Assembly: GCA_945874895.1 (NCBI GenBank)
Contig: CAMCIC010000002.1
Span: 124,001 to 188,000 of the forward strand
Direction: 5' to 3'
Length of the DNA: 64,000 nt
Source: Akkermansia muciniphila
GTDB lineage: Bacteria; Verrucomicrobiota; Verrucomicrobiia; Verrucomicrobiales; Akkermansiaceae
The notes under the pieces are model-generated. The model saw only the letters and a program-made list of their open reading frames with translations. It was not told the origin of the DNA and made no database searches. Positions within the stretch are counted from its first letter, which is position 1. Every line of letters starts with the position of its first letter. Positions 1 through 64,000 of the stretch are shown here, one piece after another. Position numbers and translations under genes: made by a program.

Positions 1-975
1 ATTTTGCTCTACCACCTGCAAACGACCGATGGCGGTCTCCATCCCATATTGGATGCTCTGACCGAGATACACTTTTTCCACCACCGTAGCGGCCATAACG
101 CCTCCCACCTCGATGCGCAGCGCCTCGGGGCGCATCGAGACTTTCACCTTTTCACCGTGACGCGGTTGCCAGGCGGGATTCGTGACGCGGGCTGACAAGA
201 GATTTTCCCCCAGCCGGACAACAGTAGCGCCATCGATCGAATCCATGATACCGTCGCACAAATTCGTCTCACCAATGAATCCCGCGACATAGCTGGTGCG
301 AGGATCGCGATAAACTTCCTCGGGCGTGCCGAGTTGCTCGATCACCCCGCGCGAGAGAATCGCCATGCGATCGGCCATGGCTAACGCCTCTTCCTGATCA
401 TGCGTGACATAGATCGCCGTGAGTCCGAATTCTTTTACGATGCGTCGAATTTCACGACGCATCTCGATGCGGAGTTGGGCGTCGAGATTGGAGAGCGGTT
501 CATCGAGCAAAAGGCATTTCGGACGGATCACCAGTGCCCGCGCCAGAGCCACACGCTGCTGCTGGCCGCCAGACATCGCATCGATCGAACGATCGCCGAA
601 ACCCTCCAACTTCACCATGGCCAGCGCCTCGTCGACGCGGCGTTTGATCTCGTCCTTGGGCACCTTGCGCTCCTCCAGACCAAAAGAAATGTTTTTTGCC
701 ACCGTAAGGTGCGGCCACAGCGCGTAGCTTTGAAACACCATCGCCGCCTCGCGTTTGTGAGGGGCAAGGGAAGTGACATTGCGATCACCGAAATGGATCG
801 TGCCACTGGTAGGATTCTCCAGACCGGCGATGCAGCGCAGCAAGGTCGATTTCCCACAACCCGAGGCTCCCAGCAGGAAAAACAATTCCCCCGGAAGGAT
901 TTCTAGAGTCACTCCATTCAGTGCCCGAGTTTCTCCAAAAGCCTTAACCAGATCTGTTGCGCGAATGGATTCCAT
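1..975 (-). CDS. ABC transporter ATP-binding protein (PotA/CysA-like, TOBE region), 3' end cut by window start
   Basis: Reverse-strand reading frame from ATG at 975: MESIRATDLVKAFGETRALNGVTLEILPGELFFLLGASGCGKSTLL...LSGGQQQR-type signature (MSGGQQQRVALARAL), Walker B LLLDEPLSNLD, H-loop YVTHDQEEAL. Not in ORF track because it is open at the window edge. Confidence 0.9.
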   Translation of the reverse strand, partial: MESIRATDLVKAFGETRALNGVTLEILPGELFFLLGASGCGKSTLLRCIAGLENPTSGTIHFGDRNVTSLAPHKREAAMVFQSYALWPHLTVAKNISFGLEERKVPKDEIKRRVDEALAMVKLEGFGDRSIDAMSGGQQQRVALARALVIRPKCLLLDEPLSNLDAQLRIEMRREIRRIVKEFGLTAIYVTHDQEEALAMADRMAILSRGVIEQLGTPEEVYRDPRTSYVAGFIGETNLCDGIMDSIDGATVVRLGENLLSARVTNPAWQPRHGEKVKVSMRPEALRIEVGGVMAATVVEKVYLGQSIQYGMETAIGRLQVVEQN

Positions 976-1131
976 AATTGCAAGGTCAATCCACTACAGA
1001 ACGCCTCAGTTGGCAAGAAAACACGGAGGGAAAAGGAGCGCAGAATGCATTCCGCAACATCCTGTCTCGGATCACAATCGACCTTGTTTACCGATGATGG
1101 AACAACAGTTGCGTTCCGATCACGCGTGTCA

Positions 1132-1914
1132 TCATGGCTTCGATTCAATCACCGCATACGCGTTGTGATTGTGGATGGACTCGTAGTTTTCGGCTTCTAC
1201 GCGATACCAGGTGATTTGCTCGTGGGCGTTGCTGCGCGAAGCGATGTTGCGCACCAGGTCTTCGACGAATACGGGATTGTCGTAGGCTTTTTCGGTGACG
1301 TATTTTTCATCGGGCCGCTTGAGCAAACTGTAGAGCTCGCAGCTAGCGGAGCGCTCGACAAGGGCGATGAGGTCCTCGATCCAGATCGGCTTTTTCGAGC
1401 GGATCGAATACGTCACGAGCCCGCGCTGGTTGTGCGCACCGCGTTCACTGATGGCCTTGGAACAGGGGCAAAGCGTGGCGACGGGAACAAAAGTCGTCAG
1501 TATAAAGTCGGTAGCGCCATCACGTTCGTGATCGATCTCAAAACGCACTTCGTAATCGACAAGTCCTTCACCACCGCTGATGGGTGCCGCTTTTTTCATG
1601 AAGAACGGAAACTGAAAGGTTACATGGGCGCGCCGGGCATCGAGCCGGTTCAGCAATTCCTTGGGAATGGCGTTGATGGTGTGAACGTCGAGGCAGTTGC
1701 CGTGAGAATTGAGCACTTCCACAAAGCGGCTCATATGGGTGCCTTTGTAGTGCTGGGGCAGATCAACGGCGAGCGAGACTGTGGCCACTGTTTTCTGGGT
1801 GCCGCCGCATTTTTCCCGCACTTCCACGGGGAAGCGTAGGCTTTTCACGCCGACGCGGTCGATGGGCAGATTGCGGTCGTCCTTTTCGTTCTGGGTATCG
1901 GTGAGCTCTTGCAT
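1132..1914 (-). CDS. folE2: GTP cyclohydrolase FolE2 (type IB)
   Basis: 260 aa; N-term DxxNxxxDRVGVKSLRFPVEV and C-term EAENYESIHNHNAYAVIE typical of the FolE2/MptA family. Confidence 0.92.
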   Translation of the reverse strand: MQELTDTQNEKDDRNLPIDRVGVKSLRFPVEVREKCGGTQKTVATVSLAVDLPQHYKGTHMSRFVEVLNSHGNCLDVHTINAIPKELLNRLDARRAHVTFQFPFFMKKAAPISGGEGLVDYEVRFEIDHERDGATDFILTTFVPVATLCPCSKAISERGAHNQRGLVTYSIRSKKPIWIEDLIALVERSASCELYSLLKRPDEKYVTEKAYDNPVFVEDLVRNIASRSNAHEQITWYRVEAENYESIHNHNAYAVIESKP

Positions 1915-2010
1915 GCGAGGAAGCGGAGAGTATGGCAGGGCTTATAGGGAAAGGAAAAGGGCTTGCCCGATCGATGACGGACAAGCCCTGAAAAACAAGA
2001 TTCGCGCCGA

Positions 2011-2259
2011 TCAAGGAGCGAGATTCAGAGCGCGGGCGCGCTTGATCTCACGAGTGATCTGGCGATGCACCTTGGCCGGCACTCCCGTAACGCGACGTGG
2101 GAGAATTTTTCCGGTGGTCGAGGTGAACTTCGACAGCAGATCGGGATTGGTGTGATCGATTTTGTCAACAGGGATATCCTGACGACGGCGGGTCATACGA
2201 CGATTCGCCTTACGGAAAGCAATGCGGCGCTCGACGGTTTTTGGTTCGGTTTCTTGCAT
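2011..2259 (-). CDS. rpsR: 30S ribosomal protein S18
   Basis: 82 aa, basic; ...DYKNPDLL-like 'DHTNPDLLSKFTSTTGKILPRRVTGVPAKVHRQITREIKRARALNLAP' is the S18 signature. Confidence 0.95.
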   Translation of the reverse strand: MQETEPKTVERRIAFRKANRRMTRRRQDIPVDKIDHTNPDLLSKFTSTTGKILPRRVTGVPAKVHRQITREIKRARALNLAP

Positions 2260-2271
2260 GATACGTAGGGA

Positions 2272-2445
2272 TTAGCGGAGTTCGCGGTGAAGAGTACGGC
2301 GCTTAAGGAAAGGATTGAATTTCACCTTTTCGAGACGACCCGGAGTGCGGAGACTCTTTTTGTTGCGGGTGGACACGTAGCGGGAGGTCGGTTTCCCTTC
2401 CGCTTTGGCTTCGGTGCATTCGAGAATAATGATGTCGCGTGGCAT
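2272..2445 (-). CDS. rpmG: 50S ribosomal protein L33
   Basis: Manual reverse-strand translation [57 protein letters not shown]; too short for the ORF track. Confidence 0.93.
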
Positions 2446-2475
2446 GGCTTAGAGTTGTGGGAGGGAGATACTAGC

Positions 2476-3564
2476 TTAATCTTCGTCTTCGTCAAGAGAA
2501 ATCGTGTCAGAATCTTCATCTTCGTCAAAAATTCCTCCACCACTGAATCCGACACTACCGCTGGGGCGGAATTTTTTCGTGCCATATTCTTTTTCCCACT
2601 GGGATTGGCACTCAACCGTGAGACGGGCGAAAGGAATGGCCTCGAGGCGTGGAATGGGGATGCGCTTGCCTGACATTTCGCAAAGACCGTAGGTGCCTTT
2701 TTTGATGCGCTGCAAGGCCTCTTCGATTTCGTAGAGAGCGTCCTGATCTTTTGCCAGAACGCTGAGGGCGAAGTCGCGATCGTAGGCATCACTGCCTGCA
2801 TCACCTTGGTGCATGCCGCTGCCGGAGGCTTCACTGCCTTCGGGAGAACTGCGGATCGCCTCACGGGCGGAACCAGTCATGGCATCGACGATTTCATCGC
2901 GCAGGTCCAGCAATCGCTGCTTCTGTTTTTGAGTGAATGCGAGAAACTTGGGGTCGGTAATGGGCTCAACGATGATGGTAACCTCTACCACTGGCACAGG
3001 AGTGATTTTCTTCGGGATAAATTTTTTCGCAGGAGTCGCCGATGTTTTCGGAGTTGCGACAGCAGCCGGCTTGACGGTTGCAGTCACCGTCTTGGTTGCG
3101 GCAACCTTGTTCACCGGTTTTGCAGGAACGACGGCCTTGGTCGTTGTTTTGGCAACAGGTTTCGTCGTTGTTTTGGCAACAGGTTTCACGACAGGCTTCC
3201 CTGTGTTTTTAGTCGCCTTTTTTGCGACTACGGCCTTGGGTGCACTCTTGCTAGGGATTTTTTTGGCTGGTGGTTTAGGGGCGGGCTTGGTGACCACTTT
3301 TTTCGCCGGAGTCTTCGCCTTTGCCTTCACAGGAGCGGTTTTTTTCGCTGGGGCCTTGGGCAGTGGTTTCGCGGCAACCTTCTTCGCTACAGCTTTGGTA
3401 GCAGGCTTGGTTGTAGCTTTTTTCGGCGCGGGTTTCGCCACCGATTTTTTCGGCGCGGGTTTCGATACCGATTTTTTCGCTACGGGCTTGGCGGGTGCCT
3501 TTTTCGCAACGTTCTTGCTCACCACCTTGGCAGATGGTTTTTTTGCAGCTTTTTTAGCAGCCAT
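2476..3564 (-). CDS. DksA/TraR-family protein with long Lys/Ala/Pro-rich (histone H1-like) N-terminal tail
   Basis: C-terminal ~120 aa match the TraR/DksA layout (YGLCEMSGKRIPIPRLEAIPFARLTVECQSQ); N-term ~190 aa is repetitive AKKxxAKPxxK. Likely start MAAKKAAKK inside the 374 aa ORF. Confidence 0.85.
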   Translation of the reverse strand: MAAKKAAKKPSAKVVSKNVAKKAPAKPVAKKSVSKPAPKKSVAKPAPKKATTKPATKAVAKKVAAKPLPKAPAKKTAPVKAKAKTPAKKVVTKPAPKPPAKKIPSKSAPKAVVAKKATKNTGKPVVKPVAKTTTKPVAKTTTKAVVPAKPVNKVAATKTVTATVKPAAVATPKTSATPAKKFIPKKITPVPVVEVTIIVEPITDPKFLAFTQKQKQRLLDLRDEIVDAMTGSAREAIRSSPEGSEASGSGMHQGDAGSDAYDRDFALSVLAKDQDALYEIEEALQRIKKGTYGLCEMSGKRIPIPRLEAIPFARLTVECQSQWEKEYGTKKFRPSGSVGFSGGGIFDEDEDSDTISLDEDED

Positions 3565-3758
3565 AAGAATAGAAGAGTAAGGTGTGAGAATCGCCCCCAT
3601 CAGGCCAGAAAGCGAGAGGGCGGTCTTCGATAGCGGTCAATTTGCGATCCTGCAAGGGAAAAAATCTCAATTATCGAAAAATCCTCGCGGCGACCACGCC
3701 ATGAAATGTTTTGCAGGCTTGCACGCCAGCCCGAAGCTTTCTAGTGTGGCGCCGGACT

Positions 3759-4466
3759 ATGGAACTACCTTTGATCGTTGAAGCCCTTTTGATCGCCTCC
3801 AGCGAACCGCTTTCTGCCGATGAGTTGGCGCGTTTGATCCGTGCGCGCGTCGCCGAGGCCGAGGATGTCTACCAACGCGAAAGCGACGATGGTGGTGAGC
3901 CAGCCCCGCTGCCTGAGTGGCTCAAGCCACTGGCTGCGATCGCCAGCGCCGAGGTGCTTAGTGCGATCGAGCAACTCAACGCGGCCTACCAGCAAAGCGG
4001 TCGTTCATTCTCCCTCGTAGAACGCGGCAAGGGTTGGAAGTTCTACACTGCCGCACATTACGGAGATTTTGTTCGGCAGCTTTTCCCGGGCCGCAAGCCT
4101 GAACGCCTCAGCGGTCCTGCGATGGAAACACTGGCCATCGTCGCCTACCGCCAACCCATCACCAAAGCCGCGATTGAAGCCGTTCGCGGTGTATCTTGCG
4201 ATGGCATGCTCCAAAAACTGCTTGATCGTGACCTCATACGCATCGGGGGACGCGCGGACCTTCCGGGTCGCCCGCTCCTTTACGAAACCACCGAATTGTT
4301 CTATGAGCATTTCGGCATTCGCAGCATCGATGACCTACCGAACTCCGCGGAATTGCGCAAAGTCAAACTCCCCGAGCCTGTCAGTGAATCCGCGGAAATC
4401 AACGAACAATTGCCCCTGGCTCCTGTGGTGAGCACGCAAGAATCCGCAACAGAAGAAGCACCCTAA
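3759..4466 (+). CDS. scpB: Segregation and condensation protein ScpB
   Basis: MELPLIVEALLIASSEPLSADELARLIRAR...RLSGPAMETLAIVAYRQPITKAAIEAVRGVSCDGMLQKLLDRDLIRIGGRADLPGRPLLYETTELFYEHFGI: classic ScpB. Confidence 0.95.
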   Translation: MELPLIVEALLIASSEPLSADELARLIRARVAEAEDVYQRESDDGGEPAPLPEWLKPLAAIASAEVLSAIEQLNAAYQQSGRSFSLVERGKGWKFYTAAHYGDFVRQLFPGRKPERLSGPAMETLAIVAYRQPITKAAIEAVRGVSCDGMLQKLLDRDLIRIGGRADLPGRPLLYETTELFYEHFGIRSIDDLPNSAELRKVKLPEPVSESAEINEQLPLAPVVSTQESATEEAP

Positions 4467-4479
4467 CCCCCATATTTTT

Positions 4480-5550
4480 GTGAGCTTGGAAGACATCAGA
4501 AAAAAAATCGATGAAGTGGACTCGCGCTTGATGGACTTGCTGTCCGCCAGGGCAGACCTCGTGCATCAGGTAGGAGTCATCAAAAAAGAACACGGACTGC
4601 AGATCTATGCACCCGAGCGCGAGGATGCACTCCTGAAAAAATTGCTCGAAAAAAACCATGGGAGACTGCCAGAAAAATCGATACTCGCGATCTATCGGGA
4701 AATCATGTCGGCCGCACTCGCACTGGAAGATGACCTCAAAATCGCCTACCTCGGCCCCGAAGGGACTTGGACCCACCAGGCTGCGATCAAAAAATTTGGA
4801 CATTCGGTCGAATACGCAGCCCAGCCTAACTTTTCCGATGTATTTGATCAAGTGGCACGCCGCCGTGCCGATTATGGTGTAGTGCCGATCGAGAACTCCA
4901 CTGAAGGAGCCGTATCTCACACGCTCGATCTGTTTGTGGACTCCCCTCTTCACATCTGTGCGCAAATCCTACTACGCATCGAAAACAACCTGATGGCGGC
5001 CATTCCGCGAGAAAAAATCAAAACACTGTATTCTCACCCCCAAGTTTTCGGTCAATGCCGCAACTGGATTTTGAAAAACTTCCCCGAGGCCGACATGGTA
5101 GAGGTTTCCTCAACCACAAAGGCTGCAAAGCTCGCCAAGGAATATGCCGAACAAGGCGCCGCAGCGCTGGGCGGGGCTCTGGCTGCGGAATTGAATGGTC
5201 TCACAATTCTCGATCACTCGATTCAAGACCGGGCAACAAATACGACGCGGTTCTTGGTAATCGGTGAAAAAACCTGCCCCCCCACAGGGAATGACCGAAC
5301 CTCAATCCTCTTCTCCATCCAAGACAAGCCCGGCGCTCTCGTAAGCGCACTCAAATCATTCGATCAGTTCGAAATCAACATGTCGAAAATCGAGTCACGC
5401 CCCTCGAAACAAAAAGATTGGGAATACATCTTCTACGTCGATCTTGGTGGACATCACGAAGACCCGAAAGTCGCAGATGCCCTGAAAGAGTTACGCAATC
5501 ACTGCTCCCTCGTCAAACTGCTAGGCTCCTACCCCGATGCCAGCGAGTGA
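4480..5550 (+). CDS. pheA: Bifunctional chorismate mutase / prephenate dehydratase (P-protein)
   Basis: N-term chorismate mutase helix (IDEVDSRLMDLLSARADL), PDT domain KIAYLGPEGTWTHQAA, and ACT domain DKPGALVSALKSF...ESRP. GTG start. Confidence 0.94.
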   Translation: MSLEDIRKKIDEVDSRLMDLLSARADLVHQVGVIKKEHGLQIYAPEREDALLKKLLEKNHGRLPEKSILAIYREIMSAALALEDDLKIAYLGPEGTWTHQAAIKKFGHSVEYAAQPNFSDVFDQVARRRADYGVVPIENSTEGAVSHTLDLFVDSPLHICAQILLRIENNLMAAIPREKIKTLYSHPQVFGQCRNWILKNFPEADMVEVSSTTKAAKLAKEYAEQGAAALGGALAAELNGLTILDHSIQDRATNTTRFLVIGEKTCPPTGNDRTSILFSIQDKPGALVSALKSFDQFEINMSKIESRPSKQKDWEYIFYVDLGGHHEDPKVADALKELRNHCSLVKLLGSYPDASE

Positions 5551-5732
5551 AGGACGCGCGCAAAAAACGGGCCTCACATTGTCTCCCTTTCGTCGGTCTC
5601 CATGAACGGAATCTAGCATCGTATTTTTCTGATCCATCGTTTTTTTTCACCCACTGCTTTCGCATTGATGTACGAGCAATGATTGAGCGGTAAGATCGAC
5701 GGCTTCACCATCACAACGGAAACACGGGGCGA

Positions 5733-8700
5733 TCAACGCGGAACAGGAGCATCGCGGACCTTCAGCCGAACAAATCCTTGAGCCGCGTTGCCTGAAGGCA
5801 GTGGACTCAAACGAACGTTGGTGACATCACCGTCTGCATACGTGGCAACAATTCCGGGCGCAATCGTATGACCCAGATCGTTGCCACGAAATGTTGCTAC
5901 AGCAGTCCAGTCAGTGAGATTCTCGCTGGTTTCCACAATCCATTCGACATCCGCGCGCAGCGGGAGATGCTTAAAACAGAAGGCTCCATCGGACAAAGTG
6001 GGAGCAGGGCGATCTGATGCGTCTTGGGGATTACCGCCCAACGCGTATTCCACAATGTCAGCAAGGCCGTCTTTGTCCGCATCATCGCCCGCGCGGGTAG
6101 CGAGGGAGTTTTCCTGTTGCCACTGAGCGAGTGAGACTTTGGGGAGATCGAAGATGCCCATCACCTTGGTATTGTAGTTGATGTAACTATTGTAAGTTCC
6201 CTGAAACCACAGCAGGTGTTTCGACAATCCATGTTTTTCTGGAACAATCGGGCGCAAATTGTTCTGCAGGGAGTTTTGGGTGACGGGAGACCATGCAAAA
6301 GTCAGTCCGCCATCAAGAGTCACACCACGCCATATCTCGTAACGCTCTCCGGCGCCGAGTGGCACGTTGTTGGTATCGGATAAAGAGAACGGATTGGCAG
6401 CGTTGGATGAAATATAGACTATGCGAGGATCCTCTGGATCCATTGCCATGCCTCCGCCATAGTCATCCTCCGCGGCATAAATGCCACGTCCGCCCTGGGC
6501 AATAAACGTTTTCTGCCAGGCTGAACCAGTCCAACGGGCATAATGATAATAAATGCGGTCGTGATTCCAACCCGTTCCTGTGACGTCATCGCGCTGCGTC
6601 TGAAATAGGCAAACGGGATGACCGTTCACGCCGTAGTGGATATCCCAAGTCCACCCCCGCCCCCATGTCGGGTCAAATTGATAAATGACGCTTCCTTTCT
6701 CACCGCTGTTCGGATCACTCACAGTTCCGTGTTGGATCGGCAGATTGGCCAGTGACTTAAGTAGGGTGCCGTCCGTCTTGCGGAAGGTCTGTCCCTGATA
6801 ATACATGTGATAGACCGAGTTGTTCTCATTGCGCGGATGACCGTCGGTATAGATCATATCGATGCGGTTGCTCTTGTTCGAAACGTATCGCGGATAGGGT
6901 CGCGTGCCTCCCGTTCCTACGTTGATGACTTGGGTCACATTGCCCCACGTGACGCCGTTGTCATTGGACACAGTAACGCAGGGGTTGTAATTGATGCAGC
7001 GGGAAAAATTGTAGATAGCACCGTTCTCACCGGACCCATTGCCGGCAAGAGCATAGGTATTGGCATAGGTATTTCGCGCCGGAGTTACTTTGATCGATTC
7101 CGCGCTCCAATAGGCAAGCGAAGTCGGCGAATTGTTGGTGGAAATCCGGCTGTAGAAAGCACTGGCGCTTCCATGCTTGGAATAGACGGAGAGAATCTTG
7201 CCATCCGGCAAAATGGTAAAAGACGGGTTGTTATGATCATCGACTTCGACGGAGGAAGCCGTGCCAAAATTCACATGATGGGCGATACCGGTGCTGGGAT
7301 CGTATCGCGTGACGCCCGGATTTCCATCGCTTCGTACGTAACCGGCAAACAGTTTCCCCTGATGCCATATCGCTCGCTCGTCATTGAACCAGGTCCATGT
7401 GCCATTCGGCGCCACCTCCGCAATTTCACCGGGAAGTGGTGGAGCAGGAGGCGTGAAGGGATACTCAAGAGACAACTGATAGAGGTTGATCTGATCAATA
7501 TCCAGTGAGTTACCAGAAAGCCATCCGATACGCGTGAAACTGGTGTATCCGGTCGGATCCGAGGCGGTCATATCAGTGAGGATGGCACCATCGGATTCAC
7601 GCGTCATCAAAGCAGTGATTTTGACCCCATTCCCTTCACGAGTGATCACAAGACTGAAATCATGCACTCCGGCGGTGACATTGACCGTGCTGGGATTGTT
7701 GACGATGTTGGTCAGATAGGAACCGTTGGGCGTAACTCCCGAGACATAGAGCGTACTGCTGCTGTTCTGCCGGAACATACTACCGGCATTTCCAGAGGTG
7801 CCATTGCCGGCCCAGTAGCCCGTCCAACCAGCAGAATTGGTAGAACCATTGTGATGAAAGAACCCCCAACGAAATTGACTCGCCACCGTGGTGTCGATGA
7901 TCGAAGTTTGGAAATGAACCTTTCCGCTCAATTTGACGCTCTGACCGTCAGCTAGACTCAGAGCCTCTTGCTGGACTGTAGAAGGATCGCCGTCCACACT
8001 CACGTGAACCGCCGAATTATCGGCATTGTTGACGCTATTGTTCCCCCAGATCAAGCTCTGGGTCGTGGGCAGCGAAATCGTCGGAGTCCCAAAACCGACA
8101 CTCCATGAGGAACCGATGAGAGAAGTCGATCCGGCTGAAGCCGCATAGCCCAGACCGTCATACCAAGTGCGACTATTGGCGGCACTGGAGATGAAAGGAC
8201 CGTTGCGAATATGGACGACGAGTTGGCCCGATGCGCCGACCCAATGTTTTCCCAGATACTGCCGTATCATCGTTCGATCCGTCCCCCCTGTGGCCTGAGT
8301 GGGAGCAAAACCACTGGCGAAAGTGCCGTTGGTGAGATGGCTCGCTGGAACGTAGGATAAATCTGCCGAATCAGGTGTGAATGCAACAGGAGTGCCCATG
8401 CTAAGATTCGTCCCCCTCATGATCGGAAATTGAATCGCTCCCAAACTACTGGAAAACTGCCAAGTGACATTTGTGGCCACCCAATAATAGGTGTAAACAT
8501 CATAGAGACCAGGGCTTAGACCACCTACTGTCTGACGTAAAGTGGGCACAACCTCACCTCCACCGGCCTCATAGATGGTGGTATGGCTCGCGAGGCCCGT
8601 AGCCGTTCGAAGCGACCAATTGCTGTCGGTATAGGCTTGAGCAGTGGTGGAGGGAGTGAAAGCAACTCCATCGAGACGCGTCATATTCGCGGCCGAGGCA

Positions 8701-8789
8701 TCCACATACGTGATTTGAGCCGAGGCATCAGAAGCCAGCATAGCCGATAAAACCCAGGCAAGCAAAGGAATGATCGCACTCTTTTTCAT
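5733..8789 (-). CDS. Large secreted BNR-repeat (BNR_4-like) protein with verrucomicrobial-type C-terminal module
   Basis: 1018 aa; signal peptide MKKSAIIPLLAWVLSAMLASDASAQ; central WTWFNDERAIWHQGKLFAGYVRSDGNPGVTRYD and DDHNNPSFTILPDGKILSVYSKH typical of BNR_4; C-term DADKDGLADIVEYALGGNP. Confidence 0.8.
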   Translation of the reverse strand: MKKSAIIPLLAWVLSAMLASDASAQITYVDASAANMTRLDGVAFTPSTTAQAYTDSNWSLRTATGLASHTTIYEAGGGEVVPTLRQTVGGLSPGLYDVYTYYWVATNVTWQFSSSLGAIQFPIMRGTNLSMGTPVAFTPDSADLSYVPASHLTNGTFASGFAPTQATGGTDRTMIRQYLGKHWVGASGQLVVHIRNGPFISSAANSRTWYDGLGYAASAGSTSLIGSSWSVGFGTPTISLPTTQSLIWGNNSVNNADNSAVHVSVDGDPSTVQQEALSLADGQSVKLSGKVHFQTSIIDTTVASQFRWGFFHHNGSTNSAGWTGYWAGNGTSGNAGSMFRQNSSSTLYVSGVTPNGSYLTNIVNNPSTVNVTAGVHDFSLVITREGNGVKITALMTRESDGAILTDMTASDPTGYTSFTRIGWLSGNSLDIDQINLYQLSLEYPFTPPAPPLPGEIAEVAPNGTWTWFNDERAIWHQGKLFAGYVRSDGNPGVTRYDPSTGIAHHVNFGTASSVEVDDHNNPSFTILPDGKILSVYSKHGSASAFYSRISTNNSPTSLAYWSAESIKVTPARNTYANTYALAGNGSGENGAIYNFSRCINYNPCVTVSNDNGVTWGNVTQVINVGTGGTRPYPRYVSNKSNRIDMIYTDGHPRNENNSVYHMYYQGQTFRKTDGTLLKSLANLPIQHGTVSDPNSGEKGSVIYQFDPTWGRGWTWDIHYGVNGHPVCLFQTQRDDVTGTGWNHDRIYYHYARWTGSAWQKTFIAQGGRGIYAAEDDYGGGMAMDPEDPRIVYISSNAANPFSLSDTNNVPLGAGERYEIWRGVTLDGGLTFAWSPVTQNSLQNNLRPIVPEKHGLSKHLLWFQGTYNSYINYNTKVMGIFDLPKVSLAQWQQENSLATRAGDDADKDGLADIVEYALGGNPQDASDRPAPTLSDGAFCFKHLPLRADVEWIVETSENLTDWTAVATFRGNDLGHTIAPGIVATYADGDVTNVRLSPLPSGNAAQGFVRLKVRDAPVPR

Positions 8790-8951
8790 ACCAAGCCATG
8801 ATAAGTCTCACGGCAAAGATTGCAAAACATTTGAGCCATGGAGTAGGTCACCGAAAACACTGGTTTGGTTCTCCTACATCCATCGACGAAAAAAGATTCG
8901 CTCGTAAATGGTGATGAAAAGCCCCGCTGAGGGGGCGAGAGCATGAAAAAC

Positions 8952-9710
8952 TCATCCCACCAGCTGCTCCTTGACCAGCGCGGAAGCGTAGTCTCGGTTC
9001 ATACGGGCAATGTGATCGACGCTGATTTCCTTAGGACAAGCGGCTTCGCACTCATACTGGTTGGTGCAGTTGCCGAAACCTTCAGCATCCATTTGACGAA
9101 CCATGGCCAATACACGTTTGTCGCGCTCGGGCTGTCCTTGGGGCAAATGACCCAGATGGGAAACCTTCGCTGCGGTGAACAACATGGCAGAGGAATTCTT
9201 GCATGCCGCGATGCAGGCACCGCAACCAATGCAAGCGGCGGCATCAAAGGCAGCATCCGCATCGGGCTTGGGAATCGGCAGAGAATTTGCATCGACTGCG
9301 GAGCCTGTACGAACGCTGATGTAGCCGCCAGTCGCAATGATGCGATCCATGGCGGAGCGGTCAACAATCAGATCGCGAATGACAGGAAACGCCCGAGCGC
9401 GGAAGGGCTCGATCCAGATCGTATCTCCGTTGGTGAATTTACGCATGTGCACCTGGCACGAGGTGATGCCCTTTTCCTTGCTGTGAGGCACACCATTGAT
9501 CGTCAGCGAACACGACCCACAAATGCCCTCGCGGCAGTCGTGGTCGAAGTGAATCGGCTCGCCACCGGACTCGATGATGCGCCCATTGACGATGTCCAAC
9601 ATCTCAAGAAAAGAAGCCTCTTCCGGGATGTTTTTCGCATCATAGGTTTCGATGCTCCCCTGGTCTTGAGGAGTTTTCTGACGCCAGACTTTGAGTGTGA
9701 GATTGAGCAT
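8952..9710 (-). CDS. sdhB: Succinate dehydrogenase / fumarate reductase iron-sulfur subunit
   Basis: [19 protein letters not shown], and 4Fe-4S/3Fe-4S cysteine clusters [13 protein letters not shown]...[15 protein letters not shown]. Confidence 0.95.
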
Positions 9711-9727
9711 GGGAGAATGGTGTTAGA

Positions 9728-11701
9728 TTATTTGTAAGAGCGGACCGATGGATGAACTTCCTCGAAATTCAGCGGTTCTTTGTGAAGAATAGGAGCCTTG
9801 CCCTCGACGTATTGCCATGCGGCCACGTGCGCATAGTTGACATCGTCTCGTTTGGCTTCGCCCGGCGCGACGAGACCGCTATCAACATCTGGATCGCCGG
9901 CTTGTGTTTGATGTTCCTCGCGGAAGTGACCGCCACAGGATTCTTCTCGAGCCAGAGCATCGTAGCACATCGTCTCTGCAAATTCGAGGAAATCAGCGAC
10001 ACGACCGGCTTTTTCAAGCTCCATGTTGGCGATGTTGCCACTGCCGGGAATGCGAACATTGCTCCAGAACTCCTCACGAATTTCAGGAATGCGTTTGATG
10101 TTGTGTTCCAGACCCGCTCTGTTGCGAGCCATACCGCAGTTGTCCCACATGAGCAGACCGAGCTCGCGATGGAAAGAATCGACAGTGCGTTTGCCTTGGA
10201 TGCTCGTGAGTTTGTTGATGCGCTCACTCGTCGCTGCCTCGGCTTGACGGAAGGCCTCATCATTCGCATTGACTTTGCCCGGTGATTGCGTGGCGAGGTA
10301 ATTGGCGATGGTGGTGGGAATCACGAAATAGCCATCGGCCAAACCTTGCATCAGTGCGGATGCACCGAGACGGTTTGCGCCGTGATCGGAGAAATTCGCC
10401 TCACCCAACACGTGAAGACCGGGGATGTTCGACATCAGGTTGTAATCCACCCAGAGACCGCCCATGGTGTAGTGCACAGCGGGATAGATCATCATCGGGT
10501 TTTTGTAAGGATCCTCACCGGCGATTTTCTCATACATCTGGAAGAGGTTGCCGTAGCGGGCGCGGATCACAGACTCGCCCAAGCGCTGAGTGGCATCGCG
10601 GAAATCCAGATAGACGCCCAATCCCGTGGAAGCGACGCCACGACCTTCATCACAGGCTTCTTTAGCGGCACGAGAGGAAATGTCGCGTGGGGCCAAGTTG
10701 CCGAAAGAAGGATACTTGCGCTCCAAGATGTAGTCGCGATCCTCTTCTGCCACCGAGTCAGGATGAATTTGTTTTTTGCGCAGTTTTTCAGCTACTTCTT
10801 TCGACTTCGGCACCCAAATGCGTCCGTCGTTGCGAAGCGACTCAGACATCAGTGTGAGCTTCGATTGATAATCACCGGATACCGGAATGCAGGTCGGATG
10901 GATCTGGGTGTAGCAAGGATTCGCGAACAGCGCGCCGCGGCGTGCCGCACGCCATGCGGCTGTGACATTGCAGCCCATCGCGTTGGTGGACAAGAAGAAG
11001 ACATTGCCGTAGCCGCCCGTCGCCAAAATCACAGCATCGGCAGCATGGGAAGAAATTTTCCCTGTGACCAAGTCACGCACGACAATGCCCTTGGCCTGGC
11101 CATCCACGAGCACGAGGTCGAGCATCTCCGTGCGAGGGAACATTTGCACACCGCCTTTGTGAACTTCTTTTTCCAGCGCCTGATAGCAACCAATCAGCAA
11201 CTGCTGACCGGTCTGACCACGTGCGTAAAATGTGCGGGAAACCTGAGCACCACCGAAAGAACGGTTGTCAAGCAATCCACCGTATTCGCGAGCAAAAGGC
11301 ACACCTTGAGCGACACATTGGTCGATGATGTTGGTGGATACCTCCGCGAGACGGTGAACGTTGGCCTCGCGTGAGCGGAAGTCGCCGCCCTTGATGGTAT
11401 CGTAGAAAAGACGACGCACAGAGTCACCGTCATTCTGGTAATTTTTCGCCGCATTGATGCCCCCTTGTGCGGCGATCGAGTGAGCGCGACGAGGACTATC
11501 TTGGTAGCAAAAGCATTTCACCTTGTAGCCCAGTTCCGAGAGTGTGGCGGCAGCGGCGCCTCCCGCCAGTCCCGAACCCACAACCAACACCGTGTATTTG
11601 CGCTTGTTCGCCGGGTTGATCAACTTCGAGTCCATCTTGTGCTTGGACCATTTTTGGTTCAGCGGTCCGGATGGGATTTTGCTATCGAGAACGAATGACA
11701 T
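9728..11701 (-). CDS. sdhA: Succinate dehydrogenase / fumarate reductase flavoprotein subunit
   Basis: 657 aa; FAD-binding [72 protein letters not shown]. Confidence 0.96.
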
Positions 11702-11723
11702 GGTGCGAGTGGGTTGGAAATGA

Positions 11724-12458
11724 TTATCTGCCGAACTTAAAAACGAAGATGGCGAGGGGGATGGAGATGAATCCCGCCCAGATCACGATGGCGTATGCCT
11801 TGCTGAGCTTTTCAATCAGTGGCGCCGACTTCTTCGATCGCAGGCCCAGCGTTTGGAACATCGATGCCACCCCATGGGAAAGGTGCGAGCAAAGCAAGGA
11901 CATGGCGATGACGTAGAACAATACGACGAGACCATGAGAGAAACCTTCAATGACCATCCGGTGAGGGTTGTCTTTGCCAAGCTGAGCCAAATCCGAATCG
12001 ACGCGTATGGTGAAATGGAGAATGTGGAAGATCACGAAAGCGAGAATGGTCAGACCGCTCCAGATCATGATGCGAGATGACTTGCTGGCCTGGATGGTCT
12101 GCGGGTGCACATACTTCGGTGAAGCCGCGCGGTTGGCGCGAGTCAGAGAAATGGTGGCCGCCACGTGGATCACAAGACAAGACAACAACACAGCGCGGGC
12201 TATCCAAACCCCTGCTCCGTGCAGCATGCTATGAAGCATTTCTGCATACTCATTGAATGCTTTCTCCCCGACAAACACCAAGAGGTTGCCTGCGAGATGC
12301 CCTGCAAGGAAGAGCACCAAGACAAGACCCGTGAGGGCCACCAACATTTTTTTCCCAATCGAGGAATTCCAAATCGCGCAAGCAGAACAGGTCGAAGCAT
12401 TCATGAGAATTGATGTGACCGACAAGGTCGCGGCGTGAAGATAATCCGGATGTTTCAA
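11724..12458 (-). CDS. sdhC: Succinate dehydrogenase cytochrome b subunit (single-subunit b558-type)
   Basis: [31 protein letters not shown], five predicted TM segments, conserved His; immediately upstream of sdhA in the same orientation. Start codon uncertain (internal M at [11 protein letters not shown] possible). Confidence 0.9.
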
Positions 12459-12554
12459 ATGACAAGATCGGAAAAACGACTTTTTTCAAATTTTTCCGCT
12501 TCTCCTCTGAGGGCTCCCCTCATCAAGATGCGGGGCTTAGCCAGCGAAGCGCAA

Positions 12555-12842
12555 TCAGACAGCGCGCTGCTGCAAGGTATGAATGCTCAGCATTGCGTGG
12601 TCAAACTCCGCCAGGGCATTGCGACAATGGGTGAGAAATATTTCACCCGATGCGGTAAGTGCATGGCTTTTGCCACGACGATCCAGCAACCGAGCCTTGA
12701 GCGATTCCTCCAAAGCCCGCAGCGAGTGACTGATCGCCGACTGCGTCAAATTGAGCCGCTTGGCTGCCATCGTGAAACTGCCCGTTTCAACGATCGCTAC
12801 AAACGCTTGCACTTGACGGATTTCTGGCATGTTACGGTTCAT
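12555..12842 (-). CDS. HTH-only LysR-type regulator (no effector-binding domain)
   Basis: MPEIRQVQAFVAIVETGSFTMAAKRLNLTQSAISHSLRALEESLKARLLDRRGKSHALTASGEIF = LysR wHTH; ORF stops after ~95 aa. Confidence 0.8.
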   Translation of the reverse strand: MNRNMPEIRQVQAFVAIVETGSFTMAAKRLNLTQSAISHSLRALEESLKARLLDRRGKSHALTASGEIFLTHCRNALAEFDHAMLSIHTLQQRAV

Positions 12843-13027
12843 GACTGCGATTGGCTTCCTTGCCACGTCTGATAAAGCAAGATGCGTGCCATTTTCCTCA
12901 AACCTCGGCACTTGATCTTTTCAATAGAAGCCTGAAAATCGGTGAGTCCGATCCGCACACTGAAACACCAACCATCCGATGAAACCGATTGCCGGAACTG
13001 GATCCCGATCGATGAGCGTGCACCACT

Positions 13028-13088
13028 AGCAGCGGGACCGCACGTTGATCACGGGGTTATAGCCTTAATTACGGAAGGTCATCGCAAC
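13028..13088. repeat. 61 bp dispersed direct repeat, copy A (possible cassette-type recombination site)
   Basis: Hand alignment with 14086..14146: 42/61 identities without gaps, including CACGGGGTT and GATCAT/GGTCAT blocks. Confidence 0.5.
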
Positions 13089-13126
13089 TGAACAAGCTGG
13101 CAGGGGTTGGATGATGCGACTGCCTC

Positions 13127-13558
13127 TTATTGCATGATGTATGTGGCGAGAAGCTTCTGTATCTGAATAATATCTGTACCCTTCTTAAATTCTTTCTTCA
13201 AAGGAAGTGGATTACCTGAGATGTAAATCTTGAGTTCAGCATCCATGTCAAAGTGCCCAGCAGTCTCCACAGAAAATTGACTGATGGATTTGTATGGTAT
13301 GGAGTGATACTCTACCTTCTTGCCGGTGATGCCCTGCTTGTCGGCAAGTATGAGCCTGCATTGGGTGAAAACAAATAAATCTCTTACGACTTTGAATGCA
13401 CCAGTTATCTCTTCGCCATCGATCAAGATTGGTCCGAACTCAGAAGCGAGTTCGTTCGGGTCGATCTGTGAAGCAGTGCCAAATATTGCATTCATTAATC
13501 CCATGGTTTGTATTGGTCGTTGTGTTTTATTATTTTGCTGAACGGTGAGGTGTAGCAT
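13127..13558 (-). CDS. Bacterial PH-domain protein
   Basis: MNAIFGTASQIDPNELASEFGPILIDGEEITGAFKVVRDLFVFTQCRLILADKQGITGKKVEYHSIPYKSISQFSVETAGHFDMDAELKIYISG: bacterial PH (bPH) pattern. True start probably at the internal MNAIFG or MGLMNAIFG. Confidence 0.82.
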   Translation of the reverse strand: MLHLTVQQNNKTQRPIQTMGLMNAIFGTASQIDPNELASEFGPILIDGEEITGAFKVVRDLFVFTQCRLILADKQGITGKKVEYHSIPYKSISQFSVETAGHFDMDAELKIYISGNPLPLKKEFKKGTDIIQIQKLLATYIMQ

Positions 13559-13700
13559 AGCTAGGAAGGAGCTAGCTCACACCGAAGCAGTACAAGAAAC
13601 CACCACCCATCGCAATCAAAAACAAGTCGTCCTAGCTGTTGCTTCAAATATCTTGTTTGCCTTACGATGGGGGATTTTTTAGTTGCGGGTTCAGCATCAG

Positions 13701-14051
13701 TCATTGCTCGGTTGCGTATCTCATGCGACCATTGTAAGGGTTGGAACAACACCAAAAGAAGAGAAGCACCAAGGCCGCAATCAAAAGAATTCCCGTGAAA
13801 ACCGTCATCCTCTTGGACCATCGCACTGTTCCGTAATTCTCCAAATATACTACCGTAGTATTCCAAGCCACAGGTGCCAGGAGCAGGACATATCCATGAT
13901 TACGGACAACTAGCGCTAAAGCATCCCAGTCTAAATTTGAGTCCGGATAACCGCACCCCATGAAGGCGATCCGCGTCATGACAACGCCCAAGATCACGGC
14001 GAGCACTTGGATGAGTGCGAGCCGAACTGATACGTTGACATCGTGGATCAT
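13701..14051 (-). CDS. Small hypothetical membrane protein
   Basis: 116 aa with about three hydrophobic segments (LIQVLAVILGVVMTRIAF; YVLLLAPVAW; MTVFTGILLIAALVLLFFWCC). Confidence 0.6.
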   Translation of the reverse strand: MIHDVNVSVRLALIQVLAVILGVVMTRIAFMGCGYPDSNLDWDALALVVRNHGYVLLLAPVAWNTTVVYLENYGTVRWSKRMTVFTGILLIAALVLLFFWCCSNPYNGRMRYATEQ

Positions 14052-14085
14052 GATTTCAAGCTAACGTCAAAGAGCTCACAACCCT

Positions 14086-14146
14086 ATCAGCGAGAGCGCG
14101 CGTCGGTCACGGGGTTGAGGTTAAAACTACGGGAGATCATGCAAAC
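14086..14146. repeat. 61 bp dispersed direct repeat, copy B
   Basis: See copy A at 13028..13088; same orientation, downstream of the small ORF at 14193..14543. Confidence 0.5.
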
Positions 14147-14192
14147 ACGGCGCTAATAAGGTTAACTGTGTCTCGACTTGTTGAGCTTCTTC

Positions 14193-14543
14193 TCATTTGG
14201 ACTTTTCGGAGACTTTTTTAGCTTCGTTGACGGGCCGAATCCGATCTTGAAGCCTTTGCTTATCTTGAAATTCAGCACGGAACTGAAAGATTGCGCCTGT
14301 AATCCCTAGGACGAACAGAATTCCGGCAATCACTCGCTGCGTTCGTGTGCCAGCCCAGAACGCTACGACTGAGAAAATCCCCATCACCACAAAGAATCCG
14401 GGACAGTTGCACGCAACGAACCCCGCAGCGACAAAGATAACAACACAAATGGTAATGGCTACTCGTGCTGTGCTTGGACTGCGGGCAACATCCAGCTGAA
14501 AGAAGCGTCTCGAAGATTTTTGGACTGGATGCTCGGAATTCAT
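14193..14543 (-). CDS. Small hypothetical membrane protein
   Basis: 116 aa; hydrophobic VAITICVVIFVAAGFVACNCPGFFVVMGIFSVVAFWAG and VIAGILFVLGITGAIF, charged C-terminus. Confidence 0.6.
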   Translation of the reverse strand: MNSEHPVQKSSRRFFQLDVARSPSTARVAITICVVIFVAAGFVACNCPGFFVVMGIFSVVAFWAGTRTQRVIAGILFVLGITGAIFQFRAEFQDKQRLQDRIRPVNEAKKVSEKSK

Positions 14544-14593
14544 TATCGTGCTATTTGTTTCTGACCTACAGTATTCATTCGTATCCCATCCGA

Positions 14594-14610
14594 CCTGTCT
14601 ATCAGACAGG
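14594..14610. promoter_or_regulatory. Perfect inverted repeat CCTGTCT-ATC-AGACAGG upstream of the 14193..14543 ORF
   Basis: 7 bp arms, 3 nt centre; looks like an operator or small hairpin. No U-tract. Confidence 0.35.
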
Positions 14611-15049
14611 CATTTCAGTGATCATAAAATCAGGTTTTCTTTGCTACAACAAGGGAATTCCGAGAAAATCGTTCTTAGATCAGGACACCTTGCTGGGTAG
14701 CGAGGCGGGGAAATGGGCAAGCTGATATACGAATGCAGCAGTGCTGCCCCACCCCATTTTGCAGATTCACCAATGCCGATTTCTCTTTTATAAGCTTTTG
14801 AACACTCTTTGCTGAAAAGGGTTCGAATGGATGATTTTCCTCAAACTCGTTATGATTGCCTCTGCGAGAACGCGCCTTTTCTGGAGAAAAACTTATCCGA
14901 ATTTCGTGGGCTTTTGGATCGGGAGCGCGCTACCAGACTGCGCTGCAGCCCGTTGTTGGCAACAGAGGCAAGAAATCGAAGCTTGAATGATCTTGGCAAA
15001 TCCTTCCCCTGCTGTTTTGTATTGATCAAGTCACATTCTGACCATCGAC

Positions 15050-16933
15050 ATGAGCCTGAGAACGATCATCACCTTGCTATGGGGCCTTCTGCCATGTGCT
15101 CTTCTTGCGCAAGCGCCCAATCCACCAATGAACTTGAATGCCGTGATCGGAGCTGCGAACGGAACAAATTGGAATGCGGAGCTGTCATGGCAGGACAATT
15201 CCACCAATGAAACAGGCTTCGCTTTCTATAAGAAAACAAACCTCGGCTACGCGTATTTGGGCGCATTGGAACAGCCCAACATCACTTCTGTCCGAATCAA
15301 TGGAGGAGTCGCTCGAGGTGAAACAGCGATATTTGGCATCCGTTCCTATGCCTATCATCCTCTGACGCAGCAGTTTTACTTTTTCGATATCGTGGATTTT
15401 CCTGCCATGCGAGGACCTGACGTTTTCCTGCGACCCTTCGGATCCGGAACAACCGGCACACAGTTCTCACAACAGATCGAGGTATCGAACTCCCAAAACG
15501 CGGTACAATACTCCGCAAGCGGTTTACCCGCGTGGTTGCAACTCAACGCGGATACGGGAATGCTCAGCGGCACACCGGCCCAAGTTGGCGTCGTAACCAT
15601 CCACCTATCAGTGACCTATTCCGATGGTTGGATCCTCACAGGGTCCCATACCTTGCGGATTCGACCAAAAGCTGGAGCACCGACTCTAGTGAGCGCGATT
15701 CCCGATTGGACAACGAACGCAGGCAGCACTCGAGCGCACCCATTAAGTGGAGTATTCGCCGATGCCGAAGCGGAGTCGGCCGTGCGCATCAATACCAGCC
15801 TTGGTTTCTTCGATGTGATCTTATTCAACTCCGCGACTCCGGGAACCGTATCGAATTTCATGAGCTATGCCAATGCCGGAAAGTACAACGACGTTGCGTT
15901 TCACCGCAGCATTCCCGGATTTGTATTGCAGGGGGGCGGCTTCAGGGGCACGGGACAGAATACCCAGTTCGCAAGCATGATCGCCTCTCCTCCCATTGCC
16001 AACGAACCTGGTCTATCGAATATCCGCGGCACCATGGCAATGGCGAAGATCGGGGGGAATCCGGACAGCGCCACGAATCAGTTTTTTGTAAATACAGGAG
16101 ATAACACCGCCAATTTGGACTACCAAAATGGTGGCTTCACGGTGTTTGGTCGAGTCGCGGGCAATGGCATGGCAGTGGTGGATGCGATCAACGCTTTGCC
16201 TCGTGCCACATACGCGCTCCAGTTGGATGGCAGTGCCGCGACGACAAGTTTCACCGATTTCCCCATGAATGCTTCCGCAGCACCAGTGGCCATGGATCAA
16301 AATTTGGTGGTGAGAACGCTCTCCGTAACTCCCGTTCCCGTCATCAGCCACAGTATTACCGGCAATACCGATCCATCCGTGGCCTCTGCCCAAATCGTTG
16401 ACGGAGAGCTGCGATTGCAGAGCCTAAAAGGCGGGCGAACCACCATCACAATCACGGCTACCGATCTCGACCTTCTGAGTCATTCCCAGCAAATCTCTGT
16501 TACGGTCCATGACACCTTCGCCACTTGGACGGCGCGCACCCTTTTTCCCCATGATCAGAGTGCGGCCGAAGAAAATCCCGATGGTGACAGACTGAACAAT
16601 TTGCTCGAATTTGCCTTCATCGAAAACCCCGCATTGCCCAGCCATTCCGCCACTCCCCTCTTGGCACAAGAGAGTGATACCAATCAAAACAACTCCATGA
16701 CCCTGCGATTCCCCATACGCAAGTTCACCACAGGACTCGTCTATCGGGTGGAGGCAAGCCACGAACTAGACGGCACTTGGTCGGAAATCTGGAATTCATC
16801 CCAAGGATTTCAACACGCACGGGTGGTGAATGCCATCGATGAAAGCGATCGCACCATCGTAACGGTTCGCGACCTAGCCGTCATCGGCGCATCACCTCGC
16901 CGATTTTTACGCATCAAGGTGCTACAAAACTGA
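15050..16933 (+). CDS. Secreted multidomain protein: FN3-like region + putative Ig (He_PIG-like) + cyclophilin-type PPIase + C-terminal verrucomicrobial module
   Basis: Signal peptide MSLRTIITLLWGLLPCALLAQ; LPAWLQLNADTGMLSGTPAQVG (He_PIG); cyclophilin GFFDVILFNSATPGTVSNFMSYA...VAFHRSIPGFVLQGGGF...NQFFVNTGDN...FGRVAGNGMAVVDAI; C-term NPDGDRLNNLLEFAF. Confidence 0.85.
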   Translation: MSLRTIITLLWGLLPCALLAQAPNPPMNLNAVIGAANGTNWNAELSWQDNSTNETGFAFYKKTNLGYAYLGALEQPNITSVRINGGVARGETAIFGIRSYAYHPLTQQFYFFDIVDFPAMRGPDVFLRPFGSGTTGTQFSQQIEVSNSQNAVQYSASGLPAWLQLNADTGMLSGTPAQVGVVTIHLSVTYSDGWILTGSHTLRIRPKAGAPTLVSAIPDWTTNAGSTRAHPLSGVFADAEAESAVRINTSLGFFDVILFNSATPGTVSNFMSYANAGKYNDVAFHRSIPGFVLQGGGFRGTGQNTQFASMIASPPIANEPGLSNIRGTMAMAKIGGNPDSATNQFFVNTGDNTANLDYQNGGFTVFGRVAGNGMAVVDAINALPRATYALQLDGSAATTSFTDFPMNASAAPVAMDQNLVVRTLSVTPVPVISHSITGNTDPSVASAQIVDGELRLQSLKGGRTTITITATDLDLLSHSQQISVTVHDTFATWTARTLFPHDQSAAEENPDGDRLNNLLEFAFIENPALPSHSATPLLAQESDTNQNNSMTLRFPIRKFTTGLVYRVEASHELDGTWSEIWNSSQGFQHARVVNAIDESDRTIVTVRDLAVIGASPRRFLRIKVLQN

Positions 16934-17206
16934 GCGATCTCATCGATGGGTGAGAATTTCGCAACGGCAATGGTCCCAACATCACCATTACGATCCCGAT
17001 TCGTATGGCTTCCTGAATAGGAATTCATCTCCTACTAGGGTCATTCGGAATATGCTGAAATTTGGGCAACTCGACCTCTCCTATCGAAAAAAACGGATCC
17101 TCTTTCACTGCCTTACAGAGCATGGTACTCCCTGGCTTGGTCGCAGTGATTCCATTGAGGTTCTTTGCGATTGACACTGATCCGTGGTGGGATACTTTCA
17201 GGACAC

Positions 17207-17548
17207 ATGCCTGATCCAAATCTGCTCAAAACACTCCACATTGCGGGAGCACTCGGTGTCTTTTCCGCTATGGGGGCGATCGTGCTCGGCGTACAAGAAT
17301 CACAGCGCAAAGTCGCTTCCATGCTGCACGGCGTTTCCCTCTTGCTGCTTTTTCTTGCAGGCTTTGCGATCTTAGGAAAGCCGCTCATGCATATACACTA
17401 CTGGAAAGTCAAAATCGTTCTTTGGCTTTTCCTTGGTGTCGCTCCCGTCCTGGCTCGGAAAAAAGTCCTGCCTGCTCCCGCCTTGCTGGTGGTCACTCTA
17501 CTCGTTGGTATACTGGCCGCTTACCTCGGTGTGAAAAAGCCTTTTTGA
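17207..17548 (+). CDS. Small hypothetical membrane protein
   Basis: MPDPNLLKTLHIAGALGVFSAMGAIVLGVQES... with about four hydrophobic segments; start chosen at the internal ATG of the 127 aa ORF. Confidence 0.6.
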   Translation: MPDPNLLKTLHIAGALGVFSAMGAIVLGVQESQRKVASMLHGVSLLLLFLAGFAILGKPLMHIHYWKVKIVLWLFLGVAPVLARKKVLPAPALLVVTLLVGILAAYLGVKKPF

Positions 17549-17642
17549 TCGAGACGAAGTTGCCAATTTGAATTGCATAGCCTGATTTTTTTGTTTTTGT
17601 TGTCTTCGTTTACCCCTCGCCGCGAACTCCGCTCATTTCATC

Positions 17643-17921
17643 ATGGATCTCGATCTCATAGACGTTCACTTTGACCTTCGCGACATCAAACCTCGCGAGC
17701 TGGAAGAAATTCTTGAGGATCCTTTCGGTGTCCGATTTTTGCCCGATCAGGAACGTCATGATGGCGAGTCACGCTACTACGCCTTGGGGCGGACTGTTGG
17801 CGGGCGTGCTTTGTTCATTTGCTTTTGGACCGACGGCAAGACGACGCGTGTGATTGCCGCGAGGGAAATGACGGAAAACGAAGAGCGCTTTTATGAGCGC
17901 CGATATGCCGCGATCAAATAA
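17643..17921 (+). CDS. BrnT-like (DUF497) toxin, divergent N-terminus
   Basis: ...LEEILEDPFGVRFLPDQERHDGESRYYALGRTVGGRALFICFWTDGKTTRVIAAREMTENEERFY matches BrnT C-terminal two thirds; followed 3 nt later by a CopG/BrnA-like ORF. Confidence 0.75.
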   Translation: MDLDLIDVHFDLRDIKPRELEEILEDPFGVRFLPDQERHDGESRYYALGRTVGGRALFICFWTDGKTTRVIAAREMTENEERFYERRYAAIK

Positions 17922-17924
17922 ACT

Positions 17925-18212
17925 ATGAAATCGATCACCCAATGGTCCCAAATTCCCGCGTTTGCCGATGAGCAAGCGGAAGCCGTTTTTTGGTCTGAGC
18001 ATGAGCTGGACGCGCGCCTCATGCAAAGTTGTGTGCATGAGCCTGACTCCCGTGAATCCACCACGATCACGTTGCGCTTTGACCCGCGTATGCTTTCGCG
18101 AATCAAACGTGTAGCTCGCTCACGCTATCTCAATTATCAATCGATGATGAAACAGTGGCTGGCAGAGCGATTGGAGGAGGAAATTCGACTTCAGGATCCC
18201 CCAACACGCTGA
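17925..18212 (+). CDS. CopG/BrnA-family antitoxin
   Basis: IPAFADEQAEAVFWSEHELD (CopG-antitoxin N-term motif) and TTITLRFDPRMLSRIKRVARSRYLNYQSMMKQWLAERL (ribbon-helix-helix). Confidence 0.8.
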   Translation: MKSITQWSQIPAFADEQAEAVFWSEHELDARLMQSCVHEPDSRESTTITLRFDPRMLSRIKRVARSRYLNYQSMMKQWLAERLEEEIRLQDPPTR

Positions 18213-18225
18213 AGGTGACTGAGAT

Positions 18226-18627
18226 ATGAAACTACCTTCCATACTGCAACGTTCGCCCGTCTGGTTGGTATTTTTTCTCATTTGGTTCGGCACTCTCTGG
18301 TATCTTTCTTCAGGACCCGTGCAGATCCATCATGGCTGGAAAATCCCTCACATGGACAAGATTTGCCACTTCGGTTACTTCTTCGGTGGCAGTGGATTGC
18401 TATCCGCCTTCCTCTATCGCAAGCAATTCCCCAACCCGGACTGGACACGCATTCTCATAATCGTCATCGCGGTCATGGTCGGCACGGGCGCACTCGACGA
18501 ATGGCACCAATCCTGGGTTCCAGAAAGATCTGGCAATGACGCACTGGATCTAACCGCCGATCTGTGCGGCAGTCTGGCCGGTTTTCTGGTTTTCCGTCGT
18601 TTGCATTTTCTCTTGCGTTCCGAATGA
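18226..18627 (+). CDS. VanZ-like family membrane protein
   Basis: IPHMDKICHFGYFFGGSGLLSAFL...DEWHQSWVPERSGNDALDLTADLCGSLAGF: VanZ-like motifs (DKxxHF, DExxQ-like, R.....D...D..G...G). Confidence 0.85.
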   Translation: MKLPSILQRSPVWLVFFLIWFGTLWYLSSGPVQIHHGWKIPHMDKICHFGYFFGGSGLLSAFLYRKQFPNPDWTRILIIVIAVMVGTGALDEWHQSWVPERSGNDALDLTADLCGSLAGFLVFRRLHFLLRSE

Positions 18628-18630
18628 GGC

Positions 18631-19377
18631 TCAGTCCTCTTGCGCATTGCCTTCGATGAAATCGCGCAAATGAGAATCCTGCGTGCGTTCCAATTCATCG
18701 GGCGATCCTGTCCAATAGACCAGACCATCCTTCATGAATACGACACGGTCTGCGATGCGGAAAACGCTGCGGATTTCGTGAGTGATGACAATGTTGGTAA
18801 TGTCATGCTCCTTTTGCAAGGTTTTGATCAATCGGTCGATCGTGTCCGCAGTCATCGGATCCAAGCCAGCATGCGGTTCATCGTAGATGATGCAGGAGGG
18901 AACATCCACCACTGCGCGCGCGAGTGCGACACGCTTGCGCATGCCACCAGAGATGTCCGAGGGAAACTTATCGGCATGAGAGGCAAGCTTCACGATTTCC
19001 AAAGCACGGGTCACGCGCGTGCGGATTTCCTCCTCCCCGCAGTCTGACTCCTCGCGCAGGGGAAACGCCACGTTTTCAAACACCGTCATCGAGTCAAACA
19101 AAGCTCCACCCTGAAACATCATGCCGATTTGATGCCTCACCGGTCCCATTTCACGCTCGCGCAAATGGGTGATTTCCAGATCGCCAATCCAGATCTCCCC
19201 TACCGTAGGGCGCATGAGCCCAGGCAAATGTTTTACCATCACCGACTTGCCGCATCCCGAAGCACCGAGAATGACCAAGGTTTCACCGCGATAAATGTCC
19301 AGATCGATTCCGCGCAGCACCTCTTGGGAACCAAAGGACTGACGCAGATTGCGTATGCGAATGAAAGGGTTGGCCAT
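18631..19377 (-). CDS. MlaF/Ttg2A-like ABC transporter ATP-binding protein
   Basis: LGASGCGKSVMVKHLPGLMRPTVGEIWIGD...GMMFQGGALFDSMTVFENVAFPLRE...SGGMRKRVALARAVV...YDEPHAGLDP: MlaF-type. Confidence 0.9.
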   Translation of the reverse strand: MANPFIRIRNLRQSFGSQEVLRGIDLDIYRGETLVILGASGCGKSVMVKHLPGLMRPTVGEIWIGDLEITHLREREMGPVRHQIGMMFQGGALFDSMTVFENVAFPLREESDCGEEEIRTRVTRALEIVKLASHADKFPSDISGGMRKRVALARAVVDVPSCIIYDEPHAGLDPMTADTIDRLIKTLQKEHDITNIVITHEIRSVFRIADRVVFMKDGLVYWTGSPDELERTQDSHLRDFIEGNAQED

Positions 19378-19476
19378 AGCGTCACATCGTTTTCAGAAAA
19401 TCCGCATCCCTGATCGGCACGGTATCGAATTTCCTGACCATCCCTAGTGCATGCGCGAGGCGGAGACAACCAAATA

Positions 19477-20079
19477 CTATTCACCATGGGAACCAGGGCG
19501 GTGCAAGTCGGCAGCCTGCAACAAGCGCCACCCTCGAATGACGTAGGTGATTCCCGACCACACCGTAAAAAACCCTGCCACCGTACAGGCATACATCGGA
19601 CTGATTCCGACCATGCGCAACATCACCCATGCCAGCGCAACCATCTGCGCAAATGTACAAACTTTGCTGCTCCAGTGAGGCTCAATTTTGACATCCACCT
19701 TGCAGTACCAGAGAATGCACAAACCACCAATGATCACACAGTCGCGAATGACAACCATGGCCGTAAACCACAATGGGATGCGCCAACCGGCACTGCCCCA
19801 ATCGATCAGGGACAAAGCAGTAATGCCGGTCAAGAGCAGCGTCTTATCAGCGATCGGATCGATCAACGCACCAAACGCCGAGCGCTGATTGAAATGTCGC
19901 GCAATGAAACCATCCAGAGCATCGGAGACAGATGCTGTAACGAAGATCGCCAGTGCCGCCATGCGCAACCACTCGACAGGCTGTCCTTCTTTGATACTAC
20001 GACCATAGTATAAACAGAGCACCACAAAAACAGGTACGAGAAATAACCGCGAGAGAGTGATTTTACTGGCCAATGTCAT
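19477..20079 (-). CDS. pgsA: CDP-diacylglycerol--glycerol-3-phosphate 3-phosphatidyltransferase
   Basis: ITLSRLFLVPVFVVL...ASVSDALDGFIARHFNQRSAFGALIDPIADKTLL: CDP-alcohol phosphotransferase motif DxxDGxxAR...GxxxDxxxD. Confidence 0.9.
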   Translation of the reverse strand: MTLASKITLSRLFLVPVFVVLCLYYGRSIKEGQPVEWLRMAALAIFVTASVSDALDGFIARHFNQRSAFGALIDPIADKTLLLTGITALSLIDWGSAGWRIPLWFTAMVVIRDCVIIGGLCILWYCKVDVKIEPHWSSKVCTFAQMVALAWVMLRMVGISPMYACTVAGFFTVWSGITYVIRGWRLLQAADLHRPGSHGE

Positions 20080-20124
20080 AAGATCATTCGTAGCAAATGC
20101 CTCACGATTCGCCAAGCAAAACCG

Positions 20125-21405
20125 TCAGACATTTCCCGAGGAGCGCCATGCCATTTCCACTTCTTCCGCTATGATGCGGATGCCATCTGCAACCACCTGT
20201 TCTGGCATCGTGAATGTCATACGCAAGCACTCATGTTGGTGCGACCAGGAGTCACGCCCCTCCAAGCCGAAAAAGAAGTAATGCCCCGAAATGATCAATA
20301 CCCCTCGTTTTTTTAGGCGCTCATACAATTCCTTTGATTTTATGGGGAGATCAGGAAACCAGAGCCAAAGGAATAGCGCGCCTTCGCTGCGATGAATGCG
20401 ATAGGGAAAACGATCGCCAAAAGCATCTTTTACGCAATGTTGGGCGAAGCGCGATTTGTTCAAGTAATAGGGCCGCACCACGTCGTTCGACAGGCTCAGA
20501 ATCTCTCCGCTTTCCAACATTGGGCGAACCATGGCTTGGCCGACGTTCGGATTCGACAAACCCACCACAGCGGACATGTTGGCGATGGCGGCAGTGATTT
20601 TCGGGTGAGCAACGATGATTCCCGTGCGAGTTCCCGGCAAGCCCAGTTTCGATAGGCTTAGTGTCAGAATCAAGTGCTCGTGCCAAATGGGTTTCGTATC
20701 AGTGAAAATGATGTTGGGAAAGGGTGCGCCGTAAGCATTATCGATGATCAAAGGAATGCCGTGCTGGCTGGCGATGACCGCGAGTTTCTCGATCTCTTCA
20801 TCGGTCAGAACATTGCCTGTGGGATTGGTCGGGCGCGATACGCAAATGGCCGCGATGTCATCGGCTACTTCCAGCGTATCGAAATCCACACGATACTTGA
20901 ATTCGTGATCACCGATCCATTCGATGCGCGGCGGATGGGCACGAAACATCTCGTTTCTGACCGATTGATTCGCGTAACCGATGTATTCAGGAACCAAAGG
21001 CAAAAGGATTTTCTTGAGTCGACCATCGGGCATCTCCCCCGCAAGCAAATGGAAAAGAAAAAAGAACGCCGTCTGGCCGCCGGCGGTAACGGCAATGTGA
21101 TCTGAACCGATGTCCCAACCGAATTCCCGCCGCAGCAAACCCGCCAAGGCATCGATGAAGCCGGGATTGCCGCGGGGCGGATCATAGTTTCCGACCGCGC
21201 GATCGAACTCATCACGATTCTCTAACATTTCGCGAAAGCGTTCCCTCCAGCGCGCGTCGATCGGCTCAATATGAGCGGGTTGCCCGCCTCCCAGCATTTT
21301 GACATCGGGGCCGCCCTGAGCCAGAGCATGCCCAAGATCATCCATTAGCTCCGAAATTCCGCTGGGGCCGCCGAGGCGCTGCCCCATGAGAGAGAAATCA
21401 AACAT
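20125..21405 (-). CDS. avtA: Valine--pyruvate aminotransferase (AvtA-like)
   Basis: MFDFSLMGQRLGGPSGISELMDDLGHAL...LGGGQPAHI...YDPPRGNPGFIDALAGLLRREFGWDIGSDHIAVTAGGQTAFFFLF; lysine loop LSLSKLGLPGTRTG. Start ATG at 21405 inside longer ORF. Confidence 0.88.
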   Translation of the reverse strand: MFDFSLMGQRLGGPSGISELMDDLGHALAQGGPDVKMLGGGQPAHIEPIDARWRERFREMLENRDEFDRAVGNYDPPRGNPGFIDALAGLLRREFGWDIGSDHIAVTAGGQTAFFFLFHLLAGEMPDGRLKKILLPLVPEYIGYANQSVRNEMFRAHPPRIEWIGDHEFKYRVDFDTLEVADDIAAICVSRPTNPTGNVLTDEEIEKLAVIASQHGIPLIIDNAYGAPFPNIIFTDTKPIWHEHLILTLSLSKLGLPGTRTGIIVAHPKITAAIANMSAVVGLSNPNVGQAMVRPMLESGEILSLSNDVVRPYYLNKSRFAQHCVKDAFGDRFPYRIHRSEGALFLWLWFPDLPIKSKELYERLKKRGVLIISGHYFFFGLEGRDSWSHQHECLRMTFTMPEQVVADGIRIIAEEVEMAWRSSGNV

Positions 21406-21484
21406 AAATGTATGAGCGAGGGGTTGACCGGCTGCAGGATTGCAGTAGGATGGTGCGACCCTGTTCAACAACCAAAAAACATTT

Positions 21485-21976
21485 ATGTCAATCAAAGTAG
21501 GAGATAAAGCACCGGATTTCACCCTCGTCACCAAGACCGCCGAAGGACCCAAATTGTTTACGCTTTCCGAGCACATCGGCTCAGCCAATTTGCTCCTATT
21601 GTTTGTTCCCATGGCTTTCACCGGTGTATGCACCACAGAGTTTTGCGATATCTCGAATGGCATAGCTGAGTATGATTCTTTGAATGCGAAGGTCATCGGA
21701 ATCAGTGGTGACAACCCTTTCGCGCAGGCAGCCTGGGCGGAGAAAGAAGGCATCACCTTGCCTCTTCTCAGTGATTACGAACACAACGTAGCCAAAGCCT
21801 ACGGTGTTGCCTATGAGCAGTTCCTTCCTGAAGCCAACCTCATCATGGGTGGTGTGGCCAAACGCTCCGCTTTCGTCATCGATAAAGCTGGTGTCGTGCG
21901 CTACGCCGAGATCCAAGATCATCCGAAAGACCTACCTGACTTCTCTGCCATCAAAGAAGTTCTGAAATCCATCTAA
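21485..21976 (+). CDS. Peroxiredoxin (AhpC/TSA superfamily)
   Basis: GDKAPDFTLV...FVPMAFTGVCTTEFCDI; peroxidatic Cys motif and thioredoxin-fold spacing. Confidence 0.9.
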   Translation: MSIKVGDKAPDFTLVTKTAEGPKLFTLSEHIGSANLLLLFVPMAFTGVCTTEFCDISNGIAEYDSLNAKVIGISGDNPFAQAAWAEKEGITLPLLSDYEHNVAKAYGVAYEQFLPEANLIMGGVAKRSAFVIDKAGVVRYAEIQDHPKDLPDFSAIKEVLKSI

Positions 21977-21994
21977 ACGACTCATAGGAAACAA

Positions 21995-22027
21995 CATCCC
22001 GTCCCTCAGGCGACGGGATGTTTTTTT
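21995..22027 (+). terminator. Intrinsic terminator after peroxiredoxin
   Basis: CATCCCGTC-cctcagg(c)-GACGGGATG followed by TTTTTTT. Confidence 0.9.
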
Positions 22028-22039
22028 ATGTCCATCAGG

Positions 22040-22981
22040 CTAGTTTTCGGGTTGGGTCGATTTCCCCTGCGGAGCCACGAGCTGTTGAAATTGCTCGATC
22101 CATCGGGAAACATCGGAGCTAGTGAGATGATCGTTGATGTGAGTCAGCATGCGCAAGGCCGCTGCGCGCTGATCGCCACACTGGAACAAATCCACCTGTT
22201 TTTTCCACAGCAGTTCTGGTAGCTGTTCCTTGCGAAATTTCACTTCCGCAGGGCTTTGAGGCTCGCCGCGTTGCAAACCCGTTGGCTCTGGTTGAGGACC
22301 GGAAAACTCGGCGACTTTGGCCAATTCCATCTGAATGCGCGCATCCCATGCGGCATCCAACGCGGTGATTGAATCGCTTTTTCTCAAGGGAGGAAGAATG
22401 ATTTGCTCGAAAATCGCAGTCACCTGCAAGGGTGACGTCGGCCAATTTTTCAGTTCTAGGTCACCGATTTTGTATGCCTTGGCATAAACACTGTCCAGCA
22501 CGGGCCGATTCAGTAAATCACGCTGGGCCGCAATGTCTTTGGCATTGGCAAACACCGCACGCAAAGCGTCCAAGGCCTCTGGGGAGAGGTTGTGGATTTC
22601 AGATGGGCGAGCTGCCGCGCGCATGGTCAATACCAACCAGTTCAACTGGAAGCGCAAAGCCTGCCGAAATTGCGGGTTTTTCAGTCGAGCCTCGTTCTCG
22701 CGTTTCCAATCGCGGAAATCTTGGCCTTTTTTCTGTTGCTCTGTAAAGTCGACCAACTCTACGCATTTCAGATAAAGATCCAATGCCGCATCTTCGTCTT
22801 TTAGCGCGTTTCGGAAATCGTCCGCAGCGCCCTTGAAACGGCTGTCCTGATGGGCCATTGCACCCTCCTGAATGGTTTTGAGCCGCGCGCGCAATTCTTC
22901 CATGTCCGCCTGAGTGAGTGGCTCCGCTTGCAATAAAGGCACAGCAAAAAACGAACAGAGCAGCATGCTAGCAATTTTCAT
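22040..22981 (-). CDS. Hypothetical secreted protein
   Basis: 313 aa; signal peptide MKIASMLLCSFFAVPLLQA; no family recognised. Confidence 0.7.
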   Translation of the reverse strand: MKIASMLLCSFFAVPLLQAEPLTQADMEELRARLKTIQEGAMAHQDSRFKGAADDFRNALKDEDAALDLYLKCVELVDFTEQQKKGQDFRDWKRENEARLKNPQFRQALRFQLNWLVLTMRAAARPSEIHNLSPEALDALRAVFANAKDIAAQRDLLNRPVLDSVYAKAYKIGDLELKNWPTSPLQVTAIFEQIILPPLRKSDSITALDAAWDARIQMELAKVAEFSGPQPEPTGLQRGEPQSPAEVKFRKEQLPELLWKKQVDLFQCGDQRAAALRMLTHINDHLTSSDVSRWIEQFQQLVAPQGKSTQPEN

Positions 22982-23202
22982 GAAGGAGCAAGACTGGAAT
23001 CTACGTGCAAAAAATCAAGCTTGATTCTCAGAAGAGCTCTCATCCTTTTTTCAAGCCATATACGCAAACGCAAAACCAAATCACCCGTGAAGGTTGGAAT
23101 GTTCTTTGCGATCTATGCAAGAAGACGTGAAACAAAACAACGCATGCCAAACAGACGATCCAACCGTCGATCCAGATCTTAGAATGGATATCGGCCATCG
23201 CG

Positions 23203-24201
23203 TCAGCGTGGTCGGGAACCGAGTCCCAGCAACCAAAAGAAATTGCTACTGACAAGTGAGGCAGCCAGGCCCACGTGCAATACTTGAACCCATCCGTAGA
23301 TGTGAATTTGCGACATCACGACACCGAGCACCATTTGCATCAGCACAATCCCCAAGACCAATTTTTCGCAGGGATGCATGGGCGAATTTCTTTCTCTATG
23401 AGACAAGCTCCATGCGTAGGTCGCCATCAGTAGGATCAACCAGGAAAAGCTCCGGTGCGTGAGGTAGAGCCACGAATGCTCCAGAGCGTGCCCCCACTCG
23501 TTTCTAGGCGTTGATAAATGCTTGGACATCGCATCCGTCAACTCCCTCACCTGTGAGCCCATGATCCCCTCCGCCATAACAATCAAGAACAATGTGCCCA
23601 CAACCAACCGCAGACGACGAATGGGAAACCGATCACCAAAAGACGGATGCCAGCGAGTATCCGCACTTTGCCAGACAATCCATGTTTGCACGAGGATCAA
23701 TAGAAACGCCATGGCCATGTGCAGGGTGAGGACCCCAGGCGCGAGTCCGCTGTATACCACACGCGCTCCCATCCAAGCATTGATCAATACCAGCAACAGA
23801 GCAAGAAAGGAAGCAAAAAACAGGGCAGGACGGCGGGATCGCTGACCAAAAGACCAAACAAAAGTGAGCAAAGAAAACAGTCCCACGGGTAGCGAGAACA
23901 ATCGATTGATGAACTCGGTCCAAACATGACGGGGATTGAACTCCGCACGCAAGGTATCAACGGAAATCGTTTGCGGATCACGCCCCAGCCTCGCGGCTTT
24001 GCGCTGGAACTTGGCGATGTCCAGTTTTTCAAACTCCACTTGCTCCACTTGGGTCGGAGGAATCAGACAACCCCAGCAAGTTGGCCAGTCCGGACATCCC
24101 ATGCCCGCCCCTGTGACGCGAACGATCGCACCCACAAAAATCAGGACCAGCGTCGAAGTCAGCGCTGCTTTCGCAAAAAAGAAAAATTGTTTCTGCCCCA
24201 T
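23203..24201 (-). CDS. ctaA: Heme A synthase (CtaA/COX15 family)
   Basis: VGAIVRVTGAGMGCPDWPTCWGCLIPP...HVWTEFINRLFSLPVGL...ITLHMAMAF, LTHRSFSWLI: conserved His-bearing TM segments. Confidence 0.92.
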   Translation of the reverse strand: MGQKQFFFFAKAALTSTLVLIFVGAIVRVTGAGMGCPDWPTCWGCLIPPTQVEQVEFEKLDIAKFQRKAARLGRDPQTISVDTLRAEFNPRHVWTEFINRLFSLPVGLFSLLTFVWSFGQRSRRPALFFASFLALLLVLINAWMGARVVYSGLAPGVLTLHMAMAFLLILVQTWIVWQSADTRWHPSFGDRFPIRRLRLVVGTLFLIVMAEGIMGSQVRELTDAMSKHLSTPRNEWGHALEHSWLYLTHRSFSWLILLMATYAWSLSHRERNSPMHPCEKLVLGIVLMQMVLGVVMSQIHIYGWVQVLHVGLAASLVSSNFFWLLGLGSRPR

Positions 24202-24303
24202 CGCGCGCTAAGCTTGCAACGGAATCTCTGTGATTTCATCTTCTTTTTTTGAAAATCTCCTTTCGCATGGACGACAGCCTTGAAATGCAGTAACACATTG
24301 CCT

Positions 24304-24963
24304 GTGAGCGAAGATTCCACACCTCAAAGCAGAGCGCAAGTTGCGCCAGCCAGCGACACGCCAGCCAATAAGTCGCTTCCGTATCCTACGCTGATTCTCA
24401 CGATTGCCGTCTCCCTGCTGCTCGGATTCCTGATCGCTGCCAACCTGCAACAAAAGAAGCAGAACGCACGGGTCGATCTCGATGCCAAAAAAGCAGAATT
24501 GGCCGCAAGAACTGCCAACGTGAATGCAGAGCGGGCTCGGTTGGGACAAGCTCCCTTGGAAGGCATGGGATCGGATTCACCGGAACAAATCGCAGCACGC
24601 CTCACCAAGGACGCGGCCACTCTGGCGAATTACGCGGATCGCTTCCGCACGATGCTCGCTGAAAAAAACAACAGCCTATTGGTCTCCGAACAAGCACGTC
24701 AGGCGCTTTCCTCTCAACTGGCCCGAGTTCAGAGCCAACTCGACAAGGCCATCGCGGACGGCGCCAGCACGGAACTGATTCGCACTCAACTCAGCGAGGC
24801 ACAGAGCCGCCTTGAGCTCTACGCGGGACGTCCGACCGAAGATGAGTGGTTGAAGGCAAAAACCCGCATTGCTGAACTCGAAGCGCAACTCGCCGCCACC
24901 GCAGAAAAGTCAACGAGCCCACCAGGCGGTAGCCCTTCATCCGACAAATCAGGTTCCCCCTGA
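24304..24963 (+). CDS. Hypothetical single-TM coiled-coil protein
   Basis: TM LPYPTLILTIAVSLLLGFLIAANL then heptad-rich Glu/Ala/Leu/Arg region; GTG start assumed. Confidence 0.6.
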   Translation: MSEDSTPQSRAQVAPASDTPANKSLPYPTLILTIAVSLLLGFLIAANLQQKKQNARVDLDAKKAELAARTANVNAERARLGQAPLEGMGSDSPEQIAARLTKDAATLANYADRFRTMLAEKNNSLLVSEQARQALSSQLARVQSQLDKAIADGASTELIRTQLSEAQSRLELYAGRPTEDEWLKAKTRIAELEAQLAATAEKSTSPPGGSPSSDKSGSP

Positions 24964-25005
24964 GAGGCGATCTCATCGATCTCATAACAAAACCAAGCCG
25001 ACCTT

Positions 25006-25686
25006 ATGGACACGATCAAATTGCTACTTACCACCACTTCCGCGCTGCTACTGGGTGCTCTGCTGTGGACCTGGAACACGCAACAGAAGCTCAGCAAAGA
25101 CTCTCCAACGGGAGAATGGGAGCGGATTCAGAAACAACTCGACGACATCAAACACGAGGAGGAGATCCTGCGTGCGGAAAAACAACTGCGCAATCTAGGA
25201 GTGGCCGCCAACGCTCCTTCACAAGCACCCACCATTCCTCCCAGCCCCCAATCCGAGCTCGCTGAGAAAGCCGCCAGACTTCGCGAAATTGAAGAGAAAA
25301 ACGCTGCCTTGCAGCGAGAACTCGAGATGAAGGAAAAGGAGGCGAACGTGGCGAAAAAAGAGGCAGGACTCATCGCACAAAACGATCTGGAGAGAAGCGA
25401 CAAGGAACTGCGCCGCGCTCGACAGATCCGAGAAGCCTTGTTGATGGCCAAAGTCATGGAATATCGCAACGAGCCCACAACTGGCTCATTTGTGACCATC
25501 CAATTGGTCATGCAGGAGCATGTGACGGTCGACACGATCTTGGCCATACGTCGCAAGGATGGAATCGCGGGGAATGTTAAGGTGAGAGAAATCATTGGCG
25601 GAGAAGCGATAGCCGATGTTCTCCCCAGTGCAGGACCTTTCGCTCCTGAGGCCGGTGATGAATTGATCATCGCGCCGGCGTTTTGA
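25006..25686 (+). CDS. Hypothetical membrane-anchored coiled-coil protein with small C-terminal beta domain
   Basis: N-term TM MDTIKLLLTTTSALLLGALLWTW; coiled coil to ~150; C-term VTVDTILAIRRKDGIAGNVKVREIIGGEAIADVLPSAGPFAPEAGDELI. Confidence 0.65.
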   Translation: MDTIKLLLTTTSALLLGALLWTWNTQQKLSKDSPTGEWERIQKQLDDIKHEEEILRAEKQLRNLGVAANAPSQAPTIPPSPQSELAEKAARLREIEEKNAALQRELEMKEKEANVAKKEAGLIAQNDLERSDKELRRARQIREALLMAKVMEYRNEPTTGSFVTIQLVMQEHVTVDTILAIRRKDGIAGNVKVREIIGGEAIADVLPSAGPFAPEAGDELIIAPAF

Positions 25687-25777
25687 TCCGCTCGAACCAT
25701 TTGGCAATGACCTGCGCTATCGCAAGGATGAGCGCAACAATAAGGCAACTCACCCACCTCAACTCTCGCTGGCGACA

Positions 25778-27040
25778 ATGGATGGCACACTCATGGCAGT
25801 ATCTCTGATCGTCGTATTCTTCGTTTTCTGGAAACTGGAACTCATCGCCACCTTGTTGAATCTCAAGGCCTTCCATCCGGACATCCCAGGAACTTTGAAA
25901 GACCTGTGGACAAGGGAATCTTACGACAAAGCCCGCTCCTACACCATAAGCTCCGCACGATTTTCGCTTGTGGAATCGACCGTCCATCTGGCCCTTCTCC
26001 TGGGTTTCTGGTGTCTCGGAGGTTTCGGCTGGTTGGATGAATCCACTCGTGAATGGTTCCCTGATTCCCCCATTCGCACGGGGCTGTGCTTTCTCTCCTT
26101 GCTGATGATAGGCCAGTATGTCTCAGGATTGCCTCTCTCGATTTACGATACCTTTGTGATCGAGGAAAAATTCGGTTTCAACCAAACCACCCCCAAGGTC
26201 TTTCTCACAGATCAACTCAAAAACATCTTGTTGGGCATTGTGATTGGATTGCCCCTAGCTGCAGCCGTATTGTGGATTTTCCAGCACGTGGATCGAGCGT
26301 GGCTGTGGGCCTGGGGATCTGTATCGGCATTTCAATTGCTGATGATGTGGTTGGCTCCAGCCGTTATTTTACCCTTATTCAACCAATTCACCCCCATGCC
26401 CGAAGGCGAATTGCGTGATGCGATCGAAGCCATGGCCCGACGCTGTAACTTCCCCATCGTCGGGCTCTACGTCATGGATGGCTCCAAGCGATCGACCAAA
26501 GCCAACGCGTTTTTCACAGGCTTCGGGAAAATGAAAAAAATCGCCCTCTTCGATACACTGATCGGCAAACACAGCACGGATGAACTGGTCGCGATCCTCG
26601 CGCATGAGATCGGCCATTTCCGCTGTAAGCACATCCCTCAGCGTCTTGGAGTTTCCCTGCTCCAATCCGCGTTGTTGTTTTTCTTGATCGGCCTCGCTAC
26701 TGATCCCGATGGCACTTTTTCCCGCCTTTTATTCGATGCCTTTGGCGTGAAAACCATCAGCCCTCATGTTGGACTGGTTCTTTTTAGCATCCTCTTCTCG
26801 CCCGCTTCGCGGCTTCTGGGCATTGTTTCGAACCAATGGTCACGTCGTCATGAATTCGAAGCCGATGCCTACGCCGCCTTGCACTGTGGCTCACCCGATG
26901 CGCTGATCGCAGCTTTGAAGAAACTCACGACCGACAACCTCTCGCACCCCACGCCTCACCCATTGCGTGTGTTGCTCGACTACTCGCACCCGCCCATGAG
27001 CCAGCGTCTGGCGGCATTGGAAAAACTTCGGCCATCCTGA
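25778..27040 (+). CDS. M48-family (Ste24/CAAX prenyl protease-like) zinc metallopeptidase
   Basis: AILAHEIGHFRCKH (HExxH), EFEADAYA, IEEKFGFNQTTPKVFLTDQLKN: Ste24-type. Confidence 0.93.
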   Translation: MDGTLMAVSLIVVFFVFWKLELIATLLNLKAFHPDIPGTLKDLWTRESYDKARSYTISSARFSLVESTVHLALLLGFWCLGGFGWLDESTREWFPDSPIRTGLCFLSLLMIGQYVSGLPLSIYDTFVIEEKFGFNQTTPKVFLTDQLKNILLGIVIGLPLAAAVLWIFQHVDRAWLWAWGSVSAFQLLMMWLAPAVILPLFNQFTPMPEGELRDAIEAMARRCNFPIVGLYVMDGSKRSTKANAFFTGFGKMKKIALFDTLIGKHSTDELVAILAHEIGHFRCKHIPQRLGVSLLQSALLFFLIGLATDPDGTFSRLLFDAFGVKTISPHVGLVLFSILFSPASRLLGIVSNQWSRRHEFEADAYAALHCGSPDALIAALKKLTTDNLSHPTPHPLRVLLDYSHPPMSQRLAALEKLRPS

Positions 27041-27127
27041 GTCCAGACAGTCGAGAAAGTCCATTCCCATGAGCATGGCTCCCCCATGCCAATTGATTTC
27101 CACTTCATCAACCATCGTTTTAGTAGT

Positions 27128-28132
27128 ATGAGAAAAAAAACCACCACCATATTTCGACTCTGTCTCGCACTGCTGTCATACGGCGTTTTGCAAGGACAAG
27201 AACAACCGCCAACGGCACAAAAGAGCCCTACGGGAAAAAGATCTACGCCATCCCGCCCTGGGAAGGCGGCACCGGAAGTCTATCCGAAAACGGTGCCCTC
27301 TCCTACGGTGACTGATATTCGATATGGTCCGCATGAGCGAAATATCATCGACCTCTGGAAAGCGAAGTCCGACAAACCTACCCCTCTCGTTCTATTCATT
27401 CACGGTGGCGGTTGGGTCAATGGCAGCAAGGAACGAATCGAAACTTGCGTGAATGTGCAAACCTTACTCGACGCCGGAATTTCCGTTGCCGCTATCAACT
27501 ATCGCTACATCGCTCAGGCAACCGAGGAAGGGCTGACGCCTCCCGTGATAGGTCCTCTGCACGATGCCGCACGCGCTCTTCAGCATCTGCGGCACAACGC
27601 CAAAGAATGGAATCTCGATGCGCAACGCGTAGGGCTCACGGGCAGCTCGGCGGGCGCTTGCACGAGTTTGTGGCTCGCTTTCCATGATGACTTGGCCGAT
27701 CCGAAACATACCGATCCAATCGCCCACCAATCGACCCGCCCTCAATATGTCGCGGTGTTGCGTGCGCAGACGACCTTGGATCCCGAGCAAGCTAAGGAAT
27801 GGCTTCCCAACAGCACTTACGGTGGTCATGCCTTTGGCAAAAAATCTTTCGCTGAGGCTCTCATCGATCGAAAGAATCTGCTGCCATGGATCAAGGAATA
27901 CTCCCCCTACGCGCTCGTGACCAAGGATGATCCCGATGTGGTGATTTTTTACGAAAACATTCCGAATATGGGTAAGCCGCAGAAAGACCCGACTCACTCG
28001 GCCAACCATGGAATCGGACTTCAGAAACACTGCAAAAGCATCGGTGTTGATTGTGAAGTGATCCACCCCGGCATCAAAAATCCGGATTGCAAAACCGCAA
28101 CGGAATATCTCATCCAGGTATTGAAAAAGTAA
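27128..28132 (+). CDS. Secreted alpha/beta hydrolase (esterase/lipase)
   Basis: Signal peptide; LVLFIHGGGWVNGSKER oxyanion HGGGW and LTGSSAGACTSLW (GxSxG). Confidence 0.85.
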   Translation: MRKKTTTIFRLCLALLSYGVLQGQEQPPTAQKSPTGKRSTPSRPGKAAPEVYPKTVPSPTVTDIRYGPHERNIIDLWKAKSDKPTPLVLFIHGGGWVNGSKERIETCVNVQTLLDAGISVAAINYRYIAQATEEGLTPPVIGPLHDAARALQHLRHNAKEWNLDAQRVGLTGSSAGACTSLWLAFHDDLADPKHTDPIAHQSTRPQYVAVLRAQTTLDPEQAKEWLPNSTYGGHAFGKKSFAEALIDRKNLLPWIKEYSPYALVTKDDPDVVIFYENIPNMGKPQKDPTHSANHGIGLQKHCKSIGVDCEVIHPGIKNPDCKTATEYLIQVLKK

Positions 28133-28192
28133 GCTACCGCGGAATGGATGACGCACCACGCAGTCACCATTCCTTCGGCTCCTAGGGATTCA

Positions 28193-30574
28193 TCAATAAA
28201 ACTCAACGAGGCGACGTTGCCAGATCGACTTGAGTGATTTGAGATCTTCTGACAGAAGTTCTTCTGTTCCACGTGTGACCTTCAGCTTGCCATGGGCTGC
28301 TACCGCCTTGCCAAGAACGGCAAAGCTTTCCCCCTCGAAGTGTTGTTGCAATGCTGCGAGATTTTCAGGAAGAACCTCGATGAGGATGCGACCAGTCGAT
28401 TCACTGAACAAAGCCACAGCAGGGGGTAATGCACCAACAGTTGCTAGATCGATTTCCACCCCGGCTTTTTCCGAGAATGCCATTTCCGCGACAGCAGTCA
28501 CGAGGCCCCCTTCGGAGACATCGTGGGCGGAGAGGATCAAGTCGGCCATGCGGGCTTGGTGAAATTTCCGATAGGTTTGCAGGTTTTTTGCGCAATTGGT
28601 TTGCGGCACGAGCGCGCCACTGATGCCTTGCTGGCGAGCAAAAACCGAGCCACCCATTTCATCCTTGGTCTCGCCTAACAGGCAGAGAAGTGAATGATCG
28701 CGGCGCAGCGAGGAGCCAGTGACATTTGTCTGCGACTCGACAATGCCGATGCCGCTGCAAAGGAAAGTAACGGGAATGTTGATAGGACCATCCTCGGTTT
28801 CAAAGTAATTGTAGAACGAGTCTTTTCCAGAAATGAAAGGTGCTTCGAACTCTTCTGCGGCATCAGCGATGCCCTTAACGCATTCAACAAGCCGACCCAG
28901 TTCATCGGGATCGTTTGGATTGCCCATGCAGAAATTGTCGAGCAAACCGATCTTATCAGGGTTGGCGCCGACGAGCACGAGCGAGCGCATCGTTTCATCC
29001 ATGCTAGCGCGCCCCATGGCACGAGGATCCGTTTTGCCCCACTCAGGCAACAAGGAAAGACCTATCGCCATGGCTTTGGTGGAGCCATCGATCGCAATCA
29101 CCGATCCGTCCTGCGGTGCATCACCGGTGGCGCCCGCTAGGGGTTCGAGCAAGGTGTTGCCTTGGACTTTGTGGTCGTATTCGCGGATGATGGGCTCGCG
29201 TGAGCAGATCGCAAAGTCTCCTAATGCATCATGCAGAGCGGCGCTGAGGTTGATGTTTTCTCCAACGAGACCGGTAGCGCCCGGGGAGCCGGCGAAACGC
29301 GATTGCAGCTGGCGCGTCGGGGCATCGTGAAGCTTGGAGTTATCGAGCTCGCAGACGATCTCGCCGTGATGCCAGATTTTGAGAATACCGGTATCATCGG
29401 AGTGACCCAGCACAGTGAGCTCCGTCTGATAGGTGTCAGCCAGCGCCTGCAATTCCGGCAAAGAGGCTTCCTCCACGGCCAACACCATGCGCTCCTGACT
29501 CTCCGAAATGAAGACCTGCCAAGAGATGAGTCCAGGCTCTTTCAACGGTGCGTTGTCGAGAAACAACTCGCCGCCGGTCTCACTGAGCATCTCCCCCGCT
29601 GCCGAGCTAAAACCACCCGCACCGCAGTCCGTGATAAAAACGATCAGATTACGATCGCGGGCGGCCAAGATGAAGTCCGCGGCCTTTTTCTCCTCGATGG
29701 GATTGCCAATCTGCACCGCACTCTGGTCCTCGACGTGGCTATCGCCCGTCAGTGAGGCAGAAGAGAAGGTGGCACCTTTCAATCCATCGCGCCCAGTGCG
29801 ACCACCGACGACGATGATTTTCAGCCCAGGGCGCATTTTTTTATCGATGTATGGCTGATCGATGACGCCTGCCGTACCAGCATAGACGAGAGGATTGTAA
29901 ATGTAGGTTGGGTCAAACTGGATCGCGCCGCTGACTGTCGGAATGCCCATACGGTTGCCATAATCCCGCACCCCGCGCACGACACCGCGCATGATTCCCA
30001 GCGGGTGAATGACGTCCTTGCCCTTAATCGTGGCAGGATTGGTGTCAGGCGCGCCAAAGCAAAAGACATCGACGTTGGCGATCGGCTTGGCGCCTTTTCC
30101 GGCACCGAGAATATCACGCACCACTCCACCGATGCCGGTATTGGCACCTGCATAAGGCTCGATGGCACTGGGGTGATTGTGAGTTTCCACCTTAAGGCAA
30201 ACCGCTTTCTGGTCGTCGAGTCGGATGAAACCCGCGTTATCATGAAAACAGCTCAGCACGAAGTCCGGCTTCTTTTCCATGATTCTCTCGCTGGGCTTCT
30301 TGATGAATGTTTTGAAGAGCGAGTGAATGGTTTCGGTGCCGTTGGGAGTCTCGTGCGTGATGGTGGCGGCGAAAATCCGATGCTTGCAATGTTCGCTCCA
30401 GGTTTGGGCGATCACTTCCATTTCCACATCCGTGGGCTCACGATCCCACTCGCGATAGATCCCTTGCACCACTTCCATGTCCTCGCGGGAAAGCGAGAGC
30501 TTCATGGAATCGCTCAGGGCCTTGAGTTCTTCACCGGTGAGATTGCGAATGGGGATGTGGCGATAGCTTTTCAT
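28193..30574 (-). CDS. purL: Phosphoribosylformylglycinamidine synthase II
   Basis: TWSEHCKHRIF, KVETHNHPSAIEPYAGANTGIGGVVRDILGAGKGAKPIAN...: FGAM synthase II. Start ATG at 30574 (MKSYRHIPIRNLTGEEL). Confidence 0.95.
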   Translation of the reverse strand: MKSYRHIPIRNLTGEELKALSDSMKLSLSREDMEVVQGIYREWDREPTDVEMEVIAQTWSEHCKHRIFAATITHETPNGTETIHSLFKTFIKKPSERIMEKKPDFVLSCFHDNAGFIRLDDQKAVCLKVETHNHPSAIEPYAGANTGIGGVVRDILGAGKGAKPIANVDVFCFGAPDTNPATIKGKDVIHPLGIMRGVVRGVRDYGNRMGIPTVSGAIQFDPTYIYNPLVYAGTAGVIDQPYIDKKMRPGLKIIVVGGRTGRDGLKGATFSSASLTGDSHVEDQSAVQIGNPIEEKKAADFILAARDRNLIVFITDCGAGGFSSAAGEMLSETGGELFLDNAPLKEPGLISWQVFISESQERMVLAVEEASLPELQALADTYQTELTVLGHSDDTGILKIWHHGEIVCELDNSKLHDAPTRQLQSRFAGSPGATGLVGENINLSAALHDALGDFAICSREPIIREYDHKVQGNTLLEPLAGATGDAPQDGSVIAIDGSTKAMAIGLSLLPEWGKTDPRAMGRASMDETMRSLVLVGANPDKIGLLDNFCMGNPNDPDELGRLVECVKGIADAAEEFEAPFISGKDSFYNYFETEDGPINIPVTFLCSGIGIVESQTNVTGSSLRRDHSLLCLLGETKDEMGGSVFARQQGISGALVPQTNCAKNLQTYRKFHQARMADLILSAHDVSEGGLVTAVAEMAFSEKAGVEIDLATVGALPPAVALFSESTGRILIEVLPENLAALQQHFEGESFAVLGKAVAAHGKLKVTRGTEELLSEDLKSLKSIWQRRLVEFY

Positions 30575-30779
30575 GCGGAAAATGACTTGATGGTTCCGTG
30601 CGGGGAACGCCGCGACTTCACCACAGTTTGCTCGGCTGTGACAGATTTTTTTGTAGCGAAATGCGCGACTGAATGAGCCGTGCAGGATTCCTTTCACGAG
30701 ACCGTGGGGCTTGCATACGGGGCACTTGCAAACAATTTCCTTGAGAAAACCTAGGTTCTAACGAAGATATCGACCACCG

Positions 30780-32078
30780 ATGACAAAACGGAATTTGATT
30801 CACACATGCATGATCCTAGCAACCGCTTCGATCGGTAGCGGATGCAAACAGAAAACGATCACCGCCGCGCCTAAAACGGTGACAGAAATGGCTATCCCCA
30901 AGCCCGCGCCGATTCCTGTGAGTGTATCGCCGCAAGGAATGATGCGAGGAGGTAAGCCATATTTCGTTCAGGGAGTGGGCGGAGACAAGAACCTCAAAGC
31001 TTTAGCGGACCGTGGCGGCAATTCCATCCGCACCTGGTCCACCAACGGCCTGGGAAGCATACTCGACGAGGCAGAAAAGCTGGGACTCACGGTCAGCGCC
31101 GGGATTTGGCTAGAAAACGAATGCAGTTGGTTCTCCTACAAAAATCCGGAACATTGCAAAAAACAATCGGATCGCGTGCGCAAGGAAGTCAATCTCTATC
31201 GAAATTACCCAGCACTGCTCGCCTGGGGTGTGGGCAATGAGGCGGAGGGTGATGGATCGAATGATGCCTATTGGCAGCAACTGGAACGACTGGCTGTTAT
31301 GGTGAAGGAAATCGATCCTCAGCACCCCACATTCACAGCTGTGGCGGGTTTGAATCCCTCAAAAACCCAGGGTTTGATGAAATTCACACCCAGTCTTGAT
31401 TATGTAGGCATCAATACCTATGGCGGCGTGTTCGGCCTGCGCAAGCATTTGCAGAACGTCGGATGGAATCGCCCTTGGTTGCTCACGGAATGGGGACCTC
31501 GTGGATTTTGGGAGAGCAAAAAAACATCTTTTGGTGCTCCGCTCGAACAGAACAGCAGCGAAAAAGCTGCGATGATGATGCGGGCCTATCGCGAAGTGAT
31601 CCGACCCGAGGGAGGATGCCTCGGAAACTATGCCTTCGTCTGGGGATGGAAGTTCGAAGCCACAGCCACTTGGTTCGGTCTCTACACTCATGAGGGAGAC
31701 ACCACCGCGTCGGTGGATACCCTTGAAGAAGTTTGGAAAGGTCGCAAACCAGAGAACCTTGCGCCTGAGATCGGTCCCATCAGCAGCATGCCCGCTGCCG
31801 CACTGGCACCTGGTCAAAAATGGCAACCACGAGTGGAATCCAAGGATCCCGATTCTGATCCGTTGCAATGGCAGTGGGCCGTGTTGCCGGAACTGCAGGG
31901 TCACCAGCACAACGGCTGCAAAATCCCCGCCTTTGTTGCCGACACAGTCGTTGCAGCTCAGACCGCCACCCCCGAGGCAAAGGCGCCGCAAAAACACGGG
32001 ATGTATCGCCTCTACGTCTGGGTCAAAGATGGTCACGGTCACGTGGCCACCGCCAACGCGCCATTCGAAGTGCGTTGA
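30780..32078 (+). CDS. Lipoprotein with glycoside-hydrolase (GH2-like TIM barrel) domain
   Basis: Lipobox-like ASIGSGC; GNSIRTWSTNGLGSILDEAEKLGLTVSAGIWL...ALLAWGVGNEAEG...LTEWGPRG: catalytic NE / E pattern of GH-A clan. Confidence 0.75.
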   Translation: MTKRNLIHTCMILATASIGSGCKQKTITAAPKTVTEMAIPKPAPIPVSVSPQGMMRGGKPYFVQGVGGDKNLKALADRGGNSIRTWSTNGLGSILDEAEKLGLTVSAGIWLENECSWFSYKNPEHCKKQSDRVRKEVNLYRNYPALLAWGVGNEAEGDGSNDAYWQQLERLAVMVKEIDPQHPTFTAVAGLNPSKTQGLMKFTPSLDYVGINTYGGVFGLRKHLQNVGWNRPWLLTEWGPRGFWESKKTSFGAPLEQNSSEKAAMMMRAYREVIRPEGGCLGNYAFVWGWKFEATATWFGLYTHEGDTTASVDTLEEVWKGRKPENLAPEIGPISSMPAAALAPGQKWQPRVESKDPDSDPLQWQWAVLPELQGHQHNGCKIPAFVADTVVAAQTATPEAKAPQKHGMYRLYVWVKDGHGHVATANAPFEVR

Positions 32079-32200
32079 GTTTTTTCATGCCATACCATAG
32101 CGCCGTCTTCCGAGTCGATAGACGACAGCGGTCACGGGCGGGCATACCCATGATCACTCGCGTGATGCTGGGAAAAAAACGATGAATGAATAAAAACGAT

Positions 32201-34867
32201 TCATCTCAAGGCTTCCAACATTTCCCCTAGCTGCGACAACTTCCCTTTCCATTCCAGCAAACGGGCTTTTTCCTGTTCCACCACATCGACGGGCGCGCGC
32301 TCCACGAAACTGGCATTGCCCAACTTTGCTTCGCACTTTACGACTTCCTTGCTGAGCTTGTCGATTTCTTTGCTGAGACGCACTTTCTCCGCTTCTACAT
32401 CGATCAAACCTTCCAATGGGAGATAGACTTCTCCGATGGGAGTGATCGCCACGGGAGTGCCCTTGGGGGACTCGTAGGAATCATCGATCCGGATCTCCCC
32501 TGCTCCTGACAACAAGGCGAGAACATCAGATTCACCCGCCAACCACGATGGTGCGTTTTTGACGATGAATGTTACATCGCGACGAGTTGCCACGTTGTAT
32601 TCAAATTTCAGATTCCGCATACGCCCCGTGGCTTCGTAAATGCCAGTCACTTGAGCCTGTGCGCTTTTGGCATCATATCCGTGCAACAATGAATGCTCCG
32701 GCAAGCTACGGTTCATGAGGAATTCTCCATGCGGCACGTAACCCATACGCGCGGACAATTCTTCCGTGACGTGAGGCATGTAGGGATGGAGCAATTGGAG
32801 GAATCGGCTCATCACCGCATCAAAAACCGCAAGTGTGCGGTCTCTCTCTGCCGCGGTGGCCGTGTTTCTCAGATCGCCCTTCACCGCCTCGAGGAACCAG
32901 TCACAAAACTCGCTCCACAAGAACTCGTGCATTTTCTGCGCGATTTCGCCGAAACGGTATTCGCCATACGATTCCTCGAGCTGCAACGCCAACGCATCGA
33001 GCTTAGCCATGATATCGATGTGATACGGTCGCAGCGAATTCAGAGGAGGCAGAGGCATCACACCGCCATCGCTCGCCATCTGGCGGAAACGGCAGGCGTT
33101 GTAGATTTTGTTCGCGAAGTTTCGCCCTTCCTCGACTTGCGATTCATCGAAGCGAACATCGCTACCTACCGGAGCGATCCGCAGCAGCCCGAAGCGTAGA
33201 CCATCCGCCCCGAACTGATCCATCAGATCCAACGGATCCGGGGAATTGCCTAGCTGTTTGCTCATCTTCCGACCTTGCAAATCGCGGATGATGGAGGTGA
33301 AGTAGACGTTGCGGAATGGCAGTTCGTCCATGAATTCGTAACCCGCCATGATCATGCGTGCCACCCAGAAAAAGATGATGTCTGGTCCCGTGACGAGGTC
33401 ATTGGTGGGATAGAATTTTTTGCGAGTGTCGTCATCCATGGTCGCGAAGGGCCAGAGCCACGAACTGAACCAGGTATCCATGCTATCCTCATCCTGAACC
33501 CAGTTTTCGGCATCAGCGGGAGGCTCCGTTCCTACGTGAATGTCACCCTTCTGCCGATCCGAGAGATCGAGGGTTTCCGCTTGCTGCAGTGCGTCCGACT
33601 TCTCCTTACGATACCAGACAGGGATGCGATGTCCCCACCAGAGTTGCCGACTGATGCACCAGTCCTGAAGATTTCCCATCCAGTGGGCAAAAGTTTTTTT
33701 CCAGCGCTCGGGGCGGAATACGATCTCCCCGTTTTCCACGGCGGCAGCTGTGCGATCCACCGCAGGATATCGCAGGAACCATTGCAAGGAAAGGCGCGGT
33801 TCGATGGGAACATCCGCACGCTCACTGAAGCCCACATTGTTCGAATAATCTTCCTCTTTCACCAGAGCGCCCAGTTCGGCAAGTCTCTTCGCCGCCAACT
33901 TGCGCGCCACAAATCGATCGAGCCCATCGAATTCCGGACAATCGGGGCAATGAATGCGGCCATCGGGATGAAGTACATCGATGATAGGCAGAGCGTGACG
34001 TTGGCCGATTTCGAAGTCCACGCGGTCATGAGCAGGAGTGACCTTCAAGGCACCGGTGCCGAACTCTTTGTCCACCGCTTCGTCAGCGATGATGGGGATC
34101 GGAGCACGCGGGAAAGGCCGCCAGACGTGCTTGCCCATCAGATCTTGGTATCGTTCATCGAGCGGATGAACTGCTACCGCCGTATCACCCATCAGTGTCT
34201 CGGGCCGGGTTGTGGAGATTTCCAGAAAACGCCCAGGCTCCTCTACGACCTCGTAGCGCATCGTGTAAAATTTGCCGTTTTGCTGTTTGGGTATGACCTC
34301 CTCATCGCTCAATGCGGTTAGGGATACAGGGCACCAATTGACCATGCGCAGTCCGCGATAGATCAATCCTTTTTCGAACAACTTCACGAACACATCCTGC
34401 ACCGCGCGGGTGTAATCCGCATCCATAGTGAAACGCTCACGACTCCAGTCGCACGAGCAACCGAGACGTTTCAACTGCCCGATGATGATATCACCGTATT
34501 GTTCTTTCCATGCCCAAACACGTTTGAGGAATTCCTCACGACCAAGGTCGCGGCGCGTTTTGCCCTCCTCCTTGCGGATCAGTTGTTCGACCTTTGTCTG
34601 GGTGGCGATGCCCGCGTGATCGGTGCCGGGCAACCACAGCACTTCGAAACCTTTTTGTCGCGCCCGACGCGCGAGGATGTCCTGCAGGGCATTATTCAAC
34701 ACGTGCCCCAAATGGAGAATCCCGGTCACATTCGGAGGCGGAATCACGATCGAGTAGGCCGGCTTGACGGATCGGGGGTCCGCTTCGAAACAACGGCCTT
34801 CGATCCACGCGGCATACCACTTGGCTTCCACGTCCTTGGGTTCGTATCCTTTGGGTAACTCTGACAT
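32201..34867 (-). CDS. valS: Valyl-tRNA synthetase
   Basis: PPPNVTGILHLGHVLNNALQD (HIGH), GTDHAGIATQ, GRKMSKQLGNSPDPLD (KMSKS), C-term coiled-coil arm. Confidence 0.96.
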   Translation of the reverse strand: MSELPKGYEPKDVEAKWYAAWIEGRCFEADPRSVKPAYSIVIPPPNVTGILHLGHVLNNALQDILARRARQKGFEVLWLPGTDHAGIATQTKVEQLIRKEEGKTRRDLGREEFLKRVWAWKEQYGDIIIGQLKRLGCSCDWSRERFTMDADYTRAVQDVFVKLFEKGLIYRGLRMVNWCPVSLTALSDEEVIPKQQNGKFYTMRYEVVEEPGRFLEISTTRPETLMGDTAVAVHPLDERYQDLMGKHVWRPFPRAPIPIIADEAVDKEFGTGALKVTPAHDRVDFEIGQRHALPIIDVLHPDGRIHCPDCPEFDGLDRFVARKLAAKRLAELGALVKEEDYSNNVGFSERADVPIEPRLSLQWFLRYPAVDRTAAAVENGEIVFRPERWKKTFAHWMGNLQDWCISRQLWWGHRIPVWYRKEKSDALQQAETLDLSDRQKGDIHVGTEPPADAENWVQDEDSMDTWFSSWLWPFATMDDDTRKKFYPTNDLVTGPDIIFFWVARMIMAGYEFMDELPFRNVYFTSIIRDLQGRKMSKQLGNSPDPLDLMDQFGADGLRFGLLRIAPVGSDVRFDESQVEEGRNFANKIYNACRFRQMASDGGVMPLPPLNSLRPYHIDIMAKLDALALQLEESYGEYRFGEIAQKMHEFLWSEFCDWFLEAVKGDLRNTATAAERDRTLAVFDAVMSRFLQLLHPYMPHVTEELSARMGYVPHGEFLMNRSLPEHSLLHGYDAKSAQAQVTGIYEATGRMRNLKFEYNVATRRDVTFIVKNAPSWLAGESDVLALLSGAGEIRIDDSYESPKGTPVAITPIGEVYLPLEGLIDVEAEKVRLSKEIDKLSKEVVKCEAKLGNASFVERAPVDVVEQEKARLLEWKGKLSQLGEMLEALR

Positions 34868-34929
34868 CGCGCAGCACGATTGCCATAGAGGAACGAAATT
34901 GTAAAGCACAGGCTTGATCCGCAGGCGGC

Positions 34930-36843
34930 TTACTCCACAGGAAGATCGCGCCGAATCGATTTTTCAACCGCCTCGGCGAATTCATTTTCGAGGTAAGGAG
35001 CCGCCGCCACACCCACGCCCAGTGAAAGTGCCGGTCCCTGATGGGAGCCAAACACATTGCGGGAGCACGACATGGCCGATGCCGCCTTTGTCACCACCAT
35101 GCCACCTAACAAATTTTCCGCGATGCGATTGCTCTCGCAGATACCGCCGCCCGCCTGGCGAAGAAACATCCCATAGTCGCGGTTCGCCATGAGTTGGTTC
35201 CCCTTCGACCGCACCACCGCTGAAGTATCGATCAAGATGCCGTTGAGACAATTTTCCGCACAACGGTTGTTTTCAAGCACGGCGGCAGCGTGGTCCCACA
35301 CCTCAATGCCGTGGTGGATGTTGGCAATCAACTGGCATTGCCGCACCGTGGCACGAGTACCCTGATTCTGAAGAGATATGCCGTTCCAACCATTTTCTTC
35401 AAAGCGACATTGCTCGACGAGCACATCCGCCCCCTGAATGACGGCGAGCCCATGACCTGCCGCTCGTGAAAAACGACAGGATTCAAAGCTCGCCTTCGCG
35501 CCTACCACCAAAACGGCCGAGTAGCGCTCCGCATCGGTGTGGATCGATGAATGCCGGAACTGCAAACCCTTAATTTGTGCACCATCCGCCTTTTTCCCTA
35601 GGCTCAATGCTGGTGCCGTTTCCGCAGGGCAGGCAAATACCACATCACCCGATGCCGCTTCGAGAACGACGGGAACATGAAGAAAAAAAGGTCCGGCATA
35701 TTCCCCCGCTGCGATCGCGATTCGATCCTGCGGTTGCGCCGCATCAAAGGCGGCTTGCAATTGAGGAAAATCATCGGGCACGCGAATGGTGCGAGTGTAA
35801 CCGGCGATTTTATCATACAGTGCGCCAACAAGCGGGTCAGAGGGATGGAGTTTTTTTGCCTCGCGAATCATCTCCAGCAATCGCGGATCATAGCGCCCAC
35901 GGTCGTTTCGCAGAACCTCTTGATACAATTCCGCCGAGCGAGCTCTATTCGCTTGATCCGTTTTCCGCCCCTCCTCCGCCATGATTTTCCACTGCTTGGC
36001 CTGATCATACTGCGGTTCCTCGCGGAGAATTTTTTCAGCCCAGGCCGATGCGGCATCCCACTCTCGCCGGTCGATCGAAGCCTGCGCGCTGTCTTTCCAT
36101 TGTTGGCGGATACCCGCCGTCTGCATGAAACGCACCTTGTCCACCAACACGCTCATTTCGCTGTGCTGAGGTTGGATCAACCTGACCTTAGCGATCGCCG
36201 CCAGCGTAGCATCCCAGCGACTGCCCTCAAAGGCGGCAACGGCTTCCCCAGCCCAATAGGCAACGTATTGTTCCTGCTCTTCTTGCATGCCTGCCTCAAT
36301 GCTACGTCGGCCCATGAGTGCGATCCCATTTCCGGGATCCTGCTGCTCGATGTTTTGATAGATGGCCATGGCTTCCTGCCATCGGCGCTTCATGACATGA
36401 TCCGCCGCTTCCGATTCCCATTTCGTGATTTGTCGCTGGCGCGCAGCTTCCTGCTGCCATTGCGATTCATTCCAATGGAGAAATCCCCCCATTCCCAGAG
36501 AAGCGAGAACGAAAAGGCATTTCCCCACCAGTCCTGCTGCGGATCTGGAGCGACCCGATGAGTTCGGCTTCTCCGTTGCGGCATCGATGGCCATAGAATC
36601 GCTCGTTGCTGCGCTTTTTTCGCGATAAAAAGCCATTGCTCGATCGAACTGCATCAAATCGTATTGGCATCTTTCTGCGATCAACTCCGTGGGCGCACGC
36701 CGCACCCGTTCAGCCATCTGATCACGGGTCGCTAGGAAGGACGGCGCGCGAGATCGCCAGTCATCCTCTGATGACAAGCCCAAGACTCTTCTTGCTTCCT
36801 CAGCATCCATGCCGCAACATTCGTAGCACTTCACCTTGGACAT
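34930..36843 (-). CDS. Membrane-anchored TPR-like / right-handed beta-helix repeat protein
   Basis: N-term MSKVKCYECCGMDAEEARRVLGL...; TM GLVGKCLFVLASLGMGGFL; repeat helical region; C-term beta-helix ladder (VLVEQCRFEENGWNGISLQNQGTRATVRQCQLIANIHHGIEVWDHAAAVLENNRCAENCLNGI). Confidence 0.8.
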   Translation of the reverse strand: MSKVKCYECCGMDAEEARRVLGLSSEDDWRSRAPSFLATRDQMAERVRRAPTELIAERCQYDLMQFDRAMAFYREKSAATSDSMAIDAATEKPNSSGRSRSAAGLVGKCLFVLASLGMGGFLHWNESQWQQEAARQRQITKWESEAADHVMKRRWQEAMAIYQNIEQQDPGNGIALMGRRSIEAGMQEEQEQYVAYWAGEAVAAFEGSRWDATLAAIAKVRLIQPQHSEMSVLVDKVRFMQTAGIRQQWKDSAQASIDRREWDAASAWAEKILREEPQYDQAKQWKIMAEEGRKTDQANRARSAELYQEVLRNDRGRYDPRLLEMIREAKKLHPSDPLVGALYDKIAGYTRTIRVPDDFPQLQAAFDAAQPQDRIAIAAGEYAGPFFLHVPVVLEAASGDVVFACPAETAPALSLGKKADGAQIKGLQFRHSSIHTDAERYSAVLVVGAKASFESCRFSRAAGHGLAVIQGADVLVEQCRFEENGWNGISLQNQGTRATVRQCQLIANIHHGIEVWDHAAAVLENNRCAENCLNGILIDTSAVVRSKGNQLMANRDYGMFLRQAGGGICESNRIAENLLGGMVVTKAASAMSCSRNVFGSHQGPALSLGVGVAAAPYLENEFAEAVEKSIRRDLPVE

Positions 36844-36879
36844 ACCAATGCGAAAACAACAAATGATTGCCGCGCCGAG

Positions 36880-38145
36880 ATGACTCACATCTTCGTTCAC
36901 TACCACCTGCGTCCCGGTGGTGTCACCCGGGTGATGCTACAACAGGCAGCCGCGTTTCAGCGCATGGGCCTTCATTGTCTCACCATCAGCAGCGGACCTT
37001 TCGATCACTTGACGGGCAGGCATCGTTGTTTGCCCGCACTGGACTATGCTGATGCGCAAAATCTACGCTGGGCGGATCTGCGCGAGTTGGTCAAGGATCT
37101 TCCCCAACCATGGATTTGGCACGTGCACAATCCCACTCTCGGTTGCCATCCTGACATGGCCTCGGTCATTCAAAACATGGCCCATGCGGGCGAACGATTG
37201 ATCCTTCATCTGCATGATTTCGCGGAAGAGGATCGCCCGCAAAATCTTCAGCGTTTGAGCGCAGGGCCTCCTTGGTTCCCTGTAGGCGAACGCATCCACT
37301 ACGTCGTTCTCACAACACGTGATCGGGACATTCTCAGAAATGCAGGACTCGCGGCGAATCGAGTGACCGTGATCGGCAATCCGATTCTGCCCCAGCCGTT
37401 TCCCATGCCGCAGTCAAAAAGCGCGCAAATCATCTACCCCACCCGAGCGATCACTCGAAAAAACATGGGAGAGATGCTCCTGCTTGCAGCGCTTTCTCCC
37501 GCAGGCGCTAGGTTTGCCACCACACTGGGACCCGGGAAATCACTTCATCAGTCCAGTTACGAACATTGGCAAAATGTGGCTCAAGTGCTTGATCTCCCCG
37601 TCGACTGGGCCGTGACAGAAAGTGCCGGGTGCTCCACGAACTTCGGAACGCACATCCGCCACGCCACACATCTGATCAGCACCTCCATGCAAGAAGGGTT
37701 CGGCATGGCATTCTGGGAAGCAATCGCCTGGCAAAGACCGCTCATCGGTAGAGCCATCCCGCACATCGAAGAACATCTTGCTGATCATGGCATTCGACAT
37801 CCGCATCTTTACCATGGCATCTTCGTCGATTCGTTAGAATTTTCCCAGCAATCCGTTACCGTGCAGACTGAGCTGTTGGAGCGAGCCATGCAAGATCCCA
37901 CCCGTGTGCAGGTGAGGCAGGGAAATCGCTCCGTGGATGCTGTCTCGTGGCTGGCACTGGCTTTGTCACCTGAGCATAAACCTTTGCCGCTATCGCTGCT
38001 CGATCCTTTCCACCCCGATCAACACGCGCGCGCGGTGGACCAAATCGCCCAGTCTCTGAAAAACGCAGCAGCGAGCGACATCTCACAGCTCGATGCCGAG
38101 GTTATACGATTGTCATTTCGCAAGACCGTGCAAACTCACGCATGA
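36880..38145 (+). CDS. Glycosyltransferase (GT4-like)
   Basis: HYHLRPGGVTRVMLQQA, ...YPTRAITRKNMGEMLLLA...ISTSMQEGFGMAFWEAIAWQRPLIGR (E-x7-E type motif). Confidence 0.75.
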   Translation: MTHIFVHYHLRPGGVTRVMLQQAAAFQRMGLHCLTISSGPFDHLTGRHRCLPALDYADAQNLRWADLRELVKDLPQPWIWHVHNPTLGCHPDMASVIQNMAHAGERLILHLHDFAEEDRPQNLQRLSAGPPWFPVGERIHYVVLTTRDRDILRNAGLAANRVTVIGNPILPQPFPMPQSKSAQIIYPTRAITRKNMGEMLLLAALSPAGARFATTLGPGKSLHQSSYEHWQNVAQVLDLPVDWAVTESAGCSTNFGTHIRHATHLISTSMQEGFGMAFWEAIAWQRPLIGRAIPHIEEHLADHGIRHPHLYHGIFVDSLEFSQQSVTVQTELLERAMQDPTRVQVRQGNRSVDAVSWLALALSPEHKPLPLSLLDPFHPDQHARAVDQIAQSLKNAAASDISQLDAEVIRLSFRKTVQTHA

Positions 38146-38199
38146 CCTACCGAATTGATCGGTAAAAGCATGGTTTTATGGCAATAAAAAAACGTTACA

Positions 38200-38247
38200 C
38201 CTGAAAAAAATGATTCATTTTTTGCCTCAACGGTGAGGCATTTCAGG
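38200..38247. terminator. Nested inverted repeats at convergent gene junction (probable bidirectional terminator)
   Basis: Outer arms CCTGAAA(38200-38206)/TTTCAGG(38241-38247) enclosing AAAATGATTCATTTT and TGCCTCA-ACGG-TGAGGCA. Confidence 0.55.
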
Positions 38248-39576
38248 AGCGAAAGGAGCTTCTCCCCTAACGCGGCGCGATGCTTCGCCCACGAGCCATA
38301 GGTAATGATCGGTGGGAAGATCTCCAAAAGTCAGGAATCTGCTCGCGCCTACGGGCGGATGGTTCGTCGATTTGAAGATGTGCGTGCCCTCATCCAGTTC
38401 ATCGAACATCGCTTGATATATCATCGTGGCACCCGCCGTGCGCACCAGCGCATCATACTGGGACCAAAGAAATTTCCCACCTTCGCGATCGATAAAAGCA
38501 GTAGGATTTTCGCTCGTACCCTTCTTGAGATTGGACCATGAAAAACCGGGGAAAACGACAGGCATATACTCCTTTTTGTGGGCGACACACCAATCACGAT
38601 CGGGCCTCGCTACATCTGCTGCATAGCGTTGCGCGGCCTTGATTCCGCTGAATCGACCGACCGTCCATGGGGAAATGATATCCGCCGCCCGATAGATATC
38701 CCCCCACAGCGCGAAGGAATCAGCATCGCGATCGCCCGAACGCCAGTAGGTGGGCACTCCAAGCATGACCCTCATGCCTCCACACTCGCTATCGTTTTTG
38801 AGAAATTGAATCAAAGAAGCCATCTCGGATGCCCCGTAGGCGCGTCCACCGAATCCCACCCCCCAAAGTGCCACCACAGGTCGACCCTCGTGTTTTTGGT
38901 AGGAATCATCTTTCAGAATTCCCATTTCTCTGACAAGAAATCGCCAGTCATCCTTCACCCCCGCTATGCGTGAGGCGGACATGCTGGTCAGATCATACAT
39001 CACCGCATAAGTCCTGCCGTGCTTTCCTGCTCCCACTCGACAATTCTCCAACACGCGATTGACGGAGCGGGACATTTCGCTATCGGCGCGCGTCCCCTTG
39101 ACCGAAGTCACCTCTGTAGCAAAACGCTGTACGAAAACACCATCGATGCCGTATTGCTCCATCCAGTGGAAATGACGCACGACCGTATCTCTCACAGCCG
39201 AGCTAAAAACTTGGGCAACGCTGCCGTCAACGTGGCGATACTTCGTCTGAAATCGCTCGTGCTCACTCAGTTCCGACATGTCAGGCCAATATTCGATACC
39301 CGCATCTCCCGGTTGAAATTGAAGGCTGGTAGGGTTGCGGTAATGCTTCCAGTCCAAACCGCTTCCATCACCAGGACTACGAAACCACCCCTGATATCCA
39401 CACATCACTTTTCCTGCGAGAGAGGAAGAATCCACACGCTTGGGACGAGGTGCGCCGGATGAGGGAATTTGACTCCGTAGCGCAACGATGGACATGGTCC
39501 AGATCAACACAACAAGCCATTTCATGACTGAAATCCTAGGTCGTTTCATGAGGTGGCTGGAGGATGTTTTGCTCAT
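38227..39576 (-). CDS. GH71/GH99-like glycoside hydrolase (secreted)
   Basis: [27 protein letters not shown]...[18 protein letters not shown]...[19 protein letters not shown]...[20 protein letters not shown]71/99-like xylosidase/arabinosidase-annotated family. Confidence 0.82.
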
Positions 39577-39791
39577 GTTTTCAAAGAGGACAGAAATCTC
39601 GCGGCGGGGAGAACAGCCCGATGCCGATCGATGAGGTCCTTACACGACCTGAAGATGATTCATAAAAGCCATCGAAACAAGGGGTAAAAATCCATAGCGA
39701 GAGGAGAGAAAAACAAGCATGGGCTTTTTACTCATCATTCTTCCTCCGCATAATTCTTGTCGCTCGCAACCATCCTACGTAAAGTGCTGGG

Positions 39792-42008
39792 GTGCTCCAT
39801 GCCCGCGTATTGATCGATGGACCTTCTGAACTGGTCTTCGACTATTCTTTCCCTGACGACCTGCTCGTGCGACCGGGTTGCAGGGTGCGTGTGCCGCTGA
39901 GAAATCGGGACGCCACGGGCACGGTTCTGGCCGTCGTCGAACCTCAGGACCTTGGATTCGCCACCCGCCCTCTCACATCCCTCATCGACCCAGCGCCCCT
40001 TCTTACGCCTGAGTTGTTAGAGTTAGCCCAGTGGATCGCGCAATACTACGGATCCAGCATGGAATCCGTGATACGCTCGCTTTTACCTGAATCCGTGCGA
40101 TCGGAAGAACATCAAGCTAAGTCCCAAAAGATGGTTCGTTTGCAAAAAACTCCATCAGCAGACACTCTCGAATCCCTTGGAAAAAAAGCACCCAAGCAAC
40201 AGATCATCTTGACTCGTTTGCTGAGAGAGAGCGATCAAAAAATTCTTTTGGCCGAACTGGGAAAAGGAGCCAGCGCCTCGGTGAAAGCTCTCGAAAAAGC
40301 CGGCCATGTCAGCGTGTTCGAAGAAGCCATACGCCGCGAACCGGATGCCGACCTCAACGAACAAATCCTCGAGTCCCAGCCATTGGGTCTGAATGCGGAG
40401 CAGTCGCAAGCGCTATCAACCATCACGACGCAGATCGACCAGCCGACCCAACCTTTGCTGCTACTGGGCGTCACCGGATCAGGAAAAACTGAAGTTTATC
40501 TGCAAGCGGCCCGCTACGCGCTCGATCAGGGAAAAACGGTCCTCGTCCTAGTGCCAGAAATTTCTCTCACACCGCAAACCGTCAGACGATTCAAGGCGCG
40601 CTTTGCCGCCCTCATCGATCAAGTCGCCGTCCTTCACTCGCATCTTTCTCAAGGCGAGCGTTTCGATGAATGGCATCGCATCCGCAAAGGCGAAGCCCGC
40701 ATCGTCATCGGCGCCCGCTCCGCGGTCTTCGCTCCATTGCCGAATCTGGGTTTGATTCTCGTCGATGAAGAACACGACAATTCCTACAAGCAGGACACCA
40801 CTCCGCGCTACCATGGTCGCGATGTGGCTGTTCTCCGAGCTCACATCGAAAAATGCGCCGTGGTGCTCGGTTCCGCCACACCTTCGTTAGAAAGTTACCA
40901 GCATTGTCTCGATGGCAAGTATCAGCTCCAGCGCCTCAACCAACGCGCCGATTCCCACTCGATGCCGCTCGTGCGAGTGATCGATATGCGATTGGAGCAA
41001 CAGAAGCAGAAAAACAGCAATACAATCTTTTCCGACAAACTGCGCCAAGCACTGGATCTGCGACTCGAACGCGGCGAGCAGTCCATCTTATTTCTCAACC
41101 GACGCGGCTTCGCTCGCTCTCTGCAATGCCCCGCCTGCGGTCATGCCTGCCAGTGTCCGCATTGCGCCATCGCTCTCACCTATCATCGCACCGATGAACG
41201 ACTCATGTGTCACATCTGCGGATTCCAATCCATCGTGCCGCGCAGATGCCCCGAGTGCAAGGATACAGCCATTGCCCTTCAAGGTTATGGCACGCAGAAG
41301 GTGGAAGAGGTGCTCGCCAAAATCATCCCCAAAGCCCGCGTAGCCCGCATCGATGCCGATGCCATGCGCAAGAAAAACACCCTGCGCGACATGCTCAACG
41401 CCTTCAAGGCGAAGAAGATCGATATCCTCATCGGCACCCAGATGATTGCCAAGGGTTTGCATTTCCCGAACGTCACGTTGGTGGGCATTCTCAATGCTGA
41501 CATCGGCCTTCACGTGCCGGATTTCCGTGCCTCCGAGCGCACCTTTCAGCTCATCACCCAGGTCGCTGGTCGGGCCGGTCGCGGCGAACTGGAAGGCGAG
41601 GTCATCGTGCAAACCAGCACACCCCACGCCCCTGCGATCCAGTATGCTCGGCGTCACGACTTCGATGGTTTCAGCGAGCAGGAGCTCGAATTCCGCCGTG
41701 AATTTCACTTCCCGCCCTTCGGCCGCTGCGCCGTTCTCACCGTGCGTTCCACCCACGAGCGCCGTGCCGAATTTACGCTGCAAACCCTGCACAGACGGCT
41801 CGAGGAAAACAAACCGAAGTATCTTACCATCAGCGAGCCGCTGCCCAGTCCCTTAGTCCGCTCTCACGGCCAATTCCGTTTCCAAATCACCTTGCGCTGC
41901 CCCCAGGCTCGCCCTCTGACCAATCACGTCCAGGCCGTGCTCAACCGCACCCCGCTTCCCGAAGACGTTATCGCCACCTTCGACATGGATGCGATCAATT
42001 TTTCGTGA
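39792..42008 (+). CDS. priA: Primosomal protein N' (replication restart helicase PriA)
   Basis: LLGVTGSGKTEVYLQAA, LVDEEHDNSYKQ, zinc clusters CPACGHACQCPHC...CHICGFQSIVPRRCPEC; GTG start. Confidence 0.95.
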   Translation: MLHARVLIDGPSELVFDYSFPDDLLVRPGCRVRVPLRNRDATGTVLAVVEPQDLGFATRPLTSLIDPAPLLTPELLELAQWIAQYYGSSMESVIRSLLPESVRSEEHQAKSQKMVRLQKTPSADTLESLGKKAPKQQIILTRLLRESDQKILLAELGKGASASVKALEKAGHVSVFEEAIRREPDADLNEQILESQPLGLNAEQSQALSTITTQIDQPTQPLLLLGVTGSGKTEVYLQAARYALDQGKTVLVLVPEISLTPQTVRRFKARFAALIDQVAVLHSHLSQGERFDEWHRIRKGEARIVIGARSAVFAPLPNLGLILVDEEHDNSYKQDTTPRYHGRDVAVLRAHIEKCAVVLGSATPSLESYQHCLDGKYQLQRLNQRADSHSMPLVRVIDMRLEQQKQKNSNTIFSDKLRQALDLRLERGEQSILFLNRRGFARSLQCPACGHACQCPHCAIALTYHRTDERLMCHICGFQSIVPRRCPECKDTAIALQGYGTQKVEEVLAKIIPKARVARIDADAMRKKNTLRDMLNAFKAKKIDILIGTQMIAKGLHFPNVTLVGILNADIGLHVPDFRASERTFQLITQVAGRAGRGELEGEVIVQTSTPHAPAIQYARRHDFDGFSEQELEFRREFHFPPFGRCAVLTVRSTHERRAEFTLQTLHRRLEENKPKYLTISEPLPSPLVRSHGQFRFQITLRCPQARPLTNHVQAVLNRTPLPEDVIATFDMDAINFS

Positions 42009-42015
42009 TGTCGCA

Positions 42016-43578
42016 TCAATGACTGCTCGCCTTCTCCGCACCGAGACCGGTGTGCGAGCGCACGGCGAGTTCGTCAAACTTCGCCTCCGCATTGGCTTCA
42101 TGGCCGCCTAGGAAAGTGCCGATAATGGCGAAGAGGAAGCCGAGTGGGATGCTGACGATACCCGGATTTTCCAAGGGGAAAAGAGCTCCCTCTTTTCCCA
42201 AAATTCCGACGGGACTCACAAGGATCAATCCGAGCGATGCGACCAAACCACCACCCAGGCCGAACAAGGCACCGGTGGTATTGAAACGCTTCCAGAAGAC
42301 AGAGAAAATGATAGCGGGCAAATTGGCAGACGCCGCAACGGCAAAGGCCAGTCCCACAAGAAACGCCACATTGACCTTGGGCCCTAACAAAATGGCCAGA
42401 AGAATCGACAGAGCACCGATCGAGAAGGCCGTGATGCGTGCCACCTTCACTTCACTGCCGGCTTGAGTTTCTTTGCCGTGATGAATCACGTTGGTATAAA
42501 AATCGTGGGCGAACGAAGTGCTGGCGCTGATGGTGAGGCCGGCCACCACTGCGAGGATCGTAGCAAAAGCCACCGCGCAAATGAACGCAAAGAAAAACTC
42601 ACCGCCGAGCAATTGAGCGAGCATGGGTGCGCTCATGTTAGGATTCAGTTTGGTCACATCGGGGCCGATCAATGATGCGGCACCGAAACCGAAAAAGGTG
42701 GTCATGATGTAAAAACCGCCGATGATCCACATCGCCCAGACCACGCTGGAACGCGCCGTTTTCGCATCGGGGACGGTGTAAAAACGGATCAGAATGTGTG
42801 GCAAGCCGGCGGTTCCGAAGAGCAAGGCTGCGCCCAGCGAGACCGACTCCCATGGATTTTTGAACTTCATGCCCGGTTCAAGGAAATTTTTCACGACCTG
42901 CTGACCATCTTGGGTCATCTTGATCTGAGTCACAGCATCAAAAAAATGGACGAAGCTATAATCGAACTTGCGCAGCACCAGCACGCTCAAAAACAAACTG
43001 CCGGAAATCAGCAGGATGGCCTTGATGATCTGCACCCAAGTGGTGGCCAGCATGCCACCAAAGACGACGTAGATGATCATCATGACTCCGACACTGCATA
43101 CCGACAAATTGTATCCTGCGGTCTCCTGCATGAAAGGAACATCGTGCATGAGCTTTTGGATCAATACACCGGCGCCCACCATTTGTGCGATCATGTAAAA
43201 TAGCGAGACACTAAGCGTATTGAGACTCGCCATGGCACGAACTGGACGTGGATTGAGACGATAGGCCAGAACATCAGCCATCGTGTATTTGCCCGAGTTC
43301 CGCAGTGGTTCAGCCACGACATACAGCACGGTCAGATAGGCAACGAGAAAGCCCACGCTATACATGAAGCCATCGAAACCGAAACAGGCGATCATGCCGG
43401 CGATGCCGAGGAATGACGCGGCGGACATGTAGTCTCCTGCCACCGCCAAGCCGTTTTGCCACGCCGTGATCGAGCGCCCCGCCGCAAAGTACGCGCTGGA
43501 GCCGGTGTTTTTGCGAGCACTGATAAACGTGATGGCGAGCGTGGCCACCACAAACAATAAAAACATGGTAATTGCCAT
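42016..43578 (-). CDS. actP: Cation/acetate symporter (ActP-like, SSS family)
   Basis: 520 aa; NTGSSAYFAAGRSITAWQNGLAVAGDYMSAASFLGIAG, 13 TM pattern; adjacent DUF485 gene. Confidence 0.92.
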   Translation of the reverse strand: MAITMFLLFVVATLAITFISARKNTGSSAYFAAGRSITAWQNGLAVAGDYMSAASFLGIAGMIACFGFDGFMYSVGFLVAYLTVLYVVAEPLRNSGKYTMADVLAYRLNPRPVRAMASLNTLSVSLFYMIAQMVGAGVLIQKLMHDVPFMQETAGYNLSVCSVGVMMIIYVVFGGMLATTWVQIIKAILLISGSLFLSVLVLRKFDYSFVHFFDAVTQIKMTQDGQQVVKNFLEPGMKFKNPWESVSLGAALLFGTAGLPHILIRFYTVPDAKTARSSVVWAMWIIGGFYIMTTFFGFGAASLIGPDVTKLNPNMSAPMLAQLLGGEFFFAFICAVAFATILAVVAGLTISASTSFAHDFYTNVIHHGKETQAGSEVKVARITAFSIGALSILLAILLGPKVNVAFLVGLAFAVAASANLPAIIFSVFWKRFNTTGALFGLGGGLVASLGLILVSPVGILGKEGALFPLENPGIVSIPLGFLFAIIGTFLGGHEANAEAKFDELAVRSHTGLGAEKASSH

Positions 43579-43605
43579 AGGATCGGGATGTGAGAGATTG
43601 AAATG

Positions 43606-43917
43606 TTAGAGACCAGCTTTCTTCAGCAATTCGGCTGCAGCTTTGTCGAACTGATTCGCTTTATACATGTAAACGTAAGCCATGATCCAGGTCATGAAAA
43701 ATTGCGAGAGAGCAAAAAGGTAGGCTCCATTGATCTTTCCGAGAACCGGTTTGCTCAACACGGGGGCATACCATCCGACGAGAATAAGAAACGCCAGATA
43801 GTAGAACGAGAAAAACACGCAGCAAGGAACAACAAAACGGCGTTTGGCGCGCAGCAGCTCCTGGAATTCGGGCATCGCGGCAATCGCGCTCCAGTTGGGT
43901 TCACGGGTTGGGTTCAT
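43606..43917 (-). CDS. DUF485 (YjcH-like) inner membrane protein
   Basis: PEFQELLRAKRRFVVPCCVFFSFYYLAFLILVGWYAP...YVYMYKANQFDKAAAEL, directly upstream of actP. Confidence 0.9.
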   Translation of the reverse strand: MNPTREPNWSAIAAMPEFQELLRAKRRFVVPCCVFFSFYYLAFLILVGWYAPVLSKPVLGKINGAYLFALSQFFMTWIMAYVYMYKANQFDKAAAELLKKAGL

Positions 43918-43993
43918 GAGGCGTGATAACTAGCGATTCCGGATCAGCTTGTCAAAACAACTCGTCGCTGTAGAATAAAGTATTTTCCCGCGG

Positions 43994-44032
43994 CGCAGCC
44001 GCTTTGGACTGCTGCGAGAAATCGCAGCTTTG
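43994..44032. repeat. REP-like hairpin element (CTTTGGACTG-stem-CTTTG)
   Basis: CTTTGGACTGCTGCGA-GAAA-TCGCAGCTTTG; related reverse-orientation copy at 45030..45062. Confidence 0.55.
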
Positions 44033-44065
44033 TGTTCGGTGGCTCGACATTCGGCCAAGGGCATC

Positions 44066-44138
44066 GGATTCTAAGGGGAAGTCGGACCGACCGTCACAAA
44101 GCGGTGATGACTTACTGCAGTCCTAAGCCTTCGGCTGA
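44066..44138. repeat. 73 bp direct repeat, copy 1 (contains degraded REP-like hairpin)
   Basis: Hand alignment with 45000..45072: 62/73 identical, no gaps. Confidence 0.8.
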
Positions 44139-44140
44139 GA

Positions 44141-44893
44141 TCAGCGCTCGGGCAGGAGAACCACGGGTTTCACGTTGCCCCATACAGTTCCCGAGCCTGT
44201 GTCAAAGAGAGTCAGCCCATTTTTAAGAACTATTTTGTTATCAGAGCGACGAAGATGCTCTGCTTTAGCAGTACCATCGATGCAGATCATTCCGCCGCAA
44301 TGTTGAAAGCTCGTCCTTTCAAATGATCCCCAACGATTCACCAGCGGAGTGACGAGGAGTGGTAGATATCTTGGATCTGAAGAGCTCAGACCTTGACGCA
44401 TTGCTTGGACCTCCCTCATTACGTAGGCAAATCCACATTCATTTTTTTCCAGAATTCTGTCCGGCGGAGAAATCACATCATCAGGCTGCTGTCGTGGAAA
44501 GGCCTTTGCACTCACGCAGAAAATCTCTTCGCTTCGCAAGTAACCACCCGCAATCAGTTGCCCCAAATAATCGTTTGAGAATTCGCCGCGAAAAATTTTC
44601 ATCTTAGCGCTGCTGCTCGCACTTATATCGTCGGGAAAATGACCGAAATCGTTTTCAAAATCCATCATACAAGCGAAGACCGCACGTCCATTAGAGAGAG
44701 AATGCGACATATCCATGATTCGCCCCTGCGTCTTGACAAACGGAACAAAAATCAAAGTTGTTGCTCCCAAAGCTATCAAAAACCAAAGCAAGTGTTTTGC
44801 GCGAAGCCATGATTTCCGTTCGCCACGGAAATCCGTTTCCCACTCCTCGTGTGAAATCCCGTTTTCCATAGAGGTGATACTTTTTTCACTCAT
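44141..44893 (-). CDS. Hypothetical membrane protein, possible divergent pseudopilin-like protein
   Basis: N-term TM HLLWFLIALGATTLIFVPFV followed by SNGRAVFACMMDFENDFGHFPDD, resembling the post-TM helix of verrucomicrobial type II pseudopilins, but with no canonical prepilin peptidase site. Start chosen at MSEKSITSM. Confidence 0.5.
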   Translation of the reverse strand: MSEKSITSMENGISHEEWETDFRGERKSWLRAKHLLWFLIALGATTLIFVPFVKTQGRIMDMSHSLSNGRAVFACMMDFENDFGHFPDDISASSSAKMKIFRGEFSNDYLGQLIAGGYLRSEEIFCVSAKAFPRQQPDDVISPPDRILEKNECGFAYVMREVQAMRQGLSSSDPRYLPLLVTPLVNRWGSFERTSFQHCGGMICIDGTAKAEHLRRSDNKIVLKNGLTLFDTGSGTVWGNVKPVVLLPER

Positions 44894-44999
44894 ACCAAAC
44901 CCTAGCAAATGCGTATCGAACGTCATTAACAAAATGCAATTTGACAAAGCGTGCAATCGAAACTTTTGTTAGGTCGATCGGCTTTCGGTTAAGGAATTT

Positions 45000-45072
45000 G
45001 GATTCTAAGGGGTAGTCGAAACTTCCGTCGCAAAGCGGTGATCGCTCACCGCAGTCCAAAGCCTTCGGCTGA
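45000..45072. repeat. 73 bp direct repeat, copy 2 with intact REP-like hairpin
   Basis: GCAAAGCGGTGA-TCGC-TCACCGCAGTCCAAAGC; see 44066..44138. Confidence 0.8.
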
Positions 45073-45150
45073 TGAACCGCGGCGTTGCCGCTTTGGCAAG
45101 ATCATACGGGGTCACAGTCGTGGAAGCCAAACGACTCCGCAGCTGTCATA

Positions 45151-46146
45151 TCATGCCTTGAGCAAGCCACGTGCTTGCAGGTTGTTGAGACGGCGTGTGA
45201 CGTCGACCAAGCCATCGATCACAATCTGGGTGTAGGTGCGACCGTCGAGCGTGTTCACGCCATGCCCCGGCACAGCGGCACGCAGGGAGGCGAGCGCTTC
45301 GTCCTCGTGATGGAACATTTCCACGAAAACCGTGGTCAAGGCTCCTGTTTTTGCAGCGGCAGCCATAGTGGCGCCGATCCATCCATCGTCCGTGCTCAGA
45401 CATCCGCGAGTGGTTTTGGCGGATGCATGATAGATGCCGAAATGACCTGCTGCCGCAATTTCAGCAATGAGAGCTTCGTGTTCAGGGATGCTAAGACCGG
45501 AATCACCGCAATGAGCGGCATCGACCAGCAACTTGAAGAAATTCCGACCGAGAGCTTGGTTGGCGGCTTTGACGAACTGCCAAGCTTTATCGATGTTGGT
45601 GAAGGTCTTGAATTCGATGGGACGCAAAAACTCAATGTGCCATGCGGTGATGGAGGAATCGAGCAAACCGGACTCTTTCGCTGCACGAAGATGCACTTTG
45701 ATATTTTGAGCTACTGCGGCATCGAAGTCCATGTCCGCCGGACCGTTCATCCATTCCTCTACCGAGGTCGAGGACACGGATACCGCGCCGTAATCGAGAG
45801 CGAATTTGATGGATTCCTTGAGTTGAGCAACGACCACGTCTTCGTCAGCCGGATTCATGGGATTGGCTCCGCCTACCATCATGATCAAGTGGACTTCTAG
45901 GCCCAGAGCCTGCATGCCGCGCATCATCTCTTCCGTATCAGCGGCGTCGGTGCCGGGAAATGCGGCCAGTTGCACGCAACTAGGCGTAACGGGCGACTGT
46001 TGGCAAATGCGTTCCATCTCCGCCACGGACATCAATCGTCCATCCGCCTCGCGGGGAAACTTGCCATTGGCATCAGGCACCAAGCCGCCGACAAATTTGA
46101 TATGAGTGGGCACAACACCGAGAGCGATTTTGGGATGGAGTTTCAT
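45151..46146 (-). CDS. TIM-barrel (sugar isomerase/epimerase-like) protein
   Basis: 331 aa; LGLEVHLIMMVGG..., AWHIEFLRPIEFKTFTNIDKAWQFVKAAN, LLVDAAHCGDSGLSIPEHEALIAEIAAAGHFGIYHASA: AP-endonuclease-2/xylose-isomerase-like barrel. Confidence 0.65.
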   Translation of the reverse strand: MKLHPKIALGVVPTHIKFVGGLVPDANGKFPREADGRLMSVAEMERICQQSPVTPSCVQLAAFPGTDAADTEEMMRGMQALGLEVHLIMMVGGANPMNPADEDVVVAQLKESIKFALDYGAVSVSSTSVEEWMNGPADMDFDAAVAQNIKVHLRAAKESGLLDSSITAWHIEFLRPIEFKTFTNIDKAWQFVKAANQALGRNFFKLLVDAAHCGDSGLSIPEHEALIAEIAAAGHFGIYHASAKTTRGCLSTDDGWIGATMAAAAKTGALTTVFVEMFHHEDEALASLRAAVPGHGVNTLDGRTYTQIVIDGLVDVTRRLNNLQARGLLKA

Positions 46147-46301
46147 AAGTTAGGTGGGGAATCTCTAATTCTCTGCTTCGATCGCGTCAAGCAGCTTTCG
46201 AATCGGAAGAAGATCTTTTGTTATCGATGAAGACCCTGGGGAAATTTTCCAAGCCAGTGTCACGAAGCCCAGAGAAAATCAGGTCATCATTCCGCTCAAG
46301 A

Positions 46302-47027
46302 TCATTTGGCACCAAGGATTTCCTTGATCTTCGGTGTGATGGCTTCCGCCCAGATGTCATACCCTGCGGGAGACAGATGGAGAAAATCATGCATAACTTC
46401 TTTGCTGATGCTGCCATCGGGTTGTAGATATTTTTCGGCTATATCGATATAGCTGATGGAGCCGCCGGCATAGGTTTTGATGATCGCGTTAACAGCGGAT
46501 CGCGACTCACGGCCCGCATTTGGTTTTTCGCCAACGGGCAATAGACTCATGAGCAAAATTTTTGCCTGCGGCTGTTTGGACTGCACGAGGTCGAGGACTG
46601 CTTTGACTCCAGCGGCGGCCTGAGCGGGTGTTTTATCTTTTGCCCACAGATTGTTCGTGCCGATCATCACGACAAAGACTTTTGCTTTATAACCATCGAG
46701 CTCACCGTTTTGCAATCGCCACAAGACATTCTGCGTTTGATCTCCACCTATGCCCATGTTCACCGCTTTGTAGCCCCCCCAATGCTTTTGCCAATTTTCA
46801 CTGCCGCGCCAACGGGCTGTGATGGAGTCGCCAATGAATCCTATGTCGATGTTTTCTCCAGCCTGTTTCAGATCGTTGAGAATTCGCTCACAGTTGCCGT
46901 TCCACCATTTTTCCCCATTGGTTTTGGCTGCCACAGGAAGAGTGGAATCCATTTCTTGTGCATGAACGGCGCAGAGCCCTAGGCAAGACAGAAAGAGGGA
47001 CAGGATGATATGGGGAAGCGATTTCAT
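46302..47027 (-). CDS. Secreted SGNH/GDSL-family hydrolase (PAF-acetylhydrolase-like)
   Basis: IDIGFIGDSITARW (GDS block I), VNMGIGGDQTQNVLWRL (block II), VVMIGTNNLWA (block III GxND-like), DFLHLSPAGYDIWAEAI (block V). Confidence 0.9.
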   Translation of the reverse strand: MKSLPHIILSLFLSCLGLCAVHAQEMDSTLPVAAKTNGEKWWNGNCERILNDLKQAGENIDIGFIGDSITARWRGSENWQKHWGGYKAVNMGIGGDQTQNVLWRLQNGELDGYKAKVFVVMIGTNNLWAKDKTPAQAAAGVKAVLDLVQSKQPQAKILLMSLLPVGEKPNAGRESRSAVNAIIKTYAGGSISYIDIAEKYLQPDGSISKEVMHDFLHLSPAGYDIWAEAITPKIKEILGAK

Positions 47028-47286
47028 AATATTTGGGTCGACCGTATCATACGCTGCGAATCAGGGATCTCTTCCTTTTTTTAGCGCTGAATCGAACCGA
47101 CTGCGCCAAACCCTTTTTGCATTGGCGTGATGTCACTCCCATGCGGCCCTCCACGCAGGTCTGCATGACCCAACAATTGCTTGGTCTTTGGATTCTTTCA
47201 AAACGAAAAGAATTCGCATCCGATGTTTGGCTCGCAGAGATTCCCCCTCGATGTCGCGGCAGGACTCTTGACTTAGCTCCCCAGAC

Positions 47287-48543
47287 ATGCATCATCGAAC
47301 GCATTCCGTCATGGCTCTCGCCGTATCCTCTACCTTGATTTTCCGCATCGCCTGCTGGCTGATGGCCGTCATGGCTTTCGGACAAATCATGATTTCGGGA
47401 GTGGCCATTGCCATGCGCATGGAAAACGCAAGGACTGTCAAAGTGGTGGAAAAATTGGTTCCCAGCCAACCCCATGTGGTCATCCACCCGCAGACCGATG
47501 TGGCAGTGATCCCTTCGGTGACTGCCATGCCGTCAGATTCCGCGCCTATCATCAAACCGACACAGCCCTTGCCCGAAGTGGTACCGATGACCCATCCCCT
47601 GCCACCGCCACGACCGCTCGCCACGCCTGAAACGGCTGATCCTGTGGCCGAACGATTGGTCAAAGAAGCCAAAGCCGCGCGGGTCAGCGAGGACATGATG
47701 ACAGCGATCACCAAGCTCGATCAAGCACTGCAAACATCCCCCCATGACGCTCATGCGTTGTATGAGTTGGGACTCTGTCACGAGGCCATGGGCATCTATG
47801 ACAAGGCGCGGCATTACTACCATCAGGTCTATCAACTCGGAACCACCGCTGCGGGCGGTCTCTACCTGAAGGCTGCAGAAAAACTGAAGGAAGGATTCGA
47901 GCAACCCCTCGACAAAATCCATCGCGTCGTATTAGGGCGTCCTCGCGTCTTCAAGGATCCCAACCGCGAAAAGGGGGAAAAAGTCATCATCACGATCCCG
48001 ATCCAGGCGGCTCCGGGCGAGCAGGTTGAAGGACGAGATTTGGAAGTAATCGTCAAATTTTTCGATGAAGTGGGAGCACGCAAAGAAATCACTCCCGCGG
48101 ACACCTCGCACAGCAAAGTAGCATCAAAATGGATGACGGAGCCACTCGACTGGGCCACCGGCGAAGAATTATTGCAAATCACCTACACCCTGCCACCGCA
48201 AGATCAGCAACAAGAACATTTGTTCGGCGCTAAGCACTACTACGGGCAAGTCGTAGAACTATCCTACAAAGCGGAGCTCATTGATGCCCAAGCATGGCCT
48301 CGCATTCTCGCCCACAAACTGAACAAACCCGATGCTTCACCGGTGTTTCTTGATCGCGAAATGCCTCCCGGATACAATCCCGACAATCCACTGTTGCCGA
48401 ATGCTCCCTTGGATCAACCTGGCATCGGTTCACGACCAGACTATTCGAAGAACGATCTGGCACCACCTCCTCCGGACCTACCAGCAGATGAAGCCTCGTT
48501 GCTACCCGTGCCACCCAATTACCAGAACCTCCCGCAACACTAA
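47287..48543 (+). CDS. TPR-containing membrane protein
   Basis: TM near N-term; TPR LDQALQTSPHDAHALYELGLCHEAMGIYDKARHYYHQVYQLG; Pro-rich C-term. Confidence 0.75.
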   Translation: MHHRTHSVMALAVSSTLIFRIACWLMAVMAFGQIMISGVAIAMRMENARTVKVVEKLVPSQPHVVIHPQTDVAVIPSVTAMPSDSAPIIKPTQPLPEVVPMTHPLPPPRPLATPETADPVAERLVKEAKAARVSEDMMTAITKLDQALQTSPHDAHALYELGLCHEAMGIYDKARHYYHQVYQLGTTAAGGLYLKAAEKLKEGFEQPLDKIHRVVLGRPRVFKDPNREKGEKVIITIPIQAAPGEQVEGRDLEVIVKFFDEVGARKEITPADTSHSKVASKWMTEPLDWATGEELLQITYTLPPQDQQQEHLFGAKHYYGQVVELSYKAELIDAQAWPRILAHKLNKPDASPVFLDREMPPGYNPDNPLLPNAPLDQPGIGSRPDYSKNDLAPPPPDLPADEASLLPVPPNYQNLPQH

Positions 48544-48558
48544 TTTTTCCCTACCATC

Positions 48559-49839
48559 ATGCTCGACATCCGAATCATTCGCGAAAACTCCACAGCCGTG
48601 CAAGAACGCCTCAAGCTGCGTGGAGGAAACCACTGGAAACTTATCAATGACGTGCTGGCATGCGACGAGAAGCGACGCAGTGCGGAAACGGAAAAACAAG
48701 CCCTGCAGTCGCAGCGCAAGCAACTGGCCAAGCAAATTGGCATGGCCAAGGGCAAAGGCGAGGACACGGGTGACGCCGAAGCGGAAGCGCGAGCCATCAA
48801 TGCCAAAATCGATGCTCTCGATGCCGAAGTGGAAGCCACTTCGCTCCGCCAACAAGACCATCTGTTGATGATCCCCAACCTGCCTCACGATGCCTGTCCG
48901 CTGGGCGAGGATGAAACCCACAACCCAGTGGTGCGTGAGTGGGGAGTGAAGCCCGAGATAGTGGAACCCAAGGACCATGTGGAACTGGCCACGCGGCACA
49001 AACTGATTGATTGGGATGACGCCATCCGCGTTTCCGGAGCCGGATTTGCCGTTTACCGTGGTCGCGGTGCCCGCTTGGAAAGAGCACTGATCAATTTCCT
49101 GCTCGATACCCAGAGCTCGCACGGTTACGAGGAGGTCAATGTCCCCCATCTGGTCAAACGCGAATGCATGGAAGGCACGGGGCAATTGCCGAAATTCGAA
49201 GATGACATGTATGGAACAGAACGCGACGAAGAGGGGCAAAACCAGCTTTTCCTAGCACCTACCGCCGAAGTTCCTGTCACCAATCTTTACCGCGATACCA
49301 TTGTCCCAGAAAACGAACTGCCCATCAAACTCGTCGCCTACACCCCTTGCTTCCGCCGCGAGGCCGGTTCCGCTGGACGCGATAACAAGGGCATCATCCG
49401 CATGCACCAGTTCGATAAAGTCGAACTCGTTCAGTTGGTTCATCCCGACAAAGGACTCGCGGCACTGGAGGAACTCACCGCTCACGCCGAGTCCATTTTG
49501 CAGAAACTAGGTCTGCACTACCGCACGATCGAACTTTGCACAGGGGATCTGGGAGCCAACTCGGCAAAAACCTATGACATCGAAGTCTGGGCACCCGGTC
49601 AGGGCAAGTATCTCGAAGTTTCCAGTTGTTCTTGGTTTGGTGACTTCCAAGCACGGCGCATGAAACTCCGCTTCAAAGATGGCGAGGGCAAAAACCGCTT
49701 CCCCCACACGCTCAATGGCTCTGGCACGGCCTTGCCACGTCTCTACGTCGCCCTGCTGGAGCAGTATCAACAAGCCGATGGATCAATCCGCATCCCGGAG
49801 GCTTTGGTGCCCTATTTGGGCTTGGAAACGATTTCCTGA
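48559..49839 (+). CDS. serS: Seryl-tRNA synthetase
   Basis: MLDIRIIRENSTAVQERLKLRG N-term arm; class II motifs (TAEVPVTNLYRD, PCFRREAGSAGRDNKGIIRMHQFDKVEL, SGTALPRLYVALLE). Confidence 0.96.
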   Translation: MLDIRIIRENSTAVQERLKLRGGNHWKLINDVLACDEKRRSAETEKQALQSQRKQLAKQIGMAKGKGEDTGDAEAEARAINAKIDALDAEVEATSLRQQDHLLMIPNLPHDACPLGEDETHNPVVREWGVKPEIVEPKDHVELATRHKLIDWDDAIRVSGAGFAVYRGRGARLERALINFLLDTQSSHGYEEVNVPHLVKRECMEGTGQLPKFEDDMYGTERDEEGQNQLFLAPTAEVPVTNLYRDTIVPENELPIKLVAYTPCFRREAGSAGRDNKGIIRMHQFDKVELVQLVHPDKGLAALEELTAHAESILQKLGLHYRTIELCTGDLGANSAKTYDIEVWAPGQGKYLEVSSCSWFGDFQARRMKLRFKDGEGKNRFPHTLNGSGTALPRLYVALLEQYQQADGSIRIPEALVPYLGLETIS

Positions 49840-49841
49840 GC

Positions 49842-49932
49842 AAAAAAGCCCAAGAATCTCCCGGAAACCACCTCATTTCGGCAGGTGATCGGGGGAATTT
49901 CGCCCCGCGGGTGCTTTGGGCTTGATTTTTTC
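49842..49932 (+). terminator. Multi-branched structured terminator after serS
   Basis: AAGCCCAA(49846-49853)/TTGGGCTT(49916-49923); CCCG(49860-63)/CGGG(49908-11); internal hairpins CACCT..AGGTG and CGGGG..CCCCG; followed by GATTTTTT. Confidence 0.55.
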
Positions 49933-49938
49933 GGATCG

Positions 49939-49967
49939 GGTGTCCATAATCGGATTGTGTGGACACC
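49939..49967. promoter_or_regulatory. Inverted repeat GGTGTCCA-N13-TGGACACC
   Basis: 8 bp perfect arms in the serS / RRM-gene intergenic region; possible operator or hairpin. Confidence 0.35.
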
Positions 49968-50173
49968 TAAGAGGGTGACCACCTTCCGATAACTCATGGC
50001 AGCGACACGGCCCATTTCAAGCACTTCCTCTCACCCTATCTTTCGCTCGGGTGCCATGGGAGAGCGTGTCGCTCACGCTAGCTTGCTACCTAGCTCCAGA
50101 AATTTTGCGAGCCTACGATCCCTACGGATTCGCGTGCCGGGACTGCTGCCATCAACTATGAAACACCAACAAC

Positions 50174-51010
50174 ATGTCCAACGGAACTCAGGAACATAAT
50201 CCGAATCGTAACCGCAATCGTAACCGCAATCGCAATCGCAACCAACGCCACTCCTCGTCAAACCCTAACCCATCGCGCCCGGTTTCCCAGCACCAGTCGT
50301 TCGTTAACCGCGCTCCCGCCAAGAAGCTCAGTTTGTGGCAAAAACTGCTCAAAGTGCTTGGAATCTACAAAGAGCCAGCCAAATCCAATCGAACGGAGTC
50401 GAAAAAACCGAACGCACGAAACACAGAAGAGAAAAAACCCGGCTCACAACGCCCACCACGCAACGAAAAACAAGCACCGCGCAGCAACACCCGCGATGCC
50501 CGCACATCCGGAGAACCTCGTCCTCCCCGCGAGCCACGCGCTCCACGGGAAAGACGCGAGCCCACCACTGGTGAAGTGGAATCCACTCGACTCTACATCG
50601 GCAATCTCTCCTATGAGGCCAACGAGTCAGACATCGAAGAATTGTTCAAGGGCATTGGTCCCGTACGCAGTGTGGAAATCGTATACAACAAGCACACCCA
50701 CAAGTCGAAAGGCTACGGATTCGTGGAAATGTTGCGCATCGATGAAGCCAAACGCGCGGTCGAAGTGCTTCATGACCAGCACTTCATGGGCCGTCAGATG
50801 ATTGTTTCGGGCGCCAAAGCGAAAAATGCCGAAGACGGCGAGGCCGCCATCGCCGCCCGTGAACAAAAAGAACAGGCGCCCGCCTCGCAGACGGATGCAC
50901 CAGCTGCAGCTGCCACCTCTGAAGCGGAACCAGCCGTGGAAGAAGCAACCGCGATCGTTGAGGAAGTGCACTCCCTTGAGGCTGAGTCACAAAAGGAAAA
51001 CTTCGTCTGA
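50174..51010 (+). CDS. RRM-domain RNA-binding protein with long disordered N-terminus
   Basis: RRM: TRLYIGNLSYEANESDIEELFKGIGPVRSVEIVYNKHTHKSKGYGFVEMLRIDEAKRAVEVLHDQHFMGRQMIVSGAKA; (NR)n and Arg/Pro-rich N-terminus. Confidence 0.9.
   Translation: MSNGTQEHNPNRNRNRNRNRNRNQRHSSSNPNPSRPVSQHQSFVNRAPAKKLSLWQKLLKVLGIYKEPAKSNRTESKKPNARNTEEKKPGSQRPPRNEKQAPRSNTRDARTSGEPRPPREPRAPRERREPTTGEVESTRLYIGNLSYEANESDIEELFKGIGPVRSVEIVYNKHTHKSKGYGFVEMLRIDEAKRAVEVLHDQHFMGRQMIVSGAKAKNAEDGEAAIAAREQKEQAPASQTDAPAAAATSEAEPAVEEATAIVEEVHSLEAESQKENFV
50204..50245 (+). repeat. In-frame hexanucleotide microsatellite (AAYCGN)7 encoding (NR)n
   Basis: AATCGTAACCGC AATCGTAACCGC AATCGCAATCGCAACC..., multiples of 6 so length change keeps frame. 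Confidence 0.8.
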
Positions 51011-51031
51011 TCTCTTGCCACTCCCTGATTC

Positions 51032-51065
51032 AACGCCGCATCCCATCTGGGTTGCGGCGTTTTTT
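51032..51065 (+). terminator. Intrinsic terminator after RRM gene
   Basis: AACGCCGCA-tcccatctgggt-TGCGGCGTT-TTTT. Confidence 0.9.
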
Positions 51066-51277
51066 ATGGTCTCAACATCGCGCCAGATATCGGCTCCAGA
51101 TGCGCGACAGAAATCATCATCCCCCGCCCCCCACGATTCCGAACGGCCGCACCATCACCCTTTTCACCTGCGTCTCCCAAGAATCATCATCTGTCACATT
51201 TATCAAGACAGATTTTTTTGATCTATGCTTGCCAAACGAATCGAAATCCGTTAGTGGGGTGAGCACACAAAGGATTT

Positions 51278-52189
51278 ATGTCATCGCCCACACTATTGAT
51301 TCTCGCAGCCGGAATGGGTTCTCGATACGGGGGACTGAAACAAATGGATCCCATGGGGCCAAATGGGGAGACGGTGCTCGATTATTCGGTCTTTGACGCC
51401 ATCCGCGCCGGTTTCCAGCGTGTCGTATTTATCATTCGGCGCGACTTTGCCGAGGCATTCCAGTCTTCGGTGGGCTCTCGTTTTGCTGGCAAAATCCAGG
51501 TCGAATACGCCTATCAGTCACTTGATGACCTACCCGAAGGATTTTCGGTGCCGGAAGGCAGAACCAAGCCATGGGGCACCAGCCACGCAATCCGTGCCGC
51601 GCGTCATTTGATCCATGGGCCTTTTGCCGTGATCAATGCCGATGATTTTTACGGTCGGGATTCATACCATCAAGCCGCAGCATTTCTGCGCCAACCCGCA
51701 CTGGATCAAGAAATCGAGCACTACGCCATGGTCGGTTATGATCTCCTCAACACGCTATCGGATCATGGCGATGTCAACCGTGGCATTTGCCGCACCGATG
51801 CAGAGGGATATCTGACCTCCGTCGAAGAAGTGGTGAAAATCCAGCGAGAACAAGATGGCTCGATTTACGGCAACTACCTCGATGGTCTGCGCAAACCTGT
51901 CCCGCAGGACGCCATCGTCTCGATGAATTTTTGGGCTTTCGAGGCATCATTCATCGAACGGATCGAAGAACATTTCCTACAATTTCTGAAGGAGCATGGA
52001 GACAAAGAAAAGTCCGAGTGTTACATTCCCAGCGTTGTCGATGAATTGATCCGTTCTGGTCGCGCCACTTGTTCCGTTTTGCCGACCAGCAGCTCATGGT
52101 TCGGAGTAACCTACCCCGAAGACAAACCCCATGTGGTGGCGAATATTCAGGACCTGATCGCCGCTGGAGAATATCCCTCAACACTCTGA
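51278..52189 (+). CDS. Nucleotidyltransferase (NDP-sugar pyrophosphorylase-like)
   Basis: PTLLILAAGMGSRYGGLKQMDPMGPNGETVLDYSVFDA; FAVINADDFYG: sugar-1-P nucleotidyltransferase motifs. Confidence 0.85.
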   Translation: MSSPTLLILAAGMGSRYGGLKQMDPMGPNGETVLDYSVFDAIRAGFQRVVFIIRRDFAEAFQSSVGSRFAGKIQVEYAYQSLDDLPEGFSVPEGRTKPWGTSHAIRAARHLIHGPFAVINADDFYGRDSYHQAAAFLRQPALDQEIEHYAMVGYDLLNTLSDHGDVNRGICRTDAEGYLTSVEEVVKIQREQDGSIYGNYLDGLRKPVPQDAIVSMNFWAFEASFIERIEEHFLQFLKEHGDKEKSECYIPSVVDELIRSGRATCSVLPTSSSWFGVTYPEDKPHVVANIQDLIAAGEYPSTL

Positions 52190-52192
52190 CGC

Positions 52193-53296
52193 ATGATGCA
52201 GCACGACATCAAATCCATTGCGCGGCTTTTTGATATGCGAGCCGATTTCGTTCACGCCCATCCCTACGGCTCCGGACATATCAACGACACCTACTGCGCA
52301 TGGTATGACGCATCCGGTCAGCGCATTCGATACATTCACCAGCGGATCAACCACAACGTGTTCAAAAATCCGGTGCAACTCATGGAGAATGTGGACCGCG
52401 TCACCCGCCATAGTTTGCAACTGTTGCTCCATCAAGATCATCCGGAGGCCCACCGTCGCACCTTGACCTGTGTTCCAGCCATCGACGGCAAACCGTATGC
52501 GATCGATACCGCGGGTAACGTCTGGCGCACCTATCCTTTCATCGAGCGCGCGCGCGGCTATGATACCTTAGAAACCACGGAGCAGGCGTATCAAGCGGCT
52601 CGAGCGTTTGGCGAATTCCAGAAACTGGCTGCGGGGTTGCCAGGCGAGCGATTGCACGAAACGATTCCGCATTTCCATCATACTCGCAAGCGATTCGAAG
52701 CGTTTCTGATAGCACTGGAAAACGATTCACAACAGCGCGCGGGAGAAGTGCAGGCCGAGGTGGACTTTGTGCGTGCCCGCGAGGCGGATTGTTCAAAAAT
52801 TGTCGACCTCATCGCCTCGGGCGAGATTCCCGAGCGGGTGACCCACAACGACACCAAATTGAACAATGTGTTGCTGGATGATGTGACGGCGGAGGGAGTC
52901 TGCGTCATCGATCTCGATACCACCATGCCCGGCTCGGCGCTCTATGACTTTGGTGATATGGTCCGCACTGCCGTCCCTAAACTAGCGGAGGACGCCACTG
53001 ACTTATCGCTCATGGATCTCAAAATGGACATGTTCGAGGCTCTGCTAAAAGGATACACTGGCACCGCCACCTTCCTCAATGCGGCGGAAAAACAACACCT
53101 TGCCTACGCGGGAAAATTGCTCACCTTGGAATGCGGCATCCGTTTCCTCACCGATTACTTGCAGGGGGATGTGTATTTCAAAATCAAGCGACCCAGCCAG
53201 AACATCGACCGCTGTCGCAACCAGTTCGCTTTTGTCCAAGCGATCGAACGCCGTATGAGCGAACTGGAAGACAAAGTGTTGGCAGTCACCGCATGA
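52193..53296 (+). CDS. N-acetylhexosamine 1-kinase (NahK/LnpB)-like APH-fold kinase
   Basis: PYGSGHINDTY; RVTHNDTKLNNVLLDD...VIDLDTTMPGSALYDFGDMVR; LLTLECGIRFLTDYLQGDVYFKIKRP: close to my recollection of bifidobacterial NahK motifs. Confidence 0.82.
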   Translation: MMQHDIKSIARLFDMRADFVHAHPYGSGHINDTYCAWYDASGQRIRYIHQRINHNVFKNPVQLMENVDRVTRHSLQLLLHQDHPEAHRRTLTCVPAIDGKPYAIDTAGNVWRTYPFIERARGYDTLETTEQAYQAARAFGEFQKLAAGLPGERLHETIPHFHHTRKRFEAFLIALENDSQQRAGEVQAEVDFVRAREADCSKIVDLIASGEIPERVTHNDTKLNNVLLDDVTAEGVCVIDLDTTMPGSALYDFGDMVRTAVPKLAEDATDLSLMDLKMDMFEALLKGYTGTATFLNAAEKQHLAYAGKLLTLECGIRFLTDYLQGDVYFKIKRPSQNIDRCRNQFAFVQAIERRMSELEDKVLAVTA

Positions 53297-53318
53297 TCCC
53301 CTCTCCCCATCACTCGAC

Positions 53319-54239
53319 ATGAAAATTCTCATCACCGGAGGTTCCGGCTTTATTGGTTCACACATTGCTGAACATTTTCAAACTAGCGCAGAAGAGATCC
53401 GAGTGCTCGACAACTATCGGACGGGATACGCCAAGAATCTATCAGGTCTGCGTGCCAACGTCATCAACGGATCCATCACAGATCGTTCACTGGTTCGACA
53501 AGCCGTTCAAGGCATCGACTACATTTTCCATATGGCCGCGCTAGTCAGCGTGCCCGAGTCCATGAGCAAGCCTGGCGAATGCGTGGACATCAATGTTCAG
53601 GGCCTGCTGCATGTTCTGGAAGAAGCTTCAGCCGCAGGTGTGAAAAAAATCGTTTTTGCTTCATCGGCTGCCGTCTACGGAGACAACCCCATCGTGCCAA
53701 AACTCGAGACCATGCTACCCGAGCCAAAGAGCCCCTACGCCATTACCAAACTCGATGGCGAATACTACCTGGACCTCTATCGGCGCGAAGGGAAAATCCA
53801 AAGCACATCGATCAGGTTTTTCAACGTCTTCGGGCCGCGGCAGGATCCCAAGGGTGCCTATGCCGCAGCCGTGCCGATCTTCATGGAAAAGGCTTTACGG
53901 CACGAGGATATCACCATTTTCGGTGATGGAGGTGCCACGCGTGACTTCATCTATGTGAAGGACATCGTGGGAGCCTTGGCTTTTGCTGCGCAGCACGAGA
54001 TGCATGGAACGTTCAATGCGGGCTACGGTGGGCAAATTACGATCAAAGACCTCGCGAACCAGATTGTTTCTGCAGCCGGCAGCAGATCGAAGATCGTGCA
54101 TCTCGCCGAGAGACCGGGCGATGTGCGGCACTCCCGAGCCAGTGCGGATCAGTTGCGCGCTGCGGGGTGGCGGCCGCAGCATACTCTGGAAGAGGGACTC
54201 GCGGCGACGCTGGATTATTTCCGATCCCAGCTCGGATGA
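53319..54239 (+). CDS. NAD-dependent epimerase/dehydratase (GalE/WbpP-like UDP-sugar 4-epimerase)
   Basis: ILITGGSGFIGSHIAEHF; SSAAVYGDNP; SPYAITKLDGEYY (YxxxK); FNVFGPRQDP. Confidence 0.88.
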   Translation: MKILITGGSGFIGSHIAEHFQTSAEEIRVLDNYRTGYAKNLSGLRANVINGSITDRSLVRQAVQGIDYIFHMAALVSVPESMSKPGECVDINVQGLLHVLEEASAAGVKKIVFASSAAVYGDNPIVPKLETMLPEPKSPYAITKLDGEYYLDLYRREGKIQSTSIRFFNVFGPRQDPKGAYAAAVPIFMEKALRHEDITIFGDGGATRDFIYVKDIVGALAFAAQHEMHGTFNAGYGGQITIKDLANQIVSAAGSRSKIVHLAERPGDVRHSRASADQLRAAGWRPQHTLEEGLAATLDYFRSQLG

Positions 54240-55613
54240 TCAAAACGAGCCCCCCAGAGCGAGGTGAAGATCCATGCGGTTTTGCAAGCGCTCATTTTTC
54301 AGCCGGATCAATGCGGAGCGCGCATTATTGGCGCGGCGTTGTGACTCGAGCACCGAGAGGATATCCACCCCATCGATGCCTTCAGAATAATCCCTCTCGG
54401 CCTGCCTTTCCGCTAGTGCCGCTTGCTCGACCTCTTTCTGCAAGTAGCCTTCTTGATCGGTGAGCGATGACTCAGCTGCGATCGCAGTCTCCACCTCGCG
54501 AAATGCCTCCAAGGCAAGTTGGGCGTAATCGTGAATCGCAGCTTGGTTGCGATGCACCGCCTCCCTCACATCCGATTCCAAAGCACCACCCGCATACAAG
54601 GCCTGCGTGAGATTGGCGCTGATGCTGGTGGCGAGATCGGTGGGATTGAGCAAACGCGAGATGGTCGCTCGGTTGATGGAAGCACTGCCCAGCAGAGAAA
54701 GGTTCGGCAAAAGATTTTTGCGTGATGCACTGGCCCTTCGTGCCGCTGCGAGAATGCGCGCACGCGATGCTTGAAGGTCAGGACGTCGCTCGATCAGTTG
54801 CGCCGGTAGTCCCATGGGGATTTTCTTATGAATCACGGGCAACTCACGACCTGGTTGATACGTGGTAGACGGGTATCTGCCTAACAGAACTTCCAACGCA
54901 CGGATGGCATTATCTCGCTCCAGCTCCCGGGCCTTGGCTAAACGCTGCGCGGCCGAGACGTTACTACGGCCGAGCTGCACATCCAGTGCTCTCACATTCG
55001 GCACGCCCGCTTTGTAATTGCGTTCGATGATCCGAAGATTTTTTTCAAAAGAGTCGCGCGTGGTTTGCGCCAGCGCGAACTGCTGCTGCGCGCTAATCAG
55101 ATTGCAATAACTCTTGGCCGTGACAGCTGCCAGTGACAGACGCGCACCGCGCAGATCAGCCACGGCCGCTTCATAATCAGCCGCTACTGCGCGATTCATA
55201 TCCCGCAACCGCCCCCACAAGTCTGGTTCCCAAGACGAAGCAATCGTTAGACCGTAGCGTTCAGAACTACCCGCATCGGAATCGGCAGCACTGCCGCTCG
55301 CACCTGCGGTCAATCGGGGCAAAAGCGTGGCACGTGATTGCACGGTCCATTCTTTGGCCGCCTGCAGCCGTGCGGCGGCAGCTTGTAGATCGCGATTGTG
55401 AGCCTGCGCTTCCATCACCGTCTCACGCAATCTGACATCAGAAAATTGCTCGAGCCAGCCCTGCGCGATGTCTTGATTGTTCTGCTGATGAGCGGACTGC
55501 CACACGGAAGGAGAATGGATCTTGAGTGAATCCTGTCCCCGCGGGAGATGCGCCAAGCCGCAAGAGGAGACGACCAGAGTCGCACAAAGACCGTGCCATA
55601 ACCGTATTTCCAT
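54240..55613 (-). CDS. RND efflux outer-membrane lipoprotein (NodT/TolC-like)
   Basis: VVSSCGLA lipobox; WLEQFSDVRLRETVMEAQAHNRDLQAAAARLQAA; GYFASWEPDLWGRLR-like 'IASSWEPDLWGRLRDMNRAV'. Confidence 0.85.
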   Translation of the reverse strand: MEIRLWHGLCATLVVSSCGLAHLPRGQDSLKIHSPSVWQSAHQQNNQDIAQGWLEQFSDVRLRETVMEAQAHNRDLQAAAARLQAAKEWTVQSRATLLPRLTAGASGSAADSDAGSSERYGLTIASSWEPDLWGRLRDMNRAVAADYEAAVADLRGARLSLAAVTAKSYCNLISAQQQFALAQTTRDSFEKNLRIIERNYKAGVPNVRALDVQLGRSNVSAAQRLAKARELERDNAIRALEVLLGRYPSTTYQPGRELPVIHKKIPMGLPAQLIERRPDLQASRARILAAARRASASRKNLLPNLSLLGSASINRATISRLLNPTDLATSISANLTQALYAGGALESDVREAVHRNQAAIHDYAQLALEAFREVETAIAAESSLTDQEGYLQKEVEQAALAERQAERDYSEGIDGVDILSVLESQRRANNARSALIRLKNERLQNRMDLHLALGGSF

Positions 55614-55713
55614 CGCCTCAGAACCTAGCGGAAAATGTCGATTTCACAAGAACAACGTGCAAAACGGAGGACCAGATCTAGGTGAGAACCATCCAGTTCC
55701 CATTCGTGGCACT

Positions 55714-56538
55714 TCATTTTTTCTGTCCTTTTGCATTCTGCCACCGATCTTCCATTTCCTCGAGACTCGCCTCTTCCAGCGACAAGCCTGACTCACGCAG
55801 CAATTTTTCCATGGCGGCAAATCTATGCTCAAATTTCCGATTGGCTTGCGCCATCAAAACTTCTGGGTCCATGTTGCGAACGCGCGCCAGATTGACCAAG
55901 CTGAATACCAGATCTCCCCACTCTTCCGCAAAAGCCTGCTCGTCCCCCCGCTCCCATTCATCGGACAATTCGCGCATTTCCTCCTCCACCTTGGCCATCA
56001 CGCCCGCAGCATCAGGCCAGTCAAATCCTACTTTTGAGGCTTTTTTTTGCAACTTCATCGCGCGCAATAGAGCAGGCAAGCCTCTCCCGACCCCATGAAG
56101 GTAAGGGCGATCCTGCTCCCCTTTTTCCGCCCGCTTGATGGCATCCCACTGCGCGAGCACGCCATCTGTGCTACTCACCCGGGAGTCACCAAAGACATGC
56201 GGATGCCGATGCACCAATTTGTCGGATATGGCCGCCGCCACATCATCGAGTTGAAAATCTCCCCGCTCCGAAGCCAATTCACTATGAAAAACTACCTGCA
56301 GCAGCAGGTCACCCAACTCCTCCCGCATGTGAACTAGATTCCCGCTGCGAATGGCATCCACGCACTCGTAGGCTTCTTCGATCAAGTTGCTGATCAGAGA
56401 CTCGTGCGTTTGTTCGGCATCCCACGGGCATCCGCCTGGCGCACGCAGTCGATGCATGATGGCCCTGAGCCTCTCGATCTGGCGGCTTGGCTCTTTGCAG
56501 TGCATCATCGTTTCATCGTCCATGCCCGTAATTGCCAA
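55714..56538 (-). CDS. mazG: Nucleoside triphosphate pyrophosphohydrolase MazG
   Basis: LRAPGGCPWDAEQTHESLISNLIEEAYECVDAI; EELGDLLLQVVFHSELA; EEWGDLVFSLVNLAR. Start uncertain (56523 also possible). Confidence 0.93.
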   Translation of the reverse strand: MAITGMDDETMMHCKEPSRQIERLRAIMHRLRAPGGCPWDAEQTHESLISNLIEEAYECVDAIRSGNLVHMREELGDLLLQVVFHSELASERGDFQLDDVAAAISDKLVHRHPHVFGDSRVSSTDGVLAQWDAIKRAEKGEQDRPYLHGVGRGLPALLRAMKLQKKASKVGFDWPDAAGVMAKVEEEMRELSDEWERGDEQAFAEEWGDLVFSLVNLARVRNMDPEVLMAQANRKFEHRFAAMEKLLRESGLSLEEASLEEMEDRWQNAKGQKK

Positions 56539-56718
56539 ATTCCACGATCCACCGCAAGTGCAACTGCATTTTTCCTAAGCAGGAAATCCACCAAGGAGAA
56601 AAACGTCTGTCTTTACGGGGTAACCGACAAACCATTCGATGGAAGTTGGGAATGTGGGCAGAATCAGCACCACGGCCCATCACCAAAGTTCTCAAAGGCA
56701 TCGATGACGCATGGTCAC

Positions 56719-56751
56719 AAAAAAACCTCGAATCCGTGAGGAATCGAGGTT
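56719..56751 (-). terminator. Intrinsic terminator downstream of tRNA-Asn (minus strand)
   Basis: Minus strand: AACCTCGA-ttcctcacgga-TCGAGGTT then T-run. Confidence 0.85.
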
Positions 56752-56756
56752 CTTTA

Positions 56757-56831
56757 TGGCTCCGGTTCTAGGATTCGAACCTAGGACCTAATGGTTAACA
56801 GCCATCCGCTCTACCGCTGAGCTAAACCGGA
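56757..56831 (-). tRNA. tRNA-Asn (anticodon GTT), CCA encoded
   Basis: TCCGGTTTAGCTCAGCGGTAGAGCGGATGGCTGTTAACCATTAGGTCCTAGGTTCGAATCCTAGAACCGGAGCCA folds as a cloverleaf. Confidence 0.95.
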
Positions 56832-56917
56832 GTTAAAGTGCCTTATCGTCTCCCGTAAGGCGCGGGCGAAGTTGCTGATTTTTTTACTGTTAGGCAAGAA
56901 AATTTTGCAACAAATGT

Positions 56918-56994
56918 TGGTCGGGGCGGCCAGATTCGAACTGACGACTTCCTGCTCCCAAAGCAGGCGCTCTACCAGGCTGAGCTACGCCCCG
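56918..56994 (-). tRNA. tRNA-Pro (anticodon TGG), CCA encoded
   Basis: CGGGGCGTAGCTCAGCCTGGTAGAGCGCCTGCTTTGGGAGCAGGAAGTCGTCAGTTCGAATCTGGCCGCCCCGACCA. Confidence 0.95.
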
Positions 56995-57102
56995 AACGGG
57001 GCGGCGACTGTCTACGAATCACGACAAATTGGCAAGACAATTTTGCAAATCATCAAAAATAAACCTGAGTCGGGTCGGGATCCACCGCCCGCAGGAATGC
57101 CA

Positions 57103-57729
57103 TCACCCGCGAATGAAGTAACTCAGGTTCTCCAGTTCGGACGCGAGGTCGACACTATTGACCACAATTTCCTTGGGCACTTCCAGCACAGCAGGCGAGA
57201 AGTTCAAAACACCCTGAATGCCGGCTCTCACCAATCGGTTCGCGACGCCTTGGGCGAACTCGGCCGGCACGCACAGAATGGCAAGGCGCACCGGGTTTTG
57301 CGCCAAAAAAGTTTCCATCTCTTCTTCCAGATAGAGCGGAACATGAACACCCCGATTGCGTGCGGCAGCAGGATCCGCATCAAAGGCAGCCACTACCTCA
57401 AAGCCTTCCTTTTGAAAGCCTTGGTAACGCAACAACGCCGATCCCAGATTGCCCGCACCCACCAGAATCACGGGCTGCAACTTTTCCTGCCGTAAGGCAT
57501 CACGCAAGGCGCTCACGAGCGTCTCCACAGGATACCCCAAGCCTCGGGTTCCCCATTGCCCAAGGTAAGTGATGTCTTTTCTCAGCTGCGAAGAATTCAC
57601 TCCGGCGGCTTTGGCCAAGGTGCCGGAACTAACGGTTTCGATCCCGTTGTCCGCCAGACGCTGCAAACAGCGCAGGTAGGTGGAAAGTCGGTAGATGACT
57701 TTCTTCGGGATGATGTTTCTGTCCGACAT
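57103..57729 (-). CDS. rex: Redox-sensing transcriptional repressor Rex
   Basis: IPKKVIYRLSTYLRCLQRLADNGIETVSSGTLAKAAGVNSSQLRKDITYLGQWGTRGLGYPV; GAGNLGSALLRY NAD-binding. Confidence 0.95.
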   Translation of the reverse strand: MSDRNIIPKKVIYRLSTYLRCLQRLADNGIETVSSGTLAKAAGVNSSQLRKDITYLGQWGTRGLGYPVETLVSALRDALRQEKLQPVILVGAGNLGSALLRYQGFQKEGFEVVAAFDADPAAARNRGVHVPLYLEEEMETFLAQNPVRLAILCVPAEFAQGVANRLVRAGIQGVLNFSPAVLEVPKEIVVNSVDLASELENLSYFIRG

Positions 57730-57750
57730 GGGGAGAAATCTCCGTAAACG

Positions 57751-59889
57751 TTATGCGCCGGGAAGTTCGATGAAACCTTCCAGCTTGCGAATGCGTGTGG
57801 GGTGACGCATCTTGCGAAGAGCCTTCGCCTCGATCTGACGAATCCGCTCGCGCGTGACCTGGAACTGGCGGCCCACTTCCTCCAGCGTTCGCGAGTAGCC
57901 ATCCTTGAGACCGAAACGCTGCTCCAAAACCTCACGCTCCCGTTCGGTGAGGCTGTCCAGCACATCCTTGATTTTGTCTTTAAGCATCGAAAAGCCCGCT
58001 TCCTCCATCGGATTGTCAGCGGACTTGTCTTCGATGAAGTCACCAAACGACGTATCGTCGCTATCCCCCACGGGTGCTTGCAATGAAATCGGCTGTTGCG
58101 CCATTTTTAATACGGCACGCACACGCTCCACCGGCAAATGGATTTCCTCAGCGATTTCCTCTGGCGATGGTTCGCGGCCGTATTCCTGGACCAACTGCTT
58201 CTGCACACGCATGAGCTTGTTGATGGTCTCGATCATATGCACCGGAATGCGGATCGTGCGGGCCTGGTCGGCAATCGAGCGAGTGATGGCTTGGCGGATC
58301 CACCAAGTCGCGTAGGTAGAAAACTTGTAGCCGCGTCGATACTCGAATTTCTCGACCGCTTTCATCAACCCCATGTTTCCTTCTTGGATCAAGTCGAGGA
58401 ACGAAAGACCGCGGTTGGTGTATTTTTTCGCAATCGAAATCACCAAGCGCAGGTTCGCTTCGACCATTTCCGTTTTGGCTTTCAAGGCCATCTTCATCCA
58501 GTGGCGCAGTTGGGCATGGGCTTCATCGAAGGTCTCGATGGTATGCCAAGCGTGTTGCTGCAGCTCGCGCACGATGTTCTGCGTAGCCTTATCGTCAGCA
58601 TTGGTCTGGATCTTGCGGCCGTATTTCCAGAACTTTTGCTGGTATTCGTCCACTCTCTCGCAGAAATCCTCAATGATCTTCTGCTTGAAGTAAAACTTCA
58701 CATAGTGACGATTGAGATTTGAGATGTTCTTGGCGAACTCCTCTTGAAGTTTTTTCAGCCCACGAGGATTCTTGGCCGTCATCTGGCGGAACAGGTCATC
58801 GTTCTCCGCATGCATCGCTTTCAGCTGATCACATAGACGGGGCAAGCCCTTCATGTAGCGCTCACGACTTTCAATCTTTTTATCAAGAATCACGCGATCG
58901 AATCGCTCCTTGCCTTTGAGCAACTTGTCCGCCAGATCGAGATAGTCGAGATGCATGAAGCCGAACTGGTGCAAATGTCGTGCGACCTCGATTTCAGCAT
59001 CCTCGATGCGCTTGCTGATTTCCACTTCCTGTTCGCGCGTCAGCAATGGTACTTGGCCCATCTGCTTGAGATACATGCGCACTGGGTCGTCAAGAATATC
59101 GAGCTTCTGCTCCCCTTTCGAGTCGTCCTCATCGAGTTCGCTTTCGTCGCCACGGCGATCTTTGAAACGATCGACCTCAGAGGCATCGATGATGTCAAAT
59201 TCCATCGAACGCAACTGATCCATGATCGCCTCGACATCGTTAGGATCTACGATGTTGTTAGGCAGAATCTCATTGATGTCATCGTAGGTCAGGTATTCCT
59301 GTTCCTTGGCGAGCTTAATGAGTTCACGAATTTTTTCCTGAATTTCCGGGGTGTGGATGCGAGGTTTGTCCTTCCCACCTTTTTTGCCGGTTTTTTTGAC
59401 CTCCACGGGCGCTTCCACCGCAGTGACGGCAGTCTTGGAAGATTGGGGATTCGCGGGGGTGGAATCTTTCTTTTTGCGATCGGTGGGAGCGGTCGCTGCG
59501 GTTTTGGTCGCTGCGGTTTTGGTTGCAGCGGATTTCGGCTCAGCGGTTTTGGTCGTCGCTTGAGCAGCCTTTGTGGCCGGTGCCTTTTTCGTCACAGCAG
59601 CAGCGGATTCTTTTACCACAGGTGCCACTTTCGCAGGTGCCTTCACCGCCGATTTGGCAGGAGTTTTCTTAGCGACTTTCGCAACTGGTTTTTGGCGAGC
59701 CAACGGGGCAGACTTCGACGGCTGTTTTGCAGGTGTTTTGGATTTGACCGCTACTGGTTTCGCTTGGCCGACACCTTTGCTCTTCACAGCCACTTTCTTT
59801 TTAGCGGATGGAGCTACCTTCGCGGCGGATTTAGAGCCTGCGGGGGTGGATGATTTGGTCGGCTTGAGAGGTGCTTTCTTGGTTGCCAT
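57751..59889 (-). CDS. rpoD: Primary RNA polymerase sigma factor RpoD with long Lys/Ala/Pro-rich N-terminal extension
   Basis: sigma1.1 ([29 protein letters not shown]), [28 protein letters not shown], 2.x [37 protein letters not shown], 4.x; ~190 aa basic tail before sigma1.1. Start ATG at 59889 (MATKKAPLK). Confidence 0.96.
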
Positions 59890-60049
59890 ATGGTTGTGAT
59901 ATCCAGTCAATCAGTGGGGACAGGAGAAAATTTGGACAAAATTCACCTATGTTAGGGGCTTGCCGGACGGCGAGCGGGGCGGATGCTACATGATGCGGCA
60001 AAAATTGTCAAGGTAGAACGAAGGAAAATCAAAAAAACTCAGGGTGGGC

Positions 60050-60823
60050 TCAACGTGTGACCCCGCGCGAGGAACCTTCCACAAATGCAATCAAAGAATG
60101 GACGTGCGGATGAGCCGCAGCCGATGTGGCTTTGAGCGAACTGATCGCGACTGACATGTTGATGTCTTTTTTCAAAAACAGCCGTTTGTAAGCAGACTTT
60201 AAGGCGCGGATATCGTCCTCGCTGAAGCCGCGCCGCTGCAAACCCACCACGTTCAATCCACGGGTGGATGCTGGATTGCCATCGACAATCATAAAAGGTG
60301 GAATGTCCTGTACGATTTTGGAACAGCCTCCCGTGATCGAATGCTCGCCTACCCGACAAAATTGATGAACTGCGGTCAATCCTGAGATGATCGCATGATT
60401 CCCCACCACCACATGTCCCGCCAAAGTAGCGTTGTTCGACATGATGATGTGATCGCCGAGTTGGCAATCGTGAGCGACATGGGAATAGCAAAGGAACAGA
60501 TTGTGGTTGCCGATGCGAGTTGGGATTTCCGCGTGGGTGCCTCGATGCACCGTGGTGTTTTCTCGGAAGACATTCGAGTCACCGATCTCCAAATGCGTCG
60601 GTTCACCGATGTATTTGAGATCCTGGGTTTTCCCCCCGATCATGGCAAAGGGGAAAAACTCATTTTCCTTGCCGATCCTGCAGGGTCCGTCCATCACCAC
60701 ATGGGAATGCAGAACGCAGCGATCACCCAGCACCACGTGATCGCCAATCACACAATAAGGACCGATCTTCACATCAGCACCGATTTCAGCGCGTGGGGAA
60801 ATAATGGCGGTGGGATGAATCAC
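60050..60823 (-). CDS. lpxA: Acyl-ACP--UDP-N-acetylglucosamine O-acyltransferase
   Basis: MIHPTAIISPRAEIGADVKIGPYCVIGDHVVLGDRCVLHSHVVMDGPCRIG hexapeptide repeats; YSHVAHDCQLGDHIIMSN. Confidence 0.95.
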   Translation of the reverse strand: MIHPTAIISPRAEIGADVKIGPYCVIGDHVVLGDRCVLHSHVVMDGPCRIGKENEFFPFAMIGGKTQDLKYIGEPTHLEIGDSNVFRENTTVHRGTHAEIPTRIGNHNLFLCYSHVAHDCQLGDHIIMSNNATLAGHVVVGNHAIISGLTAVHQFCRVGEHSITGGCSKIVQDIPPFMIVDGNPASTRGLNVVGLQRRGFSEDDIRALKSAYKRLFLKKDINMSVAISSLKATSAAAHPHVHSLIAFVEGSSRGVTR

Positions 60824-60869
60824 GGCAAGAAAATGTCAGTGGGATGATGAGAAAACAGGAACTCAGGCG

Positions 60870-61592
60870 CTAGCGCCCATCAGCCAAGCGAGCCGCCAGC
60901 ATTTCCGGCAGACCAGCATCGATGATTTTCTGTTGGGTCTTCGCAATATCGTATTCCAAGCGGCGGAACACCAACAGCTTGGATTCCTGGTCATAGATCG
61001 CGTAACAAGCACGCCAGTCACCATCGCGAGGTTGTCCCACCGAACCTACATTGATAAAATACTTCGAGCCCGGCTCGATCACGATCGTCCCCGCAGGAAC
61101 CTCGTGGACCTTGGAGTCCTTGACGTAGACGCGCGGCACATGGGTGTGACCGTGAAAACAAACCTGGGTGAACTGATAAGAGAAGTTCGACATCGCATCA
61201 AAGCGATTCGTCACGTAGTTCCAGTGCGTCGGTTGATCGAGAGTGCTGTGAACAATGGTGAAATCGGATACCTGCCGCACCATGCGCAGCTTGCGCAACC
61301 ACTCGCGCTGTTCCTCCGTAAGCTGTTGCCGCGTCCACATCAGGGCACGGGCCGCCGTGGGATTCATCGAATCCAGCGAGTGATCGCCTGAGGCATCCTC
61401 ATCGTGATTGCCCTTCACGACGGGACAGTTCATCGATCGTACCAATTCCAAGCACTCCGCAGGATTGGCATTGTAACCGACCAAGTCCCCCAAACACACA
61501 AAGTCCGTGCAACCTTGTTCACGGGCATCGGCAACCACCACCTCGAGGGCTTCGAGGTTGGCGTGAATGTCACCAAAAAGAGCTACGCGCAT
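60870..61592 (-). CDS. Metallophosphoesterase family protein
   Basis: MRVALFGDIHANLEALEVV; CLGDLVGYNANPAECL; VKGNHDE; CFHGHTHVPRVY. Confidence 0.92.
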   Translation of the reverse strand: MRVALFGDIHANLEALEVVVADAREQGCTDFVCLGDLVGYNANPAECLELVRSMNCPVVKGNHDEDASGDHSLDSMNPTAARALMWTRQQLTEEQREWLRKLRMVRQVSDFTIVHSTLDQPTHWNYVTNRFDAMSNFSYQFTQVCFHGHTHVPRVYVKDSKVHEVPAGTIVIEPGSKYFINVGSVGQPRDGDWRACYAIYDQESKLLVFRRLEYDIAKTQQKIIDAGLPEMLAARLADGR

Positions 61593-61682
61593 GAGTTACA
61601 GATGATTGGACGGCGCAAGATGCAGGAAATCCGCCGCACCTGTCGAGCCAAACCGCACGATGAAGCAAAAAAAATGATTGTC

Positions 61683-62576
61683 TCAACGGGATGATGCGCG
61701 CGACTGCAGTAGGGAAATCGCATGATCCACACCTGCGGTGGGCAACAACTCCGCGTTGTTCTGCTTGTAAATCGTCAGCATGCGCAAAGCCGTGGACTCA
61801 TCCGCAAAACATCGTTTCACCAAATCCATCGTTGGGGCAGCATGGGGTTGCGACCATTCCAAAACAAACAGGAGGCAACACAGGGTATCCACCCGATTGC
61901 GATCGCGTTCAAACAGTTGGCGCGCTAACAGCAGCGCATCATTTTGCCGACCCTCGACGCGGGCGAGACTATACAACCAAGCACGGGCCTCGAAGTTCCT
62001 CGCTTTGCCCGTTTTCCAGGCCTTCTCATAAGCCTCGGCGGATTTCGCGTAGTTAGGATATTTCTCCGGGGTGCCGTAAAAACGCCCCAAGCTGGACAGC
62101 AGCGTCCAGTCATCGGGATTGTTCAAGACCCCTCGCTCCAAAAAGGCCCGACCTTTGAGCACATAGGCTCGGTGCGAGGCTTCTTGCCGCGCCGCGGGCC
62201 AGTCTTCCCGCTCCTTGCAATCCATGGCCGCATTGTAGGCCATGTGCCATGCACCCACATCCCAATAATACGAGGTCCGCGGTTGCAAGGCCACGATCAA
62301 GGAAAACTGATCGGTGAGCTTCACCCAGTCGCGTTTTTCAAATGAACCGTAGGCCGCAAGATTCAAAAAAGTCGCCACTACCGTGCGCAATCCACCCAGC
62401 GAGACCGTCGCGCAGGTTTGCCCGATCTTTTCCCGCACCCCCACCTCTAGCGGACGCCACAAAAGCCCGTCCCGCTCGAAGGCACTCTGCGTCCGCTCCT
62501 CCCAAGGCGCCTTGACCCACCCCGCGAGCAGCAGGGTAGTCGATACCACCAGTATGTTGCGCCACAGTTTCATCAA
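61683..62576 (-). CDS. Hypothetical TPR-like protein encoded with ABC transporter
   Basis: 297 aa; N-term hydrophobic segment; helical repeats; ATG directly abuts the stop codon of the permease gene. Confidence 0.65.
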   Translation of the reverse strand: MMKLWRNILVVSTTLLLAGWVKAPWEERTQSAFERDGLLWRPLEVGVREKIGQTCATVSLGGLRTVVATFLNLAAYGSFEKRDWVKLTDQFSLIVALQPRTSYYWDVGAWHMAYNAAMDCKEREDWPAARQEASHRAYVLKGRAFLERGVLNNPDDWTLLSSLGRFYGTPEKYPNYAKSAEAYEKAWKTGKARNFEARAWLYSLARVEGRQNDALLLARQLFERDRNRVDTLCCLLFVLEWSQPHAAPTMDLVKRCFADESTALRMLTIYKQNNAELLPTAGVDHAISLLQSRASSR

Positions 62577-63503
62577 TTAGAACTCTTTGTCGGAAAAGAC
62601 ATACCAGGAAAGCAAGGTGTAGAGCACCACGTAAAAAGCCGATAGCCCGGACAAATGCCCGACCGCCGTCAAGGCAATCTGTTGCCCTTGTATCGCCGCA
62701 TCCGTAATGTTGAAAAGTTGGTAATTCGGAAAAACCATCGCCACACATTTCATAAACAGACTCGTCAGGGTAGTGGTGCCCACCGTGGCAGTCGCGCGAT
62801 AAAACTCGGCGGCATCCGATTGAAAACTGCCAGCGAGATAACTCATGAAGGACACGATGATCGTGAACAAGGTGCTGGTGGAGAACGTGGACAAGAGCAA
62901 AGAAACGGCACCCACGATGGCAGCCTGCAGGAAAATGGCGAGAACACCGGCTTGCAAGGACCACGTCACGCCCTGCATCTGAATATCGCTCCGCATCGAA
63001 TCAATCGCCTGCTGGCTCCAACCCCGGCCCACCGCCATGGTCACCTGCTGGTCGAGCAAAATGCCCGTGCGATAGCCCAGGACGAGAGTCATGATCGCAC
63101 TCATGAGAAACAGGGAGACAAAAATCAACGCCAATACCCCTGCGAGTTTTCCGACGAGATAATCCAACCGCGGCACAGGTTTGGCGAGGATGGTGTAAAG
63201 CGTGCGGTCTTCCACATCCTTCGGCAACAGCAAGGCGGTGGCAGCGATGGCGAATACCAGAGCGAACAATTTCATCACCCCCATGCACCAACTCTTCAAG
63301 AGCACCAACTCGCCAGTGTAGACCGCCTCCGGTCCATCATACTGCGGCAAATCCAGAAACTGCGCGACCAGGGCGATCATCGCAAAAATCATCAGAAAAT
63401 AAAACACCTTCATCCGCACCAACTGGGTGAACGTGTTCATCGCGATCACACTCACACGCCGAGGTTGCAGCCATCGATTGCTTCGTTTCTTGCCCATATC
63501 CAT
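62577..63503 (-). CDS. ABC-2-type transporter permease
   Basis: About six hydrophobic segments; LLPKDVEDRTLYTILAKPVPRLDYLVGKLAGVL typical of ABC-2/NosY-like permeases. Confidence 0.85.
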   Translation of the reverse strand: MDMGKKRSNRWLQPRRVSVIAMNTFTQLVRMKVFYFLMIFAMIALVAQFLDLPQYDGPEAVYTGELVLLKSWCMGVMKLFALVFAIAATALLLPKDVEDRTLYTILAKPVPRLDYLVGKLAGVLALIFVSLFLMSAIMTLVLGYRTGILLDQQVTMAVGRGWSQQAIDSMRSDIQMQGVTWSLQAGVLAIFLQAAIVGAVSLLLSTFSTSTLFTIIVSFMSYLAGSFQSDAAEFYRATATVGTTTLTSLFMKCVAMVFPNYQLFNITDAAIQGQQIALTAVGHLSGLSAFYVVLYTLLSWYVFSDKEF

Positions 63504-64000
63504 TTAGTCTTTTCCTCCCTTCGTTTCCTCCAGAAACAAACGCTCCAGAGTCGTGCGCGGCCTACCCGTCCGCACCCAGCTGGCCGCCGTATCACGACCG
63601 ACCATGCGTTCGATCTCCGCGACCAATTCCGGACCCGCATCCTGCAGCACGATCTCGGTTTGGTTCTCCACCGCGATCAAATCTTCCAATCGACCCTCCT
63701 TGACCATTTTCCCTTGGAAAATGATGCCGACGTGATCACACACCTCCTGCACCTGCTCCAGCAAGTGAGAACAAAGAAAAACCGTTTTGCCGCGATCGCG
63801 CAAACGCAAGATGAGATCGCGAATCTGCCGCGAACCGATGGGATCCACGCCCGCCGTCGGCTCATCCAGAATCAACAACCGAGGATCCTGGACCAAAGCT
63901 TGGGCGAGGCCGATGCGTTGCAACATGCCTTTCGAATACCCCCCCAATCTGCGATCACGCGCGTCACGCAGATCGACCAGTTCTAACAATTCGTCGATGC
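63504..64000 (-). CDS. ABC transporter ATP-binding protein, 5' end beyond window
   Basis: LGGYSKGMLQRIGLAQALVQDPRLLILDEPTAGVDPIGSRQIRDLILRLRDRGKTVFLCSHLLEQV; frame open through window end. Confidence 0.9.
   Translation of the reverse strand, partial: IDELLELVDLRDARDRRLGGYSKGMLQRIGLAQALVQDPRLLILDEPTAGVDPIGSRQIRDLILRLRDRGKTVFLCSHLLEQVQEVCDHVGIIFQGKMVKEGRLEDLIAVENQTEIVLQDAGPELVAEIERMVGRDTAASWVRTGRPRTTLERLFLEETKGGKD

Follow-up and report, generated by a model that had tools for sequence, protein, structure and literature searches.

Long disordered or Lys-rich tails on bacterial proteins have been handled singly in the published cases, which concern TopA, SigA, Rho and AlgP. In Streptomyces, the complex of TopA with DNA is stabilised by the Lys repeats of the enzyme, which also make it more processive (PMC7398561), and the disordered N-terminal extension of SigA, the primary sigma factor of Mycobacterium tuberculosis, is required for function (PMC10011835). 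Rho of Bacteroides thetaiotaomicron has an added charged disordered region in which composition rather than sequence is kept, as in the tails described below (PMC13269538); AlgP (PMC9239181) and chlamydial Hc2 (PMC2848022) are stand-alone Lys-rich repeat proteins. Here we describe a 64,000-nucleotide stretch of DNA ("the window"; GC 54%) in which tails of this kind occur on two proteins of the transcription machinery, RpoD and a protein of the DksA/TraR superfamily. For the core of the latter, the closest described structures are Pseudomonas DksA2 (4ijj) and Chlamydia Dks (6ptg).

A divergent DksA-like protein with two charged ends

The dksA-like gene, its parts and the nearby rpsR are laid out as follows:

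2476-3564, minus strand: DksA/TraR-superfamily protein of 362 aa with a basic N-terminal tail and an acidic C-terminus (Pfam PF01258, AlphaFold2, Foldseek)
2953-3564, minus strand: its H1-like N-terminal tail, residues 1-204 (composition; modelled without structure by AlphaFold2)
2575-2952, minus strand: its DksA core, a two-helix coiled coil and a degenerate zinc-finger domain (AlphaFold2, alignment)
2479-2547, minus strand: its conserved acidic C-terminus, residues 340-362, ..DEDEDSDTISLDEDED (alignment of 33 relatives)
2011-2259, minus strand: rpsR, 30S ribosomal protein S18 (TIGR00165)

The reading frame opens with an ATG at position 3564 (protein start MAAKKAAKKPSAK), and its product matches PF01258 (zf-dskA_traR) at 39.3 bits, above the cut-off of 24.9, which places it in the DksA/TraR superfamily. 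In an AlphaFold2 model built on a 33-sequence alignment, the core (residues 205 to about 330) has helices at 205-238 and 256-289, forming the coiled coil of the DksA fold; block-mean pLDDT is mostly 79-95, with lower values in the inter-helix loop. The best eight PDB matches returned by Foldseek are all DksA-type, with P. aeruginosa DksA2 first (4ijj, 1.3e-6) and Chlamydia Dks (6ptg, 1.2e-4) and E. coli DksA among them, and a profile match to 6ptg reaches 2.2e-30. The coiled coil and the globular fold are thus common to all three proteins, DksA2, Dks and the DksA-like protein; however, the crystallised DksA2 and Dks chains are about 130 aa long, whereas the DksA-like protein adds a basic tail of some 200 aa and the acidic C-terminus. 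Its zinc-finger cysteines are also incomplete in comparison with 4ijj and 6ptg, since two of the four zinc ligands are left in the alignment (CEMS...TVEC), which does not make a C4-type DksA zinc finger; the relatives L012 and L016 have a single one left. Scores against the DksA equivalog models NF033459 (58.4 versus a cut-off of 105 bits) and TIGR02420 (48.1 versus 115.5 bits), and against every NCBIfam YteA model, fall below the cut-offs. We therefore regard the protein as belonging to the superfamily in a divergent form and rule out its being a true DksA equivalog.

Named relatives of the protein come from Akkermansiaceae and Haloferula, as MAGs and genomes; on this basis the host MAG is assigned to Akkermansiaceae in the order Verrucomicrobiales, and a placement in Opitutales is rejected. 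Ranks in our dataset carry anonymous labels, of which f1 is Akkermansiaceae, while g2 and f4 are inferred to be Akkermansia and Verrucomicrobiaceae, respectively. The acidic C-terminus, on which the earlier note on this DNA is silent, reads DEDSDTISLDEDED and is kept across Akkermansiaceae; its pLDDT is below 50. The peptide at its very end is VSLDEDED in Akkermansiaceae and SLDFxKE in the f4 relatives, and may be a short binding motif. In 41 of the 42 loci with enough flank, rpsR is found about 300 bp downstream of the dksA-like gene. No strong Shine-Dalgarno sequence was seen upstream of the ATG of either the dksA-like gene or rpoD.

Carriers of H1-like tails in the window and the genome

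The second tailed protein of the window is RpoD:

57751-59889, minus strand: RpoD, primary sigma factor, 712 aa (Pfam Sigma70 r1.1, r1.2, r2, r3 and r4)
59365-59889, minus strand: its H1-like N-terminal tail, some 175 residues upstream of region 1.1 (composition, equivalents in relatives)

With its ATG at 59889, RpoD scores 391 bits against the RpoD_Cterm equivalog TIGR02393 (cut-off 354), as expected of a primary sigma factor. The tail of the DksA-like protein, about 204 aa, is 26% K, 36% A+P and 1% acidic, with a net charge of +0.25 per residue, and block-mean pLDDT over residues 1-200, which lack modelled structure, is about 44-56; the RpoD tail is 23% K, with a net charge of +0.21 per residue. 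Both stand at the N-terminus and resemble histone H1 tails in being Lys/Ala/Pro-rich, highly positive and predicted to be unstructured. Their common ground is composition, together with (A/P/T/V)KK words; the sequences cannot be aligned, and because the tails have composition and not sequence in common, a genome search with the DksA tail as query matched itself alone. Against the Pfam HC2 and H1-like families, the window tails gave no match at E 0.001.

A 40-residue scan of all frames in the window ranked the DksA-like protein and RpoD first, at 40/40 and 39/40, with spurious frames as runner-up at 33, so that these two are the window's only strong cases. This bears out the earlier note in that the two proteins carry the same type of basic tail and that the other housekeeping genes of the window mostly lack one. 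As the note also said, the tract of the RRM protein (50162-51007, plus strand) is of another, Arg/Asn-rich kind: it reads RNRNRNRN at the N-terminus, and the protein has further stretches rich in Pro and Arg. Two trivial origins of the tails can be ruled out. A wrong reading frame does not account for them, as the Pfam domains lie in frame and the relatives concur; nor are they a product of recent DNA slippage, since the codons for K, A and P are mixed in both tails (in the DksA tail, AAA 33 and AAG 21 for Lys, and GCA 9, GCC 11, GCG 13 and GCT 9 for Ala) and neither contains an exact 30-nt repeat.

Beyond the window, a composition survey covered 1.66 Mb (57%) of the host genome (2.92 Mb, 26 contigs, with the window at C2:124001-188000), its final 20 stretches being chosen partly around pattern matches, and the whole genome was scanned for KK[APST][APST]KK as a codon pattern; a second codon pattern, SCNNCNAARAARSCNNCN, matched controls about as often as real sequence and was used solely to confirm loci. 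Survey and scan together added long tails on Rho (N-terminal), TopA (C-terminal) and a BlaI/MecI-type repressor (C-terminal). The pattern scan, rather than the ORF survey, also yielded a gene for a stand-alone H1-like protein of 80 aa made up almost entirely of (P)AKKA repeats. A small basic protein of 84 aa (L171:10757-11008, plus strand) reads MGQQIKKVIKRRRRKEYLRRK... followed by KKAPAKKA repeats and has no Pfam match. Tails or linkers of about 30 aa or less were found at each end of pyruvate phosphate dikinase and also on arginine decarboxylase, on a GspF-type secretion protein (a K-rich linker) and on one small protein of no assigned family. On pyruvate phosphate dikinase (L045:15044-17857, minus strand) these are short KKA tails, the C-terminal one of which is also seen in another genus (L338). 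HU is the canonical nucleoid protein; it has no tail and was rejected as a carrier.

All five long-tail carriers of known function (the DksA-like protein, RpoD, Rho, TopA and BlaI) act on DNA, RNA or RNA polymerase. For comparison, 39 ORFs of 150 aa or more were drawn at random from stretches chosen irrespective of tails and classified with Pfam; two of them act directly on nucleic acid, or four when Obg and BipA are counted. The functional bias of the long tails relative to this small sample, with classes assigned by the analyst, gives a Fisher p of 1.9e-5 to 1.2e-4, and p = 0.0007 to 0.004 once three short-tailed proteins that do not act on nucleic acid are added. In the single-contig genome G104, from another genus of Akkermansiaceae, the KK[APST][APST]KK pattern was found in the DksA-like protein, Rho and the BlaI-type repressor (a tail of about 130 residues), and also in ribosomal protein L17 and at the C-terminus of pyruvate phosphate dikinase; the remaining matches are three short or spurious frames, and the RpoD tail of this genome was found separately (L059).

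Tails in relatives and AT-hook-like motifs in RpoD

The DksA-like core is present in 180, and RpoD in 181, of the 190 genomes of Verrucomicrobiales, and tails were read in the best 30 loci for each protein and in selected others. Tail composition lasts across Akkermansiaceae while length and sequence turn over: in 50 DksA tails length ranges from 36 to 247 aa, the family medians for tail and core are 0.22 versus 0.04 for K and +0.15 versus -0.08 for net charge, and within the genus cluster core identity is 96-97% and tail identity 50-62%. The weakest DksA tails are short or nearly neutral (L018, L024, L200, L191), and in some relatives the tail is nearly lost (L018, L024, L200). The RpoD tails of 34 parsed Akkermansiaceae sequences, some of them cut at a contig start (L056, L074), have a K fraction of 0.15-0.40; seven RpoD sequences were excluded from the parsing of N-terminal extensions, of which L296, L325, L326 and L330 were read by eye and L302, L322 and L334 left out. 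One relative's RpoD tail matches HC2, the chlamydial histone, weakly (E 3e-7; 31.2 bits, under the cut-off of 40). TopA C-termini are basic in most readable sequences of f1-f3, and Rho has K/A blocks in f4 and RGRPRK with R/N-rich stretches in g2. Some RpoD sequences of g2 (L209:3-1373, minus strand; L210:349-2199, plus strand) show two tandem Pfam matches to sigma-70 region 1.1, located behind a very long K-rich extension.

The RpoD proteins of f4 lack the K/A/P tail and have instead two motifs of the type RGRP, the core of the AT-hook, for example RRRGRPRK ... KRRRGRPPK. Exactly two are found in each of the eight parsed sequences, a total of 16 versus 0.44 expected from shuffles, and all four f3 sequences have one (4 versus 0.14 in shuffles). 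Judged by sequence motif alone, basic-flanked RGRP cores thus occur above chance in the sister families f3 and f4; f2 is mixed, some of its sequences having both RGRP-type motifs and K/A-rich stretches. Elsewhere in the phylum, some families have K-rich extensions on RpoD, in a patchy manner, one has a His-rich extension, and in others it is short or neutral, suggesting that the N-terminal position of RpoD tolerates several modules, of which basic ones recur. The AT-hook-like swap at the same position of RpoD is the best argument that the sequences offer for DNA as the ligand of the tails. In L321 (G200), a relative from the wider phylum, the RpoD extension is His/Ala/Pro-rich (HHHAPAKAHAPAH...), replacing the Lys-rich one.

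The earlier note had read the two window tails as a lineage-specific strategy of adding H1-like tails to transcription machinery, perhaps serving nucleoid partitioning or phase separation. Much of the strategy stands: a composition survey blind to function gave the DksA-like protein, RpoD, Rho, TopA and BlaI, the DksA, Rho and BlaI tails recur in a second genus, and long tails are enriched on proteins that act on nucleic acid or RNA polymerase; they neither fall on random functional classes nor lose their composition in relatives. A restriction to transcription does not: the tail of pyruvate phosphate dikinase, present in two genera, is a real and conserved exception, and to it are added the short tail of arginine decarboxylase, the GspF-type linker and the tailed L17 of the second genus, with HU tail-less. 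The term lineage-specific is likewise too narrow, given the patchy K-rich RpoD extensions of the phylum and the Lys-repeat TopA and long SigA extension published in actinobacteria (PMC7398561, PMC10011835).

Proposed role of the tails and comparison with known systems

By analogy with Streptomyces TopA and M. tuberculosis SigA, nonspecific tethering is proposed: we think it fairly probable that the tails are swappable polycationic disordered modules which would raise the nonspecific nucleic-acid retention of the machinery of transcription and DNA topology. A fast-evolving polycation of the histone H1 C-terminal type, predicted to be disordered, is fused to each of the five carriers (RpoD, the DksA-like protein, Rho, TopA and the BlaI-type repressor) and most likely touches nucleic-acid phosphate weakly, multivalently and independently of sequence. 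Such binding of DNA or RNA may keep the carrier close to DNA or nascent RNA, and its predicted effects are more local holoenzyme at promoters (RpoD), a more processive TopA and a Rho that is held longer. In the DksA-like protein, the basic N-terminal tail and the acidic C-terminus could pair, so that the protein might inhibit itself until nucleic acid competes. The functional bias of the long tails, their recurrence in a second genus, the composition retained while sequence changes, the unstructured tail beside a DksA-fold core, the RGRP motifs of f4 RpoD, the stand-alone H1-like protein of the genome and the weak HC2 match count in favour of tethering; points against it are the short tails of pyruvate phosphate dikinase, arginine decarboxylase and the GspF-type protein, the tail-less HU and the near-lost DksA tails of some relatives, as well as the small size of the control and the capacity of Lys-rich regions to bind other partners, namely polyphosphate or acidic proteins.

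Polyphosphate sensing is an unlikely alternative; in it, the Lys-rich tails would bind polyphosphate during starvation, whereby RpoD, Rho, TopA and the DksA-like protein would be jointly inhibited or relocated. DksA and Rho are linked to starvation elsewhere, Lys-rich regions of E. coli bind polyphosphate (PMC12345225), the principal sigma factor of Helicobacter pylori does so too, as cited in that paper, and PPK1 is encoded in the host genome and in all 34 sampled high-quality genomes of the order. However, PPK1 does not track the tail, since it is equally present in relatives with an AT-hook-like RpoD and no K/A/P tail, and the replacement itself argues for DNA. That the tails serve as condensate scaffolds, making transcription factors co-condense with RNA or DNA, we regard as similarly unlikely: the common composition on several machines and the basic and acidic ends of the DksA-like protein would fit complex coacervation, and the disordered region of Bacteroides Rho, which has charged blocks, drives RNA-dependent condensation (PMC13269538), but in contrast to the K/A/P tails that region mixes charges and contains conserved short motifs, and simple tethering is also within reach of polycationic tails. 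Neutral or nearly neutral low-complexity expansion at free termini, with no specific role, would suit the variable length, fast sequence turnover and near-loss of the DksA tail and the short tails on two metabolic enzymes, but is highly improbable given the mixed synonymous codons free of 30-nt repeats, the positive charge retained in relatives, the functional bias of the long tails and the excess of RGRP motifs at the same position of f4 RpoD.

Returning to nonspecific tethering, a wider form of it can be put forward tentatively, and we hold it to be rather doubtful: RpoD, the DksA-like protein, Rho, TopA and the repressor might form a tail-coded apparatus of Verrucomicrobiales, co-retained by one class of module, either at the nucleoid or within a condensate, and possibly co-released by polyphosphate or lysine modification, with AT-hooks doing likewise on the RpoD of sister families.

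The tail type, and disordered tails on TopA, SigA or Rho, are already known; the coordinated spread of the tails and the module swap in RpoD look new. In the open-access papers searched, which leave out most subscription journals, we found no shared tail set in Verrucomicrobiota, no tailed DksA and no primary sigma factor with AT-hook motifs. Generic nucleic-acid tethering is used by eukaryotic linker histones and HMGA proteins, and the Akkermansiaceae tail set, together with the RpoD swap in sister families, provides a natural experiment on it in bacterial transcription machinery, extending to collective regulation of the tailed machinery, for example by polyphosphate.

Among the known systems, actinobacterial TopA (Streptomyces, Mycobacterium; PMC7398561) has C-terminal Lys repeats that resemble H1, and the host TopA is laid out alike; there, however, a single protein is concerned, in GC-rich genomes and with another C-terminal domain, whereas here the tail is common to RpoD, the DksA-like protein, Rho and BlaI as well. 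SigA of M. tuberculosis is like the host RpoD by description, being a primary sigma factor with a disordered N-terminal extension of about 200 aa; the text consulted (PMC10011835) describes neither the composition of that extension nor an AT-hook replacement. The added region of B. thetaiotaomicron Rho is Lys/Glu-rich and Asn/Gln-rich with a conserved block of 30 aa, whereas the tails here are K/A/P-rich. The number of Lys-rich pentamers in Hc2 varies (PMC2848022), as tail length does here; AlgP and Hc2 are not fused to RNA polymerase-associated domains, whereas in the host genome a stand-alone H1-like protein and the fusions coexist.
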